From Neobacillus vireti (GTDB taxonomy: Bacteria; Bacillota; Bacilli; Bacillales; Cytobacillaceae): a DNA stretch of 64,000 nt. Under the pieces are notes generated by a model. The model did not search any database. It saw only the letters and a list, made by a program, of their open reading frames with translations, and had not been told where the DNA came from. How positions within the stretch are numbered: the first letter of the stretch is position 1; each line of letters opens with the position of its first letter. The stretch lies in NCBI RefSeq assembly GCF_001026695.1, contig NZ_LDNB01000015.1:62001-126000 (forward strand), given 5' to 3'. Shown in pieces: positions 1 through 64,000 of this stretch. The position numbers were made by a program, and so were the translations under genes.

Positions 1-360
1 AACTGCATCAGAAATGAGTCCTGATGAAAGCTTGCCGGCAATTCTTGGTGCAAGGTCTTTTCCTAGCGCAGTATGACCTACTACCAGCCCTTCTGGTTTT
101 TCTTGGTCAACCACAGCTAGTAACGCTTGGGCAAAACCATCGGATGTATATTGCTTTAATTTATCATTTTCAACAACAACAACGCGGTCTGCCCCATATT
201 GCACCAATTCTATACCTAAAGCGCTTACAGCTTCGCCCGCTAAAACACCGACTACTTCTCCGCCCTCTGCAATGGTTTTTGCCGCAGCAATTGCTTCAAA
301 TGATACATTTCTTAGTGATCCGTCACGAACTTCTCCTAAGACCAATACTTTTCTTGACAT
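1..360 (-). CDS. etfA: Electron transfer flavoprotein alpha subunit, partial (N-terminal 120 codons)
   Basis: N-terminal 120 residues of EtfA; the C-terminal FAD-binding half lies beyond the left edge of the window. EtfA pairs with EtfB to accept electrons from acyl-CoA dehydrogenases and pass them to the membrane quinone pool. The start MSRKVLVLGEVRDG is typical of the family, and GGAGG lies 9 bases upstream of the ATG at 360. It follows etfB by 41 bp, the normal order of the Bacillus lcfA-fadR-fadB-etfB-etfA operon. The visible part has no frameshift. Identification rests on similarity to the family as remembered plus its position next to etfB. Confidence 0.95.
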   Translation of the reverse strand, partial: MSRKVLVLGEVRDGSLRNVSFEAIAAAKTIAEGGEVVGVLAGEAVSALGIELVQYGADRVVVVENDKLKQYTSDGFAQALLAVVDQEKPEGLVVGHTALGKDLAPRIAGKLSSGLISDAV

Positions 361-401
361 ATATGAATACCTCCTGAAAGAACAAATTTTTTTTAAAAAA
401 C

Positions 402-1181
402 TTAGATTACTTTTGCTTCCGTATGAAGAAGTTGAACCAGTTCTTTTACCTGATCATTTAAATCCCCGGCCAATACCTTTCCAGCTTCTTTTTTAGGCGG
501 TAAATAAATCTCGATTGTTTTCGTTTTTGCCTCAACATCATCTTCTTCAAGATCAAGATCGTCTAATTCTAATTCATCCAGCGGCTTTTTCTTCGCTTTC
601 ATAATTCCCGGTAAGGAAGGATAGCGCGGCTCATTCAGGCCTTGCTGTGCCGTTACTAATAGCGGCAGGCTTGTTTCGATGATTTCAGAATCCCCTTCAA
701 CGTCACGAGTGACCGTTACGCTGCTGCCATTAATTTCAAGCTTGGTAATCGTAGTCACATAAGGAATGTTAAGCAGTTCGGCAACACGCGGGCCAACTTG
801 TCCTGTTCCGCCATCTATGGCAACATTTCCGCCAATAATTAAATCAGCATCCTTATCTTTTAAAAATTCTCCGAGAATTTTTGCTGTCGTGAATTGGTCA
901 GCATTTTCAACATCGTCTTCTGTATTTATGAGTACGGCTTTATCTGCACCCATTGCCAGTGCGGTCCGAAGCTGCTTTTCCGTTTCTTCGCCGCCTACAG
1001 AAATAACCGTTACTTCGCCGCCATTGGCATCGCGGACTTGGATTGCTTCTTCAATCGCATATTCGTCATATGGGTTGATGATAAATTCAGCACCATCCTC
1101 ATTGATTTTTCCACCTTTAAGGACAACCTTTTCTTCGGTATCAAAGGTTCTTTTCATTAATACAAAAATATTCATAGTCAT
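402..1181 (-). CDS. etfB: Electron transfer flavoprotein beta subunit
   Basis: 259 residues, the usual EtfB length. EtfB binds AMP and forms the heterodimer with EtfA that carries electrons from beta-oxidation. Visible signs are the N-terminal MNIFVLMKRTFDTEE, the nucleotide-binding stretch DGGTGQVGPRVAELL, and the family signature near residues 175-200 (VTAQQGLNEPRYPSLPGI), which is the loop that docks with dehydrogenases. The ATG at 1181 is preferred over the one at 1175 because GGAGG sits 5 bases upstream of it. It lies downstream of fadB, with a hairpin between them that may lower read-through. Confidence 0.96.
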   Translation of the reverse strand: MTMNIFVLMKRTFDTEEKVVLKGGKINEDGAEFIINPYDEYAIEEAIQVRDANGGEVTVISVGGEETEKQLRTALAMGADKAVLINTEDDVENADQFTTAKILGEFLKDKDADLIIGGNVAIDGGTGQVGPRVAELLNIPYVTTITKLEINGSSVTVTRDVEGDSEIIETSLPLLVTAQQGLNEPRYPSLPGIMKAKKKPLDELELDDLDLEEDDVEAKTKTIEIYLPPKKEAGKVLAGDLNDQVKELVQLLHTEAKVI

Positions 1182-1241
1182 GGTCCCCTCCTAATATAAT
1201 TTCGAGCATTCGCTCAGTTTGAAAGATTGAGAAAATTTTAA

Positions 1242-1286
1242 GTAAAAATAAACCCTTTGCGGTCAACCCGCTAAGGTAAGTTTATT
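1242..1286 (-). terminator. Hairpin with T-tract between fadB and etfB (possible attenuator)
   Basis: On the minus strand AATAAAC and GTTTATT arms enclose a GCGG/CCGC inner stem, followed by TTTTTAC. The left arm overlaps the fadB stop codon. It looks like a weak intrinsic terminator inside the operon, which would set a lower level of etfBA than fadB unless etfB has its own promoter. Confidence 0.45.
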
Positions 1287-2055
1287 CGCCCTTAAAGTGA
1301 GGCTGTCTTTTTTCCATAAAAGCTTGGATGCCTTCTTTCGCGTCAATCGAGACGAATACCTCGCCAAACAGCTCCGCTTCCTTTTTCATCCCTTCGTAAA
1401 ACTCGGACGTTTTCGCATAGTTTAAAAGTTGTATAGCAGCGCGAATTGAGCCGGGACTTTTCTTGGCAATTTTAACAGCCAGTTTATGGGCTTGCTCCAA
1501 TACTTCTGCTTCTGGATAGGCATGATTGGCTAAACCGTATTGAACTGCCTCTACTCCAGTGATAGGTTCAGAGGTGAACAGCATTTCCGCTGCTCTGGCA
1601 GTGCCAACATATTTCGGCAGACGCTGCGTGCCAGCGAATCCAGGAATTAACCCAAGCTGCAGCTCCGGAAGACCAAGTTTAGCGGTTTCGCTGACAATGC
1701 GGATGTGACAAGCCATTGCGAGCTCTAATCCGCCGCCAAGGGCAGCCCCATGGATTGCCGCAATAATTGGCTTTGGAAATTTCTCCATCCGGTCAAACAA
1801 ATCTTGTCCATACTTGCCAAGATTGGCAAAACCTTCAGACGAGGTAACAGTGGTAAATTCTTTAATATCCGCACCAGCCGAGAAAAAGCGCCCTTCGCCA
1901 TGAATGACAACGACCCGGATATCACTGTTCGGTTCAATTTCATCAAAGACTGCCGACAATTCCCTTAGAACACCTGATGAAAGGGCATTTGCCGGAGGCC
2001 GCTGAAGCGTAATTGTCGCAATATTATCCTCACTAGACCATTTTAAGTATTCCAA
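1282..2055 (-). CDS. fadB: Enoyl-CoA hydratase (crotonase family)
   Basis: 257 residues. Hydrates trans-2-enoyl-CoA to 3-hydroxyacyl-CoA in beta-oxidation. The crotonase oxyanion-hole segments are visible (FSAGADIKEF near residue 60 and AAIHGAALGGGLELA near 100), as is the acidic segment LPELQLGLIPGFAGTQRLP. The likely start is TTG at 2055, with GGGGGAG 5 bases upstream. It is 32 bp downstream of fadR, so the two are probably co-transcribed. The symbol follows B. subtilis fadB (ysiB), a short crotonase, not the large E. coli FadB. Regulation by FadR is inferred from the operator upstream of fadR. Confidence 0.93.
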   Translation of the reverse strand: MEYLKWSSEDNIATITLQRPPANALSSGVLRELSAVFDEIEPNSDIRVVVIHGEGRFFSAGADIKEFTTVTSSEGFANLGKYGQDLFDRMEKFPKPIIAAIHGAALGGGLELAMACHIRIVSETAKLGLPELQLGLIPGFAGTQRLPKYVGTARAAEMLFTSEPITGVEAVQYGLANHAYPEAEVLEQAHKLAVKIAKKSPGSIRAAIQLLNYAKTSEFYEGMKKEAELFGEVFVSIDAKEGIQAFMEKRQPHFKGE

Positions 2056-2087
2056 TTAAACTCCCCCTCTACTTAATTTTTTAAGTG

Positions 2088-2672
2088 CTAGCGGCTTCTA
2101 AAACCATTAACCAAAAGACGATGGACTGGGGAAGCCAGCTTCGCGAGATCATATTTCTCCTCATTCATCACCCAGGATGTTGCGGTTTCATCAATCGTAC
2201 CGAAGATCATTTGCCGGGCGAGTCGAACATCTAGATCGTTTGAAAACTCTCCAGATTCAATGCCTTCGATAATAATCTTATCAATCACCTTTAAGTAGCC
2301 TTTGAGCACATCGTTAATTCGGAGCCGTAACTCCTTGTTCGATTGGCGCAGTTCTAATTGCGTGACGATGGCTAGGTGGTGGTCCGCTGAAAGCAGGCTA
2401 AAATGAGCTTCGACCATCATTAATAACTTCTCTATCGCCGTCCCTTTTCCTGCTATCATTTGATCTATTTCTTCAATAAAGTTTCCCATTTTTTCTTCAA
2501 AGAGGGAGATAAGAATGTCTTCTTTGTTTTTGAAATACAAGTAGATCGTGCCGTCAGCCACTCCTGCCTGTTTGGCAATTTTTGAAACCTGTGCCTGATG
2601 GTAGCCATTTTCAGCAATTACAATTACTGCTGCATCAATAATCTGCATGTATTTTGGCTTCGTTTTTTTCAA
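2088..2672 (-). CDS. fadR: TetR-family fatty-acid degradation regulator FadR
   Basis: 194 residues. The N-terminal TetR helix-turn-helix spans about residues 10-55 (IIDAAVIVIAENGY, VSKIAKQAGVADGTIYLYFK), followed by an all-alpha ligand domain that in B. subtilis FadR binds long-chain acyl-CoA. It represses beta-oxidation genes. The start is a TTG at 2672 behind AAAGGGGGG. Directly upstream lies a perfect palindrome of the known B. subtilis FadR-box type (2839-2862), which supports both the identity and autoregulation. Neighbours lcfA and fadB are known FadR targets in B. subtilis. Confidence 0.94.
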   Translation of the reverse strand: MKKTKPKYMQIIDAAVIVIAENGYHQAQVSKIAKQAGVADGTIYLYFKNKEDILISLFEEKMGNFIEEIDQMIAGKGTAIEKLLMMVEAHFSLLSADHHLAIVTQLELRQSNKELRLRINDVLKGYLKVIDKIIIEGIESGEFSNDLDVRLARQMIFGTIDETATSWVMNEEKYDLAKLASPVHRLLVNGFRSR

Positions 2673-2688
2673 TGCTATCCCCCCTTTG

Positions 2689-2824
2689 ACAGAAAAGCGG
2701 AAGCGCCTTGGGCAGGGGCGACAGGTATAAGATGAGCCGGCGAGAAGGTTGCTTTTTAACCTTCTTGACGGATTGGCTTATGACCCCGAGCCCCTAGGCG
2801 CTGTAGCTGGACATTTCTCAAAGT
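2689..2824 (+). repeat. Dispersed palindromic repeat, family A, copy 1
   Basis: About 136 bp with outer arms AAGCGCC and GGCGCT and an inner hairpin GAAGGTT/AACCTTC. A second copy in the same orientation lies at 32577-32711 with most bases shared. Similar elements are, to my memory, common between genes in Bacillaceae genomes. This copy lies between the fadR promoter -10 and the fadR start codon, so it would be part of the mRNA leader. Confidence 0.8.
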
Positions 2825-2862
2825 ATTATAAAAGAAAAATATGAATGAATCATCATTCATAT
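2825..2862 (-). promoter_or_regulatory. FadR operator overlapping fadR promoter
   Basis: A perfect inverted repeat at 2839-2862 has 10-bp arms (ATATGAATGA / TCATTCATAT) around ATCA. This matches the B. subtilis FadR box TGAATGA-N4-TCATTCA. A TATAAT -10 lies at 2825-2830 on the minus strand, so the operator covers the -35 region. Expected effect: repression of fadR-fadB-etfBA, relieved by long-chain acyl-CoA. The site matches the consensus; the regulatory effect is inferred. Confidence 0.85.
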
Positions 2863-2970
2863 TTTAATAATAGTTTTTAAAGTTATTTCTGTCAAGAAAT
2901 TCTGAAAGTACTTCTTCATAATATTGCAAATCTTTCGATTAGACAAGCCTTTATCCGCAAAAAAAATTGA

Positions 2971-4677
2971 TTACGCGTGCTTTTTGCTTTCTTCCTCTAT
3001 TTTTTGGATTTCTTCCTCTACAAGCATTCTCCTTAAAATTTTTCCAACAGCGGTTTTTGGTAATTCTGGCCTAAATTCATATAGCCGCGGCGCTTTGTAG
3101 GCTGCCAGATATTTTCTTGCATATTCGTTTATTTCATCAGCGGTAATCCTCGATCCTTCTTTTAAGACTATATATGCCTTCACTGTTTCACCGCGGTATG
3201 GGTCAGGTATGCCGGCAGCGACTGCCTCAAGGACATCCGGATGCTCATACAATACTTCTTCGATTTCTCGTGGATAAATATTAAAGCCGCCAGCTATAAT
3301 CATATCCTTTTTGCGGTCGACCACATAAAAATATCCCTGTTCATCCATATAGCCAAGGTCTCCAGTGTACAGCCAGCCGTTGCGGAGGACTTCCTTTGTT
3401 TCTTCCGGTCGATTCCAGTAACCCTTCATAATCTGCGGACCTTTTACGACAATTTCACCAATTTCCCCTACAGGTATTGGCTCACCATTATCCATCGATA
3501 GTATCACGGCATCCGTATCAGGGTATGGAACACCGATGCTGCCTTTTATTTTCGGAGCGTCCCACAGGAAGTTGGAATGGGTGACAGGTGAGGCTTCTGT
3601 TAATCCATAGCCTTCAACAAGCTGCCCGCCGGTAACTTCCTCGAATTTTTGCTGGACTTCAATCGGGAGCGGGGCCGAACCGCTTATACAAGCTTCTATT
3701 GATGAAAGGTCATATTTCTTCAAATCCGAATGGTTTAACAAGCCAATATAAATCGTAGGTGCACCGGGAAATAAAGTTGGGCGCTGTTTTTCGATTGTTT
3801 TTAACGTGGTCAGCGCATCAAATTTCGGCAGCAGAATCATTCGATAGGCCATCTTAATCGAAAATATCATGACCGTTGTCATCCCGTAAACATGGAAAAA
3901 AGGAATGATTCCGAGCACAGATCCTTCCCCTGGTTTGCATTTGTATAGCCACTTTTCACTCATTTCTGTGTTGGCGATTAAATTTTTGTGGGTTAACATG
4001 ACACCCTTCGGAGAACCGGTCGTACCGCCTGTATATTGCAGTAAGGCCACATCTTCCTCTACATCGAAATTGTATGCGGTTACTTTTTGTGGACTGCTAG
4101 TTAATATTTTCGTTAGCAGATGGATGTTTCCTTCATGCTTTACTTTAACAACAATTCCATATTGTTTTTTCTGAATGAAAGGATAAACGAGATTTTTTGG
4201 GAACGGCAGAAAGTCTTTGATGGCAGTGACAATAATATGCTGTAATTCCGTTTTCGGCATTACTTTAGAAACACGCGGGTAGAGGATATCTAAGGTGATG
4301 ATGGCTTTTGCTCCGGAATCCTTCATTTGATACTCAAGTTCACGCTCTGTATATAGCGGATTGGTTTGGACGACAATTCCGCCAGCTAGTAAAATAGCAA
4401 AATAGCTGATGACCGCCTGGGGTGTATTCGGAAGCATGATAGCGACCCGGTCGCCTTTTGAGATACCAAGGGTTCCTTGCAAGTAGCCTGCAAAATTTAA
4501 GGCATCGTCGTAAAGTTGTTTATAGGTCCATTCCTTTCCCATAAAATGAATGGCACTCTTTTCCGGAAACTTCTCAGCTGATTTCTGCAAGCAACTCTGT
4601 ACTGGTTCTGAGGAGTATTCAAGTGTGGCAGGAATTTCTTTTGGATACACGTCCAGCCATGGTTTCGACTCCAACAT
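2971..4677 (-). CDS. lcfA: Long-chain fatty-acid-CoA ligase
   Basis: 568 residues, normal for LcfA. It activates fatty acids to acyl-CoA with ATP, the entry step to beta-oxidation. ANL-superfamily motifs in order: phosphate loop YTGGTTGSPKGVMLTH near residue 215, YGLTEASP near 355, YTGDLGYMDEQGYFYVVDRK near 435, and the C-terminal catalytic-lysine segment with PKTAVGKILRRML near 545. The start at 4677 follows AAGGGAGG. A 298-bp gap with the FadR box separates it from fadR. No clear FadR box was found upstream of lcfA itself. Confidence 0.96.
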   Translation of the reverse strand: MLESKPWLDVYPKEIPATLEYSSEPVQSCLQKSAEKFPEKSAIHFMGKEWTYKQLYDDALNFAGYLQGTLGISKGDRVAIMLPNTPQAVISYFAILLAGGIVVQTNPLYTERELEYQMKDSGAKAIITLDILYPRVSKVMPKTELQHIIVTAIKDFLPFPKNLVYPFIQKKQYGIVVKVKHEGNIHLLTKILTSSPQKVTAYNFDVEEDVALLQYTGGTTGSPKGVMLTHKNLIANTEMSEKWLYKCKPGEGSVLGIIPFFHVYGMTTVMIFSIKMAYRMILLPKFDALTTLKTIEKQRPTLFPGAPTIYIGLLNHSDLKKYDLSSIEACISGSAPLPIEVQQKFEEVTGGQLVEGYGLTEASPVTHSNFLWDAPKIKGSIGVPYPDTDAVILSMDNGEPIPVGEIGEIVVKGPQIMKGYWNRPEETKEVLRNGWLYTGDLGYMDEQGYFYVVDRKKDMIIAGGFNIYPREIEEVLYEHPDVLEAVAAGIPDPYRGETVKAYIVLKEGSRITADEINEYARKYLAAYKAPRLYEFRPELPKTAVGKILRRMLVEEEIQKIEEESKKHA

Positions 4678-4839
4678 ACAAACCTCCCTTTTCTTTATTA
4701 AATTATTTAAAAAATTCTAACAACCATCTCTATTATAGTACAGTATTTCACGAAATGGAAACCCCAGTTACAACTTTCAACCCTCGTGTGGAAAGGAATA
4801 TGATGTGAGTAATACATGCGGCGCTCAGTCATTTTTCCA

Positions 4840-4880
4840 AATAAAAAATCACCACTGAATAATTCCAGCGATGATTTTTC
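4840..4880 (-). terminator. Terminator after the mutS2-yshE group
   Basis: On the minus strand a stem AAATCATCGCTG / CAGTGGTGATTT is followed by TTTTTT. It lies just after the small membrane ORF at 4883-4966 and ahead of lcfA. Confidence 0.75.
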
Positions 4881-4882
4881 CA

Positions 4883-4966
4883 TTAGGCAAAAAATATCAT
4901 ATATACAATTCCAATCAGCAAAAACAAGCCGCATAATCCAAGAAGTACCTTAGCTAATGTCTCCAC
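4883..4966 (-). CDS. Putative 27-residue single-span membrane peptide
   Basis: Small ORF starting with GTG at 4966, with GGGGAG 8 bases upstream. The product begins METLAKVLLG and is almost entirely hydrophobic through to its end (IFFA), so it is one transmembrane helix with a short N-terminus. It follows yshE by only 14 bp and sits before the operon terminator, so it would be co-transcribed with yshE. I do not recognise it. A conserved reading frame in related genomes would confirm it; by itself the ORF is short enough to be chance. Confidence 0.5.
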   Translation of the reverse strand: METLAKVLLGLCGLFLLIGIVYMIFFA

Positions 4967-4980
4967 AGTCTCTTCTCCCC

Positions 4981-5388
4981 TTACGATATTCCTGCACCAA
5001 TCACATAAGATAAGCCAATGGAAATGACCATTGAAATCAAACCTACTGCCCGATTATCATTTTGGATTTCATCGTCAATCTTAAACTTTGGCGTCAAAAA
5101 TTCAAAGATAAAATAGCCGGTTAATAACAGGATAAATCCATATATCCCCCAGCCAACCATTGTCAGTAACGAATCGTGAAGGGCAATGGTATGGCGGAAT
5201 ATATTGGCGACGCCAAATATTTTTCCACCGGTGGCCATCGCCACGGCTAAATTCCCTTTTTTTATCTCTTCCCAATTTTTATATTTGGTTACCGCTTCAA
5301 AAACGGCTAAAAAGACAATCATACATAAAATGACGACACTATAATAGGCCGCGATTTGAATGTATTCGTTCTCCCAGAACTGATTCAT
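4981..5388 (-). CDS. yshE: DUF350 membrane protein YshE
   Basis: 135 residues with about four membrane helices (approximately 12-32, 50-70, 75-95 and 112-133). It belongs to the DUF350 family, in which two short repeats of helix pairs are typical. Its function is not established. It lies 18 bp after mutS2, the same position as B. subtilis yshE. The start at 5388 follows GGGGAGATAAGCT. Confidence 0.85.
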   Translation of the reverse strand: MNQFWENEYIQIAAYYSVVILCMIVFLAVFEAVTKYKNWEEIKKGNLAVAMATGGKIFGVANIFRHTIALHDSLLTMVGWGIYGFILLLTGYFIFEFLTPKFKIDDEIQNDNRAVGLISMVISIGLSYVIGAGIS

Positions 5389-5406
5389 AGCTTATCTCCC
5401 CGGACA

Positions 5407-7764
5407 TTATTTAAATTCTACGATGGTTACCCCTGAACCACCTTCTCCGGCTTCACCAAAACGAATTTTCTTAACGGAACGATGGTTTTTCAAATATTCC
5501 TGAACGCCTTGTCTTAACGCGCCTGTACCTTTCCCATGGATAATGGAAACCCGGGGATAATTGGAAAGCAAGGCATCATCAATATACTTTTCTACTTTTA
5601 GAAGTGCATCTTCATACCTTTCGCCGCGCAGGTCAAGCTCCAGTTTAACAATGGAATCGCGCCCTTGGACAATTGCCATCGGCTTTGTTTCCATTTGTTT
5701 CGGCGTACTCATATATTCCATATCTTTTTCTTTTACCTTCATTTTCAAAATGCCGATTTGAACCTGCCATTCATTTGCAGACACTCGTTCGACAAGCGTC
5801 CCTTTTTGGTTAAATGTAAGCACCTTGACTTCATCTCCAGGCATAAAGACTTGTTTCTTGGTTTTCTTATTTGCCAGCTTTACGGACTTTTGGATTTCCG
5901 GCGCTGCTTCCTCTAGGCGCCTCCTTGCATCAATTAATTCATGTTCCTTTATTTCAGCATGCTTCTCAGTTCTCATTTTGCGCAGATCACGAATAACCTG
6001 CTCCGCCTCTTGTTTAGCCTCATCCACGAGGTCAGCTGCTTTTTCAGCAGCCCTTTCCAGCATCGCATCTTTTTTCTCGTAAAATTCCATCATTTGCTTT
6101 TGCAGGTCGTGATGAAGCATCTCGGCGGACTTTAAATAATCTCTGGCTTCCTGACTCTCAATTTCCGCCTGACGCTTACTCGCTTCGAGTGATGCAATCA
6201 TCTTATCGATTTGATTCGTATCCTCGCTCACATGTGAACGGGCTGACTGAATAACCCGATCATTTAAGCCTAAGCGTTTCGAAATTTCAAAGGCATTACT
6301 CCGACCAGGTACCCCTAAGAGCAGCTTATAAGTCGGGCTTAATGTCTCAACATCAAACTCGACGCTGGCATTTAACACCCCTTCGCGATTATAGCCATAC
6401 GCTTTTAATTCCGGATAGTGGGTTGTCGCGATCACCCGTGCCCCCCGATTGTGAACTTCATCTAAAATCGAAATCGCCAATGCCGCTCCTTCCTGCGGAT
6501 CGGTCCCGGCACCAAGCTCATCAAATAGGACAAGGCTGTTGAAATCGACATGGTTTAAGATTTCAACAATATTGACCATATGGGACGAAAATGTACTTAA
6601 GCTCTGTTCAATCGATTGCTCATCGCCAATATCGGCATAAATCGCATCAAAGACGGCAAGTTCAGAACCGTCATATGCCGGCACCTGCAATCCCGCCTGA
6701 GCCATTAACGAGCACAAACCCAATGTTTTTAGGGTGACTGTTTTCCCGCCCGTATTAGGTCCGGTAATGACAATCGTGGTAAACTCATTCCCGAGCAAAA
6801 TATCGTTGGCCACGACCTCGTCAATCGGTATTAACGGATGTCGTGCTTTATATAACGCGATTCTTCCTTCATTATTCATCACTGGCATCGTTGCTTTGAT
6901 TTTTTTTCCATATCTTGCTTTGGCAAAAATAAAGTCTAAATTCGCTAAGACAGCGACGATTACTTGAAGTTCGCCTTCATGCTCTGCCGCATGGGCCGAA
7001 AGCTCGGTGAGAATTCTCTCAATTTCAAGCTGTTCCTTGACACGAATATCCTGTAATTGATTATTCAGCTGAACAATCACCTGCGGTTCAATAAATAAAG
7101 TTTGTCCAGACGCACTCTGATCATGAATGATTCCGCCGTAGTGGCCGCGGTACTCCTGTTTGACAGGAATCACAAAGCGATCATTTCGTATTGTGACAAT
7201 CGCATCGGACAGCATTTTACTGGCATTCGAGGACCGAATCATGCTCTCTAACTTTTCACGGACGCGTGATTCATTAGTCCTGAGCTGATGTCTTAATGAG
7301 CGTAATAGCTCACTGGCACTATCAAGCACCTCGCCGCTTTCATCGATGGCCAGTTTAATAGCCTGCTCAAGGTTTGTGAGTAGAATGATTTGTGCTACTT
7401 GTTCTAACAAAATTGGCAGTTCCGTTCTTTCCTCAGCAATATCCTCGATAAATCGCTTCATCTGCCGGCTGGCATGGATCGTGCTTGCGATTTGGATGAG
7501 TTCGTGCGGACTGAGAACTCCTCCAATAACTGAACGCTTAATATGAGCGCGGATATCATGAATCCCTGCAAGTGGGATCGTTGGTTTTATCCGAAATACC
7601 GTCGCTGCCTCATCTGTTTCTGCTTGAAGCTTGACCACTTCTGCAAAATCAGTGGATGGCGCCAGGTGTTTGATTTTGTCTTTGCCAAGTGAAGATGCGG
7701 CATGTTCTAACAGCTGCTCTCTCACTTTCGTAAATTCTAATACCTTTAGAACTCTATCTTGCAT
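5407..7764 (-). CDS. mutS2: Endonuclease MutS2 / ribosome-rescue ATPase
   Basis: 785 residues, the family length. MutS2 is a MutS-like ATPase reported to split stalled or collided ribosomes in B. subtilis and to limit recombination in other species. Visible: MutS core with Walker [15 protein letters not shown] near residue 335, Walker [15 protein letters not shown] near 410, a long charged coiled coil about 520-630, and a C-terminal Smr domain with [12 protein letters not shown] and [14 protein letters not shown]. It lacks the N-terminal mismatch-recognition domain of MutS. The ATG at 7764 follows AGGAGG. It is 17 bp from polX. Confidence 0.96.
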
Positions 7765-7781
7765 GGAGTTAAAACCTCCTC

Positions 7782-9497
7782 TTATCTATTATGCAAAAAT
7801 TCAAGTAAGTCATTTTTATCAAGCGCATTTAGCACCGATGATTTTCTAATCCAGCCCTTTTTAGCAGCGGAAACGCCAATTTCCATATGCTTTAAGGTAT
7901 CCAATTTGTGGGCGTCCGTATTGATGAGAATCTTAACACCGGCCTCTTGCGCTTTCCTTAGATATTCGGCCGTTAGGTCAAGCCGGTTCGGGTTAGCATT
8001 TAATTCTAACGCGGTATTCGTTTCCTTTGACAGCTGGATAAGCAAATCGATGTCCACATCATAGCCTTCACGACGGCCGATTTTTCTGCCAGTTGGATGA
8101 GCAATTAAATCGACATGGGCATTGGTTAAGGCTGACTTTAACCGCTCCATAATCTTTTCTCTTGATTGGGTAAAGGCTGAATGAATCGAAGCGATGACGA
8201 AATCCATGTCAGCAAGTATTTCATCATCATAATCCAAGGTGCCATCAGGTAATATGTCCATTTCAACACCGCGAAGGATGAGGATATCATCATATTTTTT
8301 ATTCAGGTTCTTGATTTCCTCTCCCTGTTTCAAAAGCCGCTCGCGTGTAAGTCCATTTGCCACCTTAAGATATTGTGAATGGTCGGTGATCGCCATATAT
8401 TGATAGCCGCGCTTCCGGCACGCTTCCACCATTTCTTCAATTGTATGGGCTCCATCGCTCCAGGTCGTGTGCATATGCAGATCGCCTTTAATATCTTCAA
8501 GCTCGATAAATTCCTCATTGCCGCTGAATGTCTCTACTTCTTTCCCGTCCTCTCTGATTTCCGGAGGAATAAATGGAAGATCAAAATGCTTGAAAAATTC
8601 CTCTTCAGAAGTGAAGGTGCGGACTTCCCCAGTCTCCACGTTCTCTACACCATACTCACTGATTTTTTCGCCGCGTTCCTTGGCAAGCTGCCGCATCCGG
8701 ACATTATGTTCCTTTGAACCAGTGAAATGATGTAAAGTCGTAATAAATTCCTCTGGTCTCACAAGCCGGAAATCGACGGAGATATCAAATTCATAGCCTA
8801 AGACAATGGAAACCTTCGTATCACCGGCACCAATCACTTCATTGATATCAGGCAATTGGAGCAGCTGCTCGCGAACTCGATCAGTGTTGTCGGTCGCAAT
8901 AATAAAATCAAGGTCTTTAATGGTCTCGCGCATTCTTCTTAGACTGCCTGCCCGTGAAAAACGGTTAATCTCCGGTATCACGGCAAGCTGCGCTTCTATT
9001 TGGTCTGCTATCGGCAGCATATAGGCAATTGGGAGCCGATCAGGCCTTGAACCAACGCTAGCGATGGCGCTTAAGATTTTCTCTTCGGTTTTTTTGCCAA
9101 AACCTGCGAGTGCTTGTACCTTCCCTGCTTCACAGGCTGCCTTTAAACTGGAAACATCGATGATTGCTAATTCTTTGTAAAGTTTGGCGATTTTCTTGCC
9201 GCCAAGACCCGGCAGCTGCAGTAACGGAATCAATCCAGCCGGGACTTCTTCCTTCAGTTCTTTTAATACCGAGGAAGAACCTTCCTTTATATACTCATCA
9301 ATTACGGCAGCTGTCCCTTTGCCGATTCCTGAAATACTGGTATAGTCCTCAATGTCAGCTAAGCTGCGTTCATCGGTTTCAAGAGCATTAGCTGCCTTAC
9401 GAAAAGCCGAAACCTTAAATGGGTTCTCTCCTTTTAATTCCATATAAATCGCAACCGTTTCTAATAAACGTATTAATTCCCTTTTATTGACTGCCAT
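7782..9497 (-). CDS. polX: DNA polymerase/3'-5' exonuclease PolX
   Basis: 571 residues from the ATG at 9497 (MAVNKREL), preferred over 9506 by similarity to B. subtilis PolX. Order: helix-hairpin-helix 8-kDa region ([22 protein letters not shown]), nucleotidyltransferase palm with [16 protein letters not shown] near residue 180, and a C-terminal PHP phosphoesterase/exonuclease domain ([27 protein letters not shown]). It acts in base-excision gap filling. All PHP metal-ligand histidines and aspartates that I can recognise are present. Confidence 0.95.
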
Positions 9498-9544
9498 AAT
9501 ATCCACCTTCCCCCGGAGTTTAGCATCTTCATTTTATCTTATTA

Positions 9545-9590
9545 AGGTTAAAAAAGAAAAACTTCTCTGCTAAGGAGAAGTTCAAGCAGC
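9545..9590 (-). terminator. Terminator after the cvpA-like gene
   Basis: On the minus strand AACTTCTCC ... AGAAGTT is followed by TTTCTTTTTT. It separates zapA-cvpA from polX-mutS2. Confidence 0.75.
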
Positions 9591-9602
9591 TGAATATACT
9601 TT

Positions 9603-10124
9603 TCACAGGCCTTTGATTTGCTGTGAAAGAAATGGCGTGTGATTGACAATTGCCTTTGCCAATACAGAATGGTCCAAATGAGTCTGAATCATTTCGATTG
9701 GAATTAAGGCAGCAATATATAATACAATAAAAATAATTAAGTAGACCTCACAGAAACCGAACAGTCCCCCAGCCCATACATTCAACTGCTTTAGTACAGG
9801 TAAATGGGCAATAAAATCAAGCATGGAACCGATGATTTGGAATAAAATCTTGACAGCAAAAAAGATTATCACAAAAGCAATTGCCCGGTAGAAAGCCGTT
9901 TCTACATCAGTAGAGTCTGTTAATAATTTTAATGTTGTTCCTTCGCTAAACTTCGGGTAAGGTATCCAAAGAATTAGCTTTGGCGCCAGCTGATCGTAGT
10001 ATAAATAGGCAACAATATATGCAATAATAAAACTTGTTAAATGTACAAGCTGGAGGATAAAGCCTCTTTTAAGGCCGACAAAGAATCCCATGATTAAAAG
10101 TATGATAATAATTAAATCGAACAT
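9603..10124 (-). CDS. yshB: CvpA-family membrane protein YshB
   Basis: 173 residues with about four hydrophobic helices (approximately 1-18, 24-44, 80-103 and 115-140), matching the CvpA family (colicin V production-like). The physiological role is uncertain. It lies directly after zapA (6 bp) as in B. subtilis. The MFDLIIIILLIMGFFVGLKRG opening is typical. The start at 10124 has a weak GGA ribosome site, which suggests coupling to zapA. Confidence 0.88.
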   Translation of the reverse strand: MFDLIIIILLIMGFFVGLKRGFILQLVHLTSFIIAYIVAYLYYDQLAPKLILWIPYPKFSEGTTLKLLTDSTDVETAFYRAIAFVIIFFAVKILFQIIGSMLDFIAHLPVLKQLNVWAGGLFGFCEVYLIIFIVLYIAALIPIEMIQTHLDHSVLAKAIVNHTPFLSQQIKGL

Positions 10125-10130
10125 ATTTTT

Positions 10131-10391
10131 TTAGTCCTTTTCTTTTTGTAGTTCTGCTTGCAGTCGTTCTAATTGATCCTTTAGTTTAATATAATCATTG
10201 ACAGCATTTACCGCCGTTAAAACAGCAAGTTTACTGACGTCAAGAGCTGGATTCTTAGAATTGATTTCACGCATTTTATCGTCAACTAACGCGGCAACAA
10301 GCCGAATATGACTTGAGCTTTCCGTTCCCATTATGACGTAATGCTGTCCGTAAATATCAACGGTGGTTCTATTTTTTTCTGTTTTTGACAA
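10131..10391 (-). CDS. zapA: Cell division protein ZapA
   Basis: 86 residues from a TTG at 10391 with GAAGGGAG 8 bases upstream; this fits the B. subtilis ZapA length (85) better than a start at 10409. ZapA binds FtsZ and bundles its filaments at the division ring. It has the N-terminal beta-rich head ([14 protein letters not shown]) and a C-terminal coiled coil ending [13 protein letters not shown]. It diverges from rnhC and is co-directional with yshB. Confidence 0.93.
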
Positions 10392-10509
10392 AGTAAATGC
10401 TCCCTTCAAAGAATCCTACTCTATATCATAACACGAACGTATGGATGTGGAAAAGTCAAACCTATTTAAGAGAGTCGGATATATTTAGTAGAAATGTGGT
10501 GTTTTTATA

Positions 10510-11526
10510 GTGGGAAATGTGGTAATTATTCTGGGAATGACCGAAATCATGAAAATGCACGATTATTACAGTAAACAGTTAGTCGATAAGAATCCACCAG
10601 GAAGTGTGTTCGCCGCGAAAACTTCTGCCTGTATGGTCACAGCTTATAAATCTGGGAAAGTTCTATTCCAAGGAAATGATTGTGAAAAAGAGGCGGGGAA
10701 ATGGGGCGGCGCCGCTAGAGGTGGTGGTGCCGGGAGTGGCGATGGCCGTGGTTCTGATGGTGGCCGCAGCGTTACCGTTGCCGGGGGGACTGCTAAAAAG
10801 CCCGCTGCTGCCAAAGGAAAATCTGCGGCGAAGGGCGACCTGCCCATCGGTATCGGCGGGATGTCAGCCATCGGATCAGATGAAGTCGGAACGGGTGATT
10901 TTTTCGGTCCGATTACTGTTGTTGCGGCTTATGTAAAAAAAGAACACATTCCATTATTAAAAGAATTAGGCGTCCGAGATTCGAAGGATTTAGGCGATGA
11001 AAAAATCATTGCGATTGCCAAGGTTATCAAAGATGTCGTTCCCTTCAGCCTGTTGACACTGAAAAATGAAAAATACAATCAAGTGCAGCAAGCAGGCTGG
11101 TCCCAAGGAAAAATGAAGGCTGTTCTTCATAACCAGGCAATATTAAATGTGCTGGGGAAAATTTCACCAGAAAAGCCGGAAGTGATTCTTATTGATCAAT
11201 TTGTCCAATCGAGTACTTATTTTCAACATTTAAAAAATCAAAAAGCGATTGCAAAGGAAAATGTTTATTTTAGCACGAAAGCGGAGGGAATCCATCTGGC
11301 GGTCGCGGCCGCCAGCATTCTTGCCCGCTATGCTTTTATTCAATATATTGATAAGCTTAGCGAGACCGCGGGCTTTAAGATTCCGAAAGGCGCCGGGGCA
11401 CAGGTTGATGTTGCGGCTGCCAAGTTGATTGTAAATAAGGGGCGAGATGTGCTGCCTTCCTTTGTAAAGCTTCACTTTGCCAATACCGATAAGGCACTGG
11501 CGCTTGTCAATAAAAAACGTAAATAG
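10510..11526 (+). CDS. rnhC: Ribonuclease HIII with expanded Gly/Ala linker
   Basis: 338 residues, against about 313 in B. subtilis. Cleaves RNA in RNA-DNA hybrids. The N-terminal substrate-binding (TBP-like) domain covers about residues 1-62, and the catalytic RNase H2-type domain begins near 117 with IGSDEVGTGDFFGP, then LGVRDSKDL, ILIDQF and STKAEGIHLAVAAASILAR. Between them lies an unusually Gly/Ala/Lys-rich linker, about residues 64-108, from a GC-rich stretch (10690-10860). The GTG at 10510 aligns with the family start but has a poor ribosome site. A GTG at 10519 is an alternative. Confidence 0.95.
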   Translation: MGNVVIILGMTEIMKMHDYYSKQLVDKNPPGSVFAAKTSACMVTAYKSGKVLFQGNDCEKEAGKWGGAARGGGAGSGDGRGSDGGRSVTVAGGTAKKPAAAKGKSAAKGDLPIGIGGMSAIGSDEVGTGDFFGPITVVAAYVKKEHIPLLKELGVRDSKDLGDEKIIAIAKVIKDVVPFSLLTLKNEKYNQVQQAGWSQGKMKAVLHNQAILNVLGKISPEKPEVILIDQFVQSSTYFQHLKNQKAIAKENVYFSTKAEGIHLAVAAASILARYAFIQYIDKLSETAGFKIPKGAGAQVDVAAAKLIVNKGRDVLPSFVKLHFANTDKALALVNKKRK

Positions 11527-11544
11527 GATATGGAGGGGCTTTAA

Positions 11545-11835
11545 GTGGCGAATAGACTTAGTGATGCGGAAATAACGACAGCTGTTGCTGAATTAACGGG
11601 CTGGAAATTAGACGGTAAATTTATCGTGAAAAAATACCGTTTTCGCGAATTTTTAAAGGGTGTAGCGTTCGTAAATGAAATTGCTGCGCTTTCCGAAGAA
11701 AAGAATCATCACCCGTTTATCGCGATTGACTATAAAATGGTGACGCTCCGGCTGACTTCCTGGAATGCGGGGGGATTAACCGATTTGGATGTCGCCTTGG
11801 CGAAAAACTATGATACCATTTATGAAAAAATGTAA
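11545..11835 (+). CDS. 4a-hydroxytetrahydrobiopterin dehydratase (pterin-4a-carbinolamine dehydratase)
   Basis: 96 residues, the family length. It dehydrates 4a-hydroxytetrahydropterin, recycling the cofactor of aromatic amino-acid hydroxylases. The signature is complete: SEEKNHHPFIAIDY near residues 52-66, then VTLRLTSW and a terminal LDVALAK helix. GTG start at 11545 behind GGAGGGG. It is 18 bp after rnhC and shares its terminator. No aromatic hydroxylase is seen in the window, so its partner is unknown. It is absent here in B. subtilis as far as I recall. Confidence 0.9.
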   Translation: MANRLSDAEITTAVAELTGWKLDGKFIVKKYRFREFLKGVAFVNEIAALSEEKNHHPFIAIDYKMVTLRLTSWNAGGLTDLDVALAKNYDTIYEKM

Positions 11836-11844
11836 ATTAAAAGA

Positions 11845-11883
11845 GGTTGCCCCGCAGTTTGGTCGGAGGGGCAGCCTTTTTTG
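11845..11883 (+). terminator. Terminator of rnhC-pterin dehydratase
   Basis: GGTTGCCCC / GGGGCAGCC arms followed by TTTTTTG, directly after the pterin dehydratase stop. Confidence 0.9.
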
Positions 11884-11997
11884 TGTATTTTCGAGATTTG
11901 TTCGATGAAAAAACTTAATAAGTAAAATTCCTGCTCATTTTGGAGTCATTTTTCGTACAAAAATAGGTCGACTATCCGGTCAAAACGTCCTTTTTAA

Positions 11998-12095
11998 ATT
12001 TTATCAGCGATTTTGAGAACTATTTCAGCGAATCTAGCATGTTTATCAGCGAATCTCCACCATATTTCAGCGAATTTTTCATTTTATCAGCGAAT
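11998..12095 (+). repeat. 21-bp-phased TCAGCG repeat array, copy 1 (downstream of the NERD gene)
   Basis: Five units of core TTATCAGCGAAT or TTTCAGCGAAT. The TCAGCG cores start at 12004, 12025, 12046, 12067 and 12087, so the spacing is 21, 21, 21 and 20 bp. Units with ATCAGCG and TTCAGCG alternate. Spacers are 9-10 bp and AT-rich. The array ends 7 bp before the NERD stop codon. It is nearly identical, spacers included, to the array at 13175-13272. Confidence 0.92.
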
Positions 12096-12102
12096 TGAAA
12101 AT

Positions 12103-13077
12103 TTACCTTGGAAAAGATTTTAGAAAATAAAAACGACCCTTTGTTGCTCCTGAATAAGAAAGATTGGCAGAAAGTAATAATCTTTTTGCTGTGTCGTGTG
12201 ATTTTAAATGTACAAACTCCCTGAACTGCTGATTTGTTATTTTCGTATCTATAAGTAAAAAGTAATCCATCAGTGCTTGTAGATGAGCATCGTTTGAATA
12301 TTCACCACACTTAGTGCAGTACCATTTCTGTTTCTTACGTATAAGTGGACCATGATTGCAAGCTGGGTCAAAAACACCGGTTACTAGGTCCGTCTTGTTA
12401 ATTTCATATTTATTTAAAATATAATTGGTCGGGACTTTATTCATTTTTACGAGTAGGCGGCTTAGCTTGCGAAGATCCTTCGAGGTTAGGATTGGATCGG
12501 AATATAGTTTTTCAAAATACTTAATTTTATTATTGAAAACATCTGCCTTACATACCCGTGGCCGGACTTTATGAGAATTTTTTCCGGTGATGACATATGA
12601 GGCATAATTATTGCTGATGACTACTAAGTGATCAATTGGAACTTGGGGAAATTTATGTTCAGCCATCAGTTTCTTTAAATACTCTTGATGTCTTTCTGCC
12701 TGTGCTATTGGATAAGTATAACCTTTTTCCTTTTCATTGTTTATTTGTATAAATTGTTCATTTTCAGTATCAAAAATTAATTTACCAGTCATATTTTTAA
12801 CTTCGATAATAAGGGCGAATTCTGGTGTCAACAGGAGGGTATCAATTTGGCAGTTGTAGTCACCATCAGGAAGATTTAAATCATGGAGAATTAAGTATTT
12901 ATCTATCGGAAGTAGACGTAAATAATAATCTAAAGCTACCTCCCCTTGATAACCCGCTTGCCTCCTTCCTAGTTCCTCTAAAATTTGCTGATATTTGGGG
13001 TAGTTCAGTGGAAGACGCCGGCATAATGCCTGCAAAATTAGAATTACTAATGGAATTGTCCTTTCTTTTATAACCAA
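12103..13077 (-). CDS. NERD-domain (nuclease-related) protein with C-terminal zinc-binding segment
   Basis: 324 residues from a TTG at 13077, chosen because AAAGGAG lies 8 bases upstream; longer frames lack a good site. The NERD domain, a PD-(D/E)xK-like nuclease fold, covers about residues 40-160. Likely catalytic residues are Glu46 (GYQGEVAL), Asp79 (QIDTLLL) and Glu92/Lys94 (IIEVKN). A hydrophobic stretch at residues 6-18 may anchor it. Near residue 240 a C-N-H ... C-x-x-C pattern (CNHGP, YCTKCGE) suggests a zinc knuckle. The ends are flanked by matching repeat arrays, as in a cassette. The target is unknown; no partner gene is adjacent. Confidence 0.85.
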   Translation of the reverse strand: MVIKERTIPLVILILQALCRRLPLNYPKYQQILEELGRRQAGYQGEVALDYYLRLLPIDKYLILHDLNLPDGDYNCQIDTLLLTPEFALIIEVKNMTGKLIFDTENEQFIQINNEKEKGYTYPIAQAERHQEYLKKLMAEHKFPQVPIDHLVVISNNYASYVITGKNSHKVRPRVCKADVFNNKIKYFEKLYSDPILTSKDLRKLSRLLVKMNKVPTNYILNKYEINKTDLVTGVFDPACNHGPLIRKKQKWYCTKCGEYSNDAHLQALMDYFLLIDTKITNQQFREFVHLKSHDTAKRLLLSANLSYSGATKGRFYFLKSFPR

Positions 13078-13174
13078 TACAATCACTCCTTTCATTTTAG
13101 ATAAGAATTTCTCATAATCCACCAAGATCCCTGCCGAATTTTAGCGAAATTTGTTAACGTTTTATGTCTATTAA

Positions 13175-13272
13175 TTTTTATCAGCGATTTCGTGAGCTAT
13201 TTCAGCGAATCTAGCATGTTTATCAGCGAATCTCCACCATATATCAGCGAATTTTTCATTTTATCAGCGAAT
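13175..13272 (+). repeat. 21-bp-phased TCAGCG repeat array, copy 2 (upstream of the NERD gene)
   Basis: Five TCAGCG cores at 13181, 13202, 13223, 13244 and 13264, with exactly the same spacing as copy 1. Only a few bases differ between the copies over 98 bp, mostly in the first spacer. Same orientation as copy 1, so the NERD gene lies between direct repeats. The array lies about 100 bp upstream of the NERD start and could also act in its promoter region. Confidence 0.92.
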
Positions 13273-13290
13273 CCGATATTCTCTCCCTAA

Positions 13291-13326
13291 AAAAGAAAAA
13301 GCCAGCCCGAAATTTCGGACCAGCCT
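13291..13326 (-). terminator. Terminator of pheST
   Basis: Long stem centred on CCGAAATTTCGG followed by TTTTTC on the minus strand, 8 bp after the pheT stop. Confidence 0.85.
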
Positions 13327-13333
13327 CTATTAA

Positions 13334-15748
13334 TTAACCTCTTAACACCGCGCCTGTCTTTTCTTGCAAAGCATTAAGCACACGCCCATGAACCTTGGTA
13401 ACCTCATCATCCGTTAACGTACGCACAGGGTCAGCATATTTTAATGAGAAAGCAATCGACTTCTTGCCTGCTTCAATCTTGTCTCCCTCATATAAATCAA
13501 ATACTTCAGCTTCCTTCAGAAGCGGAGCCCCTTCATTTACTATAATTTCCCATAAGGTGCCTGACACCGTTTCTCTGTTTACCACAAGGGCAATGTCTCT
13601 TGTGATGGATGGGAAGCGTGGGATGGTTTCGTATTGTAAGACTGGTGCTTCTGCTTCAAGGACTGCTTTTAGTGATAATTCGAATACGTAGGTGTCTTTT
13701 AAATCAAGCTCTTTTTGAATGCTTGGGTGTACTTGACCGACGAAGCCGATTTTTTCACCATTCAAGCGGATTTCTGCGGTACGGCCAGGATGCATGCCGT
13801 CTAACTGTGCCTGGACGTAATCAACGCGATCCATCAAGCCAAGCTTAGCAAACATTCCTTCCACTATTCCCTTAACAACGAAGAAGTCAACCGCCTTCTT
13901 CTCCCCTTGCCATGAATGGCTATGCCACAAGCCAGTAACCGCTGCTGCTAAATGCTCTCTTTCAACAGGAAGTGACTCATCCCCATTTGATAAAAATACC
14001 GCACCTGTTTCATAAACGGCCAAGCTATCGTTTTGACGGGCACTATTGTATTTAAGGACTTCCAATAGCTGCGGCATAATGCTTAAACGAAGAATACTGC
14101 GCTCTTCGCTCATTGGCATTGCTAAACGAATTGTATCGCCTTTTTCTAGGGCAAATTGGGTAGCTTTTTCTTCACTTGTTAATGAATACGTTACTGCCTG
14201 GTACAATCCTGCACCTTCAAGGTATTGACGGACTTCACGACGCTTCTTCTGGTAGTCTGACAATCTGCCTGGAGTGGATGAACCAATCGGCAATGTCTTC
14301 GGAATATTATCATACCCGTACAGGCGTGCGACCTCTTCCAACAAATCTTCTTCAATTTTAATATCTCCCCGGCGTGTTGGTGCCGTAACTGTAATAGTAT
14401 CTTCCTCGATAGAAACTGCGAATTGCAGGCGGTCAAAGATTTCTTTAACATCCTTCATCACTAACTCTGTTCCAAGGACACGGTTGATTTTTTCAAGCGT
14501 AATCGAAACTACTGCTGGTTCAACTGTTAATGTATCAGCCTCAGCAGCTCCTTCTAAAACTTCACCGCCGGCATACTTCGCCATTAAATAGGCCGCACGT
14601 TCGCCAGCTGCCCGAACGCGGTTTGGATCAACGCCTTTTTCAAACCGGGCGCTTGCTTCACTTCTTAAACCGTGGTCTTTCGATGCTTTTCTTACGGCAG
14701 CCCCGCTAAAATAAGCTGATTCCAATAAAACTGTTGTTGTGTCGGAAGTTACCTCAGAATTCGCTCCGCCCATCACACCTGCAAGGGCAACTGGCTCCGT
14801 ACCATTTGTAATTACAAGATGATCGGGGGTTAATGTCCGTTCCACATCATCAAGTGTCACAAATTTTTCGCCATCGGCAGCACGGCGGACAAGTATTTCT
14901 TTGGATCCTAAGCGGTCATAGTCAAACGCATGAAGCGGCTGGCCGTATTCTAATAAAATATAGTTCGTAATATCAACGACATTATTATGCGGGCGAATAC
15001 CGGCTGACATTAAGCGTGTCTGCATCCATAGCGGTGCGGGGCCGATTTTTACATTTTTGATCATTTTTGCCACATATAATGGGTTATCCTTTTTTGCTTC
15101 TACAGTAATTTTTACGTAATCAGAAGCTTTTTCAGCAACTGGCTCCAAACTAATTTCCGGAAGTTTAACCTCTCTGCCTAGAATTGCTGCCACTTCATAA
15201 GCAACACCCAGCATGCTTAAGCAATCTGCACGGTTAGGCGTCAAACCAAGCTCAAGGACCTCATCGTCCCTATTTAACAAGCCAAGGGCATCGACGCCCA
15301 CCTCAGCATCTGCTGGAAAAACAAAGATACCCTCGGAATATTCTTTCGGAACAACCTTGCCTTCCATTCCTAGCTCAGTAAGGGAGCAAATCATTCCGTT
15401 TGATTCCTCACCGCGAAGCTTTGCCCGTTTAATTTTAAAATTGCCTGGTAAAACGGCACCTGCTTTGGCAACAGCAACCTTTTGTCCTTGCGCCACATTC
15501 GGTGCTCCGCAAATAATTTGCACTGGCTGCTCTTCGCCAACATCAACAAGACATTTACTTAATTTGTCGGCATTTGGATGCTGCTCCCGTTCTAATACAT
15601 GACCGACAACAACACCTTTAATGCCTTCGTTAAGGATTTCTACTCCCTCAACTTCAATCCCGCTTTTTGTAATTTTTTCAGCTAATTCAGCTGCTGTTAC
15701 TCCTGATAAATCGATATAATCTTGGAGCCATTTATATGAAACGAACAT
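13334..15748 (-). CDS. pheT: Phenylalanyl-tRNA synthetase beta subunit
   Basis: 804 residues, the family length. Forms the alpha2-beta2 enzyme with PheS that charges tRNA-Phe. Order: tRNA-binding OB domain about 40-150 ([26 protein letters not shown]), B3/B4 editing region about 210-390 ([15 protein letters not shown]), B5 domain about 410-480, and C-terminal ferredoxin-like anticodon domain from about 710 ([14 protein letters not shown]). Start at 15748 behind AGGAGG. 12 bp after pheS, so it falls under the same T-box control. Confidence 0.98.
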
Positions 15749-15760
15749 TTTGTCAACCTC

Positions 15761-16798
15761 CTATTCTTCTACCGAAAACTGTTTTAGAAAACGTACGTCA
15801 TTTGTATAGAAATGCCTGATGTCATCGACACCGTATTTCAACATCGCAATCCGCTCTGGCCCCATACCAAAGGCAAACCCAGTGTATTTTTTCGAATCAT
15901 ATCCAGCCATTTCAAGGACGTTTGGATGAACCATGCCGGCCCCAAGGATTTCAATCCAGCCTGTTTGCTTACAAACGCTACAGCCTTTGCCGCCGCAAAT
16001 TTTACAAGAAATATCCATTTCAACAGACGGCTCTGTGAATGGGAAAAAGCTAGGTCTTAAGCGGATTTCGCGATCGTCACCGAACATCTTTTTCGCAAAA
16101 ACTTCTAATGTACCTTTAAGGTCACTCATGCGAATATTTTCGCCAACGACAAGGCCTTCGATTTGCATGAACTGGTGGGAGTGTGTCGCGTCGTCATTGT
16201 CACGGCGGTACACTTTACCCGGACAAATAATTTTGATTGGACCCTTGCCTTCATGCTTCTCCATCGTCCGCGCTTGGACTGGCGATGTGTGTGTGCGCAG
16301 AAGGATTTCCTCCGTGATATAGAAGGAGTCCTGCATATCGCGGGCAGGGTGCCCTTTCGGTAAATTAAGTGCTTCGAAGTTGTAATAATCCTGCTCAACT
16401 TCAGGACCTTCGGCTACCTGGTAACCCATCCCAATAAATAAGTCTTCAATTTCTTCAATAATCCTTGTGAGCGGGTGGTGGTTTCCAACTTTCACTGGGC
16501 GTCCTGGAAGCGTAACATCAATACGTTCAGTCGCGAGTTTTTCAAGGACAGCAGCCTCTTCCAACCCTTTTTGTTTTGCTTCGATTTTCACGGCAATCGC
16601 TTCGCGGACTTCGTTGGCGAGTGCCCCCATTACTGGACGCTCTTCAGCGGAAAGCTTGCCCATTCCGCGCAGCACTTCGGTGATTGGGCCTTTTTTTCCT
16701 AGGTAGGCGACGCGAATGTCATTCAATTCTTTTAAGCTTGCAGACTGTTCAATCTTTTGAATAGCCTCTTCTTGCAATTCCTTCAAACGTTCTTGCAT
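15761..16798 (-). CDS. pheS: Phenylalanyl-tRNA synthetase alpha subunit
   Basis: 345 residues. Catalytic subunit, class II fold. An N-terminal coiled coil covers residues 1-85; motif 2 region with [10 protein letters not shown] and [20 protein letters not shown]; motif 3 [14 protein letters not shown] near residue 310. A cysteine set [19 protein letters not shown] near 260 is typical of Bacillus PheS. ATG at 16798 behind AAGGAGG. First gene after the T-box leader. Confidence 0.98.
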
Positions 16799-16837
16799 GT
16801 CTATTCCTCCTTAATATTTTCATTGGTGTCAGGCACC

Positions 16838-17126
16838 GAGAAAAAAACAAAAAAACCCCATCCCTGGAAAGGGACGAGGTTATAGTTTCGCGGTACCACC
16901 CTTGTAAACACGATATGTATAAAACACAAGTGTTCGCTTCATTCGGATAACGGCATGTGCCGGTGCATCTTTACATTCTTCCTAGAAAAATGGTCCCGAT
17001 GCCAACTCAGGAGGTGAACTTCTCATGTCCTGAACCATAAAAGTGCTTCCAGTCGCGGCACTTTCTCCCTAAATGGTCCTTAGGCAAGATACTTTTCTCC
17101 GTCATCGTTTTTATAATAATCAATTG
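16838..17126 (-). promoter_or_regulatory. T-box riboswitch leader of pheST
   Basis: Contains the T-box sequence GGGTGGTACCGCG on the minus strand at about 16889-16901. Downstream is a terminator (CCTCGTCCCTTTCCAGGGA, then TTTTTTT) that competes with the antiterminator. The probable specifier is UUC (Phe), minus strand of 17016-17018, followed by a purine. Uncharged tRNA-Phe should stabilise the antiterminator and switch on pheST. Confidence 0.93.
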
Positions 17127-17132
17127 TTCATT

Positions 17133-17162
17133 ATTATATAATAATTTTCAGTAAAAGGTCAA
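17133..17162 (-). promoter_or_regulatory. Sigma-A promoter of pheST
   Basis: TTGACC (17157-17162), 18-bp spacer, TATAAT (17133-17138) on the minus strand. Predicts a start near 17126, at the 5' end of the T-box leader. Confidence 0.8.
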
Positions 17163-17204
17163 ACGTGTTTGCGCCTATTTTTTTAAATGGCTCTGTTTAA
17201 TGTG

Positions 17205-17350
17205 AATGTTGATTTCCGTTCCAGGCGCTTCGCTTTCCGCGGGGCGGGCGGTGAGCCTCCTCGGCGCTAATGCGCCTGCGGGCTCTCACCTGTCCCGCTG
17301 CTCCCGCAGGAGTCTCGCGCCTGAAACGTAGAGCAACATTGTGCTCAAAA
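17205..17350. repeat. GC-rich palindromic intergenic repeat, family B
   Basis: Very GC-rich block (17219-17327) with arms CCAGGCGC and GCGCCTG and internal GGTGAG/CTCACC pairing. Outer flanks GTTGATTT and AAATCAAC extend the symmetry into the end of the methyltransferase gene. Elements of this type are, from memory, widespread between genes in Bacillaceae. Only one copy was found in this window. Confidence 0.75.
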
Positions 17351-18118
17351 TCAACTGTGTGCTTTAACACTGCCTTTTAAATAATAAAGAAGAATTCCGG
17401 TTGCAACTGCTACATTTAACGACTCACTCTTGCCGTAAATCGGTATATATAGATTGGCAGTCGTGTTGGCTAGGAAATCTTTTCCGACGCCGTTCCCTTC
17501 ATTTCCAACTATCAATGCAAAAGAATCACCGCCGGAAATATCAGTATAAGCGGATGCCCCTTCAAGTGCGGTTCCGTAAACAGGAATATTTTTTTCTTGC
17601 AGCTTGTCCATCCACTCATGGAGGTCGCCTCTGATAATTGGGAGGTGAAAATGGCTTCCCTGAGCTGACCTTAGCACCTTTGAGTTATAAATATCTACGC
17701 TTCCGCGGCCGACAATCACGGCGTCAATCCCTGCTGCATCAGCGGTGCGAATCATCGTACCTAGATTTCCTGGATCCTGGACGGCATCAATGAGCAGTAA
17801 AGATTTTGCATCACCTGCTCCCGAATTTGCTTGACGGCAAACCGCATAAATTCCTTGCGGGGCTTCGGTGTCGGATAAAGCATCGGAAATCTCTTCCGTT
17901 ATTGTGGTAAGTGGCGTGGAACCTAAATCCCAGCGCGGCGGAAGCCCGACTTTTTCAGAAACGATCATTTCCAAAATTTGCTCCCCTTGTTTGATTGCCT
18001 CTTCAACTAAATGAAACCCTTCTACTAAAAACGTGCCCGACTTATCCCGCTCTTTCTTCGTTAAAAGCTTTTTCCATTGTTTTACTTTAGGATTATTGAC
18101 AGATTCTATATGTTTCAA
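17351..18118 (-). CDS. ysgA: TrmH/SpoU-family RNA 2'-O-methyltransferase (YsgA-like)
   Basis: 255 residues. SPOUT-class methyltransferase that uses S-adenosylmethionine to methylate a ribose in rRNA or tRNA; the exact target is not known from sequence. N-terminal substrate-binding domain about 1-95, then motif 1 [20 protein letters not shown] near 130, motif 2 [10 protein letters not shown] near 200 and motif 3 [19 protein letters not shown] near 225. TTG start at 18118 behind AAGGAG. It diverges from sspI. A high-GC repeat abuts its stop codon. Confidence 0.92.
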
Positions 18119-18147
18119 AACTGGTTCTCCTTTTTAAAAATCTCACC

Positions 18148-18176
18148 TGACTTTATCATAACAATAATACATAATA
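18148..18176 (+). promoter_or_regulatory. Possible sigma-G promoter of sspI
   Basis: TGACTT, 16-bp spacer, CATAATA, resembling the sigma-G pattern for forespore genes, about 55 bp before sspI. The -35 is only a partial match. Confidence 0.35.
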
Positions 18177-18232
18177 AAACCAAAAATAGAAAACATATTA
18201 AAGAAAGTCAGGATAAAAAGGAGTGTGGGGTA

Positions 18233-18439
18233 ATGAACTTAAATTTACGAAATGCGATTATTCACAATGTTACCGGTAATTCGCAAGATGAATTAGAAGA
18301 TACCATCGTTGATGCGATTCAAAATGGTGAAGAAAAAATGCTCCCTGGTCTCGGTGTACTATTTGAAGTCATTTGGAAAAATTCATCTGAAGAAGAGAAA
18401 AAAGAGATGCTTTCAACCCTTGAAAACGGGTTAAAGTAA
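18233..18439 (+). CDS. sspI: Small acid-soluble spore protein SspI
   Basis: 68 residues, close in length and sequence to B. subtilis SspI ([10 protein letters not shown] opening and the block [18 protein letters not shown]). A minor forespore protein packed in the dormant spore core and not one of the DNA-coating alpha/beta type. ATG at 18233; the preceding AAAAGGAGTGTGGGGTA provides the ribosome site. It diverges from the methyltransferase and ends at its own terminator. Confidence 0.95.
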
Positions 18440-18448
18440 AATCTCCCC

Positions 18449-18485
18449 GAAGCTGCCCTACATCAATCGGCAGCTTTTTTTAAAT
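18449..18485 (+). terminator. Terminator of sspI
   Basis: GAAGCTGCC ... GGCAGCTTTTTTT, 10 bp after the sspI stop. Confidence 0.9.
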
Positions 18486-18529
18486 TAAAAAATCCCCAGC
18501 CAGAAACTAAAGCCAGGGATCCAAACCTA

Positions 18530-19615
18530 TTATTCAAATGTAATTTTATCAACCGTCTCACGGTCTAGGCGCTTAATGACTTCAACAATTAGCTTAACAG
18601 CATTTTCGAAATCGTCGCGATGGAGCATGGCAGCATGTGAATGGATGTAGCGAGTCGCAATTGTAATCGCAAGCGCTGGAACCCCATTATGCGTTAAATG
18701 GATGGAACCAGCATCCGTACCGCCTCCGGGAATAGACTCGAATTGATACGGGATGTTCAATTCATCGGCTGTATCGGTAACTAAATCACGCAAGCCTTTA
18801 TGGGCTACCATAGACGCATCATAGACAACTACTTGCGGTCCTTTGCCCATTTTACTCATTGCTTCTTTTTCAGAAATTCCTGGTGTATCGCCGGCAATAC
18901 CGACATCGACCGCAAAGCCGATATCCGGCTGGATTTTGTAGGTTGCCGTTTTAGCGCCACGCAGGCCAACCTCTTCTTGAACCGCCCCAACACCATAAAC
19001 AACGTTAGGATGCTCAACGCCCTTTAATTGCTTCAAGACATCAATTGCGATCGCACAGCCAATGCGGTTATCCCAGGCTTTGGCTAACAGCATTTTTTCA
19101 TTGTTCATGACCGTAAATTCAAAATATGGTACAACCATATCGCCAGGACGGACGCCCCACTCCGCAGCTTCTTCACGGCTTGATGCCCCAATATCAATAA
19201 ACATATCTTTAATTTCGATTGGCTTCTTGCGGGCTTCCGCTGATAAAATATGCGGAGGCTTAGAACCGATAATACCGGTTACATCGCCCTTTTTCGTCAC
19301 AATCGTCACGCGCTGGGCGAGCATAACCTGGCCCCACCAGCCGCCAACTGGTTGAAAACGCAGGAAGCCTTTGTCATCAATTTGAGTGATCATGAAGCCG
19401 ACTTCGTCTAAGTGGCCGGCTACCATGATTTTCGGGCCGCCTTCTTTCCCTACCTTTTTGGCAATTAAACTGCCAAGTCCGTCAGTAGTAATTTCATCTG
19501 CAAATGGCTCTATGTATTTCTTCATTACTTCGCGGACTTCACGCTCATTGCCAGGAATTCCTTTGGCATCAGTTAAGTCTTTTAACATCGTTAATGTTTC
19601 ATCTAAATTTGCCAT
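18530..19615 (-). CDS. ysdC: M42-family glutamyl aminopeptidase / endoglucanase-like YsdC
   Basis: 361 residues from the ATG at 19615 ([11 protein letters not shown]), matching the B. subtilis length; AGGGGG lies 8 bases upstream. Cobalt/zinc aminopeptidase forming large tetrahedral assemblies in this family. Metal and catalytic segments: GHLDEVGFM near residue 70, AWDNRIGC near 180, [10 protein letters not shown] near 213, VDVG near 235, and SHAAMLH near 325. Peptide turnover in the cytosol is the likely role. Confidence 0.93.
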
Positions 19616-19690
19616 CCAATAGCCCCCTGATTTATGAATTTGTACGAAATTCATTATACAGAAAAAAACTGTAAGGTTACAAATTTTCTG

Positions 19691-20191
19691 CTAATAGTTA
19701 TTCTGCTGTCTTTGATAATTTACTTCGTTTTTCCGGAAATATGCCTGCTCTATTTCTTCCTCCGTAAATCCCAGCTGTTCCGCTAATCCTAAATAGGCGG
19801 CAAACAAGTCTATGTAACTCGATAAATTTTTCGCTTGCTGAAAAATATTTACCTGTTCATAAACACGAAGGAACTGATCAGTAGCATTTAAGGACGACCC
19901 ATGCACATTCAATTCAATCTGTGCTGGAGCGAAGCCGCATTCAATCCCTAGTGACAAAATAAAATGGATCCCATCCACAAACTCTTCGAGAATTACCTCT
20001 TTAGCAGAAGACGGCTTCACACTCCAAAATTTAAAACAGCGGGTTTCATTAGCTAATTCGCCTATTTCTACAAGCAATGCAACCACCTTTCTGTTAAATA
20101 AATCTTCGTTCAGCAGCCCATGCTTTTCTTCAATATGGCGATCCAACGCCTTTTGCATTTCGAATAGTTTTTCAAATTGCATCTCAATCAT
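19691..20191 (-). CDS. Dimeric all-alpha dUTP diphosphatase (dUTPase_2/MazG-like)
   Basis: 166 residues from the ATG at 20191, or 163 from 20182; AAAGGAG is close to the first and 11 bases from the second. Longer frames run antisense to ysdB and are not used. Hydrolyses dUTP to dUMP, keeping uracil out of DNA. Metal motifs: EIGELANETRCFKFWS near residue 55 (ExxE type) and EEFVDGIHFILS near 80 (ExxD). The overall helical character fits the dimeric family. Confidence 0.88.
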   Translation of the reverse strand: MIEMQFEKLFEMQKALDRHIEEKHGLLNEDLFNRKVVALLVEIGELANETRCFKFWSVKPSSAKEVILEEFVDGIHFILSLGIECGFAPAQIELNVHGSSLNATDQFLRVYEQVNIFQQAKNLSSYIDLFAAYLGLAEQLGFTEEEIEQAYFRKNEVNYQRQQNNY

Positions 20192-20270
20192 TACTCCTTT
20201 ATGAAAAATTATTGAAACCTTTTTCATCATGGTTCGTATTAAAAGAAAAATAGGTGTAGGAGGCTTGGCC

Positions 20271-20648
20271 ATGATTTGGTTACTGCGCTTCGTATTGTTG
20301 TTTTTCATTTTTTTCTTATTGTATGCTGTGGTAAAAATTCTTTTTACACCGAGCAGAAAACTTGAATCTGCACGTAAACATAACCGATTTTTATTAATCG
20401 ACAATGACGATGTTAGAAAAAACTTTATGCTCACCTATAAAGGTGCGGTGTTTGCCGGTGAAAAATACATGGGTACTGCCGATAACACCTTTGACATTGT
20501 TTCCATCTCGATTTGGCCCGAGAGTGCAATTTCACTTAAAGGGCTTGTAAAGGATGACTTTTTTTATATTGATAAAAAAATACTTGAGAACTATCCAAAT
20601 GCCGAAATCAATTGGAAAAGCCCTGTGAAGGAATTCTTACAGCAATAG
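20271..20648 (+). CDS. ysdB: Sigma-W pathway protein YsdB
   Basis: 125 residues from the ATG at 20271, with TAGGAGG 7 bases upstream; upstream extension to 20229 is not needed. One N-terminal transmembrane helix about residues 2-24, then a short soluble domain (GEKYMGTADNTFDIVSI). In B. subtilis YsdB is reported to affect the sigma-W stress pathway; the mechanism is unclear. It is convergent with ysdA, with an intrinsic terminator over its stop. Confidence 0.85.
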   Translation: MIWLLRFVLLFFIFFLLYAVVKILFTPSRKLESARKHNRFLLIDNDDVRKNFMLTYKGAVFAGEKYMGTADNTFDIVSISIWPESAISLKGLVKDDFFYIDKKILENYPNAEINWKSPVKEFLQQ

Positions 20649-20669
20649 CCGCGCATCGCGGCTTTTTAT
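20648..20669 (+). terminator. Terminator of ysdB
   Basis: AGCCGCG-CAT-CGCGGCT followed by TTTTTAT; it overlaps the stop codon of ysdB and the 3' end of ysdA. Confidence 0.85.
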
Positions 20670-20926
20670 ATTAGCCAATTAACGAAAAGAATAAGTTCAA
20701 TAATTGCAAGGACGGGGAAGCCAATTTTAAACGAAACATGCTTTGTTTTATGACGATAAAGCTGCATTCCGGCCGTTGCTCCAACAGCTCCTCCAAATAG
20801 CGCCACAAGCCACAAGGTCCGTTCGCGAATTCTATACTCGTGCTTTTTCGCCCGCTTTTTATCCTCTCCCATAATCCAAAGTCCAATAATATTCATGATA
20901 AAAATGACGGCCAACATTACTTTCAT
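20666..20926 (-). CDS. ysdA: DUF1294 membrane protein YsdA
   Basis: 86 residues. Two or three hydrophobic helices (about 2-18, 36-54 and 66-85) and a basic loop between them (EDKKRAKKHEYRIRERTLW), the DUF1294 pattern. Function unknown. Position beside rplT matches B. subtilis ysdA. The start follows AAGGGGTGGAAGGAT. Confidence 0.88.
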   Translation of the reverse strand: MKVMLAVIFIMNIIGLWIMGEDKKRAKKHEYRIRERTLWLVALFGGAVGATAGMQLYRHKTKHVSFKIGFPVLAIIELILFVNWLI

Positions 20927-20943
20927 ATCCTTCCACCCCTTTA

Positions 20944-20982
20944 TGAGAAAAAGCCATCCTCTTCATAAGAGAATGGCTTTAC
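20944..20982 (-). terminator. Terminator of infC-rpmI-rplT
   Basis: AAGCCAT ... ATGGCTT with CTCTT/AAGAG inside, then TTTTTC on the minus strand, just after rplT. Confidence 0.88.
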
Positions 20983-20989
20983 TATATAA

Positions 20990-21349
20990 TTACTTGTTGT
21001 TTTGTTGCTTTGCAACATTCGCTAATTCAGCAAATGCGTTTGCATCGCTTACTGCTAATTCAGCAAGCATCTTGCGGTTTACTTCGATACCAGCAAGCTT
21101 TAAGCCGTGCATTAAACGGCTGTAAGAAAGACCGTTCATACGAGCTGCTGCGTTGATACGAGTAATCCAAAGTTTGCGGAAGTCGCGCTTCTTTTGACGA
21201 CGATCGCGGAATGCATACATTAAAGATTTCATAACCTGTTGGTTAGCAACTTTATATAATGTATGTTTTGAACCGAAATAACCTTTTGCTAATTTTAAAA
21301 CTTTTTTACGACGCTTGCGCGTAACTGTACCGCCTTTTACACGTGGCAT
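20990..21349 (-). CDS. rplT: Ribosomal protein L20
   Basis: 119 residues from the ATG at 21349 (MPRVKGGT), GGAGGG upstream. Binds 23S rRNA early in 50S assembly; in Bacillus it also represses its own operon by binding the leader RNA. Basic N-terminal tail and the family block [19 protein letters not shown] are present. Confidence 0.99.
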
Positions 21350-21387
21350 GTAATTTCCCTCCAATATCGAAATCGATCACTTCTTGA

Positions 21388-21588
21388 TTATTTAACGTAA
21401 GTTAACATTTGACGAACGCGTTTGAAATCTCCTTTAGAAATAAGAGATGCTTTACGAAGTTTACGTTTTGCTTTTGTAGATTTGTTTGCGAATAAGTGGC
21501 TTGTATAAGCATGGTCACGTTTTAACTGACCAGAACCAGTTCTCTTAACACGCTTTGCAGCGCCGCGGTGAGTTTTCATTTTTGGCAT
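21388..21588 (-). CDS. rpmI: Ribosomal protein L35
   Basis: 66 residues, highly basic ([20 protein letters not shown]). Part of the 50S subunit. 38 bp upstream of rplT and 17 bp downstream of infC. AAGGAGG precedes the ATG. Confidence 0.99.
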
Positions 21589-21605
21589 TTGGGATATCCT
21601 CCTTA

Positions 21606-22124
21606 TTACTTTTCGATTTTAGGTGCTAAGACTAGGAACATGCTACGTCCATCCATTTTAGGATGTGACTCGATGGTCGCAACTTCCTTGCACGCTGCTG
21701 AAAAACGGTCTAACACACGTTGACCAATTTCTTTATGGGTAATCGCTCGGCCTTTGAAGCGGATTGAAGCTTTTACCTTGTCGCCTTTTTCCAAGAACTT
21801 AATTGCATTGCGCAGCTTTGTATTAAAGTCATGCTCATCAATTGTCGGGCTCAGACGAACTTCTTTTGTCGTGATGATCTTTTGATTCTTACGAGCTTCT
21901 TTTTCTTTCTTTTGCTGCTCGAATTTAAATTTGCCATAGTCCATAATCCGGGCTACCGGAGGCTTTGCATTTGGCGCTACAAGTACCAAATCAAGATTCA
22001 CTCGTCCGGCAATCTCTAACGCTTCAAATTTGGTTTTAATCCCCAATTGTTCGCCGTTTTGATCAATTAGACGAACTTCACGAGCGCGAATACCCTCATT
22101 TAACAACATGTCTTTGCTAATAAT
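21606..22124 (-). CDS. infC: Translation initiation factor IF-3 with an ATT start
   Basis: 172 residues from an ATT at 22124 (second ATT at 22121); GGAGG lies 6 bases upstream, and no ATG or GTG fits the family N-terminus except an internal ATG six codons in. IF-3 checks the start codon and keeps subunits apart; a rare AUU start is used in infC of other bacteria for self-control. Visible: [20 protein letters not shown], the linker [10 protein letters not shown], and C-terminal [17 protein letters not shown]. Confidence 0.95.
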
Positions 22125-22245
22125 TAGCCACCTCCAAGGTTGTATCACGAATACTTTCGTCTAGGTCAAGAAACATCTGAGTTAACATCACGACCGAATC
22201 GACAGGTATGAAAAACTTTTTATCAGTGTTTTTGCTTAAGTACAC

Positions 22246-22396
22246 AAATAAAAAAGTGTGGATGAATACACCCACACTTTACAGAACATAAGTAAGAAAC
22301 AAAAAGTTCAAGTAAAACCTGCCAACTGCTCATTTGCGTTAATCAGGTGAGAAGCGGGTGCTTCTTCTTTTCCCAAAACAGTATTCAATTTTCACC
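22246..22396 (-). promoter_or_regulatory. L20 (ribosomal protein) leader of infC operon
   Basis: The leader starts near 22396. It carries GAAGCACCCGCTTCTCACCTG-type sequence (about 22338-22358), then a terminator AGTGTGG ... CCACACT with TTTTTT at about 22246-22282. It fits the known Bacillus L20 leader, in which free L20 promotes termination. Confidence 0.85.
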
Positions 22397-22402
22397 TTAG
22401 TA

Positions 22403-22432
22403 ACTATAACATGAACAAAGATGTAATGTCAA
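22403..22432 (-). promoter_or_regulatory. Sigma-A promoter of the infC operon
   Basis: TTGACA (22427-22432), 18-bp spacer, TATAGT (22403-22408) on the minus strand. Confidence 0.85.
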
Positions 22433-22503
22433 ATGAACAATTAACAAATGACAACGAAATTTAGTTTAACAAGAATCTAAAGAATTTTCAACAGTTTTTT
22501 AAA

Positions 22504-22534
22504 ACAAAAAAAGAGGAAGCCCTCTTTTTTTGCT
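22504..22534 (-). terminator. Terminator of thrS
   Basis: AAAGAGGG-CTT-CCTCTTT followed by a T run on the minus strand; it is near-symmetrical, so it could act both ways. Confidence 0.85.
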
Positions 22535-22540
22535 ATGCTA

Positions 22541-24472
22541 TCATTTTTTCACTTCAGCCATTATTGCGGCTAAAAATTCAGCAAATGGCTTTGTCTCAGA
22601 GTTTTGCTCGCCATATTTGCGGATATTTACGGCCTGGTTTTCTACTTCTTTGTCGCCGACCACAAGCATGTATGGTATTTTTTGCATTTGTGCTTCACGG
22701 ATTTTATAGCCTACTTTTTCATCACGGCCATCCAGTTCAACACGGAAGCCTTCATTTTTCAGCTGTTCTTGAACTTGTTTCGCATAATCATAATGCGCAC
22801 CCGGCGATACCGGAATAACCTGAACCTGCACCGGAGCGAGCCATGTTGGGAATGCTCCCTTGTATTCTTCAATTAAGAAGGCTACAAATCGTTCCATTGT
22901 TGATACGACACCGCGGTGGATAACAACAGGACGATGTTGTTTGCCATCTTCTCCGACATAAGTTAAGTCAAAACGCTCAGGCAGCAAGAAGTCTAATTGA
23001 ACAGTGGAAAGTGTTTCTTCCTTGCCTAAAGCAGTCTTTACTTGAACGTCTAGTTTAGGACCATAGAACGCCGCTTCACCTTCCGCTTCAAAATAGTCAA
23101 GACCTAAGTCATCCATTGCTTCCTTAAGCATGCCCTGAGCTTTTTCCCACATCGCATCATCGTCAAAATACTTTTCAGTGTCTTGCGGATCACGATAGGA
23201 AAGACGGAAGGAATATTCATTTAAATTAAAGTCTTTATATACAGCTAAAATAAGATTAACTACCCGTTTGAATTCATCTTTAATTTGGTCAGGCCGAACA
23301 AAGATATGGGCATCATTTAACGTCATTCCCCGTACACGCTGAAGTCCTGATAAGGCGCCGGACATTTCATAGCGATGCATTGTTCCAAGTTCAGCGATTC
23401 GAATCGGAAGTTCACGGTAGCTGTGAATCGCATTTTTGTAGACCATCATATGGTGCGGACAGTTCATCGGACGAAGGACTAATTGCTCATTATCCATGTC
23501 CATAACCGGGAACATATCTTCTTGATAATGGTCCCAGTGACCTGAAGTTTTATAAAGATCAACACTGCCCATCACAGGAGTATAAACATGGTCATACCCT
23601 AGGCGGACTTCCTTATCGACAATATAGCGCTCGACGATGCGGCGGATTGTTGCCCCTTTAGGGAGCCATAACGGTAATCCTTGACCAACTAATTGGGAAT
23701 TAGTGAACAGGCTCAATTCTTTCCCAATTTTACGGTGATCACGCTCTTTTGCTTCTTCAAGCAGACGAAGGTGTTCCGCTAAATCTTCTTTTTTGAAAAA
23801 GGCTGTACCGTATACGCGCTGCAGCATTTTATTATCGCTGTCACCGCGCCAGTAGGCACCAGCTATACTCAATAATTTAAATTCTTTAATTTTTCCCGTT
23901 GACGGAACATGTACACCTCGGCAAAGGTCGACAAATTCACCTTGTTGATAAAGTGTGACCGTTTCCCCATCGGGTATCGCTTCAATGAGTTCAAGCTTAT
24001 AGGGATCATCCATTTCTTTAAAAAGCTGAACAGCCTCATCCCTGCTTACTTCTTTGCGAATAATCTCAAGGTTTTCGTTGACGATTTTCGCCATTTCTTT
24101 TTCTATTTTCGGCAGATCTTCAGGTGTTAATGATTCCTCAAGATCCATGTCATAATAAAAGCCGCCTTCAATGACCGGCCCAACGCCAAGATTGACGTTT
24201 GGATAAAGCCTATTAACAGCTTGGGCCATTAAATGTGCTGTGCTGTGACGCAATACCTCTAAAGCATCACTGGAATCAGGAACAACGATTTCTATCGAAC
24301 CATCCTCAAAAATTGGACGGCGAAGGTCGACCAATTGACCGTTCCATTTGCCGGCAATCGCCTTTTTCTTAAGGCCAGGGCTAATGGAAGCGGCGATATC
24401 TTCTGTTGTGGTTCCACGCGGGAACTCCTTTACTGCCCCATCAGGAAACGAAAACTTAACAACGTCTGACAT
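22541..24472 (-). CDS. thrS: Threonyl-tRNA synthetase
   Basis: 643 residues. Charges tRNA-Thr. Order: TGS domain 1-62, editing domain with [11 protein letters not shown] near 75 and the matching [10 protein letters not shown] near 180, class II catalytic core with zinc ligands at MNCPHHM near 335 and the distal HRGV near 515, and anticodon-binding domain from about 535 ([15 protein letters not shown]). All zinc and catalytic segments are intact. Start at 24472 behind AAGGAGG. T-box controlled. Confidence 0.98.
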
Positions 24473-24524
24473 AACAACTCCTCCTTAAAATTGAGCGCCA
24501 ATTAAGGTCGCTTTTCTAATAAAA

Positions 24525-24811
24525 ATAAAAAAACCCGTCCCTGGAATAGGGACGAGTTTTGAATAACACGTGGTTCCACCCAATTTTTCATTTTCAATAA
24601 AATACGTATTGAAAAAGACTTTGGTCAGGTAACGGCTGTAGCCGTCAACAATTACTTGCCCCATAAAAAGCTGAAGTGTTCACTGCTGAAGTTTAAAGGT
24701 GGTAAGTATATTTTTCGTGTTAGGAGACTTTCAGCCGCGGACTCCCTCTCTATTAAACCGTAAAAAAATACTGTTATCCTTATCATTACTGTTGCTGTAA
24801 TATTTATTATG
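24525..24811 (-). promoter_or_regulatory. T-box riboswitch leader of thrS
   Basis: T-box motif GGGTGGAACCACG on the minus strand at about 24569-24581, then a terminator (CTCGTCCCTATTCCAGGGACG with TTTTTTT) at about 24528-24556. A likely ACC (Thr) specifier lies in the sequence CTTACCACC near 24698-24706. Uncharged tRNA-Thr would allow read-through into thrS. Confidence 0.92.
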
Positions 24812-24817
24812 TATGTT

Positions 24818-24846
24818 ATTATAATGACTTCGAATTTAAAAAGCAA
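24818..24846 (-). promoter_or_regulatory. Sigma-A promoter of thrS
   Basis: TTGCTT (24841-24846), 17-bp spacer, TATAAT (24818-24823) on the minus strand. Confidence 0.75.
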
Positions 24847-24882
24847 GGCACATAAAACTAAATATTGTCATAAATTTATTCA

Positions 24883-25764
24883 TTATGCCTGATTTTCTGA
24901 AGAATTTTTTTCAGCTGCCCATTTCCTTTGCTCACGGAGGGCTGCAAACGTTTTGATGTTCACTCTTTCTTCAAAGATATTTTTGATTGTTCTAACCAGC
25001 GGTTCGTCAGGGTCTTTTGTATAAATATAAATAGATGTCGGTGCCAGCGATAACAGCGGTGCAATTGATACAGAATCAACATATACAGGATGATTAACTA
25101 ATAATTTTCGATCAATCATTCTTGCTAATTCCCCTCTTTTTATCTCGACAAAAAGTTCATTATAAAAAGTAATTTCCTCATCAAATAATAAATGAAGAAT
25201 TTCCATTTTCGGCTCCCGGTTTGCCAAAAACTCCCTCAGCATTTGCACAAACATTTGATATTCCTGTTCCATTTTATATTCATCAATTGCAATCTCTACA
25301 TAGCTTTCTAAATTCTGCAGATAGGGACGCAGGCGGAATTTAAGGAAAGAATCAAACGAAAATGAGATATCATCGTGAAAAATATGATCGATTGCTGCCA
25401 TAATATAATCGGGTTCAATACTTGTTTCCTTTATGAAAACAGCGAGGTCCTTTCTTTGACCATCAAATACAGAGTAAATAATCTCAATTATTTGCTGCTG
25501 CTCTTCTAAATCCTCATAGTAAAATTGTTCTTTTAATATCTCTCTAAACCAGTCATCGCGCTTGACATTGGTAATAAAATCATAAAATGCAGTTTTAATC
25601 CAATCAAACATCTCAATGGAAATGCCGCCATCTAAAATTTTTACTATATGTCGATCTTCTAAAAGAAGAATATTTTGATTATCTGGATTTAGCGATAAAT
25701 ATTTCAGCAAGTGGTTATAGAACCTTTGTGCCTCCTGCTTGCTTCGGAAGATGATTTCTGCCAA
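24883..25764 (-). CDS. ytxC: Putative sporulation protein YtxC
   Basis: 293 residues, acidic and helical. Family known by name from Bacillus sporulation screens; biochemical role unknown. Recognised from its place between thrS and dnaI and from features such as YYEDLEEQQQIIEIIYSVFDG near residue 100 and FDSFLKFRLRPYLQNLESYV near 160. Ends with a charged, low-complexity tail. Start at 25764; the preceding AAAGGGGGG is a good site. Confidence 0.85.
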   Translation of the reverse strand: MAEIIFRSKQEAQRFYNHLLKYLSLNPDNQNILLLEDRHIVKILDGGISIEMFDWIKTAFYDFITNVKRDDWFREILKEQFYYEDLEEQQQIIEIIYSVFDGQRKDLAVFIKETSIEPDYIMAAIDHIFHDDISFSFDSFLKFRLRPYLQNLESYVEIAIDEYKMEQEYQMFVQMLREFLANREPKMEILHLLFDEEITFYNELFVEIKRGELARMIDRKLLVNHPVYVDSVSIAPLLSLAPTSIYIYTKDPDEPLVRTIKNIFEERVNIKTFAALREQRKWAAEKNSSENQA

Positions 25765-25871
25765 CCAAAACCCCCCTTTTCAGCCAATCTCTGTTTTAAT
25801 ATATATGGGGGACTTGGCCAAAATAGAAGTTGGCAGACAGCAGCATTTTATATTATTTACTGAAAATAAAT

Positions 25872-25910
25872 ATAAAAAAAGAAACACTGATATTTTTCAG
25901 TGTTCCTGGC
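25872..25910 (-). terminator. Terminator of dnaB-dnaI
   Basis: GAACACTGA ... TCAGTGTTTC followed by TTTTTTT on the minus strand, right after dnaI. Confidence 0.88.
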
Positions 25911-25922
25911 AATTATTTTAAC

Positions 25923-26849
25923 TTATCTGCGATTCGGTCCAACTACATGCACTGGCTCGCTCAAGGTTCGAATCCGCTCCATAATTCGTCTTGCTTTCAT
26001 TTTCTCCTCTTCGCCCCGCTGGCTGTAGGTCAAATGATGTTCCAGTGCTTCAAAATCAAAGTTAGAAGTAAAGAATGTCGGCAGGCTTTCAAGCATCCGG
26101 AACTGGAGAATTGGTCCCAGCACCTCATCCCTTGTCCAGCTTGATACCGCTTCAGCACCAATATCATCTAACATGAGGATAGATTCCTTTTTCAAGGCTT
26201 CAATCTTTTCGTTTAAGGTAGAATCCGCAATGGAGCTTTTCATTTCTCGAAGTAGCTCCGGGACATACACAATCATCGAGCCTATTTGTTTTTTCGCTAG
26301 TTCATTTGCAATCGCCCCTAGCAAATAGGATTTCCCTACTCCGAATTTCCCGTAAAGATATAGGCCTTTTGCTTTTTTACCAGCTTCATAATTCATTAAG
26401 AAGGTTGCGGCCTTATCACCCGCATCAAGCCTTCCTGAATCCCCTTCAAAGTCCTCGAAGGTCGCTTCCAAAATATCTTTTGGTACATAAAGGCTTTTAA
26501 TTAGCTTTTCATTTTTCTTCTTTTCATCGGCCATGACTTTTCTTGGGCAACGTTTATAAATAACATCAATAGAGTTCCGGGCAAACACTAATTCAGGGTG
26601 ATAACCCTTCATAAAGTTAATACATTTTTCAAGACTTTCGCAGTGATCGCATTCCTTGCTCTGATTTGTGTATTCAAATAGTTTGCTCATGCTTTTTTCA
26701 ATCATCTCTTGTGTCATCTCGGCTTGATGCTTAGCTAAAAATGCTTTAATATCCGGATGTTGAAGGACTTGTTCACGCTGCTGCTGATAACGCTTTTGAA
26801 AATTTTCATTCGAGGCCAGCCGCTGTAATGTTTTATTTATTTTCTCCAC
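25923..26849 (-). CDS. dnaI: Primosomal helicase loader DnaI
   Basis: 308 residues (B. subtilis 311). AAA+ ATPase that loads the DnaC helicase at the origin. N-terminal helicase-binding domain with zinc ligands CDHCESLEKC near residue 68, Walker A YGKFGVGKSYLLG near 165, Walker B ILMLDDIGAEA near 225, sensor FTSNFDFEAL near 265. GTG start at 26849 with AGGTGA upstream. 12 bp after dnaB. Confidence 0.96.
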   Translation of the reverse strand: MEKINKTLQRLASNENFQKRYQQQREQVLQHPDIKAFLAKHQAEMTQEMIEKSMSKLFEYTNQSKECDHCESLEKCINFMKGYHPELVFARNSIDVIYKRCPRKVMADEKKKNEKLIKSLYVPKDILEATFEDFEGDSGRLDAGDKAATFLMNYEAGKKAKGLYLYGKFGVGKSYLLGAIANELAKKQIGSMIVYVPELLREMKSSIADSTLNEKIEALKKESILMLDDIGAEAVSSWTRDEVLGPILQFRMLESLPTFFTSNFDFEALEHHLTYSQRGEEEKMKARRIMERIRTLSEPVHVVGPNRR

Positions 26850-26861
26850 AATCAGTCACCT

Positions 26862-28250
26862 CTACTTCCTAAAGGCCTTTAATTTTTCTTCTATGGCACG
26901 CTTTTTCGCTTCATCTTCTGTTTTATTTTCTTGTGAAGCATCTTTTGCTGCTGTTTCAGAGCTTTCATCAAACCACTCAGGGATTAGCTCTTTCCGTATA
27001 GGCTTTTTGTTAGTACTCTTTCCAGCCTTTTTTCTTTCATTTTGGGCATTTTTATTATCTTTTGCAAGATCCATCGCTTTTTTCACCGTTTTTACCTGCA
27101 GCCGCGCCCAAGTACTGGCAACGGCATCGACATAGTTCTTTGAAAATTTCATCTTCGTTTCTATTAGGACTACATCAATTAAAACATTTACTACGCCAGG
27201 AGGAAGCTTATATTTAATCATTACTTCTTCTAAAAGCTTCAAATTTGCCTCTGAAGGCTCTACTCCACCTGAACGATCTTTAAAAACAGTTAGCGGGGAG
27301 GTAGTTTCGTAATAACGGATTAATTTTTCCTCCTGGGTTTTCGGTTCATCTAATTGAACTTGGAAGGCAGCTGGCTGGGTTCGGTTAATCAGACTCGGCA
27401 GCTGGTCATAATTGACGAATTGATACCAATCTCGAGCCCCTTTTCTTAATTCCTCAATATCAATCTCATCGTTCGGATTAACAGCGCCTAAAATGAAGTT
27501 CTTCATTTCAATCGGATTAATTTTATAAAGAAATGCAAGATTGCTAATCACAGTCTTGACCTTAGTGGTTAGTGCCTTTTTCGGGACAAGCGATTCATTC
27601 AGACCTGCTTCTAATAATTCAAAATCGAACGTGCTATGATCAATCTGAATCGGGGTTGCTTCATTTCGCCCGATAAACTGCTGATTTTCACCCGCTTCAA
27701 TATCTGTTGAAATATCCTGGAGATACTGAAGACTAGCAGGTGTGGCCGATTCAAACACATCCTGAAAGGCTTTTGTCACATCCTGATATTCTTTTTCCTC
27801 TTGTATGAGCTGGTCAGTAAAGAATCGTTTTAACCGAGCAAAATGATTTTTTCCTATCTTTCGATAAAGATAAATATTTAGCATCCCATCTAAAAAGAAT
27901 TGCTCTGGGTTCAATGGAGGGGATAGCTCGTAAATAAACGACCGTCCATTTTCATCAGTTTTGACAAATGTTTTTATTAACCCAATACCTTCAAGCTTTA
28001 GTCTCGCTTCGTAAATATCCTTTAAATTCATTCCTAATAAATTCATCAAAAGATGGTGCGTGGAGGATTCCGACCAAAGCCGATTTTCCTCAAGTTCTGC
28101 CCAGAGAGTCATATACAAACTAAAGCAAGTTGAGCCGATCAAAGGCTGATATAGAAACGTCAGCACTTTTCGGTCATACTCATGCAAGAGCCCATTAGCC
28201 GCTACTTGATACCGGTCGATAGGAAGAATTTCCTGCCAATGCTGCGCCAT
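26862..28250 (-). CDS. dnaB: Replication initiation and membrane attachment protein DnaB
   Basis: 462 residues from the ATG at 28250 (MAQHWQEILPIDRYQ), like B. subtilis DnaB; 28271 is an alternative. Firmicute co-loader that brings DnaD and the DnaI-helicase complex to oriC; it is unrelated to E. coli DnaB helicase. Two DnaB/DnaD folds: winged-helix about 1-190 and the DDBH2-type region about 310-400 (EEVMIKYKLPPGVVNVLID). Lysine-rich C-terminal tail. Confidence 0.95.
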   Translation of the reverse strand: MAQHWQEILPIDRYQVAANGLLHEYDRKVLTFLYQPLIGSTCFSLYMTLWAELEENRLWSESSTHHLLMNLLGMNLKDIYEARLKLEGIGLIKTFVKTDENGRSFIYELSPPLNPEQFFLDGMLNIYLYRKIGKNHFARLKRFFTDQLIQEEKEYQDVTKAFQDVFESATPASLQYLQDISTDIEAGENQQFIGRNEATPIQIDHSTFDFELLEAGLNESLVPKKALTTKVKTVISNLAFLYKINPIEMKNFILGAVNPNDEIDIEELRKGARDWYQFVNYDQLPSLINRTQPAAFQVQLDEPKTQEEKLIRYYETTSPLTVFKDRSGGVEPSEANLKLLEEVMIKYKLPPGVVNVLIDVVLIETKMKFSKNYVDAVASTWARLQVKTVKKAMDLAKDNKNAQNERKKAGKSTNKKPIRKELIPEWFDESSETAAKDASQENKTEDEAKKRAIEEKLKAFRK

Positions 28251-28275
28251 ATCCACCCAACCTTTCCTCATTTAT

Positions 28276-28306
28276 TGAAAAAAAGAGCCAAAGACCCCTT
28301 TAGCTC
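28276..28306 (-). terminator. Hairpin and T-tract between nrdR and dnaB
   Basis: GAGCTAAAG-GGGT-CTTTGGCTC followed by TTTTTTT on the minus strand, overlapping the end of nrdR. Possible partial terminator that splits nrdR from dnaB-dnaI. Confidence 0.75.
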
Positions 28307-28307
28307 C

Positions 28308-28769
28308 TCAGGATTTTTCTCGTTTTATTAATTCTTTTAATTCATCAATAAACACATTAATATCTTTAAATTGACGGTAGACTGAGGCAAATCTTACGTA
28401 GGCGACTTCGTCTACATGTGCCAGCCTGTCCATCACCATTTCGCCAACTGCATCACTTTTAATTTCGGAAATCCCCTGGCTGCGAAGCTCCTTTTCGACA
28501 CCATGGGTGATATCTTCTAATTCCTTTAGGGCAACAGGCCGTTTCTCACAGGCCTTAATTAATCCCCTTAGTATTTTATCACGGCTGAATTCTTCTCTTG
28601 TCCCTTCCTTTTTTACGACGATTAAAGGAATCTCTTCAATTTTTTCAAAGGTAGTAAAGCGATAGCCGCATTCTTCGCATTCCCTCCTTCTCCTTGTTGC
28701 ACGTCCTTCGTCAACAGGCCGGGAATCAAGCACGCGTGTACCATAATTTTGACATGAGGGGCATTTCAT
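28308..28769 (-). CDS. nrdR: Ribonucleotide reductase repressor NrdR
   Basis: 153 residues. Zinc ribbon (CPSC ... CEEC) in the first 35 residues, then an ATP-cone about 49-135 that senses dATP/ATP. Represses ribonucleotide reductase genes. The basic segment RATRRRREC is the DNA-contacting part. Start at 28769, GGAGCTGATTATTA upstream. Confidence 0.97.
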
Positions 28770-28869
28770 TAATAATCAGCTCCAAATCTACACAATCAAA
28801 CCCGAACAAAATCCTTACCTTTATTTTATGAAAAAGAGGATTCTTATACAAGTAAAAGTGTTATCCGTT

Positions 28870-29250
28870 TTATCTTGTTCCTAAGGATGTATGTATTCGA
28901 TTAATCCGCTCGTAATAGGAGGTAATTCGCTTTTTCAAGTCGGGATAAGCACCGAGAAGTGAAAATTTTTCAGATGATATATTAAAATCAACAGCAGTTT
29001 CCAGCGGTTTTACAGATACTATTGTCACAATCAAGAAGCAGGAAAACGGTTTACTGACTTCGACTGCAATTTCTCCATGCTCTTTCGATACGGTCGTCAC
29101 CCGGCAATCGGCATCCTCATGAAATAACTTTTCAACTGATGCAAACAACTGATTGAAGGTTGCCTTATAATAATGCGTTTTCAAAGATTCGTCAGTCTGT
29201 CGGTCAGACGTTTCAATTTGCTTCTTGAATCGAGTAAATAAATTAACCAT
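28870..29250 (-). CDS. Conserved-looking small cytosolic protein, unknown function
   Basis: 126 residues, no signal peptide or membrane helix. Opens MVNLFTRFKKQIETSDRQ. It has mixed alpha/beta character with a Cys-containing hydrophobic strand (PFSCFLIVTIVSV) near residue 68 and an SYYERINRIH segment near the end. GGAGGG precedes the ATG. It lies between speD and nrdR on the same strand. I do not recognise the family. Confidence 0.8.
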   Translation of the reverse strand: MVNLFTRFKKQIETSDRQTDESLKTHYYKATFNQLFASVEKLFHEDADCRVTTVSKEHGEIAVEVSKPFSCFLIVTIVSVKPLETAVDFNISSEKFSLLGAYPDLKKRITSYYERINRIHTSLGTR

Positions 29251-29308
29251 ACTATCCCTCCATTATTCATTTCTTTTCTCTTAGTTTACAACATTATCGA
29301 CGAAATAT

Positions 29309-29342
29309 AAAAAGAGGTGTACTATTACATACACCTCTTAGC
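29309..29342 (-). terminator. Terminator of speD
   Basis: AGAGGTGTA ... TACACCTCT followed by TTTTTAT on the minus strand, 18 bp after speD. Confidence 0.88.
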
Positions 29343-29359
29343 TACAATTTTTATTAGAA

Positions 29360-29734
29360 TTACAGAGCCTTTGCCTGATTTAGATTTACAGGACCCATGC
29401 CGCGTGGAATTTCAATATTTTCACGTGTATCGGCATTTAAAGCTTCAGCAATATAATCAGCCGCTACATTCGGATTTAGATCGCCGCATGTATAGACATC
29501 AATGCTTGCATATCCATGTTCCGGAAAGCTATGAATGGTAAGGTGTGATTCAGAAATAATAACCACTCCACTTACACCCTGCGGAGCAAATTTATGAAAA
29601 GCTACCTCCCGAATTTCTGCACCTGATTTAAGAGCTGCATCGACAAAAGTTCTTTCAATAAAATCAATATCATTCAATTTTTCAAAGTCGCATCCCCAAA
29701 GTTCAGCGATGACATGACGTCCCATTGTTTCCAT
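29360..29734 (-). CDS. speD: S-adenosylmethionine decarboxylase proenzyme
   Basis: 124 residues, the short prokaryotic class. Makes decarboxylated SAM for spermidine synthesis. The chain cleaves itself at the Glu-Ser bond in [14 protein letters not shown] near residue 62, creating the pyruvoyl cofactor from Ser. Acid/base residues His (IHSFPEHGY) and Cys (VYTCGD) are present. Start at 29734 behind AGGGGG. Preceded by a long structured leader. Confidence 0.97.
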
Positions 29735-29876
29735 ATTTAATTCCCCCTAACCTTTTTGAGATCCCACTTGAAATCCGTTATTGACGGTATCTTTGAGCGG
29801 CCACGGGGGAAAGTTAGTCCAAAGAGGTCCTAACCCTTTAAGCAGCTAATCGGCACCTAATTTCAAGAAGTTCACG
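29735..29876 (-). promoter_or_regulatory. Structured 5' leader of speD (candidate RNA element)
   Basis: About 140 nt between the promoter and speD. Minus-strand sequence offers a hairpin GTTAG-GACC-TCTTT-GGA-CTAAC (about 29813-29834), a CCGT/ACGG hairpin near 29777-29789, and a C-rich stretch with GTGGCCGCTC between them. No terminator is evident. It may be a translational regulator or a metabolite sensor; unconfirmed. Confidence 0.5.
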
Positions 29877-29882
29877 ATGACT

Positions 29883-29911
29883 AGTATACTTTGTTTATAT
29901 TTATTTTGCAA
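29883..29911 (-). promoter_or_regulatory. Sigma-A promoter of speD
   Basis: TTGCAA (29906-29911), 17-bp spacer, TATACT (29883-29888) on the minus strand; the start would be near 29876. Confidence 0.8.
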
Positions 29912-30003
29912 CCTATCAAAAAAAATTTATCCACGAAAAGCGCATGAATAAAAAAACAGTAATTTCAAAGCTATAATATGCATAATTGTCCTAAATGGAA
30001 CAA

Positions 30004-30034
30004 AAAAATGCTGTCAATCGACAGCATTTTTTAT
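30004..30034 (-). terminator. Terminator of gapB
   Basis: ATGCTGTC-GATT-GACAGCAT followed by TTTTTTG on the minus strand, 18 bp after gapB. Confidence 0.88.
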
Positions 30035-30051
30035 TCTTTCGCCTAATTGGA

Positions 30052-31083
30052 CTATCCGACCTTCACCTGCGTCGTTTTTGCCAGGTGTTTTGCTACATAG
30101 AGAGTTAGATCAACTACACGTGAGGAATAACCCCACTCATTGTCATACCACGCTAACACTTTTACCTTCCTTGTTCCCATCACCATTGTCGAAAGTCCAT
30201 CAATGATAGCAGAATGATCATTGGTATTAAAATCTACGGATACTAATGGTTCCATTGTGAAGTCTAAGATTCCTTTTAATGAACCGTTGGCCGCTTCAAT
30301 GAAAGCCTTATTGATATCATCAACCGTCACATCTTGATTTAAGTCTACTACTAAGTCCACCAGCGAAACGTTTGGTGTTGGAACACGGAGTGACATCCCG
30401 TGCAATTTCCCCTGAAGCTGTGGTAAAACAAGTGACAATGCTTTGGCAGCCCCCGTTGTCGTTGGAATAATCGATTGTCCGCATGCACGTGCCCTTCGCA
30501 GGTCTTTATGCGGATTATCGATATTCTTTTGGTCATTTGTATAAGCATGAATGGTGGTCATTAAGCCGCTTTCAATTCCAAATCTTTCGTCTAGCACCTT
30601 GGCTACCGGTGCCAGGCAGTTGGTGGTACAAGAGGCATTTGAAATAATATCATGCTCCGAAATATCAAGCATTTCATCATTAACACCCATCACAATGGTA
30701 ACATCCTCATTTTTTCCCGGAGCTGTCAAAATTACTTTCTTGGCTCCTGCTTCCAAGTGAAGAGCGGCCTTTTCTCTGGCATTAAACTTTCCAGTAGCCT
30801 CAATCACGATATCTACACCAAGTGTTCTCCAAGGAAGCTCTTCGGGATTACGATTACTTAATAGCTTGATTCTTTTTCCATTCACGATTAACTCATTATC
30901 TAAAGGGATCACATCTCCCTGAAAAGGTCCATGGTTTGTATCATATTTAAGTAAATGAGCTAATGTTTCTGCCGGATAGCTCGCATTTATGGCCACAATC
31001 TCCAGCTTTTTTTCCAGGATTGCTTTTCTAAAAACCATCCTTCCAATTCTCCCGAAACCATTAATTGCAACTCTCGCCTTCAT
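30052..31083 (-). CDS. gapB: NADP-dependent glyceraldehyde-3-phosphate dehydrogenase (gluconeogenic)
   Basis: 343 residues. Rossmann start INGFGRIGRMVFRKAI; catalytic Cys in SNASCTTNCLAP near residue 153; His in the matching catalytic loop; C-terminal YDNEWGYSSRVVDL. After the second beta strand the sequence reads INASYP rather than the acidic NDL form of GapA, which favours NADP. Works in gluconeogenesis. Neighbours speD and coaE match the B. subtilis gapB context. CcpN-like sites lie upstream. Confidence 0.94.
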   Translation of the reverse strand: MKARVAINGFGRIGRMVFRKAILEKKLEIVAINASYPAETLAHLLKYDTNHGPFQGDVIPLDNELIVNGKRIKLLSNRNPEELPWRTLGVDIVIEATGKFNAREKAALHLEAGAKKVILTAPGKNEDVTIVMGVNDEMLDISEHDIISNASCTTNCLAPVAKVLDERFGIESGLMTTIHAYTNDQKNIDNPHKDLRRARACGQSIIPTTTGAAKALSLVLPQLQGKLHGMSLRVPTPNVSLVDLVVDLNQDVTVDDINKAFIEAANGSLKGILDFTMEPLVSVDFNTNDHSAIIDGLSTMVMGTRKVKVLAWYDNEWGYSSRVVDLTLYVAKHLAKTTQVKVG

Positions 31084-31103
31084 TTGACGGCCCCTTCCGT
31101 ATT

Positions 31104-31147
31104 AATGTTATACTTATGACTTGTTTTGTTGGTATTAGTATAACATA
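31104..31147 (-). promoter_or_regulatory. Candidate CcpN sites at the gapB promoter
   Basis: TATGTTATACT on the minus strand (31137-31147) fits the B. subtilis CcpN consensus TRTGHYATAYW and contains the -10-like TATACT. An opposite copy AATGTTATACT on plus (31104-31114) differs at one base. Expected role: repression of gapB on glycolytic carbon. Confidence 0.6.
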
Positions 31148-31248
31148 ATTAGGTGTAATTGTGATGAACAAAAGGCGGATTTCTTAAATGTTCGATAATT
31201 CTGATAATAACAACAATAAAATAGAGAAGGCTGAGTGCCTTCTCCCAT

Positions 31249-31854
31249 TTATTTCGAATAAATTCCCCAGCGATTTAATAAATCGGTGAGCTGTTTTTTT
31301 GTTTCTTCTAGCGTTCCATTATTGTCAATGACCTCATCTGCTAGCTTTATTTTATTAGCCAGAGGCATTTGCGAGCGTACCCTTGCCTCGGCATCATCGT
31401 TGGACAGTTGATTTCTGTCGATTAATCGCTGTAATTGTGTGTCATCGTCCACGTAAACAAGAATCGTTTTATCCACCATATAGGTTAATTTACTTTCAAA
31501 TAATAAAGGAATATCAAGAACAATGACGCTTTCGCCATTCTGTTTAGCTGCCTCAATTTGTTCCATCATCCTTCTTCTAACTTCGGGATGGACGATTTCG
31601 TTTAAGAGAAGTCTTTTCTCTACTTGATGAAAAATAATTGAGCCAAGCTTCGGGCGGTCAATTTCCCCATTCTCCATTAAAATCTCCGCACCAAATTCAG
31701 CAATGATTTTATTGTAAGCAGGTTCTCCTTTTTCTACCGCCAGGCGTGCTTCTACATCGGCATCGACTACTGAAATATCCATTTCTTTAAACATCTTTGA
31801 TACGGTACTTTTTCCACTGGCAATTCCGCCTGTTAACCCGATGACTAGTGACAT
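31249..31854 (-). CDS. coaE: Dephospho-CoA kinase
   Basis: 201 residues. Last step of coenzyme A synthesis. P-loop GLTGGIASGKSTVSKMF at the N-terminus, DADVEAR near 35, LDIPLLFESKL near 103, and LID region DRNQLSNDDAEAR near 150. Start at 31854 behind GAAAGGAA. 21 bp after ytaF on the same strand. Confidence 0.96.
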   Translation of the reverse strand: MSLVIGLTGGIASGKSTVSKMFKEMDISVVDADVEARLAVEKGEPAYNKIIAEFGAEILMENGEIDRPKLGSIIFHQVEKRLLLNEIVHPEVRRRMMEQIEAAKQNGESVIVLDIPLLFESKLTYMVDKTILVYVDDDTQLQRLIDRNQLSNDDAEARVRSQMPLANKIKLADEVIDNNGTLEETKKQLTDLLNRWGIYSK

Positions 31855-31875
31855 ATGCTATTCCTTTCGACATAA

Positions 31876-32511
31876 TTATAATTTCCATACCCCAATAATA
31901 ATTAGCAGGATCCCTGGTAAGAATGTGAACTTTTGAATCCATTCAAATTTATGAAAAAAAGTTCCGCTTTTAATGCCTAAGAGGACAAATAGTGAGCTCA
32001 TAATCGCAACAGATGCCGCTAAATAAATGGGAGAGTATCCAAGCATTGCTGCTCCAATTCCTGCACCAAATGAATCTAGTGATAGAGCAAAACCAAGCAT
32101 CAACGCCTCAATTCCGGTAATCGTACCTGATTGATCAAAATCAGCAGACATAGGTTTTTTCAGGATATTAATCGCTAATCCTAGGGAGCGTATTTCAAAA
32201 TTTACAATTGTTTTTTCTTGTTTTAAGATTTCCTTTTCTTTTACTGGCCGGAAATATTGAAACAAAACCCAGGCACCGAGACCTATTAGGATGACTCCTC
32301 CCAGGCTTGCTGTGATGCTCGCTGATAATATTTTTTCAAGGCCATGCCCGATTGACACGGCAAGCATTAAAGAAACAGCCGAGCATGTTGCAATAATGAG
32401 AACTGACTTAATCGGCATTACCATTTGCCTCAAGCCATACGTAAACCCTACGCTAAAGCTGTCAAGGCTGAGAGCAAAAGCTAAAATGAGAAGTGAGAAC
32501 AACTGAACCAT
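31876..32511 (-). CDS. ytaF: MntP/YtaF-family sporulation membrane protein
   Basis: 211 residues from the ATG at 32511 (MVQLFSLLILAFALSLDSF). About six membrane helices in two repeats, each opening with the same ALSLDSF(G/S) motif (residues near 12 and 143), the mark of the cation-efflux-like MntP/YtaF family. Named as a sporulation membrane protein in Bacillus; the substrate is unknown. Sits between mutM and coaE as in B. subtilis. Confidence 0.9.
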   Translation of the reverse strand: MVQLFSLLILAFALSLDSFSVGFTYGLRQMVMPIKSVLIIATCSAVSLMLAVSIGHGLEKILSASITASLGGVILIGLGAWVLFQYFRPVKEKEILKQEKTIVNFEIRSLGLAINILKKPMSADFDQSGTITGIEALMLGFALSLDSFGAGIGAAMLGYSPIYLAASVAIMSSLFVLLGIKSGTFFHKFEWIQKFTFLPGILLIIIGVWKL

Positions 32512-32576
32512 TGCTTTTAGGACTCCTTCCTCCACAATCACTAAGATAGTATATGGCAGGAGCCCATCCGATGTTA

Positions 32577-32711
32577 ACAGAAAAGCGGAAGCGCCTTGAT
32601 CAGGGTCGTGAATCTAGACGAGCCGGCGAGAAGGCTGCTTTTTAGCCTTCTTGACGGATTGGCTGTAGACCTGCGAGACCCTAGGCGCTGGAGCTGGACA
32701 GTTCTCAAAGT
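32577..32711 (+). repeat. Dispersed palindromic repeat, family A, copy 2
   Basis: 135 bp matching the element at 2689-2824 in order and orientation, including the outer AAGCGCC/GGCGCT arms and the GAAGGCT/AGCCTTC inner hairpin, where paired bases differ from copy 1 in a compensating way. It lies between ytaF and mutM and ends 6 bp before the mutM stop codon. Confidence 0.8.
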
Positions 32712-32716
32712 CTACA

Positions 32717-33544
32717 TTAAAGTTTCTGGCATGTCGGGCAATAATGTGTGCCCCTGCCCCCTACAGTCGTTTTCTCAAGCGGAGTTCCACAACGTTTACA
32801 TTCTTCTCCCTTGCGCCCGTAGGCATATAATTCAAGCTGAAACATCCCTATTTCCCCCTGAGAATTAACATATGAGCGGATTGTACTGCCGCCTTTTTTG
32901 ACCGCCTCAGTCAAGGTAGCAACAATTTCACGGTGCAGGGTGGCAATTTCCGCTTCATTTAATGTGCTAGCAAGCCGCTCCGGGTGGATTCCTGCCCGGA
33001 AGAGCGCTTCATCGACATAAATGTTGCCAAGACCAACAAAAACTTTCTGGTCTAAAAGCGCCGGTTTAATTTTCCGGTTCGTTTTTTCCAGTCTCCCAGC
33101 CAGATACTTTTCCGTAAATTCTTCTGAAAAAGGTTCCGGACCAAGGTCAAGCAAGGGCGGTTTTAGAAATTCTTCGCCTTTTTTATATAAATGCATCGTG
33201 CCAAATTTTCGAACGTCTCGATACCTTAAGTCAGTATCATCAGTAAAGTGAAAAATGACATGGGTATGTTTATCAAATGGCTCGTGCTTTGGGTAAAGTC
33301 CGTATTTCCCTTCCATTCGCAGGTGGGACACCAATGCGTAATGATCCGTATAAAAAATTAAAAATTTCCCTCTCCTGCCGACATCTATAATCGTCTCTCC
33401 TCTTAAGGCATCAATAAATTGCTCAACCTCTAACGGATTTTTAATGATTTTCGGCCAGTAGACGGTAATATTATCGATCGTCTTATTGGCAACTAACTGT
33501 ATTAATGTGTTCCGGACGGTTTCCACCTCAGGCAGTTCTGGCAT
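32717..33544 (-). CDS. mutM: Formamidopyrimidine-DNA glycosylase
   Basis: 275 residues. Removes oxidised purines and nicks the abasic site. N-terminal PELPEVETVRNTL supplies the catalytic Pro and Glu; the helix-two-turn-helix region has GLGNIYVDEALF near 170; the zinc finger is C-terminal (CKRCG ... CPTCQ). Start at 33544. Next to polA, 26 bp apart. Confidence 0.97.
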   Translation of the reverse strand: MPELPEVETVRNTLIQLVANKTIDNITVYWPKIIKNPLEVEQFIDALRGETIIDVGRRGKFLIFYTDHYALVSHLRMEGKYGLYPKHEPFDKHTHVIFHFTDDTDLRYRDVRKFGTMHLYKKGEEFLKPPLLDLGPEPFSEEFTEKYLAGRLEKTNRKIKPALLDQKVFVGLGNIYVDEALFRAGIHPERLASTLNEAEIATLHREIVATLTEAVKKGGSTIRSYVNSQGEIGMFQLELYAYGRKGEECKRCGTPLEKTTVGGRGTHYCPTCQKL

Positions 33545-33570
33545 ATAGAAGGCCCACCTTTGCTGTAAAT

Positions 33571-36207
33571 TTATTTTGCGTCAAACCAGGTTGGACCGTA
33601 AGAATAGTCCACTTTCAACGGAACCTTTAATTCAAGGGCATTCTCCATCACTAAAGGAACTAAACTTTTAAGAATCTCCACTTCGTCCTCGGGAGCTTCG
33701 AAAATTAATTCATCATGCACCTGTAGTAGCAGCCTTGTTTTTAAGCCCTTATCCTTCAATGCTTCGTCCATGTCAATCATTGCTTTTTTAATAATATCGG
33801 CAGCACTGCCTTGAATTGGGGTGTTCATCGCCGTTCTTTCCGCAAAGCTTCTAATGTTAAAATTACGGGCAGTAATTTCAGGGATGTACCGTCTTCTTTG
33901 CATCAGGGTGGTCACATACCCTTTTTGTCTTGCTGAGTGAATAATGTCGTCCATATATTCCTTTACGCCCGGATAGGTATCAAGGTAACGCTCAATAAAT
34001 TGGCCGGCTTCTTTCCTTGTAATCCCCAACGATTGAGAAAGACCATAATCACTAATTCCATAGACAATACCAAAGTTAACAGCCTTTGCCTGGCGTCTCA
34101 TGTTTGAGGTAACCTCATCCTTTTCAACATGGAAGACCTCCATCGCTGTCTTCGTATGGATGTCGAGATCATCCTTAAAGGCTTGAATTAGCTTTTCATC
34201 GCCAGCAATGTCTGCTAGGACCCGAAGTTCAATCTGCGAGTAATCAGCGGCAAAAATGACCCAGCCTTTTTCAGATGGAACAAAAGCCTGACGAATCTTT
34301 CGGCCTTCCTCAAGACGAATCGGGATATTTTGCAAATTAGGGTCTATCGAGCTCAGCCGGCCTGTCGCAGTTAATGTCTGTTGATATCTTGTATGGATTT
34401 TTTCCGTTTTTGGATTAATTACTTTTAGCAGTCCCTCAATATAAGTAGACTGGAGCTTCCCCAGCTGCCGATATAGCAGAATATGTTCAATAATTTCGTG
34501 GTCGCCTGCTAATTTTTCTAAAACATCTGCAGAAGTTGAGTGACCTGTTTTCGTTTTCTTAAATGAATGCAGACCGAGCTTTTCAAATAAGATAATCCCA
34601 AGCTGCTTTGGTGAGTTAATATTAAATTTCTCACCCGCTAATTCACAAACTTTCTCTTCAATTTCAATTAATCGCTCATTTAGCTCTTTTCCCATCAACT
34701 GAAGGCGTTCTCGCTCAACCCTGATTCCGTATGATTCCATATCGGCTAAAATAAGTGATAAAGGCATTTCAAGTTCCGTAAATAATTCATACTGCTCATT
34801 ACGTCTTAATTCATCTTCGAGTTTTTCTCTTAAATCGGACATGGCAAGTCCTTTACGAATCAGGTGTGCAGCAAGATTAGCAGTTTCAGGAACCCTTCGT
34901 TTCGCACCTTTCCCATAAAACGATTCATCCGCCTGGATATTATAGAGATCGTACCTTTTCGCGATTGCGGCTAGATCTTCAATATTTTCTGAAGGATTAA
35001 TGAGATAGGAAGCCATCAAAATATCAAAATTTGCCCCTTTTAAATGGATGTCATACCTTCTTAAGGAAACCTCCGAACGCTTCGCATCATAAACCGTTTT
35101 CTTGATTCCTTCATCTTCTGCCCATTTTTTAAAAGCTTCTGATTTTAACGCAAGATCCGTTGGCAAGTAGTATTTTCCTTTTTTATTCACAAGGGAAAAA
35201 CCAATAATATCAGCATAATGATAATTATCATCAAGCATTTCCACATAGAAATAATTGTCATCAGCAAAAATCGCTTCTGTTATTTCAGTAGGGATAATAT
35301 AGTCAACCTCTTCAAGCTCCGGCTCTTCTGTTACAGCTGTATCATCGCCTAATTTGTCTAATAACGTTTGAAAGCCTAATTCCTTAAACAAACCGACTAG
35401 TTTTTCCCGGGTAAACCCTTCATAGGCAATTGCTTCTATATCGACTTCTACTGGCGCTTGCCGTTCAATTGTCGCAAGTTCTTTACTCATGATTGCCTGG
35501 TCTTTAAATTCCGCCAGCTTTTCCTTCAGTTTATTTCCCGATACTTGATCAATCGAGTTTAACAAGTTTTCCAGCGTTGAAAACTCTTTCAACAGTTTTA
35601 TAGCGGTCTTTTCACCTACTCCTGGAACACCAGGTATGTTATCGGAAGCATCGCCCATTAAGCCCTTCATATCGATAATTTGCTCGGGAGTCAGGCCGTA
35701 TTTTTCTCCGATATGCTTCGGGGTATATTCTTCAATATCGGTAATCCCTTTTCGGGTGATTCCCACGGTTATAGCAGGAGAGGATAGCTGTGTTAAGTCC
35801 TTATCCCCGGAGATCACTTTTACCTCATAGCCATCTTTTTCCGCGGTTAAAGAAAGGGTTCCGATAATGTCATCCGCCTCGTAATTTTCAAGCTCATATC
35901 TCGATATCCCGTAGGCGTCTAATAGTTCACGAATGAATGGAAATTGCTCTGATAATTCCGGCGGGGTTTTCTGCCTTCCGCCTTTGTACTCTGTAAAGGT
36001 TTTATGACGAAAGGTAGTTTTTCCAGCATCAAATGCGACAAGCATGTGTGTTGGTCTTTCATCCTCCAAAATCTTCATCAGCATCATTGTAAAACCGTAT
36101 ACCGCGTTTGTATGAATTCCTTTATCGTTATTAAGCAGGGGGAGTGCAAAAAAAGCACGGTAGGCTATACTATTCCCATCTATAAGTACAAGCTTTTTCT
36201 TTTCCAC
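33571..36207 (-). CDS. polA: DNA polymerase I
   Basis: 878 residues from a GTG at 36207 (GGAAGG 9 bases upstream); GTG at 36216 overlaps the phoR stop and is less likely. 5'-nuclease domain 1-290 (LVAFDAGKTTFR, YEADDIIGTL, GLMGDASDNIPGVPGVGEKTA), a degenerate 3'-5' exonuclease domain about 305-480 that lacks the usual DxE catalytic set as in other Bacillus PolA, and polymerase domain (FAADYSQIELRVLA, RRQAKAVNFGIVYG, LLQVHDELIFEAP). Confidence 0.97.
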   Translation of the reverse strand: MEKKKLVLIDGNSIAYRAFFALPLLNNDKGIHTNAVYGFTMMLMKILEDERPTHMLVAFDAGKTTFRHKTFTEYKGGRQKTPPELSEQFPFIRELLDAYGISRYELENYEADDIIGTLSLTAEKDGYEVKVISGDKDLTQLSSPAITVGITRKGITDIEEYTPKHIGEKYGLTPEQIIDMKGLMGDASDNIPGVPGVGEKTAIKLLKEFSTLENLLNSIDQVSGNKLKEKLAEFKDQAIMSKELATIERQAPVEVDIEAIAYEGFTREKLVGLFKELGFQTLLDKLGDDTAVTEEPELEEVDYIIPTEITEAIFADDNYFYVEMLDDNYHYADIIGFSLVNKKGKYYLPTDLALKSEAFKKWAEDEGIKKTVYDAKRSEVSLRRYDIHLKGANFDILMASYLINPSENIEDLAAIAKRYDLYNIQADESFYGKGAKRRVPETANLAAHLIRKGLAMSDLREKLEDELRRNEQYELFTELEMPLSLILADMESYGIRVERERLQLMGKELNERLIEIEEKVCELAGEKFNINSPKQLGIILFEKLGLHSFKKTKTGHSTSADVLEKLAGDHEIIEHILLYRQLGKLQSTYIEGLLKVINPKTEKIHTRYQQTLTATGRLSSIDPNLQNIPIRLEEGRKIRQAFVPSEKGWVIFAADYSQIELRVLADIAGDEKLIQAFKDDLDIHTKTAMEVFHVEKDEVTSNMRRQAKAVNFGIVYGISDYGLSQSLGITRKEAGQFIERYLDTYPGVKEYMDDIIHSARQKGYVTTLMQRRRYIPEITARNFNIRSFAERTAMNTPIQGSAADIIKKAMIDMDEALKDKGLKTRLLLQVHDELIFEAPEDEVEILKSLVPLVMENALELKVPLKVDYSYGPTWFDAK

Positions 36208-36212
36208 CTTGT

Positions 36213-37637
36213 TCACCCTTCCAAATTCTTTTTGTCTAGTTCTAGAATAAACTCACTACCTTCACCGACATCACTTTTTACACTAATTTTTCCGTGATGT
36301 GCTTCTACTAAATGTTTAACAATCGCTAAGCCAAGTCCCGTTCCTCCGGAATTACGGCTCCTATCCCTGTCCACTCGGTAAAACCGTTCAAAGATGCGCG
36401 GAATTTCTTCCTTTTTAATTCCAACACCTGAATCTTTAACATGAATCCGAACATTTCGCTCATAGTCAAGAAGGATGATTTTCACATTTCCTCCAGATGG
36501 CGTATATGTAATCGCATTTCCAATTAAATTGATAAACACCTGCTTTAAACGATCAAAGTCACCGTTAATGAGTACATGCTTCTGCTTGCTGTAAAATTCA
36601 AGGGCAACATTCTTCGCTTCTGCTTTTCCAGACAGAAGGGCAATGACTTCTTCGAGCATTGGATGCAAGTCGACCTGCTGGAGTGTTAATTCAAAGCCTT
36701 GCTGCTCAATTTTAGAAAGCTCTAATAAGTCATGAATGAGCGACTGCAGCCTGTCACTTTCTTTTAAAATAATCGACAGAAATGCTTCTAACGTTTCTTG
36801 ATTGTTCATCGCTCCATCCAAGAGAGTTTCTGTAAATCCTTTAATAGATGTAACTGGAGTTTTAAGTTCGTGTGAAACATTGGCGACAAAGTCCTTGCGC
36901 ATTTGCTCGAGTTTTTTTAGTTCGGTAATATCGTGGAAAACGAGCAAAACACCTTTCCAAACATTGTTCGTTCCAATAATAGGAATACCATAGACAACAA
37001 AATATTTTCTTTCGATGATTAATGGAATGTGCAGCTGGTTTGTTACCATCTGTTCTGTCCGGAAGACCTCAGCGACGATAGAGCAAATTTCTTCTTGTTC
37101 AATTACCTCATAATAAAGCTTTGATAAATAATCAGTTGTTTTTACATGAAAAATATCACTATAGCCTTTATTAATGAGATTTATGTACCCGCGGCTGTCG
37201 ATTAAGACCAGCCCTGCCCCCATATTTTCAATTAAAGCGGACAAACGATCCTGCTGCATTTCATGTGCTTTTGTCAGTTCTTGCAGATTTTCAGCCAACA
37301 TATTAAGGAATTTACCCAACATGCCTGCATCATCCAAACGCTCAACCTTTGTTCTGGCCCGGTAATTTCCATTAGCTAATTCGATTGCGACTTCAGTTGC
37401 CGCTTTAATCGGTTTTGTATACCTGGAGGTAATTCTTAATCCCAGAAAAATAATGATTGCCACTGCAATCCCAAGAATAATCAAGAGGCTCCACCAGATT
37501 TCCAATTGGAGAGTTTCATTAAGTGAGTCTAAGAAATCAATTTTAAATATCTGTCCAAGCAATATTCCTAATCCAACTAGTACAGTAATAATTAAGGTAA
37601 TTAGCGTAATTAGAAGCCTAGTTCGAAATTTTGTCAT
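36213..37637 (-). CDS. phoR: Phosphate-regulon sensor kinase PhoR/PnpS-like, short form
   Basis: 474 residues, against about 579 in B. subtilis. Two N-terminal helices (about 8-30 and 47-68) are only about 18 residues apart, so the usual extracytoplasmic sensor domain is missing. Then HAMP about 69-122, PAS about 128-230, and HisKA with phospho-acceptor in VSHELKTPVTSIKGF near 250. ATPase boxes follow: NLIGNAITYTP, DSGVGI and GGTGLGLAIVKHL. ATG overlaps the phoP stop (ATGA). Confidence 0.9.
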   Translation of the reverse strand: MTKFRTRLLITLITLIITVLVGLGILLGQIFKIDFLDSLNETLQLEIWWSLLIILGIAVAIIIFLGLRITSRYTKPIKAATEVAIELANGNYRARTKVERLDDAGMLGKFLNMLAENLQELTKAHEMQQDRLSALIENMGAGLVLIDSRGYINLINKGYSDIFHVKTTDYLSKLYYEVIEQEEICSIVAEVFRTEQMVTNQLHIPLIIERKYFVVYGIPIIGTNNVWKGVLLVFHDITELKKLEQMRKDFVANVSHELKTPVTSIKGFTETLLDGAMNNQETLEAFLSIILKESDRLQSLIHDLLELSKIEQQGFELTLQQVDLHPMLEEVIALLSGKAEAKNVALEFYSKQKHVLINGDFDRLKQVFINLIGNAITYTPSGGNVKIILLDYERNVRIHVKDSGVGIKKEEIPRIFERFYRVDRDRSRNSGGTGLGLAIVKHLVEAHHGKISVKSDVGEGSEFILELDKKNLEG

Positions 37638-38350
37638 TCTCCTTTAGGCTCCTCCATTTTATAGCCCAGACCGCGGATGGTTTTAATATAGACCGGCTTC
37701 TTCGTATCTACTTCAATTTTCTCCCGTAAATGCGAGATATGTACATCAACAATTCTAGTATCGCCCGCAAAATCATAATTCCAAACAGAGCTTAGTAATT
37801 GATCTCTAGTTAATACCCGGCCTTTATTCTGGGCGAGATAAACCAGTAATTCAAATTCCTTTAAGGTCAACTCCAATTGCTGGGCTTGGAAATAGGCTTC
37901 ATATTTTTCAGGATAGATAGTTAAATTCCCTATTTCAATGTTCCCCTCATTATTATCGTTCTCTTCAACTGCCTCCGTTTGAACCTGGGTTCTTCTTAGG
38001 ATTGCCTTTACACGGGCAATCACTTCTCTGGGACTGAATGGTTTAACCATGTAGTCGTCAGCGCCAAGCTCGAGGCCTAGTATTTTGTCGAATTCATCAT
38101 CTTTTGCCGTTAACATTAATATCGGGGTCATGATCCCCTTTTGGCGAAGCTGTTTGCAAACTTCCATCCCATCTAAATGTGGCAGCATCAAATCGAGCAC
38201 AATCATATCGGGTGACTCAGTTTCAGCTAATTTTTTTCCTGTTTGCCCATCCATTGCCGTGATAACTTCATATCCAGCCTGTTCAAAATTATATTGAAGT
38301 AAGGTTACAATCGATTGCTCATCATCGACAACAAGTACTTTATTTTTCAT
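37634..38350 (-). CDS. phoP: Response regulator PhoP (OmpR/PhoB family)
   Basis: 238 residues. Receiver domain 1-120 with phosphorylation site in IVLDLMLPHLDGMEV near Asp53, LTAKDDE near 82 and KPF near 104; winged-helix DNA-binding domain from about 140 (LTLKEFELLVYLAQNKGRVLT, HISHLREKIE, RGLGYKMEEP). Partner of the kinase it overlaps. Controls phosphate-starvation genes. Confidence 0.94.
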   Translation of the reverse strand: MKNKVLVVDDEQSIVTLLQYNFEQAGYEVITAMDGQTGKKLAETESPDMIVLDLMLPHLDGMEVCKQLRQKGIMTPILMLTAKDDEFDKILGLELGADDYMVKPFSPREVIARVKAILRRTQVQTEAVEENDNNEGNIEIGNLTIYPEKYEAYFQAQQLELTLKEFELLVYLAQNKGRVLTRDQLLSSVWNYDFAGDTRIVDVHISHLREKIEVDTKKPVYIKTIRGLGYKMEEPKGE

Positions 38351-38526
38351 ACGATCCCCCGCAATTCAAGATACCTTCATTATATAGTTAAGGAATAGGG
38401 ATTATCTAGTTTTACGGACTGGTAAAAGAAAAAGGGGTAATTGGTGGGATTTTTTTTATAAAAGTATAATTATTGTAGTTTACAAAAAGGTGGGATTTGA
38501 AAGGAATGCTATTCGTTTAAGGTTGC

Positions 38527-38606
38527 TCTCTTCTATCGATTTTTGTCCTCATGAACCTTCATGAGGACAATTCCAGCTCTTTTCTATCGGTTTTTGTCCT
38601 CATGAA
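38527..38606. repeat. Tandem GTCCTCATGA-bearing repeat with perfect palindrome, family C, copy 1
   Basis: Two 30-bp copies of CTC-TTCTATCG-TTTTTGTCCTCATGAAC begin at about 38527 and 38576 (49 bp apart). The first includes a perfect inverted repeat at 38543-38570 with 13-bp arms (TTGTCCTCATGAA / TTCATGAGGACAA). A related palindrome lies at 61732-61756. It sits between phoP and the MaoC-like gene. Confidence 0.8.
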
Positions 38607-38633
38607 CTCTCCAGAGGTAAAACTGATCTACAA

Positions 38634-39110
38634 TTAGAAATTCTCCAAAGCCTTCCCATGGAATTCTTCCAATCGATGCGGCGGGCAGACTTTTATTTGA
38701 CCGGTGATAACTGCTTCATTTTTTTCATTCGTACCAGTAACATTGATAACCACAGTATGCTCACCACTATTTACTTCAATCACCTCAAACAAAAACTCAA
38801 CTGTTCCGTAATGATAGACCGGCTTCGTGAATTCAATTTCCTGGCTTAAGATATGACTTCCTGGTCCAGGTAAATATTTTGAGATAGCTGAGCTAATCAT
38901 CCCCGTAAGCATAATACTTGGAACAATCGGTTTTTCAAATGGCGTCTGTGACGCATAGTCATGTTGTATGTAAAGAGGGTTCGCGTCATCAGTTAATCCT
39001 AAATATAGCAGAAGATCTTTATCTTCGATTTTCTCCGTCAAGGATAACTTTTCACCAACCGTTATTTCATCAATCCTTCGGCCAAGCTTTCTTTTTTTTC
39101 CTAAAAGCAT
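38634..39110 (-). CDS. MaoC-like hot-dog domain protein with altered active site
   Basis: 158 residues from the ATG at 39110 (GAGGTG upstream); a longer frame from 39170 is less likely. Hot-dog fold as in (R)-specific enoyl-CoA hydratases, with the segment GLTDDANPLYIQHDYAS near residue 40. In active hydratases this reads D-x-N-P-L-H; here the His is replaced by Tyr, so hydratase activity is doubtful. C-terminal strand-rich half ITGQIKV. Lies between phoP and mdh. Confidence 0.75.
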   Translation of the reverse strand: MLLGKKRKLGRRIDEITVGEKLSLTEKIEDKDLLLYLGLTDDANPLYIQHDYASQTPFEKPIVPSIMLTGMISSAISKYLPGPGSHILSQEIEFTKPVYHYGTVEFLFEVIEVNSGEHTVVINVTGTNEKNEAVITGQIKVCPPHRLEEFHGKALENF

Positions 39111-39149
39111 CAAACACACCTCACTGAAAGCGATTTCATTATTAAATCG

Positions 39150-39184
39150 AAAAAAATCCGGGGACCCCAAAAAGGCCCCGAATT
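39150..39184 (-). terminator. Terminator of mdh
   Basis: CGGGGCC ... GGTCCCCG followed by a T run on the minus strand, after mdh. Confidence 0.88.
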
Positions 39185-39192
39185 CCTATCAA

Positions 39193-40131
39193 TTACGCCA
39201 ATACATTCATAACACCGCGGACGGATTCAGCAGACTTATCTAAGGCTGCTTTCTCGTCTGCAGTAAGTTCTAGCTCAATTACTTTTTCAATCCCGTTTGC
39301 ACCAAGAATGGTTGGTACTCCAAGGTAGATACCTTCATAACCAAATTCCCCTTCAAGGTAAGCAATCGATGGTAACACACGGCGTTGGTCTTTCAAAATC
39401 GCTTCACACATTTCTACCAATGAAGCTGCAGGTGCATAGTAAGCACTGCCGTTCCCTAGAAGGTTAACGATTTCGCCGCCGCCTTTTCTTGTCCGTTCAA
39501 CAATTGCTTCCAAGCGGTCCTTAGGAATTAATGTTTCTAATGGAATCCCACCAGCATAAGAATAACGTACAAGCGGCACCATGTCATCTCCGTGTCCGCC
39601 TAAAACAAATCCCGTAATATCTTTAACTGATAAATTTAATTCCTGAGCCACAAATGTACGGAAACGAGCTGTATCAAGAACGCCTGATTGACCGATTACA
39701 CGGTTCTTAGGGAAACCTGATTCTTTGAATACAGTATATGTCATCGCATCAACAGGGTTTGTTAACACAAGAATCGTACAATTTGGAGAGTATTTCACAA
39801 TCTCTTGCGTTACACTTTTCATTACCTTTTGGTTGGTCTGCACTAAATCGTCACGGCTCATGCCTGGTTTACGTGCAATCCCAGCGGTAATAACAACGAT
39901 ATCAGAATCGCGGGTATCTTCGTAATTAGAAGTACCTGTGATTGAGGCATCAAAGCCTTGAACTGGACCTGCTTCAAGCATATCTAGCGCTTTACCTTTT
40001 GTAGGGTTTTCCATTGGAGCGATATCAACTAAAACAACATTTCCAAGTTCTTTTTGCGCAAGTAAAAATGCAGTTGTTGCGCCAGTAAAACCGCCGCCGA
40101 TTACAGAAACCTTTTTACGTTTTAATGACAT
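39193..40131 (-). CDS. mdh: Malate dehydrogenase
   Basis: 312 residues, LDH-like type. Converts malate to oxaloacetate with NAD. Rossmann start [18 protein letters not shown]; mobile loop [16 protein letters not shown] near residue 82; catalytic His in [15 protein letters not shown] near 180. Good start with GGGGAG upstream. Last gene of citZ-icd-mdh. Confidence 0.97.
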
Positions 40132-40164
40132 GTGACTCTCCCCTTTTACGGATATATTAATTAT

Positions 40165-40200
40165 CCAAGTCGGGGCTTAAAATAAGCCCCAGCTTTTTTA
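40165..40200. other. Hairpin between icd and mdh
   Basis: GGGGCTT-AAAAT-AAGCCCC (about 40174-40193). The T-tract is on the plus strand (CAGCTTTTTT), while icd and mdh are on minus, so in the transcript it is a hairpin without a 3' U run. Possibly an mRNA stability or processing element, or a weak antisense terminator. Confidence 0.55.
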
Positions 40201-41466
40201 TTCCATATTCTTAATTAGTTCGTCAGCAAACTCTGATGTTTTAACTTCTGTTGCACCGTCCATTAAGCGCGCGAAGTCATAGGTTACAACTTTGGATGCA
40301 ATTGTTTTTTCTACGGATTTAATAACCATTGCAGCTGCTTCGTTCCAGCCTAAGTGCTCAAGCATTAACACCCCGGATAAGATAACAGACGATGGGTTTA
40401 CTTTATCAAGACCAGCATATTTTGGTGCCGTACCGTGTGTAGCTTCAAAAATGGCATGTCCTGTTTCGTAGTTGATGTTAGCTCCAGGAGCAATTCCGAT
40501 GCCGCCAACTTGTGCCGCAAGTGCATCTGAAATGAAGTCGCCGTTTAAGTTCATTGTAGCCACAACATCAAACTCACGTGGGCGAGTAAGAATTTGTTGT
40601 AAGAAAATATCAGCGATTGCATCTTTCACGATGATTTTGCCAGCAGCTTCTGCATCAGCTTGTGCCTTGTTGGCAGCATCTGATCCTTGCTCTGCCTTAA
40701 TGCGGTCATATTGAGCCCAAGTAAAGACTTTATCGGCAAATTCCTTTTCTGCAAGCTCATAACCCCAGTTTTTAAACGCACCTTCAGTGAATTTCATGAT
40801 ATTTCCTTTATGCACGAGTGTAACGGATTTACGGCCTTCTTTTATCGCATAGTTAATAGCTGCGCGTACAAGACGAGATGTACCTTCTTCAGAAATAGGT
40901 TTAATACCGATACCTGAAGTTTCAGGGAATCTGATTTTATTAACACCCATTTCGTTTTGCAGGAAGTCGATAACCTTTTTAACTGCTTCAGTACCTTTTT
41001 CATACTCGATTCCAGCATAAATATCTTCAGTATTTTCACGGAAGATCACCATGTCTGTATCTTGCGGACGCTTAACCGGTGAAGGAACACCTTCAAACCA
41101 TCTTACAGGGCGTAAGCAAACAAACAAGTCTAATTCTTGTCTTAGTGCAACGTTCAAGGAACGAATTCCGCCACCGACAGGGGTAGTTAGTGGTCCTTTA
41201 ATCGCAATCAAATATTCATTGATTTCATCAAGTGTTGCTGATGGGAGCCATTCACCTGTTTGGTTAAAGGCCTTTTCACCTGCTAAAACTTCTTTCCAAA
41301 CTAATTTGCGTTCGCCTTTATACGCTTTTTCAACCGCTGCATTTAAAACTCTCTCAGAAGCTGCCCAAATATCTGGTCCGATACCGTCCCCTTCAATAAA
41401 TGGGATAATTGGATTGTTTGGTACATTTAATACTCCATCTTTTACCGTAATTTTTTCGCCTAGCAT
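40198..41466 (-). CDS. icd: Isocitrate dehydrogenase (NADP)
   Basis: 422 residues. Oxidative decarboxylation of isocitrate. N-terminal [14 protein letters not shown]; phosphorylation/substrate loop [20 protein letters not shown] near residue 100; metal site region [20 protein letters not shown] near 310 and [17 protein letters not shown] near 345. Start at 41466 behind GGAGGG. Confidence 0.97.
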
Positions 41467-41507
41467 AGTTGTTCTCCCTCCTATTATGTAAAAACCCTTT
41501 GTCCTGA

Positions 41508-41542
41508 ATCAAAGGTTAGAGAGCCAGAGCCCCTAACCTTCC
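41508..41542 (-). other. Hairpin between citZ and icd
   Basis: AAGGTTAG / CTAACCTT arms around a 13-base loop on the minus strand, without a T run. Possible processing or stability hairpin in the citZ-icd transcript. Confidence 0.5.
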
Positions 41543-41585
41543 CATTCAATACTATTACATCAATAATATTAAAAAAAGTAAAATA

Positions 41586-42704
41586 TTAATCTCTTTGCTC
41601 GATTGGAATGTATTTTTGCATTCCAGGACCCGTGTATTCTGCTCGTGGACGGATTAAACGATTGTTTTCATATTGCTCTAAAATATGTGCCAGCCATCCG
41701 GAAACACGACTTACAGCAAAGATTGGTGTCATTAAGTCGTGATCAACGCCTAAGCTGTGATAAACGGAGGCAGAATAGAAATCTACGTTTGGCGGCAGTT
41801 TCTTTTCACCCGTAACGATGCTTTCAATTTTCACTGACATATCATACCAATGCGGTTCGCCAGTCAGCTCGGTTAATTTTTTTGACATTTCTTTCAAATG
41901 CTTGGCACGAGGATCTCCCTTGCGGTAAACTCTGTGACCAAAGCCCATGATTTTTTCTTTGTTTTCAAGCTTGCCGTGAATATATGGTTCAACATTATCG
42001 ATTGTACCAATTTCAGTCAGCATTTTCATAACTGCTTCATTTGCGCCGCCGTGAAGTGGTCCTTTAAGAGCTCCAATTGCTGCAGTGACACCTGAATAAA
42101 TATCAGATAATGTCGCCACACATACACGTGCTGTAAATGTAGAAGCATTTAATTCATGGTCTGCATGTAAGACAAGAGCCTTATCAATTGCCTCGATTGC
42201 GATCTTTTCTGGTTCCTTGCCTGTTAGCATGTAAAGAAAATTAGCTGCATAGCTTAAATCCTGTTTTGGAGCGATTGGTTCAAGGCCTTTTCTAACCCGA
42301 GCAAAAGTTGTCACAATCGCAGGCATTTTCGCTTGGAGTCGAATCGCTTTTCTGAAATTCGCTTCAGTATCCATGACATCAGCTTCATCATCATATAGTC
42401 CTAATAAAGAGACTGCTGAGCGAAGCGCTGCCATTGGATGTACCTTTTGAATCGGATACATGTTAAAATGCTCGATTACCTCAGGTGGAAGGGCAGCATT
42501 TTCAGAAAGCTGTTGTTTCAATTCTGCCAATTGTTCTGCATTAGGCAGCTTACGGTGCCATAACAAATAAATAACCTCTTCAAAGCTGGCATTTTTAGCT
42601 AAATCATCAATGTCATAGCCAACATATGTTAGCGTGTCATCAATAATAGAGCTGATTGAGGAAGTTGTTGCTACTACCCCTTCGAGACCCCTTGTTACTG
42701 TCAT
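41586..42704 (-). CDS. citZ: Citrate synthase
   Basis: 372 residues from the ATG at 42704 (MTVTRGLEG), the B. subtilis length; GAAGGAGAG upstream. Condenses acetyl-CoA and oxaloacetate. Catalytic segments: HADHELNASTFTARV near 190, GPLHGGANEAVM near 220, FGHRVYRKGDPRAKHL near 260, and the C-terminal arginine region. First gene of the TCA operon; cre and promoter lie upstream. Confidence 0.97.
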   Translation of the reverse strand: MTVTRGLEGVVATTSSISSIIDDTLTYVGYDIDDLAKNASFEEVIYLLWHRKLPNAEQLAELKQQLSENAALPPEVIEHFNMYPIQKVHPMAALRSAVSLLGLYDDEADVMDTEANFRKAIRLQAKMPAIVTTFARVRKGLEPIAPKQDLSYAANFLYMLTGKEPEKIAIEAIDKALVLHADHELNASTFTARVCVATLSDIYSGVTAAIGALKGPLHGGANEAVMKMLTEIGTIDNVEPYIHGKLENKEKIMGFGHRVYRKGDPRAKHLKEMSKKLTELTGEPHWYDMSVKIESIVTGEKKLPPNVDFYSASVYHSLGVDHDLMTPIFAVSRVSGWLAHILEQYENNRLIRPRAEYTGPGMQKYIPIEQRD

Positions 42705-42967
42705 AATAAATCTCTCCTTCACAATTCTTAATTTCCCCATTGTTCAATTTGTAAACAAAAACAACGCCGCTGCGATAACCTGCCTGTTCCAGAATAGCCT
42801 GAAGAATTGGCATAAAGTCCTGTCCCAGTATTCCCCAAAAAGGTTATCCAGTTTAAACTGACTGAGCGATTGCTCGAGTTCTACACATATTGATTGTATA
42901 CCCTTTCATTCGCATTAAAAAATTATTTTACAAGTAAATCAGCATATATATATGGTTTATGTAAAAA

Positions 42968-42982
42968 AGGATACGCTTACAA
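42968..42982 (-). promoter_or_regulatory. cre (CcpA) site of citZ
   Basis: TTGTAAGCGTATCCT on the minus strand fits WTGNAANCGNWNNCW at every fixed position. It sits just downstream of the citZ -10, so bound CcpA-HPr should block transcription. The same control is known in B. subtilis. Confidence 0.82.
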
Positions 42983-42986
42983 GCCT

Positions 42987-43015
42987 ATTATAAACAATTA
43001 TCAAATTTTTGTGAA
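42987..43015 (-). promoter_or_regulatory. Sigma-A promoter of citZ
   Basis: TTCACA (43010-43015), 17-bp spacer, TATAAT (42987-42992) on the minus strand. The roughly 275-bp leader 42705-42980 contains no other gene that I can support. Confidence 0.75.
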
Positions 43016-43061
43016 CAAAAGGAGTTGAAAAATACAAAAAAAATATTATTTTAAAAAAAAT

Positions 43062-43523
43062 CTACCCAAAAAAACTAAAAACTTTCATCGCTGCATAAGC
43101 AATGCCAGCCCCAATTAAGGGCCCCACCGCTACACCCTTAAAAATAGAAACAGATAGGATGGTTCCTAGAACCAATGCCGTTGTAATATGCGGATCATCT
43201 GCTAGTAATTTCACACCACCTTTTGCCAGTAAGGCTACAATCATTCCAGATATAAGTGCAATCCATGCAAACGGTGATTTAAACGCCCCTGATAAGTCCC
43301 TAAAGCCAATTTCTCCACTTGCAATCGGCGCTAAAACAGCTATTGTGATAATGATGACACCCCAATTAATTCCCTTTGATTGTATAAAAGAGAACGACTT
43401 TGCCTCCATACCAATTGCCTTTAAGAGCAGCAAAACTGCAATCGCAATCATTAGTGAACTGTTTTTGGCAATAAAGCCTATCAATAGCAGTAATAATAAG
43501 AATAATAATGACTCACTAAACAT
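43062..43523 (-). CDS. ytwI: DUF441 membrane protein YtwI
   Basis: 153 residues, four or more membrane helices, rich in Ile/Val/Ala/Gly; family DUF441, function unknown. Placement beside citZ and diverging from ytvI matches B. subtilis ytwI. Start at 43523 with AAGGATGG. Confidence 0.88.
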   Translation of the reverse strand: MFSESLLFLLLLLLIGFIAKNSSLMIAIAVLLLLKAIGMEAKSFSFIQSKGINWGVIIITIAVLAPIASGEIGFRDLSGAFKSPFAWIALISGMIVALLAKGGVKLLADDPHITTALVLGTILSVSIFKGVAVGPLIGAGIAYAAMKVFSFFG

Positions 43524-43679
43524 TTAACCATCCATCCTTCACTTAAATTATCGTACTATATTATCCACTAAAAAATCGAAATAATAATTATTGTTGTAAC
43601 TTTCTATTGGAAAATTATGCAGCTTCATTCATATAATGTTAAACTATAATAACTAGATTATTAAAAAGGAGGACTGTCA

Positions 43680-44795
43680 TTGAATCCTAAGTACATATAC
43701 CGGACAATAAGATTTTTACTTGTTGTAGGTGGTGTTATACTCGGACTTTACGCTTTTTACTATTTGTCGACGTTGACGTATCCATTTTTAATTGGGCTGA
43801 TTATCGCCCTTTTCATTAATCCGCTTGTTAACTTCTTTGAAAAAAAGTGGAAAATGCCACGTGTCCTTGCCGTTTTTGTGGCGCTTATCATTATCTTTGC
43901 TGTATTTGCGGGGTTAATAACACTTTTAGTTGCTGAAATTGTTACGGGTGCAAACTATTTAGCTACAGTAGTACCAGAGCATCTCGATACGTTGATTAAC
44001 TATATTGAGGACTATTTTACAGGACAAATCCTTCCGTTCTATGATCATTTAACAAGTTTATTTAATAAGCTTGGGGCAGGACAGAGAGAGACAATTAGCA
44101 ATAATATTCAAAATATCGGACAGAAAATCGGAACAACTGCGGGCTCGTTTATTAAGAACCTGTTCGGAATCATTCCAAATATTTTAACCTGGCTACCGAA
44201 TGCAGCAACCGTGCTGATATTTTCGTTGTTAGCAACCTTTTTTATCAGCAAAGATTGGTACCGATTATCAGTAATCGGCGGCAAACTTGTTCCCGAGAAA
44301 GCAAAGAGAAGCGGCAGAACCGTATTTAATGATTTAAAAAAGGCGTTATTTGGTTTTATTAAAGCACAGATTACCTTGATTTCAATTACTACTGTTATTA
44401 TTTTAATCGGATTGCTTATCCTACGTGTCGATTATGCAATAACGATTGCACTAATAACAGGTCTTGTAGAGATTCTCCCGTATCTCGGTACAGGTATTGT
44501 GTTTGTTCCGTGGATTATTTATACGGCTATTAGCGGCAATACAGGTCTTGCTATCGGTCTTGGTGTCCTTTATATAATCGTACTCGTTCAAAGACAAGTT
44601 ACGGAGCCAAAAATTCTTTCTTCGAGTATTGGTTTAGATCCTTTAGCAACGCTAATTGCGTTATTTGTTGGATTTAAAACGATAGGCTTTTTAGGATTAA
44701 TTGTCGGACCGGTCATGCTTGTCATTATTGGTACACTCCACCGTGCAAATGTCTTCCATGATGCCTGGGCATTTATAAAAGGAAAAGAAGTATGA
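43680..44795 (+). CDS. ytvI: AI-2E transporter-like sporulation membrane protein YtvI
   Basis: 371 residues; TTG start with AAAAAGGAGG upstream. About eight membrane helices, including the conserved LVEILPYLGTGIVFVPW segment near residue 262 and LVQRQVTEPKIL near 302, typical of the AI-2E exporter/permease family. In Bacillus, YtvI is named as a sporulation integral membrane protein. The substrate is unknown. Confidence 0.88.
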   Translation: MNPKYIYRTIRFLLVVGGVILGLYAFYYLSTLTYPFLIGLIIALFINPLVNFFEKKWKMPRVLAVFVALIIIFAVFAGLITLLVAEIVTGANYLATVVPEHLDTLINYIEDYFTGQILPFYDHLTSLFNKLGAGQRETISNNIQNIGQKIGTTAGSFIKNLFGIIPNILTWLPNAATVLIFSLLATFFISKDWYRLSVIGGKLVPEKAKRSGRTVFNDLKKALFGFIKAQITLISITTVIILIGLLILRVDYAITIALITGLVEILPYLGTGIVFVPWIIYTAISGNTGLAIGLGVLYIIVLVQRQVTEPKILSSSIGLDPLATLIALFVGFKTIGFLGLIVGPVMLVIIGTLHRANVFHDAWAFIKGKEV

Positions 44796-44830
44796 AAAAA
44801 CGTCAGCTCTGAAGGGCTGACGTTTTTTTA
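44796..44830. terminator. Bidirectional terminator between ytvI and pyk
   Basis: AACGTCAGC ... GCTGACGTT with A and T runs on either side, between convergent ytvI and pyk. Confidence 0.9.
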
Positions 44831-44832
44831 TA

Positions 44833-46596
44833 TTATAGGACGCTTGCGTGTCCGTTATAAATGACACCTCTAGCAGAATCAACGGTTATTTCTTGGCCAT
44901 CTTTGAACAAATCCAAAGCATGATCTACGCCGACTATAACTGGGATCCCAAGGTTCAAACCAACAACAGCTGCATGGCTGGTTAATCCACCCTCTTGAGT
45001 AATAAGGGCAGCACATTTCTCGATCGCTGGTACCATGTCACGGTCTGAACCGATTGTCACAAGAATTGAACCCGGCTTAACCTTTTCTAAGGCCTCTTGT
45101 GCATCATGGGCAAGGACCACCTTACCAAAAGCGGATTTGCGGCCAATTCCTTGCGCCTTGGCGAGTGTTTCACCGACAACATGAATCTTCATTAAATTCG
45201 TCGTTCCAGCTTCCCCAACAGGAACGCCTGCAGTGATAACAACTAAATCACCATGTTTAACAATTCCGCTATTTAAACTTTCTTCTACAGCGATATCGAG
45301 CATTTCATCTGTAGTCGTACATACCCGACCGTGCTGCGGATAAACACCCCAGACAAGCTGTAAACGACGGCACACATGTTCATTTGCTGTGACAGCCACA
45401 ATCGATGCTTTCGGACGATACTTAGAAATCATCCTAGCAGTATGACCGCTCTCAGTAGGAGTAATAATTGATTTCACGTCTAGGTTTAAAGCTGTGTGGG
45501 CAACAGATTGTCCGATCGCATCCGTAAGATTATGATCCGTATCTTTACTGCGGCTTGATAAAATTTCTTTATTATCTAATGCCTGCTCGGCTCTTGAAGC
45601 AATATTGTTCATTGTTTGAACTGCTTCAACCGGGTAAAGACCCGCAGCCGTTTCACCAGAAAGCATGATGGCATCTGTCCCATCAAAAATGGCATTCGCA
45701 ACATCGCTCGCTTCCGCACGAGTCGGCCTTGGATTCCGTTGCATTGAATCAAGCATTTGGGTAGCCGTAATGACCGGTTTGCCTAGGGCATTACATTTCT
45801 TAATCAGCATTTTTTGAACAAGCGGGACCTCTTCTGCCGGAATTTCTACGCCGAGGTCACCACGTGCCACCATCAGGCCATCAGAGATTTCAAGGATTTC
45901 ATCAATGTTATCGACGCCTTCTTGGTTTTCAATCTTAGGAATAATATGGATATGTGCAGCGTTGTTTTCTTCTAAAAGCTGACGAATCTCCAACACATCT
46001 TTTGCACGGCGGACAAAGGATGCAGCAATAAAGTCAAGCCCTTGTTCAATTCCAAATAAAATATCCTGTGTATCCTTTTCGGTTATGCCTGGTAAGTTAA
46101 CTGAAACACCCGGAACATTAACACCTTTTTTATTCTTCAATGTACCGCTGTTTAATATTTTTGTATGAATTTCATTAGCTGCTTTATTTATTTCTATTAC
46201 TTCAAGGCCAATTAAACCATCATCAAGAAGAATTTTTGAACCCACATGAACATCGTCTATTAAACCAGGGTATGTAACAGAAAATTTATCTAAGGTTCCC
46301 TCAACTTCAATCATTGAAACAATGATATTTTCGCCTGCAGTAAGTTCAAGCGCACCGTTCTGCATATTGTTTGTGCGGATTTCCGGACCTTTTGTATCCA
46401 GCAGGATGGCAACCGTTTTTCCCGTAATTCTTGACGCTTCGCGGATATTTTCGATTCGAGCACCATGCTCTTTAAAATCACCATGTGAAAAATTTAAGCG
46501 GGCAACGTTCATACCCGCATTAATCAATTGAATTAATTTTTCTACACTTTCACTAGCAGGACCAATTGTACAAACGATTTTCGTTTTTCGTAACAT
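44833..46596 (-). CDS. pyk: Pyruvate kinase with C-terminal PEP-utiliser domain
   Basis: 587 residues, long as in Bacillus. Core has [13 protein letters not shown] near residue 32, [17 protein letters not shown] near 217, [12 protein letters not shown] near 242 and ATQMLDSM. The extra C-terminal domain (about 475-587) carries [20 protein letters not shown], homologous to the phosphohistidine domain of PEP-utilising enzymes. Follows pfkA by 32 bp, likely one operon. Confidence 0.97.
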
Positions 46597-46628
46597 TTTA
46601 AAGCCTCCTATTTGGTTAAAACAAATAA

Positions 46629-47633
<1,005 letters not shown>

Positions 47634-47703
47634 TCATTAAGATTGGAAAGATACTGTTTCCACAACTAATTCTATTATTAACATAAAAGCTTTGAATAAT
47701 AAT

Positions 47704-47732
47704 AAAATACCATGAAGATATGCCCTTAACAA
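47704..47732 (-). promoter_or_regulatory. Candidate pfkA-pyk promoter
   Basis: TTGTTA (47727-47732), 17-bp spacer, TATTTT (47704-47709) on the minus strand, about 115 bp before pfkA. The -10 is a weak match; other AT-rich boxes are possible. Confidence 0.4.
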
Positions 47733-47775
47733 CCGATTCATATTAGTAATTAAAAAAGACGGAATAGTCAGTAAG

Positions 47776-47811
47776 ATGAAAACGTTTTATTACTGTTTGA
47801 AAACGTTATCA
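47776..47811. promoter_or_regulatory. Tandem cre-like sites upstream of pfkA
   Basis: TTGAAAACGTTATCA (47797-47811) fits the cre consensus fully; ATGAAAACGTTTTAT (47776-47790) misses one fixed base. They are exactly 21 bp apart and lie beyond the accA terminator, roughly 70-110 bp upstream of a possible pfkA start, a place that would suit activation by CcpA. Confidence 0.65.
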
Positions 47812-47861
47812 TTACCTTTTTTAAGACATTTTCGTGAACATTTTATGAACTGAACATGCGT

Positions 47862-47893
47862 AAAAATCGTGCCCGCATGAGCACGATTTTTTT
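47862..47893 (-). terminator. Terminator of accA
   Basis: AATCGTGC ... GCACGATT followed by TTT on the minus strand, overlapping the end of accA. Confidence 0.88.
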
Positions 47894-48869
47894 AATTTAC
47901 ACCAATATAATCATTTAATAAATTATATTCGCCAATTGTCCTAAATCGATTATAGCGATCGGCAATTAACTCCTCTTCAGAAAGTTTTAGGAGCTCTCGC
48001 AGTGAAGTCTTAAGTAGCTTTTCGATTTCTTCAGCCTGCTTTTTCACATCTTTATGGGCTCCACCCTTGATTTCAGGAATAATATCATCGATAACACCTA
48101 ATTCTTTTAAGTCAGGTGCCGTAATTTTCATCGTTTCCGCTGCGTTTTTGGCGAGGGCTGCATCCTTCCACAAAATAGCCGCTGCCCCTTCAGGTGAAAT
48201 GACGGAGTAGGTTGAGTTTTCAAGCATGTATATCCGATTGCCAACACCAAGCGCCAGCGCACCGCCGCTGCCGCCTTCGCCGATAACAATACAAATAACC
48301 GGTACCCGGAGGCCTGCCATTTCAAATAGGTTGCGGGCAATTGCTTCACTCTGACCGCGCTCTTCTGCAGCTTTACCTGGATAGGCTCCTTTTGTATCGA
48401 TAAAACAAATAATAGGGCGCTTAAATTTATCCGCCTGTTTCATTAAACGCAGGGCTTTTCGGTAACCTTCGGGATGCGGCATGCCAAAATTTCTGCGAAT
48501 ATTCTCTTTCGTGTCTTTTCCTCTTTGATGGCCAATAACGGTAACAGGAAGTCCCTTGAATCTTGCTATACCGCCAACAATGGCTGCATCATCAGCGAAG
48601 GTTCTGTCTCCATGACATTCAAAGAATCCTTCAAATAAATAAGAAATATAGTCCAGTGTTGTCGGCCGGTTTGGATGTCTAGCTATTTGCACGCGGTCCC
48701 ACGGTTTAATATTGGAATATATATCCTGTTCCAACTTTTCAAGCCGCGCTTCTAATTTAACAATTTCTGAACTTAAATCAACATCTGTAGTTTTAGTGAA
48801 CTCTTTTATTTCGTTGATTTTCTTTCTTAACTCTACGATTGGGCGTTCGAATTCCAATTCTCCTACCAC
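47892..48869 (-). CDS. accA: Acetyl-CoA carboxylase carboxyltransferase alpha subunit
   Basis: 325 residues. With AccD, moves the carboxyl group from biotin to acetyl-CoA. Signature [19 protein letters not shown] near 105, [21 protein letters not shown] near 158, [20 protein letters not shown] near 197. GTG start at 48869 uses the AGGAGG inside the end of accD; the two genes overlap by 7 bp, so translation is probably coupled. Confidence 0.97.
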
Positions 48870-49741
48870 TCGAGTTCACCTCCTGGTTGATGTATTTCTA
48901 AAATGTTTGTGATTTTTTCAACTAATTCTAGTCGTGAAATTATTGCATCTAACTGGCCATGCTTTAAGAGAAACTCAGCCGTTTGAAAGTCTGCAGGCAG
49001 TTCTTCACGAATGGATTGTTCAATTACTCTGCGGCCGGCAAAGCCGATTAAAGCTTCTGGTTCAGCAAAGTTGAAATCCCCCAATGACGCAAAGCTGGCG
49101 GAAACACCGCCTGTTGTCGGATAGGTCATCATAGAAATAATTAAGCCGCCATTTTCACTAAACTTCTTTAAGGCAACACTTGTCTTTGCCATTTGCATCA
49201 AACTCAAGGCACCTTCCTGCATTCTTGCACCGCCTGAAGCAGTAAAGATCATAAACGGTACAGAAAGTTCATTGGCTTTTTCTATCGCAAGTGTTATTTT
49301 TTCGCCGACTACTGAGCCCATACTTCCCATTCTGAACGAAGCATCCATGATTGCCAGGACAATTTTATTGCCATTGACAGTTCCAATGCCTGTAACCACT
49401 GCTTCATTTAATTTGCTTTTTTGGCGATCCTTTTCAAGTTTTTCAAGGTAATCCGGGAAATCCAATGGATTTTTAGATATCATATTTTCATTGATTTCTT
49501 CAAAGCTCTTTTCATCAAGAAAACTGTCAATCCGCTCTCTTGAATTCATTTGAAAATGATGTCCGCAATGTAAACAAACTTTAAAGTTTTTCGCTAATTC
49601 CTTCGTATACATGATTTTTTTACATGAAGGGCATTTAGTCATAATTCCTTCAGGTACGTCATGTTTAGCAGTCTCTGTAGGAATTGTTGCATATTTTTTC
49701 TTTTTTTGATTTGGTTTCACAAAAAGATCTTTTAGTGCCAA
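48863..49741 (-). CDS. accD: Acetyl-CoA carboxylase carboxyltransferase beta subunit
   Basis: 292 residues. N-terminal zinc ribbon (CPSC ... CLHCG, about residues 38-60), then carboxyltransferase domain with [12 protein letters not shown] near 135, [19 protein letters not shown] near 160, and [10 protein letters not shown] near 230. TTG start at 49741 behind AAAGGAGG. A GntR operator lies about 100 bp upstream. Confidence 0.97.
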
Positions 49742-49838
49742 AATGTATCCTCCTTTGTAACACTCCTGCCTAACAAGCAGGTTTTTCCTGATAGTCTATT
49801 CAGAAGTCTTTCTATCCTTTATCAACTCTATACTCACT

Positions 49839-49855
49839 TAGTGGTCTGACCACTA
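49839..49855. promoter_or_regulatory. GntR/FadR-type operator upstream of accD
   Basis: Perfect 17-bp palindrome TAGTGGTCTGACCACTA, centred at 49847. The core TGGTCNGACCA is the classic FadR-subfamily GntR site. The sister site lies upstream of malic enzyme (51867-51879), and the encoded GntR protein lies between them. Confidence 0.85.
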
Positions 49856-49916
49856 GACAATTAAAAATACCCTTACCCAAGGGCTTGTATATCTTTTACT
49901 ATAAAATAAAATAATT

Positions 49917-50552
49917 TCAAAATCTGTTAGTATTTGTCGATAAAAAAGACAAATTTCGGAGAGCACAATAAGCAGAAAGTGTTTTTTCCTCATCCTTTTC
50001 TGCTAATGCATCTATTAATATTTGATAGTTCTTACGCTTATAATCAACTGGCTTCGAGTCAAGTGAATAGTAATAATCCTTTAAAATAAGCCATATTCTG
50101 GCGAATAGGTGATTACCTGCCATCTCGATAATCCGATTAAAAAACTCATCATCACTAAAGCTGTCTGCAGTTCTTACCCATTCCTGCAAATTGGCCACAC
50201 TTTTAGTGTCCATTCGTTGCAGACTTAAGCGCAGGCAGTCCATCTCAATAAAATTTTTGGTTTCAAATACATCCCGTTTTGCTTTTTCATCCTGCAAAAT
50301 AAAGGTGCTGAGAAGACGCACAAGCTGATTGCCGCGAAAGTCTCTGATAAACGTTCCTTCGCCCCGCCGTGTTTCAATTAAACCGAGCAATTCCAATGCC
50401 CTTAGGGCTTCGCGAACGGAAGAGCGCCCGAAATTCAGGCGCTCAGACAATTCCCGTTCCGATGGAATCTTATCTCCGGTCTTTAGACCATCTATGGTTA
50501 TCATTTCTCGTAATTGCTTGACAATCTCTAAGTATACTTTTGTACTCGTCAC
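49917..50552 (-). CDS. FadR/GntR-family transcriptional regulator
   Basis: 211 residues. Winged helix-turn-helix about 10-75 (GDKIPSERELSERLNFGRSSVREALRALELLGLIETRRGEGTF region), then a C-terminal all-helical FCD-type ligand domain. GTG start at 50552, 8 bp after malic enzyme. Operators of the FadR type flank the malic enzyme-gntR unit and precede accD, so it probably controls itself, malic enzyme and accDA. Ligand unknown; a fatty-acid-synthesis intermediate is a guess. Confidence 0.88.
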   Translation of the reverse strand: MTSTKVYLEIVKQLREMITIDGLKTGDKIPSERELSERLNFGRSSVREALRALELLGLIETRRGEGTFIRDFRGNQLVRLLSTFILQDEKAKRDVFETKNFIEMDCLRLSLQRMDTKSVANLQEWVRTADSFSDDEFFNRIIEMAGNHLFARIWLILKDYYYSLDSKPVDYKRKNYQILIDALAEKDEEKTLSAYCALRNLSFLSTNTNRF

Positions 50553-50560
50553 TTACTTAA

Positions 50561-51799
50561 TCACTCACTTTTACCAATAATAGCGAGCCTTTGTGTTTTT
50601 TCTTTAATATCTTCTGGATCGACTTTGATGCGGGCTACCCCTGTTTCCATCGCAGCCTTTGCTACTGCTGCAGCCACATTTGGAGCTACTCTAGGGTCAA
50701 AAGGTGCTGGAATGACATAGTCAGCATTTAACTCATCTTCACTTATTAAGCCGGCAATAGCTTCCACTGCTGCTACTTTCATTTTTTCATTTATATGCGT
50801 TGCGCGAACATCAAGCGCACCACGGAAAATCCCAGGAAATGCAAGGACATTGTTTACTTGATTGGGAAAATCAGACCGGCCAGTTCCAACTACTTTGGCT
50901 CCGGCTGATTTCGCTTCATCCGGCATAATCTCAGGGTCTGGATTAGCCATCGCAAAAATAATCGAATCCGGATTCATCGATGCTACCATTTCTTTAGTTA
51001 ATGCGCCAGCAACTGAAACCCCGATAAATACATCAGCGCCTTTAATTACATCAGCAAGATTTCCTGTTAGGCTATCCCGATTAGTAAATTTCGCTACTTC
51101 TGCTTTTACCGCATTCATCCCTTGTGGGCGTCCTTCGTAAATGGCACCTTTTGTATCGCACATAATAATGTCTCTGACACCATAGCTATATAACAACTTA
51201 ATGATCGCAATCCCGGCTGCACCAGCACCGCTTGCTATCACTTTAATTTCCGTCATTTTTTTACCAATAATTTTAAGGGCATTGACAAGGCCTGCCACGG
51301 TAACAATGGCTGTACCATGCTGGTCATCATGAAAAATTGGAATATTCGCTTCCTTCTTCAATCGTTCCTCAATCACGAAACAATTGGGAGCAGCGATATC
51401 TTCCAAATTCACACCGCCAAATGTAGGCTCAAGCAACTTTACGGTTTCAACAATTTTATCCACATCTGTCGTGTTTAGGCAGATTGGAAATGCATCAACG
51501 CCGGCAAAGCTTTTAAATAGAACAGCTTTTCCTTCCATTACAGGAAGTGCTGCTTCGGGTCCAATATTACCAAGTCCGAGAACGGCCGTCCCATCGGATA
51601 CTACCGCAACCATGTTTCCTTTCATAGTATAATCATAAACCGTTTCTGGCTTTTCATAAATATCTTTACATGGCTCTGCCACACCTGGTGAATAGGCTAA
51701 ACTTAAATCATGAGCATTCCGGACAGGAACTTTTGATTTCGACTCTAACTTTCCCTTATTAACTCGATGCATATGTAATGCTTCTTCACGTAAAGTCAA
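50561..51799 (-). CDS. ytsJ: Malic enzyme (NAD(P)-dependent, YtsJ-type)
   Basis: 412 residues. Malate to pyruvate plus CO2, supplying NADPH when NADP is used, as reported for B. subtilis YtsJ. N-terminal SLAYSPGVAEPCKDI, metal site PIFHDDQHGTAIVTVAGL near residue 160, nucleotide fold VIASGAGAAGIAIIKLL near 195. TTG start at 51799 behind AAAGGGG. Directly upstream of gntR. Confidence 0.94.
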   Translation of the reverse strand: MTLREEALHMHRVNKGKLESKSKVPVRNAHDLSLAYSPGVAEPCKDIYEKPETVYDYTMKGNMVAVVSDGTAVLGLGNIGPEAALPVMEGKAVLFKSFAGVDAFPICLNTTDVDKIVETVKLLEPTFGGVNLEDIAAPNCFVIEERLKKEANIPIFHDDQHGTAIVTVAGLVNALKIIGKKMTEIKVIASGAGAAGIAIIKLLYSYGVRDIIMCDTKGAIYEGRPQGMNAVKAEVAKFTNRDSLTGNLADVIKGADVFIGVSVAGALTKEMVASMNPDSIIFAMANPDPEIMPDEAKSAGAKVVGTGRSDFPNQVNNVLAFPGIFRGALDVRATHINEKMKVAAVEAIAGLISEDELNADYVIPAPFDPRVAPNVAAAVAKAAMETGVARIKVDPEDIKEKTQRLAIIGKSE

Positions 51800-51866
51800 G
51801 ATATGTCACCCCTTTGATTTGTACAAAAAGAATAGGTACATCCCTCTAAATAACAAGCCGACATTG

Positions 51867-51879
51867 GTGGTCAGACCAC
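51867..51879. promoter_or_regulatory. GntR/FadR-type operator upstream of malic enzyme
   Basis: GTGGTCAGACCAC, centred at 51873, about 20 bp downstream of the -10 of the ytsJ promoter. Same core as the accD site. Its place near the start of transcription suits repression. Confidence 0.85.
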
Positions 51880-51894
51880 ACTTGTCTCTTTATC

Positions 51895-51922
51895 ACTATA
51901 ACATATCTTCGAAAGTTGTAAA
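51895..51922 (-). promoter_or_regulatory. Sigma-A promoter of ytsJ-gntR
   Basis: TTTACA (51917-51922), 16-bp spacer, TATAGT (51895-51900) on the minus strand. Confidence 0.65.
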
Positions 51923-51925
51923 GAA

Positions 51926-54900
51926 TTAATCTTTCAGGACAACGTTTTTAGAACCGAGTATTTTTCTTAATTGCTGCAGTAATTCGGAGGTTGGATTGAC
52001 ATTAATCTCCTTACCGAGTCTTACTGTTTTTCGGGTCGATTCATAATGCAAAATTACGCCAGCTTCCCCCTTATTTTCTTTAAGGAGTTGATTTATTTTT
52101 TTCAGTGATGGCTCATCCTGTTTATTCTCAACAATTTTTAAATATAGTACTGACTGCTTTGCTAATTTTGTTTGAATCCATTGTTCTAAGTCAGAAACTT
52201 GCTGAATGATAAATTGCAGTTCCCCAACTCGTTCTTCGATTTTACCTTCTAGCAGCACAAAGTTCCCCTGTTTTAAAAGCTGTATATACCTTTTATAGAC
52301 CATCGGGAAGGCGACTGCTTCCATTTCACCAGTTGCGTCACTTATCGTTAAAAAGGCCATTGAATCCCCTTTTTTGGTGCGGATAGCTTTCACTGATGAA
52401 AGATAGACACCCGTAAAAACCCTTTTTGCCTCATTTTTCAAATCGAATAAAACATCTGCACCGCACACTTTAAGCTCTTTTGCAAAAATAGAAATGGGAT
52501 GATCAGAAAGATAGAAACCAAGTGCCTCTTTTTCAAATGTCAGCTTATGCTCCTGACTAATCGGATCGACTTGAACATACTTCGGCTTAGGGACAAATTC
52601 ATCATCGAATAAATCAATTTGACTGTCATCGTCAGGCTTAAAAATGGTAGCATGCTCAATCGCAACATCTAAACTTGCCAGCAAGACTGCCCGATCCTCA
52701 CCGAACTCATCAAAACATCCTGAGTGAACAAGGAACTCCAGTGTTTTCCGGTTAATCGCTTTAGAAGAAACTCGAATACAGAAATCAAATAAGTCAGCAA
52801 ATTTTTTCTTCTTCCTTGCTTGGAAGATTTCCCTCAATGCTTGAGCACCCACACTTTTGATGGCAGCAAGACTGTACCGGATGTCTCCTGTTTGTTCTAC
52901 TTGAAATGAAAAACCGCTATGGTTAATAGATGGAGGCAGGACCGTAATTTCCTTTTGCTTTGTTTCCATGATATACTGAGCAATTTTTGTTTCATTTCCT
53001 ATTGCCGCGGTAAGCAGCCCTGCCATAAAATGAACCGGAAAATTAGCTTTTAAAAAGGCAAGCTGATAGGCTATCATACTATATGCCACTGCGTGACTGC
53101 GATTAAATCCATAATTTGCAAAGCGGACAATTAAATCATAAATCTCATTGGCAAGAGATTGGTTGTAGCCCTTCTTTAGGGCCCCTTGAACAAAGTGATG
53201 ACGCTCTTTATCAAGTACCTCTTTTTGCTTCTTCCCGACTGCCCGCCTTAATAGGTCGGCTTCACCAAGTGAGAATCCCGCCATTACCGAAGCAATTTGC
53301 ATGATTTGTTCTTGATAGACAATAACACCATATGTGTTCTCTAGGATGGGCTGCAAATCCGGGTGGGGGTATTCGACTGCTTGATGGCCATGCTTGCGAT
53401 CAATAAAGACCGGGATACTTTCCATTGGTCCTGGCCGGTACAACGCATTGACGGCAACAATATCCTCAAAGCGCGAAGGTTTTAATCTGGTTAACACTTT
53501 CCTTATCCCTTCCGATTCAAACTGAAAAACACCTGTCGTTTCACCCCTCACTAATAGTTCAAACGTCTTGTTGTCTTCTAATGTGATTTGCCCGATGTCC
53601 AATTTCCTCCCTGTATGGCGGCGAATGGATGATAAGATTGTTTCAATAAGTGAGAGATTTCTTAAGCCAAGGAAGTCCATTTTGAGGAGACCGATCTCTT
53701 CTAGATGCTCCATTGAATATTGCGTTAAATAAACTTGGTTAGACCCGCGTTGAATCGGGATTAACTCAATAAGCTGTTTCTCGCTAATGATCACACCTGC
53801 AGCATGTGTAGACGTATGGCGCGGCAGACCCTCCAGCTTTAAAGCCGTTGCAAATAGCCGCTTGTTTTGCGGAGTTTCATTAATAAGCCTGCGAAGTCCT
53901 TCCGATTCGTTATATGCTTGTTGCAGGTTTATTCCTAAGCGTGATGGGATAAGCTTCGACAATTGCTCCAGTTCCTTTGAATTCAAGCCGAATACCCTGC
54001 CGACATCGCGTAATGCAGCTTTTGCCGCAAGGGTTCCAAACGTTACAATTTGCGCAACATGGAGCTCCCCATATTTTTTAGCCACATATTCAATCACTTC
54101 ATCTCTGCGATGGTCCGGAAAATCAATATCGATATCGGGCATTGAAATTCGCTCAGGATTCAAAAACCGTTCGAATAATAGGTTATGCTCGATTGGGTCA
54201 ACATCCGTTATGTACAAAACATAGGCAACAAGCGATCCAGCAGCTGACCCCCTGCCTGGTCCGGTCAATATTCCATGTTCACGGGCATACCTCATGAAAT
54301 CCCAGACGATTAAAAAGTAATCGCTAAACTTCATTCGTTTGATTACGGCTAGTTCATAGGACAACCGTTCAAAATATTTTTGGCTTGGCGAAGAAAATCG
54401 CTCATTCAATCCTTGTCGGCATAATTTCTCCAGATATTCTTCTGCTTCCAAGCCCTTTTCTGTCGGAAATGCAGGTAAATAGGTTTTGCCCAGCTCGATG
54501 TTGACGTTGCATCTTTGGGCGATACGGATGGTGTTTTCCAATGCTTCGGGAAATTCGGAGAGGCAGTCGGCCATTTCACTGGCTGTTTTCAAATAGTATT
54601 GATTGCTTTGCAATCTTTCTCTATGTTCATCCTGTAACTTATCACCATTCTTTATCGCTAACAAACACTCCTGAGCAAACATATCTTCTTTTTCTAAATA
54701 ATGAACCTGATTGGCTGCTGCTAGCGGGATATTCATGTCTTTCGACAGCAATTGAAGCTGATTCCTTAGATCCTTTTCTTGTTCAAGTTGATGATTTTGA
54801 ATTGCAAGAAAAAAATTATCTGCGCCGAAGACGGCTTCAAGCTTTTTTATTAACTCTCTGGCAAATTCCTCTTTGCCAGTTAACAAGGATTGTTCAATTT

Positions 54901-55291
54901 CTCCTTCACATCCAGGAGTGAGGGCAATCAACCCGTTTGCATAATGTTTCAGCCATTTTAGCGGAATCCCATTATCGGCTTTCGTTTGCACGGTACTGGA
55001 AATTTTCAATAGGTTTTTATAACCTGTTTCATTTTCAGCAAGTAAGACAAGTGGATATGATTCATTCTCGTTACTCTCACTTTCCACATCCACGGTTAAC
55101 CCGATGATTGGTTTTATGTTATTTTTTTTGCACAATTTATAAAACTCTATGGTCCCGTACATTACATTTCGATCTGTTAACGCAAGCTCCATAAAGCCTT
55201 TCTGCTTGGCATTTTCAATTAGATGAGGGACTGAGGCAGTACTTGTAAGCAGACTATACGCACTATATACATGCAGGTGAATAAAAGACAT
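51926..55291 (-). CDS. dnaE: DNA polymerase III alpha subunit DnaE
   Basis: 1121 residues from the ATG at 55291 (MSFIHLHVYSAYSLL); GTG at 55300 is an alternative. Error-prone/primer-extending replicase of Firmicutes, alongside PolC. PHP domain at the N-terminus; polymerase active site PDIDIDFPDHRRDEVIEY near residue 390 and GPGRGSAAGSLVAYVL near 345; FANYGFNRSHAVAYSMIAYQ near 720; OB fold near 1000. No 3'-5' exonuclease domain, as expected. Confidence 0.96.
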   Translation of the reverse strand: MSFIHLHVYSAYSLLTSTASVPHLIENAKQKGFMELALTDRNVMYGTIEFYKLCKKNNIKPIIGLTVDVESESNENESYPLVLLAENETGYKNLLKISSTVQTKADNGIPLKWLKHYANGLIALTPGCEGEIEQSLLTGKEEFARELIKKLEAVFGADNFFLAIQNHQLEQEKDLRNQLQLLSKDMNIPLAAANQVHYLEKEDMFAQECLLAIKNGDKLQDEHRERLQSNQYYLKTASEMADCLSEFPEALENTIRIAQRCNVNIELGKTYLPAFPTEKGLEAEEYLEKLCRQGLNERFSSPSQKYFERLSYELAVIKRMKFSDYFLIVWDFMRYAREHGILTGPGRGSAAGSLVAYVLYITDVDPIEHNLLFERFLNPERISMPDIDIDFPDHRRDEVIEYVAKKYGELHVAQIVTFGTLAAKAALRDVGRVFGLNSKELEQLSKLIPSRLGINLQQAYNESEGLRRLINETPQNKRLFATALKLEGLPRHTSTHAAGVIISEKQLIELIPIQRGSNQVYLTQYSMEHLEEIGLLKMDFLGLRNLSLIETILSSIRRHTGRKLDIGQITLEDNKTFELLVRGETTGVFQFESEGIRKVLTRLKPSRFEDIVAVNALYRPGPMESIPVFIDRKHGHQAVEYPHPDLQPILENTYGVIVYQEQIMQIASVMAGFSLGEADLLRRAVGKKQKEVLDKERHHFVQGALKKGYNQSLANEIYDLIVRFANYGFNRSHAVAYSMIAYQLAFLKANFPVHFMAGLLTAAIGNETKIAQYIMETKQKEITVLPPSINHSGFSFQVEQTGDIRYSLAAIKSVGAQALREIFQARKKKKFADLFDFCIRVSSKAINRKTLEFLVHSGCFDEFGEDRAVLLASLDVAIEHATIFKPDDDSQIDLFDDEFVPKPKYVQVDPISQEHKLTFEKEALGFYLSDHPISIFAKELKVCGADVLFDLKNEAKRVFTGVYLSSVKAIRTKKGDSMAFLTISDATGEMEAVAFPMVYKRYIQLLKQGNFVLLEGKIEERVGELQFIIQQVSDLEQWIQTKLAKQSVLYLKIVENKQDEPSLKKINQLLKENKGEAGVILHYESTRKTVRLGKEINVNPTSELLQQLRKILGSKNVVLKD

Positions 55292-55448
55292 CCTCTTCAC
55301 ACCCTTAATTACTTGATCTTATTCTATATTATAGAACTTTTTTGTGAAAAAAGAAAATATGTTCTCATTTTTTCATCATATTCCTGATTGTTTGTCCATA
55401 TATTTTATAAAAAGGACATTTGATTATGTGTAAGGGCGGTTTTAAGGG

Positions 55449-55787
55449 ATGAAAGAAATCGGTTTTTTTCCAGCTTTTATTGAAAGCTACTTTATTGCTT
55501 TAGGTGTTCTGCTGGGCGGTTCATTAATTGGCGGAATTGCCGCCTTCTTAACTGGTCAACCTCCGCTTACAACCGTTTATCGCTTGTCTTCTTCACTTAG
55601 AATTTGGGCAATTATAGCGGCAATCGGAGGGACATTTGATACAGTATATTCGTTTGAAAAAGGCTTTTTGGACGCAGGCACAAAGGATCTTTTTAAACAA
55701 TTATTATTAATTCTTTCTGCCTTAGGCGGAGCCCAGACAGGTGCACTCATTATTAATTGGCTTACCCAGGAGTATATATCATCATGA
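55449..55787 (+). CDS. ytrH: Sporulation membrane protein YtrH
   Basis: 112 residues with three hydrophobic helices (about 12-35, 52-68 and 83-105). YtrH is a sporulation protein in B. subtilis, with ytrI next to it. Diverges from dnaE. The stop overlaps the ytrI start (ATGA). Confidence 0.88.
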   Translation: MKEIGFFPAFIESYFIALGVLLGGSLIGGIAAFLTGQPPLTTVYRLSSSLRIWAIIAAIGGTFDTVYSFEKGFLDAGTKDLFKQLLLILSALGGAQTGALIINWLTQEYISS

Positions 55788-56284
55788 GAATTCCGCCATT
55801 ATACCGCAGACCAGCCTGGCAGCGCTTTTTTGCCGGGATGGCTATTGGGGGTGCCATAAGCTGGTGCATCTTTTTATATATTTACGGTGTCTGGCAGGAA
55901 GAGAATACGGAATTGCTTCGTAAACAACAGCAGGAAATCGCGGATTTAAACAATGAGAAAAAGATTTGGCAGGAAGAATATAAAGAGATGAATAAACGGA
56001 ATATTGAGCAGCTTACAGTCCAGAAAATCAATATAAAAATACTCAACGCTGAAAAATATAAGCTGGATTCCTTAAGTGTTTTAGAGACAGAAGACTCGGT
56101 TAGAGATGATATCGACATGATGCTGGCAAAGGATTTGGAAACAGTCTATAAAAGCAAAGATCTGATACAAAAAATAATCGAAAACAAAATTGTACCAATC
56201 AATGAAAAACGATATAAACTTAAGGTGAGGGAATTGATTATCTTCACAAACCTAACGATACAACTTGAGATACAATTTGAATAA
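55784..56284 (+). CDS. ytrI: Sporulation membrane protein YtrI
   Basis: 166 residues from the ATG at 55784 (MRIPPLYRRPAWQRFF), overlapping ytrH. One membrane helix about 17-38, then a long coiled coil about 45-100 and a charged tail. B. subtilis YtrI acts with YtrH in sporulation. The longer frame from 55757 is rejected. Confidence 0.86.
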   Translation: MRIPPLYRRPAWQRFFAGMAIGGAISWCIFLYIYGVWQEENTELLRKQQQEIADLNNEKKIWQEEYKEMNKRNIEQLTVQKINIKILNAEKYKLDSLSVLETEDSVRDDIDMMLAKDLETVYKSKDLIQKIIENKIVPINEKRYKLKVRELIIFTNLTIQLEIQFE

Positions 56285-56315
56285 CGGCCCATTCTCTGGG
56301 CCGTTATTCTTTATT
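56281..56315 (+). terminator. Terminator of ytrHI
   Basis: AACGGCCC ... GGGCCGTT followed by ATTCTTTATTTTT; the 3' tract is weak. Convergent with nrnA. Confidence 0.7.
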
Positions 56316-56316
56316 T

Positions 56317-57255
56317 TTAATAATTTTCGCAAACCTCATCTAGTTCCCGTAAGACGTCTTCTACTTCGTTCCAAGAATAGATTGAAGCACCTGAGGCAAG
56401 TGGATGTCCGCCCCCTTTGAACTTTCTCGCTACACCATTTATTACCGGTCCCTTTGAACGGAGCCGCACCCGTATTTGGTCGTCCTCCTCAATGAAAAAG
56501 ACCCAGGCTTTAATCCCTTTTACATTTCCTAAGGTTCCTACAAGCAAGGAGGCCTCTGCCGGCTTTGCCCCGTATTCAGCTAATAACTCTTTTGTCAATC
56601 TAACAGAAGCAACACCGTTTTTCTGCAGCTCAAATGTTTGGAGAATATATCCATTTAACTTGATGATATGAGCATCCAATTCGTAAATCCTATCATATAG
56701 TTCAGTGCGCGAGAAATGATAGTGGATTAATTCGCCCGCATAGGCAAACGTTTTTTCTGTCGTACTCGGAAAAAGGAATCTGCCTGTATCACCGACAATC
56801 CCGGCGTATAACAGTCTTGCCGCCTCATCATTCATTTTCAAGCCTGATTCTCTTCCTGCTAAATAAAATTCATAAATCATTTCACTGCATGAGCTTGCAT
56901 TTGTATCGACCCATAATAAGTCTCCATAAGCATCTTCATTTGGATGATGATCAATTTTGATAAGCTTATCTCCCAATGAGTAGCGGTCATCACAAATCCT
57001 TTCGGCATTTGCCGTATCACACACAATTACTAAGGCACCTTTATAGACTTCATCCTTAATTACATCAAGTCTGCGCAGAAAATCTAGCGTTGGTTCCTCC
57101 TGGCCAACAGCATAAACCTTTTTCTCCGGGTAGGATGCTTGTAAAATGGACGCCAAACCGCCTTGGGAACCATAGGCATCAGGGTCTGGACGGACGTGGC
57201 GATGGATAATAATCGTTTCATATTGTTCAATGGTTTCTACTATTTTCTCTATCAT
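56317..57255 (-). CDS. nrnA: NanoRNase/pAp phosphatase NrnA (YtqI)
   Basis: 312 residues. Degrades very short RNAs and 3'-phosphoadenosine-5'-phosphate. DHH-family sites: IIIHRHVRPDPDAYGSQ near residue 18, VCDTANAERI near 90, IDHHPNEDAYG near 107, IVGDTGRFLFP near 158; C-terminal DHHA1 motif KGGGHPLASGAS near 285. Start behind AAGGAG. Confidence 0.95.
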   Translation of the reverse strand: MIEKIVETIEQYETIIIHRHVRPDPDAYGSQGGLASILQASYPEKKVYAVGQEEPTLDFLRRLDVIKDEVYKGALVIVCDTANAERICDDRYSLGDKLIKIDHHPNEDAYGDLLWVDTNASSCSEMIYEFYLAGRESGLKMNDEAARLLYAGIVGDTGRFLFPSTTEKTFAYAGELIHYHFSRTELYDRIYELDAHIIKLNGYILQTFELQKNGVASVRLTKELLAEYGAKPAEASLLVGTLGNVKGIKAWVFFIEEDDQIRVRLRSKGPVINGVARKFKGGGHPLASGASIYSWNEVEDVLRELDEVCENY

Positions 57256-57343
57256 AGGGTCTCCTTCTTAGAACCAAATGTGGCAATTTTTCAATAGAAC
57301 AGTTACAATTATATAAGATTTTCGAAACTTGGAGGAACATATT

Positions 57344-57655
57344 ATGTTTGTATTTGTTGTCTTAATTGCAATATTATTTGCTTTCTATTTATTTTATAAA
57401 ACAAAATACTTCAGAAGCAACCGTCATGTCGAAAAGAAATGGCTTTCAGCTAAAGCAAATATTGCGCTTGGCCTTTTTGTGTTATTATTTGGTATCAATC
57501 ATCTTCTATTCATCTCCGAAACGACGGTGACTTATCTTGTTGCCGCTATATTTATTATTTATGGTGCCATATTCAGCTGGATTGGCTTCAAAAAATATAA
57601 ACACTACCTTCCATTTGCCATCGAAGAAGCAAAGACTTTCGATGCCCAAAAATAA
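57344..57655 (+). CDS. ytpI: Membrane protein YtpI
   Basis: 103 residues from the ATG at 57344 with GGAGG upstream. Three membrane helices (about 2-20, 42-62 and 67-87). Recognised from placement between nrnA and ytoI and from the KKYKHYLPFAIEEAK tail. Function unknown. Confidence 0.85.
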   Translation: MFVFVVLIAILFAFYLFYKTKYFRSNRHVEKKWLSAKANIALGLFVLLFGINHLLFISETTVTYLVAAIFIIYGAIFSWIGFKKYKHYLPFAIEEAKTFDAQK

Positions 57656-57658
57656 AAA

Positions 57659-57692
57659 TTGAGCCGCTTCTCAGGTTGGGAAGCGGCTTTCA
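57659..57692 (+). terminator. Terminator of ytpI
   Basis: AGCCGCTTC ... GAAGCGGCT followed by TTC, 6 bp before the end of convergent ytoI. Confidence 0.8.
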
Positions 57693-57697
57693 CATTT

Positions 57698-59017
57698 TTA
57701 GCTTCTGTCAATTAACTGGCACATCATCATCGCTTTTCCAACCAAAACTCCTTCATTGAACACTTCGACATCTACCTTGCCAAATTTCCGTCCTACTTCT
57801 AGTATCTTTGGATAAATTTCTAATCTACTCTCCATTTGAACTGGTTTAATAAAGTAAATGGTCATGTTTTCGACAACGAGGTCACCTTTTTTATAGCTAC
57901 GCAACACCCGGTTGGCTGCATCTGAGACAATCGTCGTAAATACCCCATAAGAAATAGTTCCAAGATGGTTGGTCATTTGCGGCGTCACTTCACAGGAGTA
58001 AACCTCTTCCCCTTTTGCCCTTCCCTGCATTAATACCATTTGATTGGTTACGATGTCATCAATCGTTTCCCCAACCTGCGGCTGCCGTTGGTTCATTTGC
58101 AGCGCCTTTAAGACATCCTGCCTGCTGATAATCCCTTCTAACCGGTTGGAGTCATCGGCAACGGGGAGCACTTCAATCCCTTCCCAGACCATCGTATGGG
58201 CGGTCGAGGCGACACTTGTCTTCCCATTAACGGTCATCGGATGTTTCGTCATAATCTTGTCGATTGAAGCTTCTAAATCCTGTCCCAAAATATCCTTACT
58301 TGTCACCATTCCTTGGATCTTCATGTTCTGGTCGACAACAGGATAACGGCTGTGCGTTGTCTCTTGATTAAATTCATGCCATTTTGCAACCTTATCAGAC
58401 GTTTTTAAATAATAAGTGTCCGCAAGAGGTGTTAAAATATCCTCTACTAAAATAATTTCCTTTTTGATTAATTGGTCATAAATAGCCCGGTTAATCATCG
58501 TCGCAACCGTAAAGGTATCATAACTTGTTGAAATAACCGGCAATTCCATCTTATCTGCTAGTTTTTTCACATGTTCCTGAGAGTCAAAGCCTCCGGTGAT
58601 TAGCACTGCGGCCCCTGCTTTTAACGCCAATTCATGTGCCTGCGTCCTATTTCCGACAATTAACAGGTTGCCTGCTTCAGTGTAACGCATCATTGCCTCA
58701 AGTTTCATTGCCCCTATGACAAATTTATTAAGGGTTTTATGCAAGCCTGTTCTGCCGCCTAATACTTGGCCGTCCACGATGTTTACTACTTCAGCAAAAG
58801 TAAGCTTTTCAATATTCTCTTTCTTCTTCCGTTCAATTCGAATCGTGCCAACTCTTTCGATAGTGCTAACATACCCCTTATTTTCCGCTTCCTTAATCGC
58901 CCGGTAAGCTGTGCCCTCACTTACGGTCATTGCCTTAGCGATTTGCCTTACTGATATCTTTTCTCCAATCGGGAGTCCATCAATGTATTGTAAAATTTGT
59001 TCATGCTTCGTAGCCAA
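57698..59017 (-). CDS. ytoI: DRTGG/CBS-domain protein YtoI
   Basis: 439 residues from a TTG at 59017 (MATKHEQILQYIDGL), the B. subtilis length; GAGGGTGAAGG upstream. Order: winged helix-turn-helix 1-65, DRTGG domain about 70-180, two CBS repeats about 190-310, and a C-terminal thioesterase-like hot-dog domain about 315-435. Likely a regulator or sensor of nucleotide; the role is unknown. Confidence 0.88.
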   Translation of the reverse strand: MATKHEQILQYIDGLPIGEKISVRQIAKAMTVSEGTAYRAIKEAENKGYVSTIERVGTIRIERKKKENIEKLTFAEVVNIVDGQVLGGRTGLHKTLNKFVIGAMKLEAMMRYTEAGNLLIVGNRTQAHELALKAGAAVLITGGFDSQEHVKKLADKMELPVISTSYDTFTVATMINRAIYDQLIKKEIILVEDILTPLADTYYLKTSDKVAKWHEFNQETTHSRYPVVDQNMKIQGMVTSKDILGQDLEASIDKIMTKHPMTVNGKTSVASTAHTMVWEGIEVLPVADDSNRLEGIISRQDVLKALQMNQRQPQVGETIDDIVTNQMVLMQGRAKGEEVYSCEVTPQMTNHLGTISYGVFTTIVSDAANRVLRSYKKGDLVVENMTIYFIKPVQMESRLEIYPKILEVGRKFGKVDVEVFNEGVLVGKAMMMCQLIDRS

Positions 59018-59136
59018 GACCTTCACCCTCTATTTTCAAATTCCACTTTATCTAGTCATTTCTTAACCAGCTATGTCTAAATTTAATTATAGAGTGTAAA
59101 AGACCTTGATTCAATGCGGTTTCTAATAAAGTCAGC

Positions 59137-59379
59137 TTATTCCCGTAAAAATGAGCGCGATTTCGTTTTTTTGTTCTGGAACTGAGGTCTTTGTCGATGT
59201 TTTTTCGGGCTATAAAGCAACCCAGTTAGATTACCAGCGATCACCATCAATGCAAACGCAAGCCAAGCGATCGAAAATATCCCCTCCGCACCAGTTGCAT
59301 GAATCGATAATCGCGGAACGGCAAAATAGAGCATGAAGGCCACAAGCAGCAGACAAAGCAAATATCTATTCTTCTTCAA
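59137..59379 (-). CDS. Small two-helix membrane protein, unknown function
   Basis: 80 residues from a TTG at 59379 with AAAGGAGG 8 bases upstream. Helices about 5-22 and 32-55, then a strongly basic tail (KKHRQRPQFQNKKTKSRSF). Not recognised. Single gene between ytoI and ytkL. Confidence 0.75.
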   Translation of the reverse strand: MKKNRYLLCLLLVAFMLYFAVPRLSIHATGAEGIFSIAWLAFALMVIAGNLTGLLYSPKKHRQRPQFQNKKTKSRSFLRE

Positions 59380-59466
59380 CTTCTTTTCCTCCTTTTAAAA
59401 AATACTGCTTGTTCCATCTTTATGCACATGGGAGGAAAAAAAGTATGAGAACACCTAGAATCGCGC

Positions 59467-60144
59467 TTAAAAATCGATTGCTTCGCCAGGGACTAACACT
59501 TTACCATTTTGATTTTCAAGCAATTCAGTAAATTGATATGGATCCTGTTTAATAGGCGGGAATGTATTGTAGTGCATCGGTACAACCGTCTTTGGATTTA
59601 ACAGTTTAGCGGCATAGGCTGCATCTTCAGGCCCCATTGTAAAATTGTCGCCAATCGGCAAGAAGGCTAAATCAATTGGATGGCGTTCTCCAATCAGTTT
59701 CATATCGGAGAATAGTCCCGTATCACCGGCGTGGTAAATGGTTTTACCTTCGCTCATAACAAGAATTCCGGCTGGCATACCGCCATAGATGAGTTCATTC
59801 TCGGTTTCGATGCACGAGCCGTGGAAGGCTTGAGTCAGCTTTACTTTACCGAAATCAAACTGATAGGCACCACCAATGTGCATGCCGTGTGTTTTGACTC
59901 CTTGCCAAGACAAGTAGGTAGCAAGTTCGAAATTTGCAATTACAAGGGAATTATGCCTTTTTGCTAACTCAACAGTGTCCCCGACATGGTCATTGTGACC
60001 ATGCGATAAGATAATTACATCTGGTTTTACCTCTTCAGCCGTTAAGTCCGTTAATTGATTGCCTGTAATAAAAGGGTCAATTAAAATAGTTTTCCCATTT
60101 GTGTTAATTTGAACAACTGAATGTCCGTGATAAGAAACTCTCAT
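59467..60144 (-). CDS. ytkL: UPF0173 metallo-hydrolase YtkL
   Basis: 225 residues from the ATG at 60144 ([13 protein letters not shown]); GGAG upstream of a double ATG. Metallo-beta-lactamase fold with metal motif [11 protein letters not shown] near residue 52, [11 protein letters not shown] near 143 and PMHYNTFPP near 190. Substrate unknown. Diverges from the M24 peptidase. Confidence 0.93.
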
Positions 60145-60323
60145 CATCCCATCTCCTTTTAAATTGGTATAATATTTACTTCCATAAAAGTTTTGAAATC
60201 CCTTCTTCATATATACCCATAAGATGCAGGTGTTAGCACATGCTAAGTTGTGTTAGTTTACAATTGAAATGAATATTGATAATCTCAGATTGGAATTAAT
60301 CTTATAAAATGGGGGCCACTAAC

Positions 60324-61421
60324 ATGAATCAACGATTAGTAAAGCTTCAAACGTGGATGAAGGAAAATGAGATCGAAGTAAGCTTCCTTACTTCTTCTGA
60401 AAACGTATTTTATTTAAGCGGTTATTATACCGACCCGCATGAACGACTACTGGCGCTTGCGGTTTTTCAAGAGGAGGAACCATTCCTTGTATGTCCGGCA
60501 ATGGAAGTACATGATGCTAAACGTTCCGGATGGGGGCATGAAATCATCGGCTATACCGACATCGAAAACCCGTGGGAAATGGTTGGACATGCAATTAATA
60601 AAAGAATCCAGGCTGTTTCCAAAGCTGCTATCGAGAAAGAGCATATGAATGTAGAACGCTATGAACAGCTTTCACAGTTATTCCCTAAAGCCGCTTTTGT
60701 TTCAGCTGAAGAAAAAGTAAGACTGCTGCGGATGATTAAGGATGCTAAAGAATTAAAAGTCATTGAAGAAGCCTGTGCCCTTGCTGATTATGCCGTAGAA
60801 TTCGGTGCAAGTGAAATCAAGGAAGGCAAAACAGAGCTTGAAGTCCTAAACGCCTTAGAGTACGCCCTAAAGCAAAAGGGTGTGACTGAAATGTCGTTTT
60901 CGACAATGGTGTTAACCGGAGCAAACGCTGCTTCTCCGCATGGTAACCCTGGGGAAACAAAAATTAAAAAGGGTGATCTCGTTTTATTCGACCTAGGTGT
61001 TATTGTCGACCGCTATTGTTCTGATATCACGAGAACAGTTGCCTACGGGGACATTAATGATAAACAAAAAGAAATTTACGATACGGTTCTAAAGGCGCAG
61101 CTCGCAGCCATTGAAGCAAGCAAGCCTGGTGTTACCGCTGCCGAAGTCGATCTCACTGCACGCCGAATTATTGCGGAAGCAGGATATGGTGACTATTTCC
61201 CTCATCGCCTCGGTCATGGACTCGGAATTGGTGTACATGAATATCCATCATTGACAGAGACAAACCAGCTGCTTATTGAAGAAGGCATGGTGTACACGAT
61301 TGAACCGGGAATTTATGTCCCTGAAGTTGCTGGTGTCCGCATTGAGGATGATCTATATATAACACCAGATGGTGCCAAAGTTTTAACCAAATTCCCAAAA
61401 GAATTACAGATCATCAAGTAG
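60324..61421 (+). CDS. M24-family Xaa-Pro dipeptidase
   Basis: 365 residues from the ATG at 60324 with GGGGG upstream. Creatinase-like N-terminal domain 1-125, then the pita-bread catalytic domain. Metal ligands: FDLGVIVDRYCSDITRTV (two Asp), HRLGHGLGIGVHEYPSL (His), and YTIEPGIYVPEVAGVRIED (two Glu). Cuts dipeptides with C-terminal proline. The symbol (pepQ or a paralogue) is not certain. Confidence 0.92.
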   Translation: MNQRLVKLQTWMKENEIEVSFLTSSENVFYLSGYYTDPHERLLALAVFQEEEPFLVCPAMEVHDAKRSGWGHEIIGYTDIENPWEMVGHAINKRIQAVSKAAIEKEHMNVERYEQLSQLFPKAAFVSAEEKVRLLRMIKDAKELKVIEEACALADYAVEFGASEIKEGKTELEVLNALEYALKQKGVTEMSFSTMVLTGANAASPHGNPGETKIKKGDLVLFDLGVIVDRYCSDITRTVAYGDINDKQKEIYDTVLKAQLAAIEASKPGVTAAEVDLTARRIIAEAGYGDYFPHRLGHGLGIGVHEYPSLTETNQLLIEEGMVYTIEPGIYVPEVAGVRIEDDLYITPDGAKVLTKFPKELQIIK

Positions 61422-61443
61422 GATTATTTGGTTTTTTTTTACA

Positions 61444-61472
61444 TTGAACTTTCATGCGTATTGGTGTAATAT
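61444..61472 (+). promoter_or_regulatory. Sigma-A promoter of the candidate RNA at 61479-61719
   Basis: TTGAAC (61444-61449), 17-bp spacer, TAATAT (61467-61472), starting 22 bp after the M24 peptidase stop. Confidence 0.7.
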
Positions 61473-61478
61473 ACAAAT

Positions 61479-61719
61479 ACAAGCTGCGTTGTACGTAATC
61501 ATAATAAAGTTTTAACCTTTAAGCTGTAATAGGGAGTTTAACCATCGAAGCTGGAATGACACGCCTCTGTCTATAAGACATGGAGGACAAGCAGAAAAGT
61601 TTCTGAAAACACCCACTTTGAGGAGTGGTGGTTTAAAACTTTCTTATATTTCTACGGCAAATGCGGCTTACATAATGAGTTTCCAGCCAGTTCCTTTCGG
61701 GAGCTGGTTTTGTTTTTTT
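61479..61719 (+). ncRNA. Candidate structured RNA of about 240 nt
   Basis: No ORF of note. The ends pair: AAGCTGCGTT (61481-61490) with AATGCGGCTT (61660-61669), all ten positions including G-U. A second stem pairs AAAGTTTT (61506-61513) with AAAACTTT (61635-61642). Inside are hairpins CCTC-TGTC/GACA-GAGG, CAGAA/TTCTG and CCACT/AGTGG. A terminator hairpin at 61687-61707 is followed by TTTTGTTTTTTT. It may be 6S-like, a new RNA, or the remnant of an IS200/IS605-type end; the family is not known. Confidence 0.65.
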
Positions 61720-61731
61720 CAAATGGAAACA

Positions 61732-61756
61732 GTCCTCATGAAGCGGTCATGAGGAC
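61732..61756. repeat. GTCCTCATGA palindrome, family C, copy 2
   Basis: GTCCTCATGA and TCATGAGGAC arms with a 5-base loop. Same core as the 28-bp palindrome at 38543-38570. Between the candidate RNA and ald. Confidence 0.75.
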
Positions 61757-61783
61757 AGAATTACTCTAGAGAAACTATCTTTT

Positions 61784-62902
61784 TTATTTTTCAAGCAATA
61801 CTTTCGTATCTTTAAATTCAACTCCATGTGCTTCCGCGACCGCTTGGTAGGTTACATACCCCTCAAGAGTATTAATTCCTTTTAAGAGGGCCTCATTATC
61901 CAAACACGCCTTTTTATAGCCTTTATTAGCGATGTCTACGGCATATGGGACGGTCACATTTGTTAACGCAAACGTGGAGGTTCTTGGGACTGCACCAGGC
62001 ATATTCGCTACTGCATAATGAACAACGCCATGCTTTACATATGTTGGATTATCGTGTGTGGTGATCCGGTCAGTCGTTTCAAAAATCCCCCCCTGATCGA
62101 TGGCGATATCAACGACCACGCTGCCTGGTTTCATCGATTGAATCATTTCTTCGCTGACAAGCTTCGGCGCCTTCGCTCCCGGAATCAGCACAGCACCAAT
62201 AACCAAATCGGATTCCTTTACAGCTTCGGCAATATTATAAGGATTAGACATTAATGTCGTCACGTCAGAGCCGAAAATATCATCCAATTGACGAAGACGG
62301 TCTGGATTTAAATCAATAATGGTTACTTTTGCTCCTAAGCCAATTGCCATTTTGGCTGCATTGGTACCAGCTACCCCGCCGCCAATGATGGTAACTTTCC
62401 CTCTTTGTACCCCCGGGACACCGGAAAGAAGAATCCCCATACCGCCATGGACTTTTTCAAGAAATTGCGCGCCGATTTGAGCAGCCATCCTTCCAGCTAC
62501 TTCACTCATCGGCGTCAATAGTGGCAGGCTTCTATTCGCTAACTGTACTGTTTCATAAGCAATCCCGACAACTTTATTATCGATTAAGGCTTTTGTTAAT
62601 TCCGGTTCAGGTGCTAAATGTAAATATGTAAATAAAATTAACCCCTCACGGAAATATTGATATTCGCTAGGAAGAGGTTCTTTTACCTTCATAACCATAT
62701 CCATGAACCAAGCTTGCTCTGCGGTTGCTGCTAGTTTCGCACCAGCAGAACTATAATCCTCATCTGTAAAGCCTGAGCCAAGTCCGGCACCTTTTTCAAT
62801 AAAAACTTCGTGACCAAATTTCACAAGATTAACGACTCCAGCAGGTGTCATAGCTACACGGTTTTCATTATTTTTAATTTCTTTAGGTACTCCAATCCTC
62901 AT
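61784..62902 (-). CDS. ald: Alanine dehydrogenase
   Basis: 372 residues from the ATG at 62902 ([17 protein letters not shown]), GGAGG upstream. NAD-dependent reversible deamination of alanine to pyruvate. N-terminal substrate site [10 protein letters not shown], Rossmann [19 protein letters not shown] near residue 170, [28 protein letters not shown] region near 280. Important in spore-forming Bacillus for alanine use. Confidence 0.97.
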
Positions 62903-63024
62903 GCGCTTACCTCCAAAAATTATTATAACCATATACATTTTATCAAAAAAAGCAGTAATTCCAAAGTTTTAACATAAAAGGAAATAGCCTTACCTAAATG
63001 TCTAATTACCAAATCCAAGCAAAC

Positions 63025-63056
63025 ATAAAAGGCTGCCCCTATGTTTAAGACAGCCA
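63025..63056 (-). terminator. Terminator of the 52-residue ORF
   Basis: GGCTG ... CAGCC followed by TTTTATG on the minus strand, 26 bp after the small ORF stop. Confidence 0.65.
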
Positions 63057-63080
63057 GACACTCTACTATTTAAATTGTTC

Positions 63081-63239
63081 CTACCCTTCAACTGCAGCGT
63101 TATCGTCACTGTCAGCTAATGCAGTTCCTTCACCAATGAAACCACTATTATACGAATCCATAATTTGCTGGCTCACTTCGCTTGTACCTTGTTCATCAAA
63201 ATCAAATGTAAACTTATGATTCGGCTCTCGTTTCACCAT
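63081..63239 (-). CDS. Small acidic protein of 52 residues, unknown function
   Basis: Starts MVKREPNHKFTFDFDEQ with ATG at 63239; GGAAAGGAG lies 8 bases upstream, a strong site. Acidic C-terminal half (ALADSDDNAAVEG). No membrane helix or cysteine. It has its own terminator and lies between ald and the divergent universal stress gene. Not recognised. Confidence 0.7.
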   Translation of the reverse strand: MVKREPNHKFTFDFDEQGTSEVSQQIMDSYNSGFIGEGTALADSDDNAAVEG

Positions 63240-63342
63240 CGATAAATCTCCTTTCCACTCTAAGCTACCTCATTATTGTTCGAAAAATTGCAACAACTAT
63301 ACGTTGTTAAATATTGTATAATTAAGGTAAGGAGATGATCTT

Positions 63343-63792
63343 ATGGGACTCAAATATCGGAATATTTTAGTCGCAATTGATGGATCAAAGGAAGCAGATT
63401 GGGCGTTTAAAAAAGGGATTGAAATCGCAAAAAGAAATAATGCGAAATTGCTGTTAGTCCATGTGATTGATGTAAGGTCTTTTGCTCTAATTGATGCATA
63501 CGACACTGTCATTGGTGACAGAGCAGAAAAGCTGGCTAAAGAAATGCTTGAGAATTATCAATTGCAGGCGATAAATGCAGGTATTCTGGAAGTTCAATAT
63601 GAAATTGACTTTGGTTCTCCTAAAGTAAGAATCCCTAGAGAGCTAGCGAAAAAGCATAAGATTGATTTAATTATCTGCGGGGCGACCGGTATGAATATGG
63701 TGGAACGAATCTTTATTGGCAGTGTCTCAGAACATATCACTCGCTACGCACCATGTGACGTTCTGATTGTCCGAACAGAAAAAAATTCATAA
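63343..63792 (+). CDS. Universal stress protein (UspA family)
   Basis: 149 residues. N-terminal NILVAIDGSKEADWAFKKG and C-terminal ATP-binding segment GATGMNMVERIFIGSVSEHI with VLIVRTEK, the G-x2-G-x9-G-S/T pattern of nucleotide-binding Usp proteins. Stress-related; the exact role is unknown. ATG at 63343 behind AAGGAG. Confidence 0.9.
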   Translation: MGLKYRNILVAIDGSKEADWAFKKGIEIAKRNNAKLLLVHVIDVRSFALIDAYDTVIGDRAEKLAKEMLENYQLQAINAGILEVQYEIDFGSPKVRIPRELAKKHKIDLIICGATGMNMVERIFIGSVSEHITRYAPCDVLIVRTEKNS

Positions 63793-63798
63793 TCGAAA

Positions 63799-63830
63799 GC
63801 ACGGAGCCAATCAGCTCTGTGCCTCTTATT
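63799..63830 (+). terminator. Hairpin after the universal stress gene
   Basis: GCACGGAGC ... GCTCTGTGC, followed by a weak CCTCTTATTT tract. Probable terminator, though the T run is short. Confidence 0.5.
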
Positions 63831-63913
63831 TCACCCGAATTAAAAGGTTTAGCGTGAATGGACCTTCAATGTGTAGTACAATATTAATTAACTTTTACAT
63901 CTTGGAGGAAATT

Positions 63914-64000
63914 ATGAAAGCACATTTTTCTTTCGATCAGCGTCTGGGCATTTTTCTGCCCGATATGACCGAAGAATGGGACGATTATAGTAAAGATACT
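63914..64000 (+). CDS. Start of an unidentified gene (29 codons, runs off the right edge)
   Basis: ATG at 63914 with GGAGG 6 bases upstream; product begins MKAHFSFDQRLGIFLPDM and is open to the edge. Acidic stretch TEEWDDYSKDT. Too short to name. Confidence 0.75.
   Translation, partial: MKAHFSFDQRLGIFLPDMTEEWDDYSKDT

Follow-up and report, generated by a model that had tools for sequence, protein, structure and literature searches.

A gene encoding a protein with a NERD nuclease-like domain stands, in the 64-kb stretch of Neobacillus vireti DNA analysed here (the window), between two nearly identical arrays of short direct repeats, and the locus raises the question of what ties such a gene to such repeats. 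The original prediction described arrays of 98 bp, in one orientation and with their spacers copied along with the repeats, enclosing a NERD gene. This description is correct in each respect: the gene product matches the Pfam family PF08378, and the two five-unit arrays on either side of it form direct copies of 102 nt (11994-12095 and 13171-13272) that are 95% identical, spacers included. The units themselves are direct and non-palindromic. The features of the locus are as follows.

11994-12237, no strand: segment comprising the final ~130 bp of the gene together with the 3' array, which diverges as a unit between relatives whose array types differ
12000-12096, plus strand: 3' (DN) array, five units TTTATCAGCGAATC at spacings of 21, 21, 21 and 20
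12103-13077, minus strand: NERD / CxxC / winged-helix gene, 324 aa, with the TTG start at 13077 as residue 1
12106-12303, minus strand: predicted C-terminal winged-helix domain coding region, about residues 259-324 (AlphaFold2 and VIA-align)
12169-12198, minus strand: predicted recognition helix, residues 294-303 (AlphaFold2 helix 293-302 in model numbering, which is the residue minus 1)
13078-13176, no strand: spacer from the UP array to the gene, part of which resembles the same place in the C4 cassette
13177-13273, plus strand: 5' (UP) array, five units TTTATCAGCGAATC at spacings of 21, 21, 21 and 20, lying 99 bp ahead of the start codon
13297-13328, minus strand: hairpin resembling a terminator, behind pheT and beyond the UP array (terminator scan)

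Read from the sequence, the TTG start at 13077 is preceded by AAAGGAGTGATTG. The DN array lies 6 bp past the stop codon and reads ATTCGC-TG-ATAAA in gene sense, a type that agrees with the recognition helix of the window gene (see below). On an array-finder scale with a maximum of 13 the two arrays scored 11.4 and 11.6, against a maximum of 6.6 in one shuffled window, and they are the only two arrays scoring at least 7.4 within the 64 kb. The neighbouring genes, by Pfam, encode RNase H (PF01351), a pterin dehydratase, pheT and pheS; the RNase H gene contains a glycine-rich low-complexity linker between its DUF3378 and RNase HII domains (window 10700-10860). Of the two terminators between which the gene had been placed, the scan recovered the one at 13297-13328 as its single hit, shuffles averaging 1.0, and the second, past the pterin dehydratase at about 11842-11884, was recognised by eye only.

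Domains and predicted fold of the protein

A Pfam scan of the protein at E 0.001 returned NERD alone (83.2 bits versus a curated cut-off of 22.1), with no HUH Y1 tyrosine enzyme and no replication initiator family. The AlphaFold2 model has a mean pLDDT of 92.3 and a pTM of 0.88. Structural comparison with VIA-align matched its N-terminus to the PD-(D/E)xK nucleases Cdn1, Can2, VC1899, McrC and Bax1, with middling Z scores of up to 8.9, and its C-terminus (model residues about 259-323) to winged helix-turn-helix (wHTH) proteins, including ArsR- and IclR-type regulators, with Z scores of about 7, likewise middling. The top row in Foldseek was the small subunit of R.BspD6I (E 1.6e-3), and no row fell below 0.001. 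The best reading of the modelled protein is that of a PD-(D/E)xK (NERD) nuclease-like domain followed by a CxxC segment, which we read as zinc-ribbon-like, and a C-terminal winged helix. Residues G44, E45, D78, K93, C253 and C256 (residue number minus 1) are invariant across 38 aligned homologs, while H294, K298 and L302, at positions i, i+4 and i+8, are predicted by AlphaFold2 to line one face of the last helix of the winged helix. The protein has no match among phages (E 1e-8) or plasmids (E 1e-15), and an origin from either was rejected on this ground.

Association of NERD genes with arrays

That the nuclease gene is tied to a repeated motif was part of the original prediction, and it is upheld, more strongly than the window alone could show, by close homologs as well as by the matching of helix and unit described below. 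None of the 56 distinct genes of the window clade examined in the genus is farther than 400 bp from an array, which lies 3' of the gene in 52, 5' of it in 44 and on both sides in 40. The unit type varies from gene to gene among these homologs, and the UP array precedes the start codon by a median of 101 bp. When periods from 14 to 29 were scanned across 60 rows, duplicates included, 20/21 rings were seen in 60 of 60, 21/22 rings in 42, 19/20 rings in 6 and others in none, with a mean unit spacing of 20.77. An RNA-level motif was set aside because this spacing keeps to one DNA face and because a DNA-reading helix matches the units.

The own genome contains 13 NERD matches. Three of these genes belong to the window clade, each lying between a pair of arrays and each pair being of a different type. 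Six other NERD genes have 20/21-bp arrays 5' of the gene with quite different units, the array at L074 being weak, and four NERD genes with another C-terminal region have no array. Across the order, 116 of 150 genomes match the protein of the paralog L079, mostly over its full length among the matches listed. A sample of 30 such loci (29 from other genomes and one own) showed a 20/21-bp array within 1.5 kb at 26, of which two (L246 and L255) are weak or low-complexity; the nearest array was at 300 bp or less in 25 of the 26, and L241, L245, L252 and L254 had none. The background against which these 26 of 30 are to be set is 8.6%, as measured at randomly chosen positions in 802 kb, all of it from the own genome. 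Homologs from outside the class that match the NERD part only had an array at 0 of 14 loci, one genome of the same class had one at 1 of 4 matches, and 16 of 199 genomes of the phylum match at all, 13 of them over the NERD part only.

These counts bear on the simplest alternative, which is that common MITE-like repeats happen to lie near NERD genes. In keeping with it, some TG arrays are embedded in a longer repeat whose ends carry short inverted sequences. The explanation is nevertheless scarcely credible and is largely refuted by the 56 of 56 and 26 of 30 loci with arrays and by the helix-unit matching, and a chance neighbourhood was rejected on the own-genome background and the NERD-part-only controls.

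Several loci depart from the common pattern. In the clade genes L126, L127, L158, L159 and L160 the constant half of the arrays is AAGTGC/AACTGC instead of ATTCGC. The clade NERD genes L166, L170 and L303 have internal stops and yet adjoin arrays, L303 being without an aligned helix. A NERD-like frame of 222 aa (L342, at G000:C5:127638), matched over residues 114-318 only and with no Pfam match, has TTCTCGCCAGTAA arrays, and the same type was noted by eye at C24:49975 and C7:2581.

Correspondence between recognition helix and array unit

In gene sense, the unit of the clade reads ATTCGC-N1-N2-ATAAA or similar, and the identity of the variable dinucleotide follows two residues of the predicted recognition helix. 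The discovery set comprised 38 rows representing 37 distinct genes, L172 being a duplicate of L138; L126, L127, L166 and L141-L145 were left out, and L165, the sole array of which runs in the opposite direction, was unlabelled; an automatic recount misread this array and so gives 38 for the discovery genes. The information that residue 294 carries on N2 is complete (1.52 of 1.52 bits), and this residue ranks first for N2 by excess over shuffled labels; residue 298 likewise has the top excess for N1, some more variable columns being higher in raw terms. Isoleucine at 294 goes with N2 = A (13/13), arginine with C (8/8) and H, P, S, Q, D or E with G (17/17), while lysine at 298 goes with N1 = T or C (29/29), glycine with A (7/7) and arginine with G (2/2), so that N2 is given by residue 294, and the class of N1 by residue 298, in 38 of 38 rows.

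The rule was written first and then applied to 20 new clade loci, 18 of them non-duplicate (L298 equals L131 and L302 equals L140), which came from the same homology search and so are related. N2 was correct in 14 of 15 cases, with no prediction for L303 (truncated), L307 and L309 (V294), and the one miss, L306, has a 5' array only. N1 was correct in 12 of 15, with misses at L295, L297 and L314 and no prediction for L296 and L312. Among more distant relatives, N2 was correct in 8 of 9 testable loci (L141, L143, L144, L145, L249, L260, L263 and L266, with a miss at L239). For L141-L145 the array types were known beforehand and the helices unseen, L142, which adjoins masked DNA, being uncounted. 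The remaining loci (L239, L249, L252, L260, L263 and L266) were chosen for a TCGC core after helices and arrays were known, and this part is not blind, the rule having been noted earlier; L252 has no array and is uncounted, and L249 and L266 share nearly the same helix.

A UP array of another type is not rare. In five genes (L122, L134, L169, L295 and L296) the UP and DN arrays differ in N2, and the DN array fits the helix in all five; the 3' array is thus the cognate one. Since the arrays at the two sides can differ in type, a simple duplicated target site was rejected, and the near-identical pair in the window may reflect the copying of one array to the other side.

The main rival explanation is that the arrays are operators, with the winged helix acting at the UP array as a repressor of its own gene and regulating others through dispersed arrays, and with the nuclease-like domain being regulatory or acting elsewhere. 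The steady distance of the UP array from the start codon would suit an operator, as would a wHTH fold whose structural matches include regulators of the ArsR and IclR types. Such a role is unlikely, given that the cognate array is the 3' one and that the nuclease residues are invariant; the dispersed arrays considered below count against it as well.

Specificity as an exchanged module

Array type has changed 16 times on a tree built from residues 1-280. On the supported branches of this tree, N2 = A goes with I294 in 8 of 8 independent pairs (p 0.008) and N2 = C with R294 in 6 of 6 (p 0.03). Every independent pair for residue 294 agrees on a tree of the C-terminal domain too, where the small number of pairs precludes significance (for A, C and G, 3, 1 and 3 on supported branches; 6, 3 and 6 on all branches).

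Comparison of related loci at the DNA level places the change at the end of the gene. The window gene and that of Neobacillus soli (L122) are 88-90% identical up to gene base 840, and identity then falls to 62% in the wHTH end and 51% in the 3' 170 bp; for L132 and L135 the figures are 97-98% up to base 840 and then 71% and 58% in the same two regions. Among author-chosen pairs, the wHTH-coding end was 61-74% identical in 6 of 6 pairs of different type and 77-96% in 4 of 4 of the same type, and the 3' 170 bp may differ within one type as well (59% for L146/L148). Because identity falls in both beyond base 840, these alignments indicate that the 3' end of the gene, with its helix, and the 3' array are replaced together as a swappable specificity module. 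As the helix and the 3' array are adjacent and move together, their match could partly be shared ancestry, which weakens the statistics given above.

A specificity that can be exchanged, in a gene that is often lost, would also be expected of an anti-phage or anti-plasmid nuclease undergoing fast changes of specificity in an arms race, the self arrays serving to hold, sense or buffer the protein. The NERD domain is weakly similar to the defence proteins MAD6 and PglW, far below their cut-offs. We consider a defence role improbable, however: no defence model scored above threshold for the protein, the four neighbours at the window locus are housekeeping genes, and the matching DNA sits in the host's own intergenic regions.

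Dispersed arrays and their turnover

Arrays also occur away from NERD genes. A search of the genome with the 96-nt array gave 24 matches; TATCAGCGAAT occurs 67 times and its reversed pattern 2 times. The arrays are mostly of five units 20-21 bp apart, units inside one array being mostly of the same type, and the types include TCAGCG, TTAGCG, TTTGCG, TCGGCG and CAATGGGCG. Of 61 genomes of the genus, 36 contain three GCGAAT motifs at 20/21 bp, and none contains the reversed pattern. With the DnaA boxes of oriC excluded, 802 kb of the own genome hold 25 non-coding array loci, a grouping made by eye, as were the type assignments of L342 and L074. Five are not assigned, one of them being of the AA type, for which the own genome has no gene; the other 20, three of which adjoin the gene itself, are of a type found beside one of this genome's NERD genes or their relatives. 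The original prediction had taken a wide occurrence of the array without any NERD gene, or a NERD gene at this spot without arrays, to count against it. Arrays without the gene are indeed widespread, but the association is not refuted by them, because 20 of the 25 loci are of NERD-associated type; and a gene without arrays was seen at none of the 16 pheT loci that carry one.

Those 16 belong to 30 pheT loci listed from 61 genomes, the others having an array alone (6), a remnant of 2-3 units (2) or nothing (6). The proposal that the locus is a mobile cassette fared unevenly. At pheT the gene is an old resident, and a recent transposition into this locus was rejected since many species carry it at this position. 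The C4 relative, on the other hand, looks copied to further loci, in some cases together with the gene and in others lacking it. Four TTAGCG-type loci share their outer flanks, one having the gene, one both arrays without the gene and two a single array, which are the states expected from recombination between direct repeats.

Turnover is also seen in the genome nearest by pheT DNA (G023, 92%). Flanks of nine of ten sought array sites were found there, with an array at one, a single unit at one and no TG-type array at seven, although for three of the seven (L054, L058 and L064) the alignment stopped short of the site. Four further sites in this genome, located by searching with the array, do retain arrays, and at one of them the array is of the other species' type. 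At L063 there is a near-clean difference of about 250 bp, and some TG-array copies have short inverted ends, with no target duplication established. A decay of orphan arrays was looked for and not seen: the orphan AA arrays of the own genome are not more decayed than TG arrays (0.87 versus 0.94 mismatches per unit; n=6 and n=19), in a small sample in which AA arrays mostly adjoin TG arrays. This argues against the resident protein keeping arrays intact.

Quick turnover of array sites is a further point against operators, as is the position of some arrays between convergent genes (C6:10912, C6:311034, C24:58328 and C24:82091, by a simple ORF call). It also speaks against the idea that the arrays serve to organise the chromosome and that the protein acts as a nucleoid factor. 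Tens of array matches in many genomes and a two-turn spacing would be in keeping with that role, but 25 of 61 genus genomes have no match to the pattern used (other unit types escape this pattern), and we regard it as very improbable.

Some of the dispersed arrays lie in larger arrangements. TG and AA arrays occur side by side in the same orientation at L053:3323-3586, L054:3242-3450, L058:3069-3287 and L065:2829-3068. The order TG then AA, in NERD sense, resembles the N. soli L122 cassette without its gene, and these pairs are possible deletion products. At L056 and L070 the TG and AA arrays are in opposite orientation. At L052, L059 and L064 the TG array (near 3414, 3435 and 3209) is carried by a repeated element about 235 bp long, which has short inverted sequences at its ends (GGCTGTTT...AAAAGAGCC) and contains a motif like GTGTAAAATTACAC. 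A dispersed repeat of ~150 bp, GCGCAAGCGCC...GCTGGACAATTCTC, borders the TTAGCG elements of L055, L060, L061 and L068, and is also present in C24 and C6.

A model of array recognition and processing

The observations as a whole are probably best explained by a NERD-wHTH protein that reads its own arrays, has a swappable specificity and, by analogy, processes the arrays. The winged helix would read the 13-bp unit, with five copies of the unit presented two helical turns apart on one DNA face and with residues 294 and 298 reading the variable dinucleotide. It is very likely, judging from the sequence relationships, that the protein binds its own array in this way, cooperatively and along a single DNA face. 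The nuclease would then act at the arrays, and repair or recombination would lead to their copying, spread and removal, sometimes with the gene included, by analogy with RAYT-REP systems. On this analogy, nicking or cutting in or near the arrays by the protein is an evenly balanced proposition, and the step by which the resulting repair or recombination copies, spreads and deletes arrays is slightly less probable still. Joint exchange of the 3' gene end and the adjacent array would change protein and target together. Arrays of the resident types are, in addition, scattered without the gene and come and go quickly. Comparison of sequences supports the pairing, helix-unit matching, module exchange, dispersal and turnover; binding in the cell, cleavage, protein-driven spreading and a selfish or useful role are what we infer.

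Relation to known systems

A REPtron consists of a gene bracketed by repeats, the REPs being palindromes of 20-40 bp that are handled by an HUH tyrosine enzyme. The window gene and 40 of the 56 clade genes are similarly bracketed by arrays, and solo arrays are also found in the genome. By analogy the REPtron is the nearest concept, but enzyme, repeat and module exchange differ: here the repeats are direct five-unit arrays at 20-21 bp, the protein is predicted to be of PD-(D/E)xK-wHTH type, and a module of helix plus array can be exchanged. In iteron replicons (P1, F and RK2), about five direct repeats two turns apart are bound by winged helices and flank the gene of the binder. The direct repeats described here, ~20 bp apart, likewise adjoin the gene of the putative binding protein. 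The differences are that Pfam finds NERD only, without an initiator, that the locus is chromosomal, that arrays are dispersed, and that the protein has a nuclease-like domain.

In the HsdS subunit of restriction-modification systems the recognition part is swapped as a block while the remainder of the gene is kept; here, in contrast, the target array travels with the recognition part, and there is no methylase among the four window neighbours. Type IIS and nicking endonucleases such as R.BspD6I, as well as homing endonucleases, join a restriction-like nuclease domain to a separate DNA-reading domain. The present gene differs from R.BspD6I in having no methylase neighbour, and from homing endonuclease genes in lying between two whole arrays rather than within a split site; gene-free alleles with a solo array do occur at pheT. 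CRISPR arrays have longer repeats, longer unique spacers and cas genes, unlike the 13-bp units and 7-8 bp spacers seen here.

RAYT/TnpA genes are resident genes associated with the REP repeats that their products are thought to recognise, many of these repeats being intergenic (PMC2817692, PMC8266576). The role of NERD in bacteria was termed unstudied in 2022 (PMC9040797), and two other papers mention the domain in passing (PMC4057527, PMC10910872). In the titles and abstract openings of the matches listed for NERD, for the array sequence and for repeats of this kind, a scope that lies outside most subscription papers and bioRxiv, no description of the pairing of NERD genes with arrays was found; the matches listed for the array sequence concern other subjects, by title.

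Significance

In many Bacillus-like bacteria the gene is accompanied by arrays that match its recognition helix, and gene end and array appear to be exchanged jointly; this points to a self-associated genetic element of a new kind. There is about an even chance that this is a previously undescribed and widespread class, in which NERD-wHTH nucleases would recognise, process, spread and delete their own five-unit arrays and be retargeted by joint exchange of helix and array, with about nine differently addressed copies in one genome (one of the nine arrays behind this count is weak). For NERD proteins, the likely DNA target would be readable gene by gene from the genome through a rule of two residues to two bases, and the function of this large family would become directly testable. 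The same loci offer natural sets of re-addressed DNA-reading winged helices, and the reading put forward here would account for a family of repeats that lie between genes in Bacillales.
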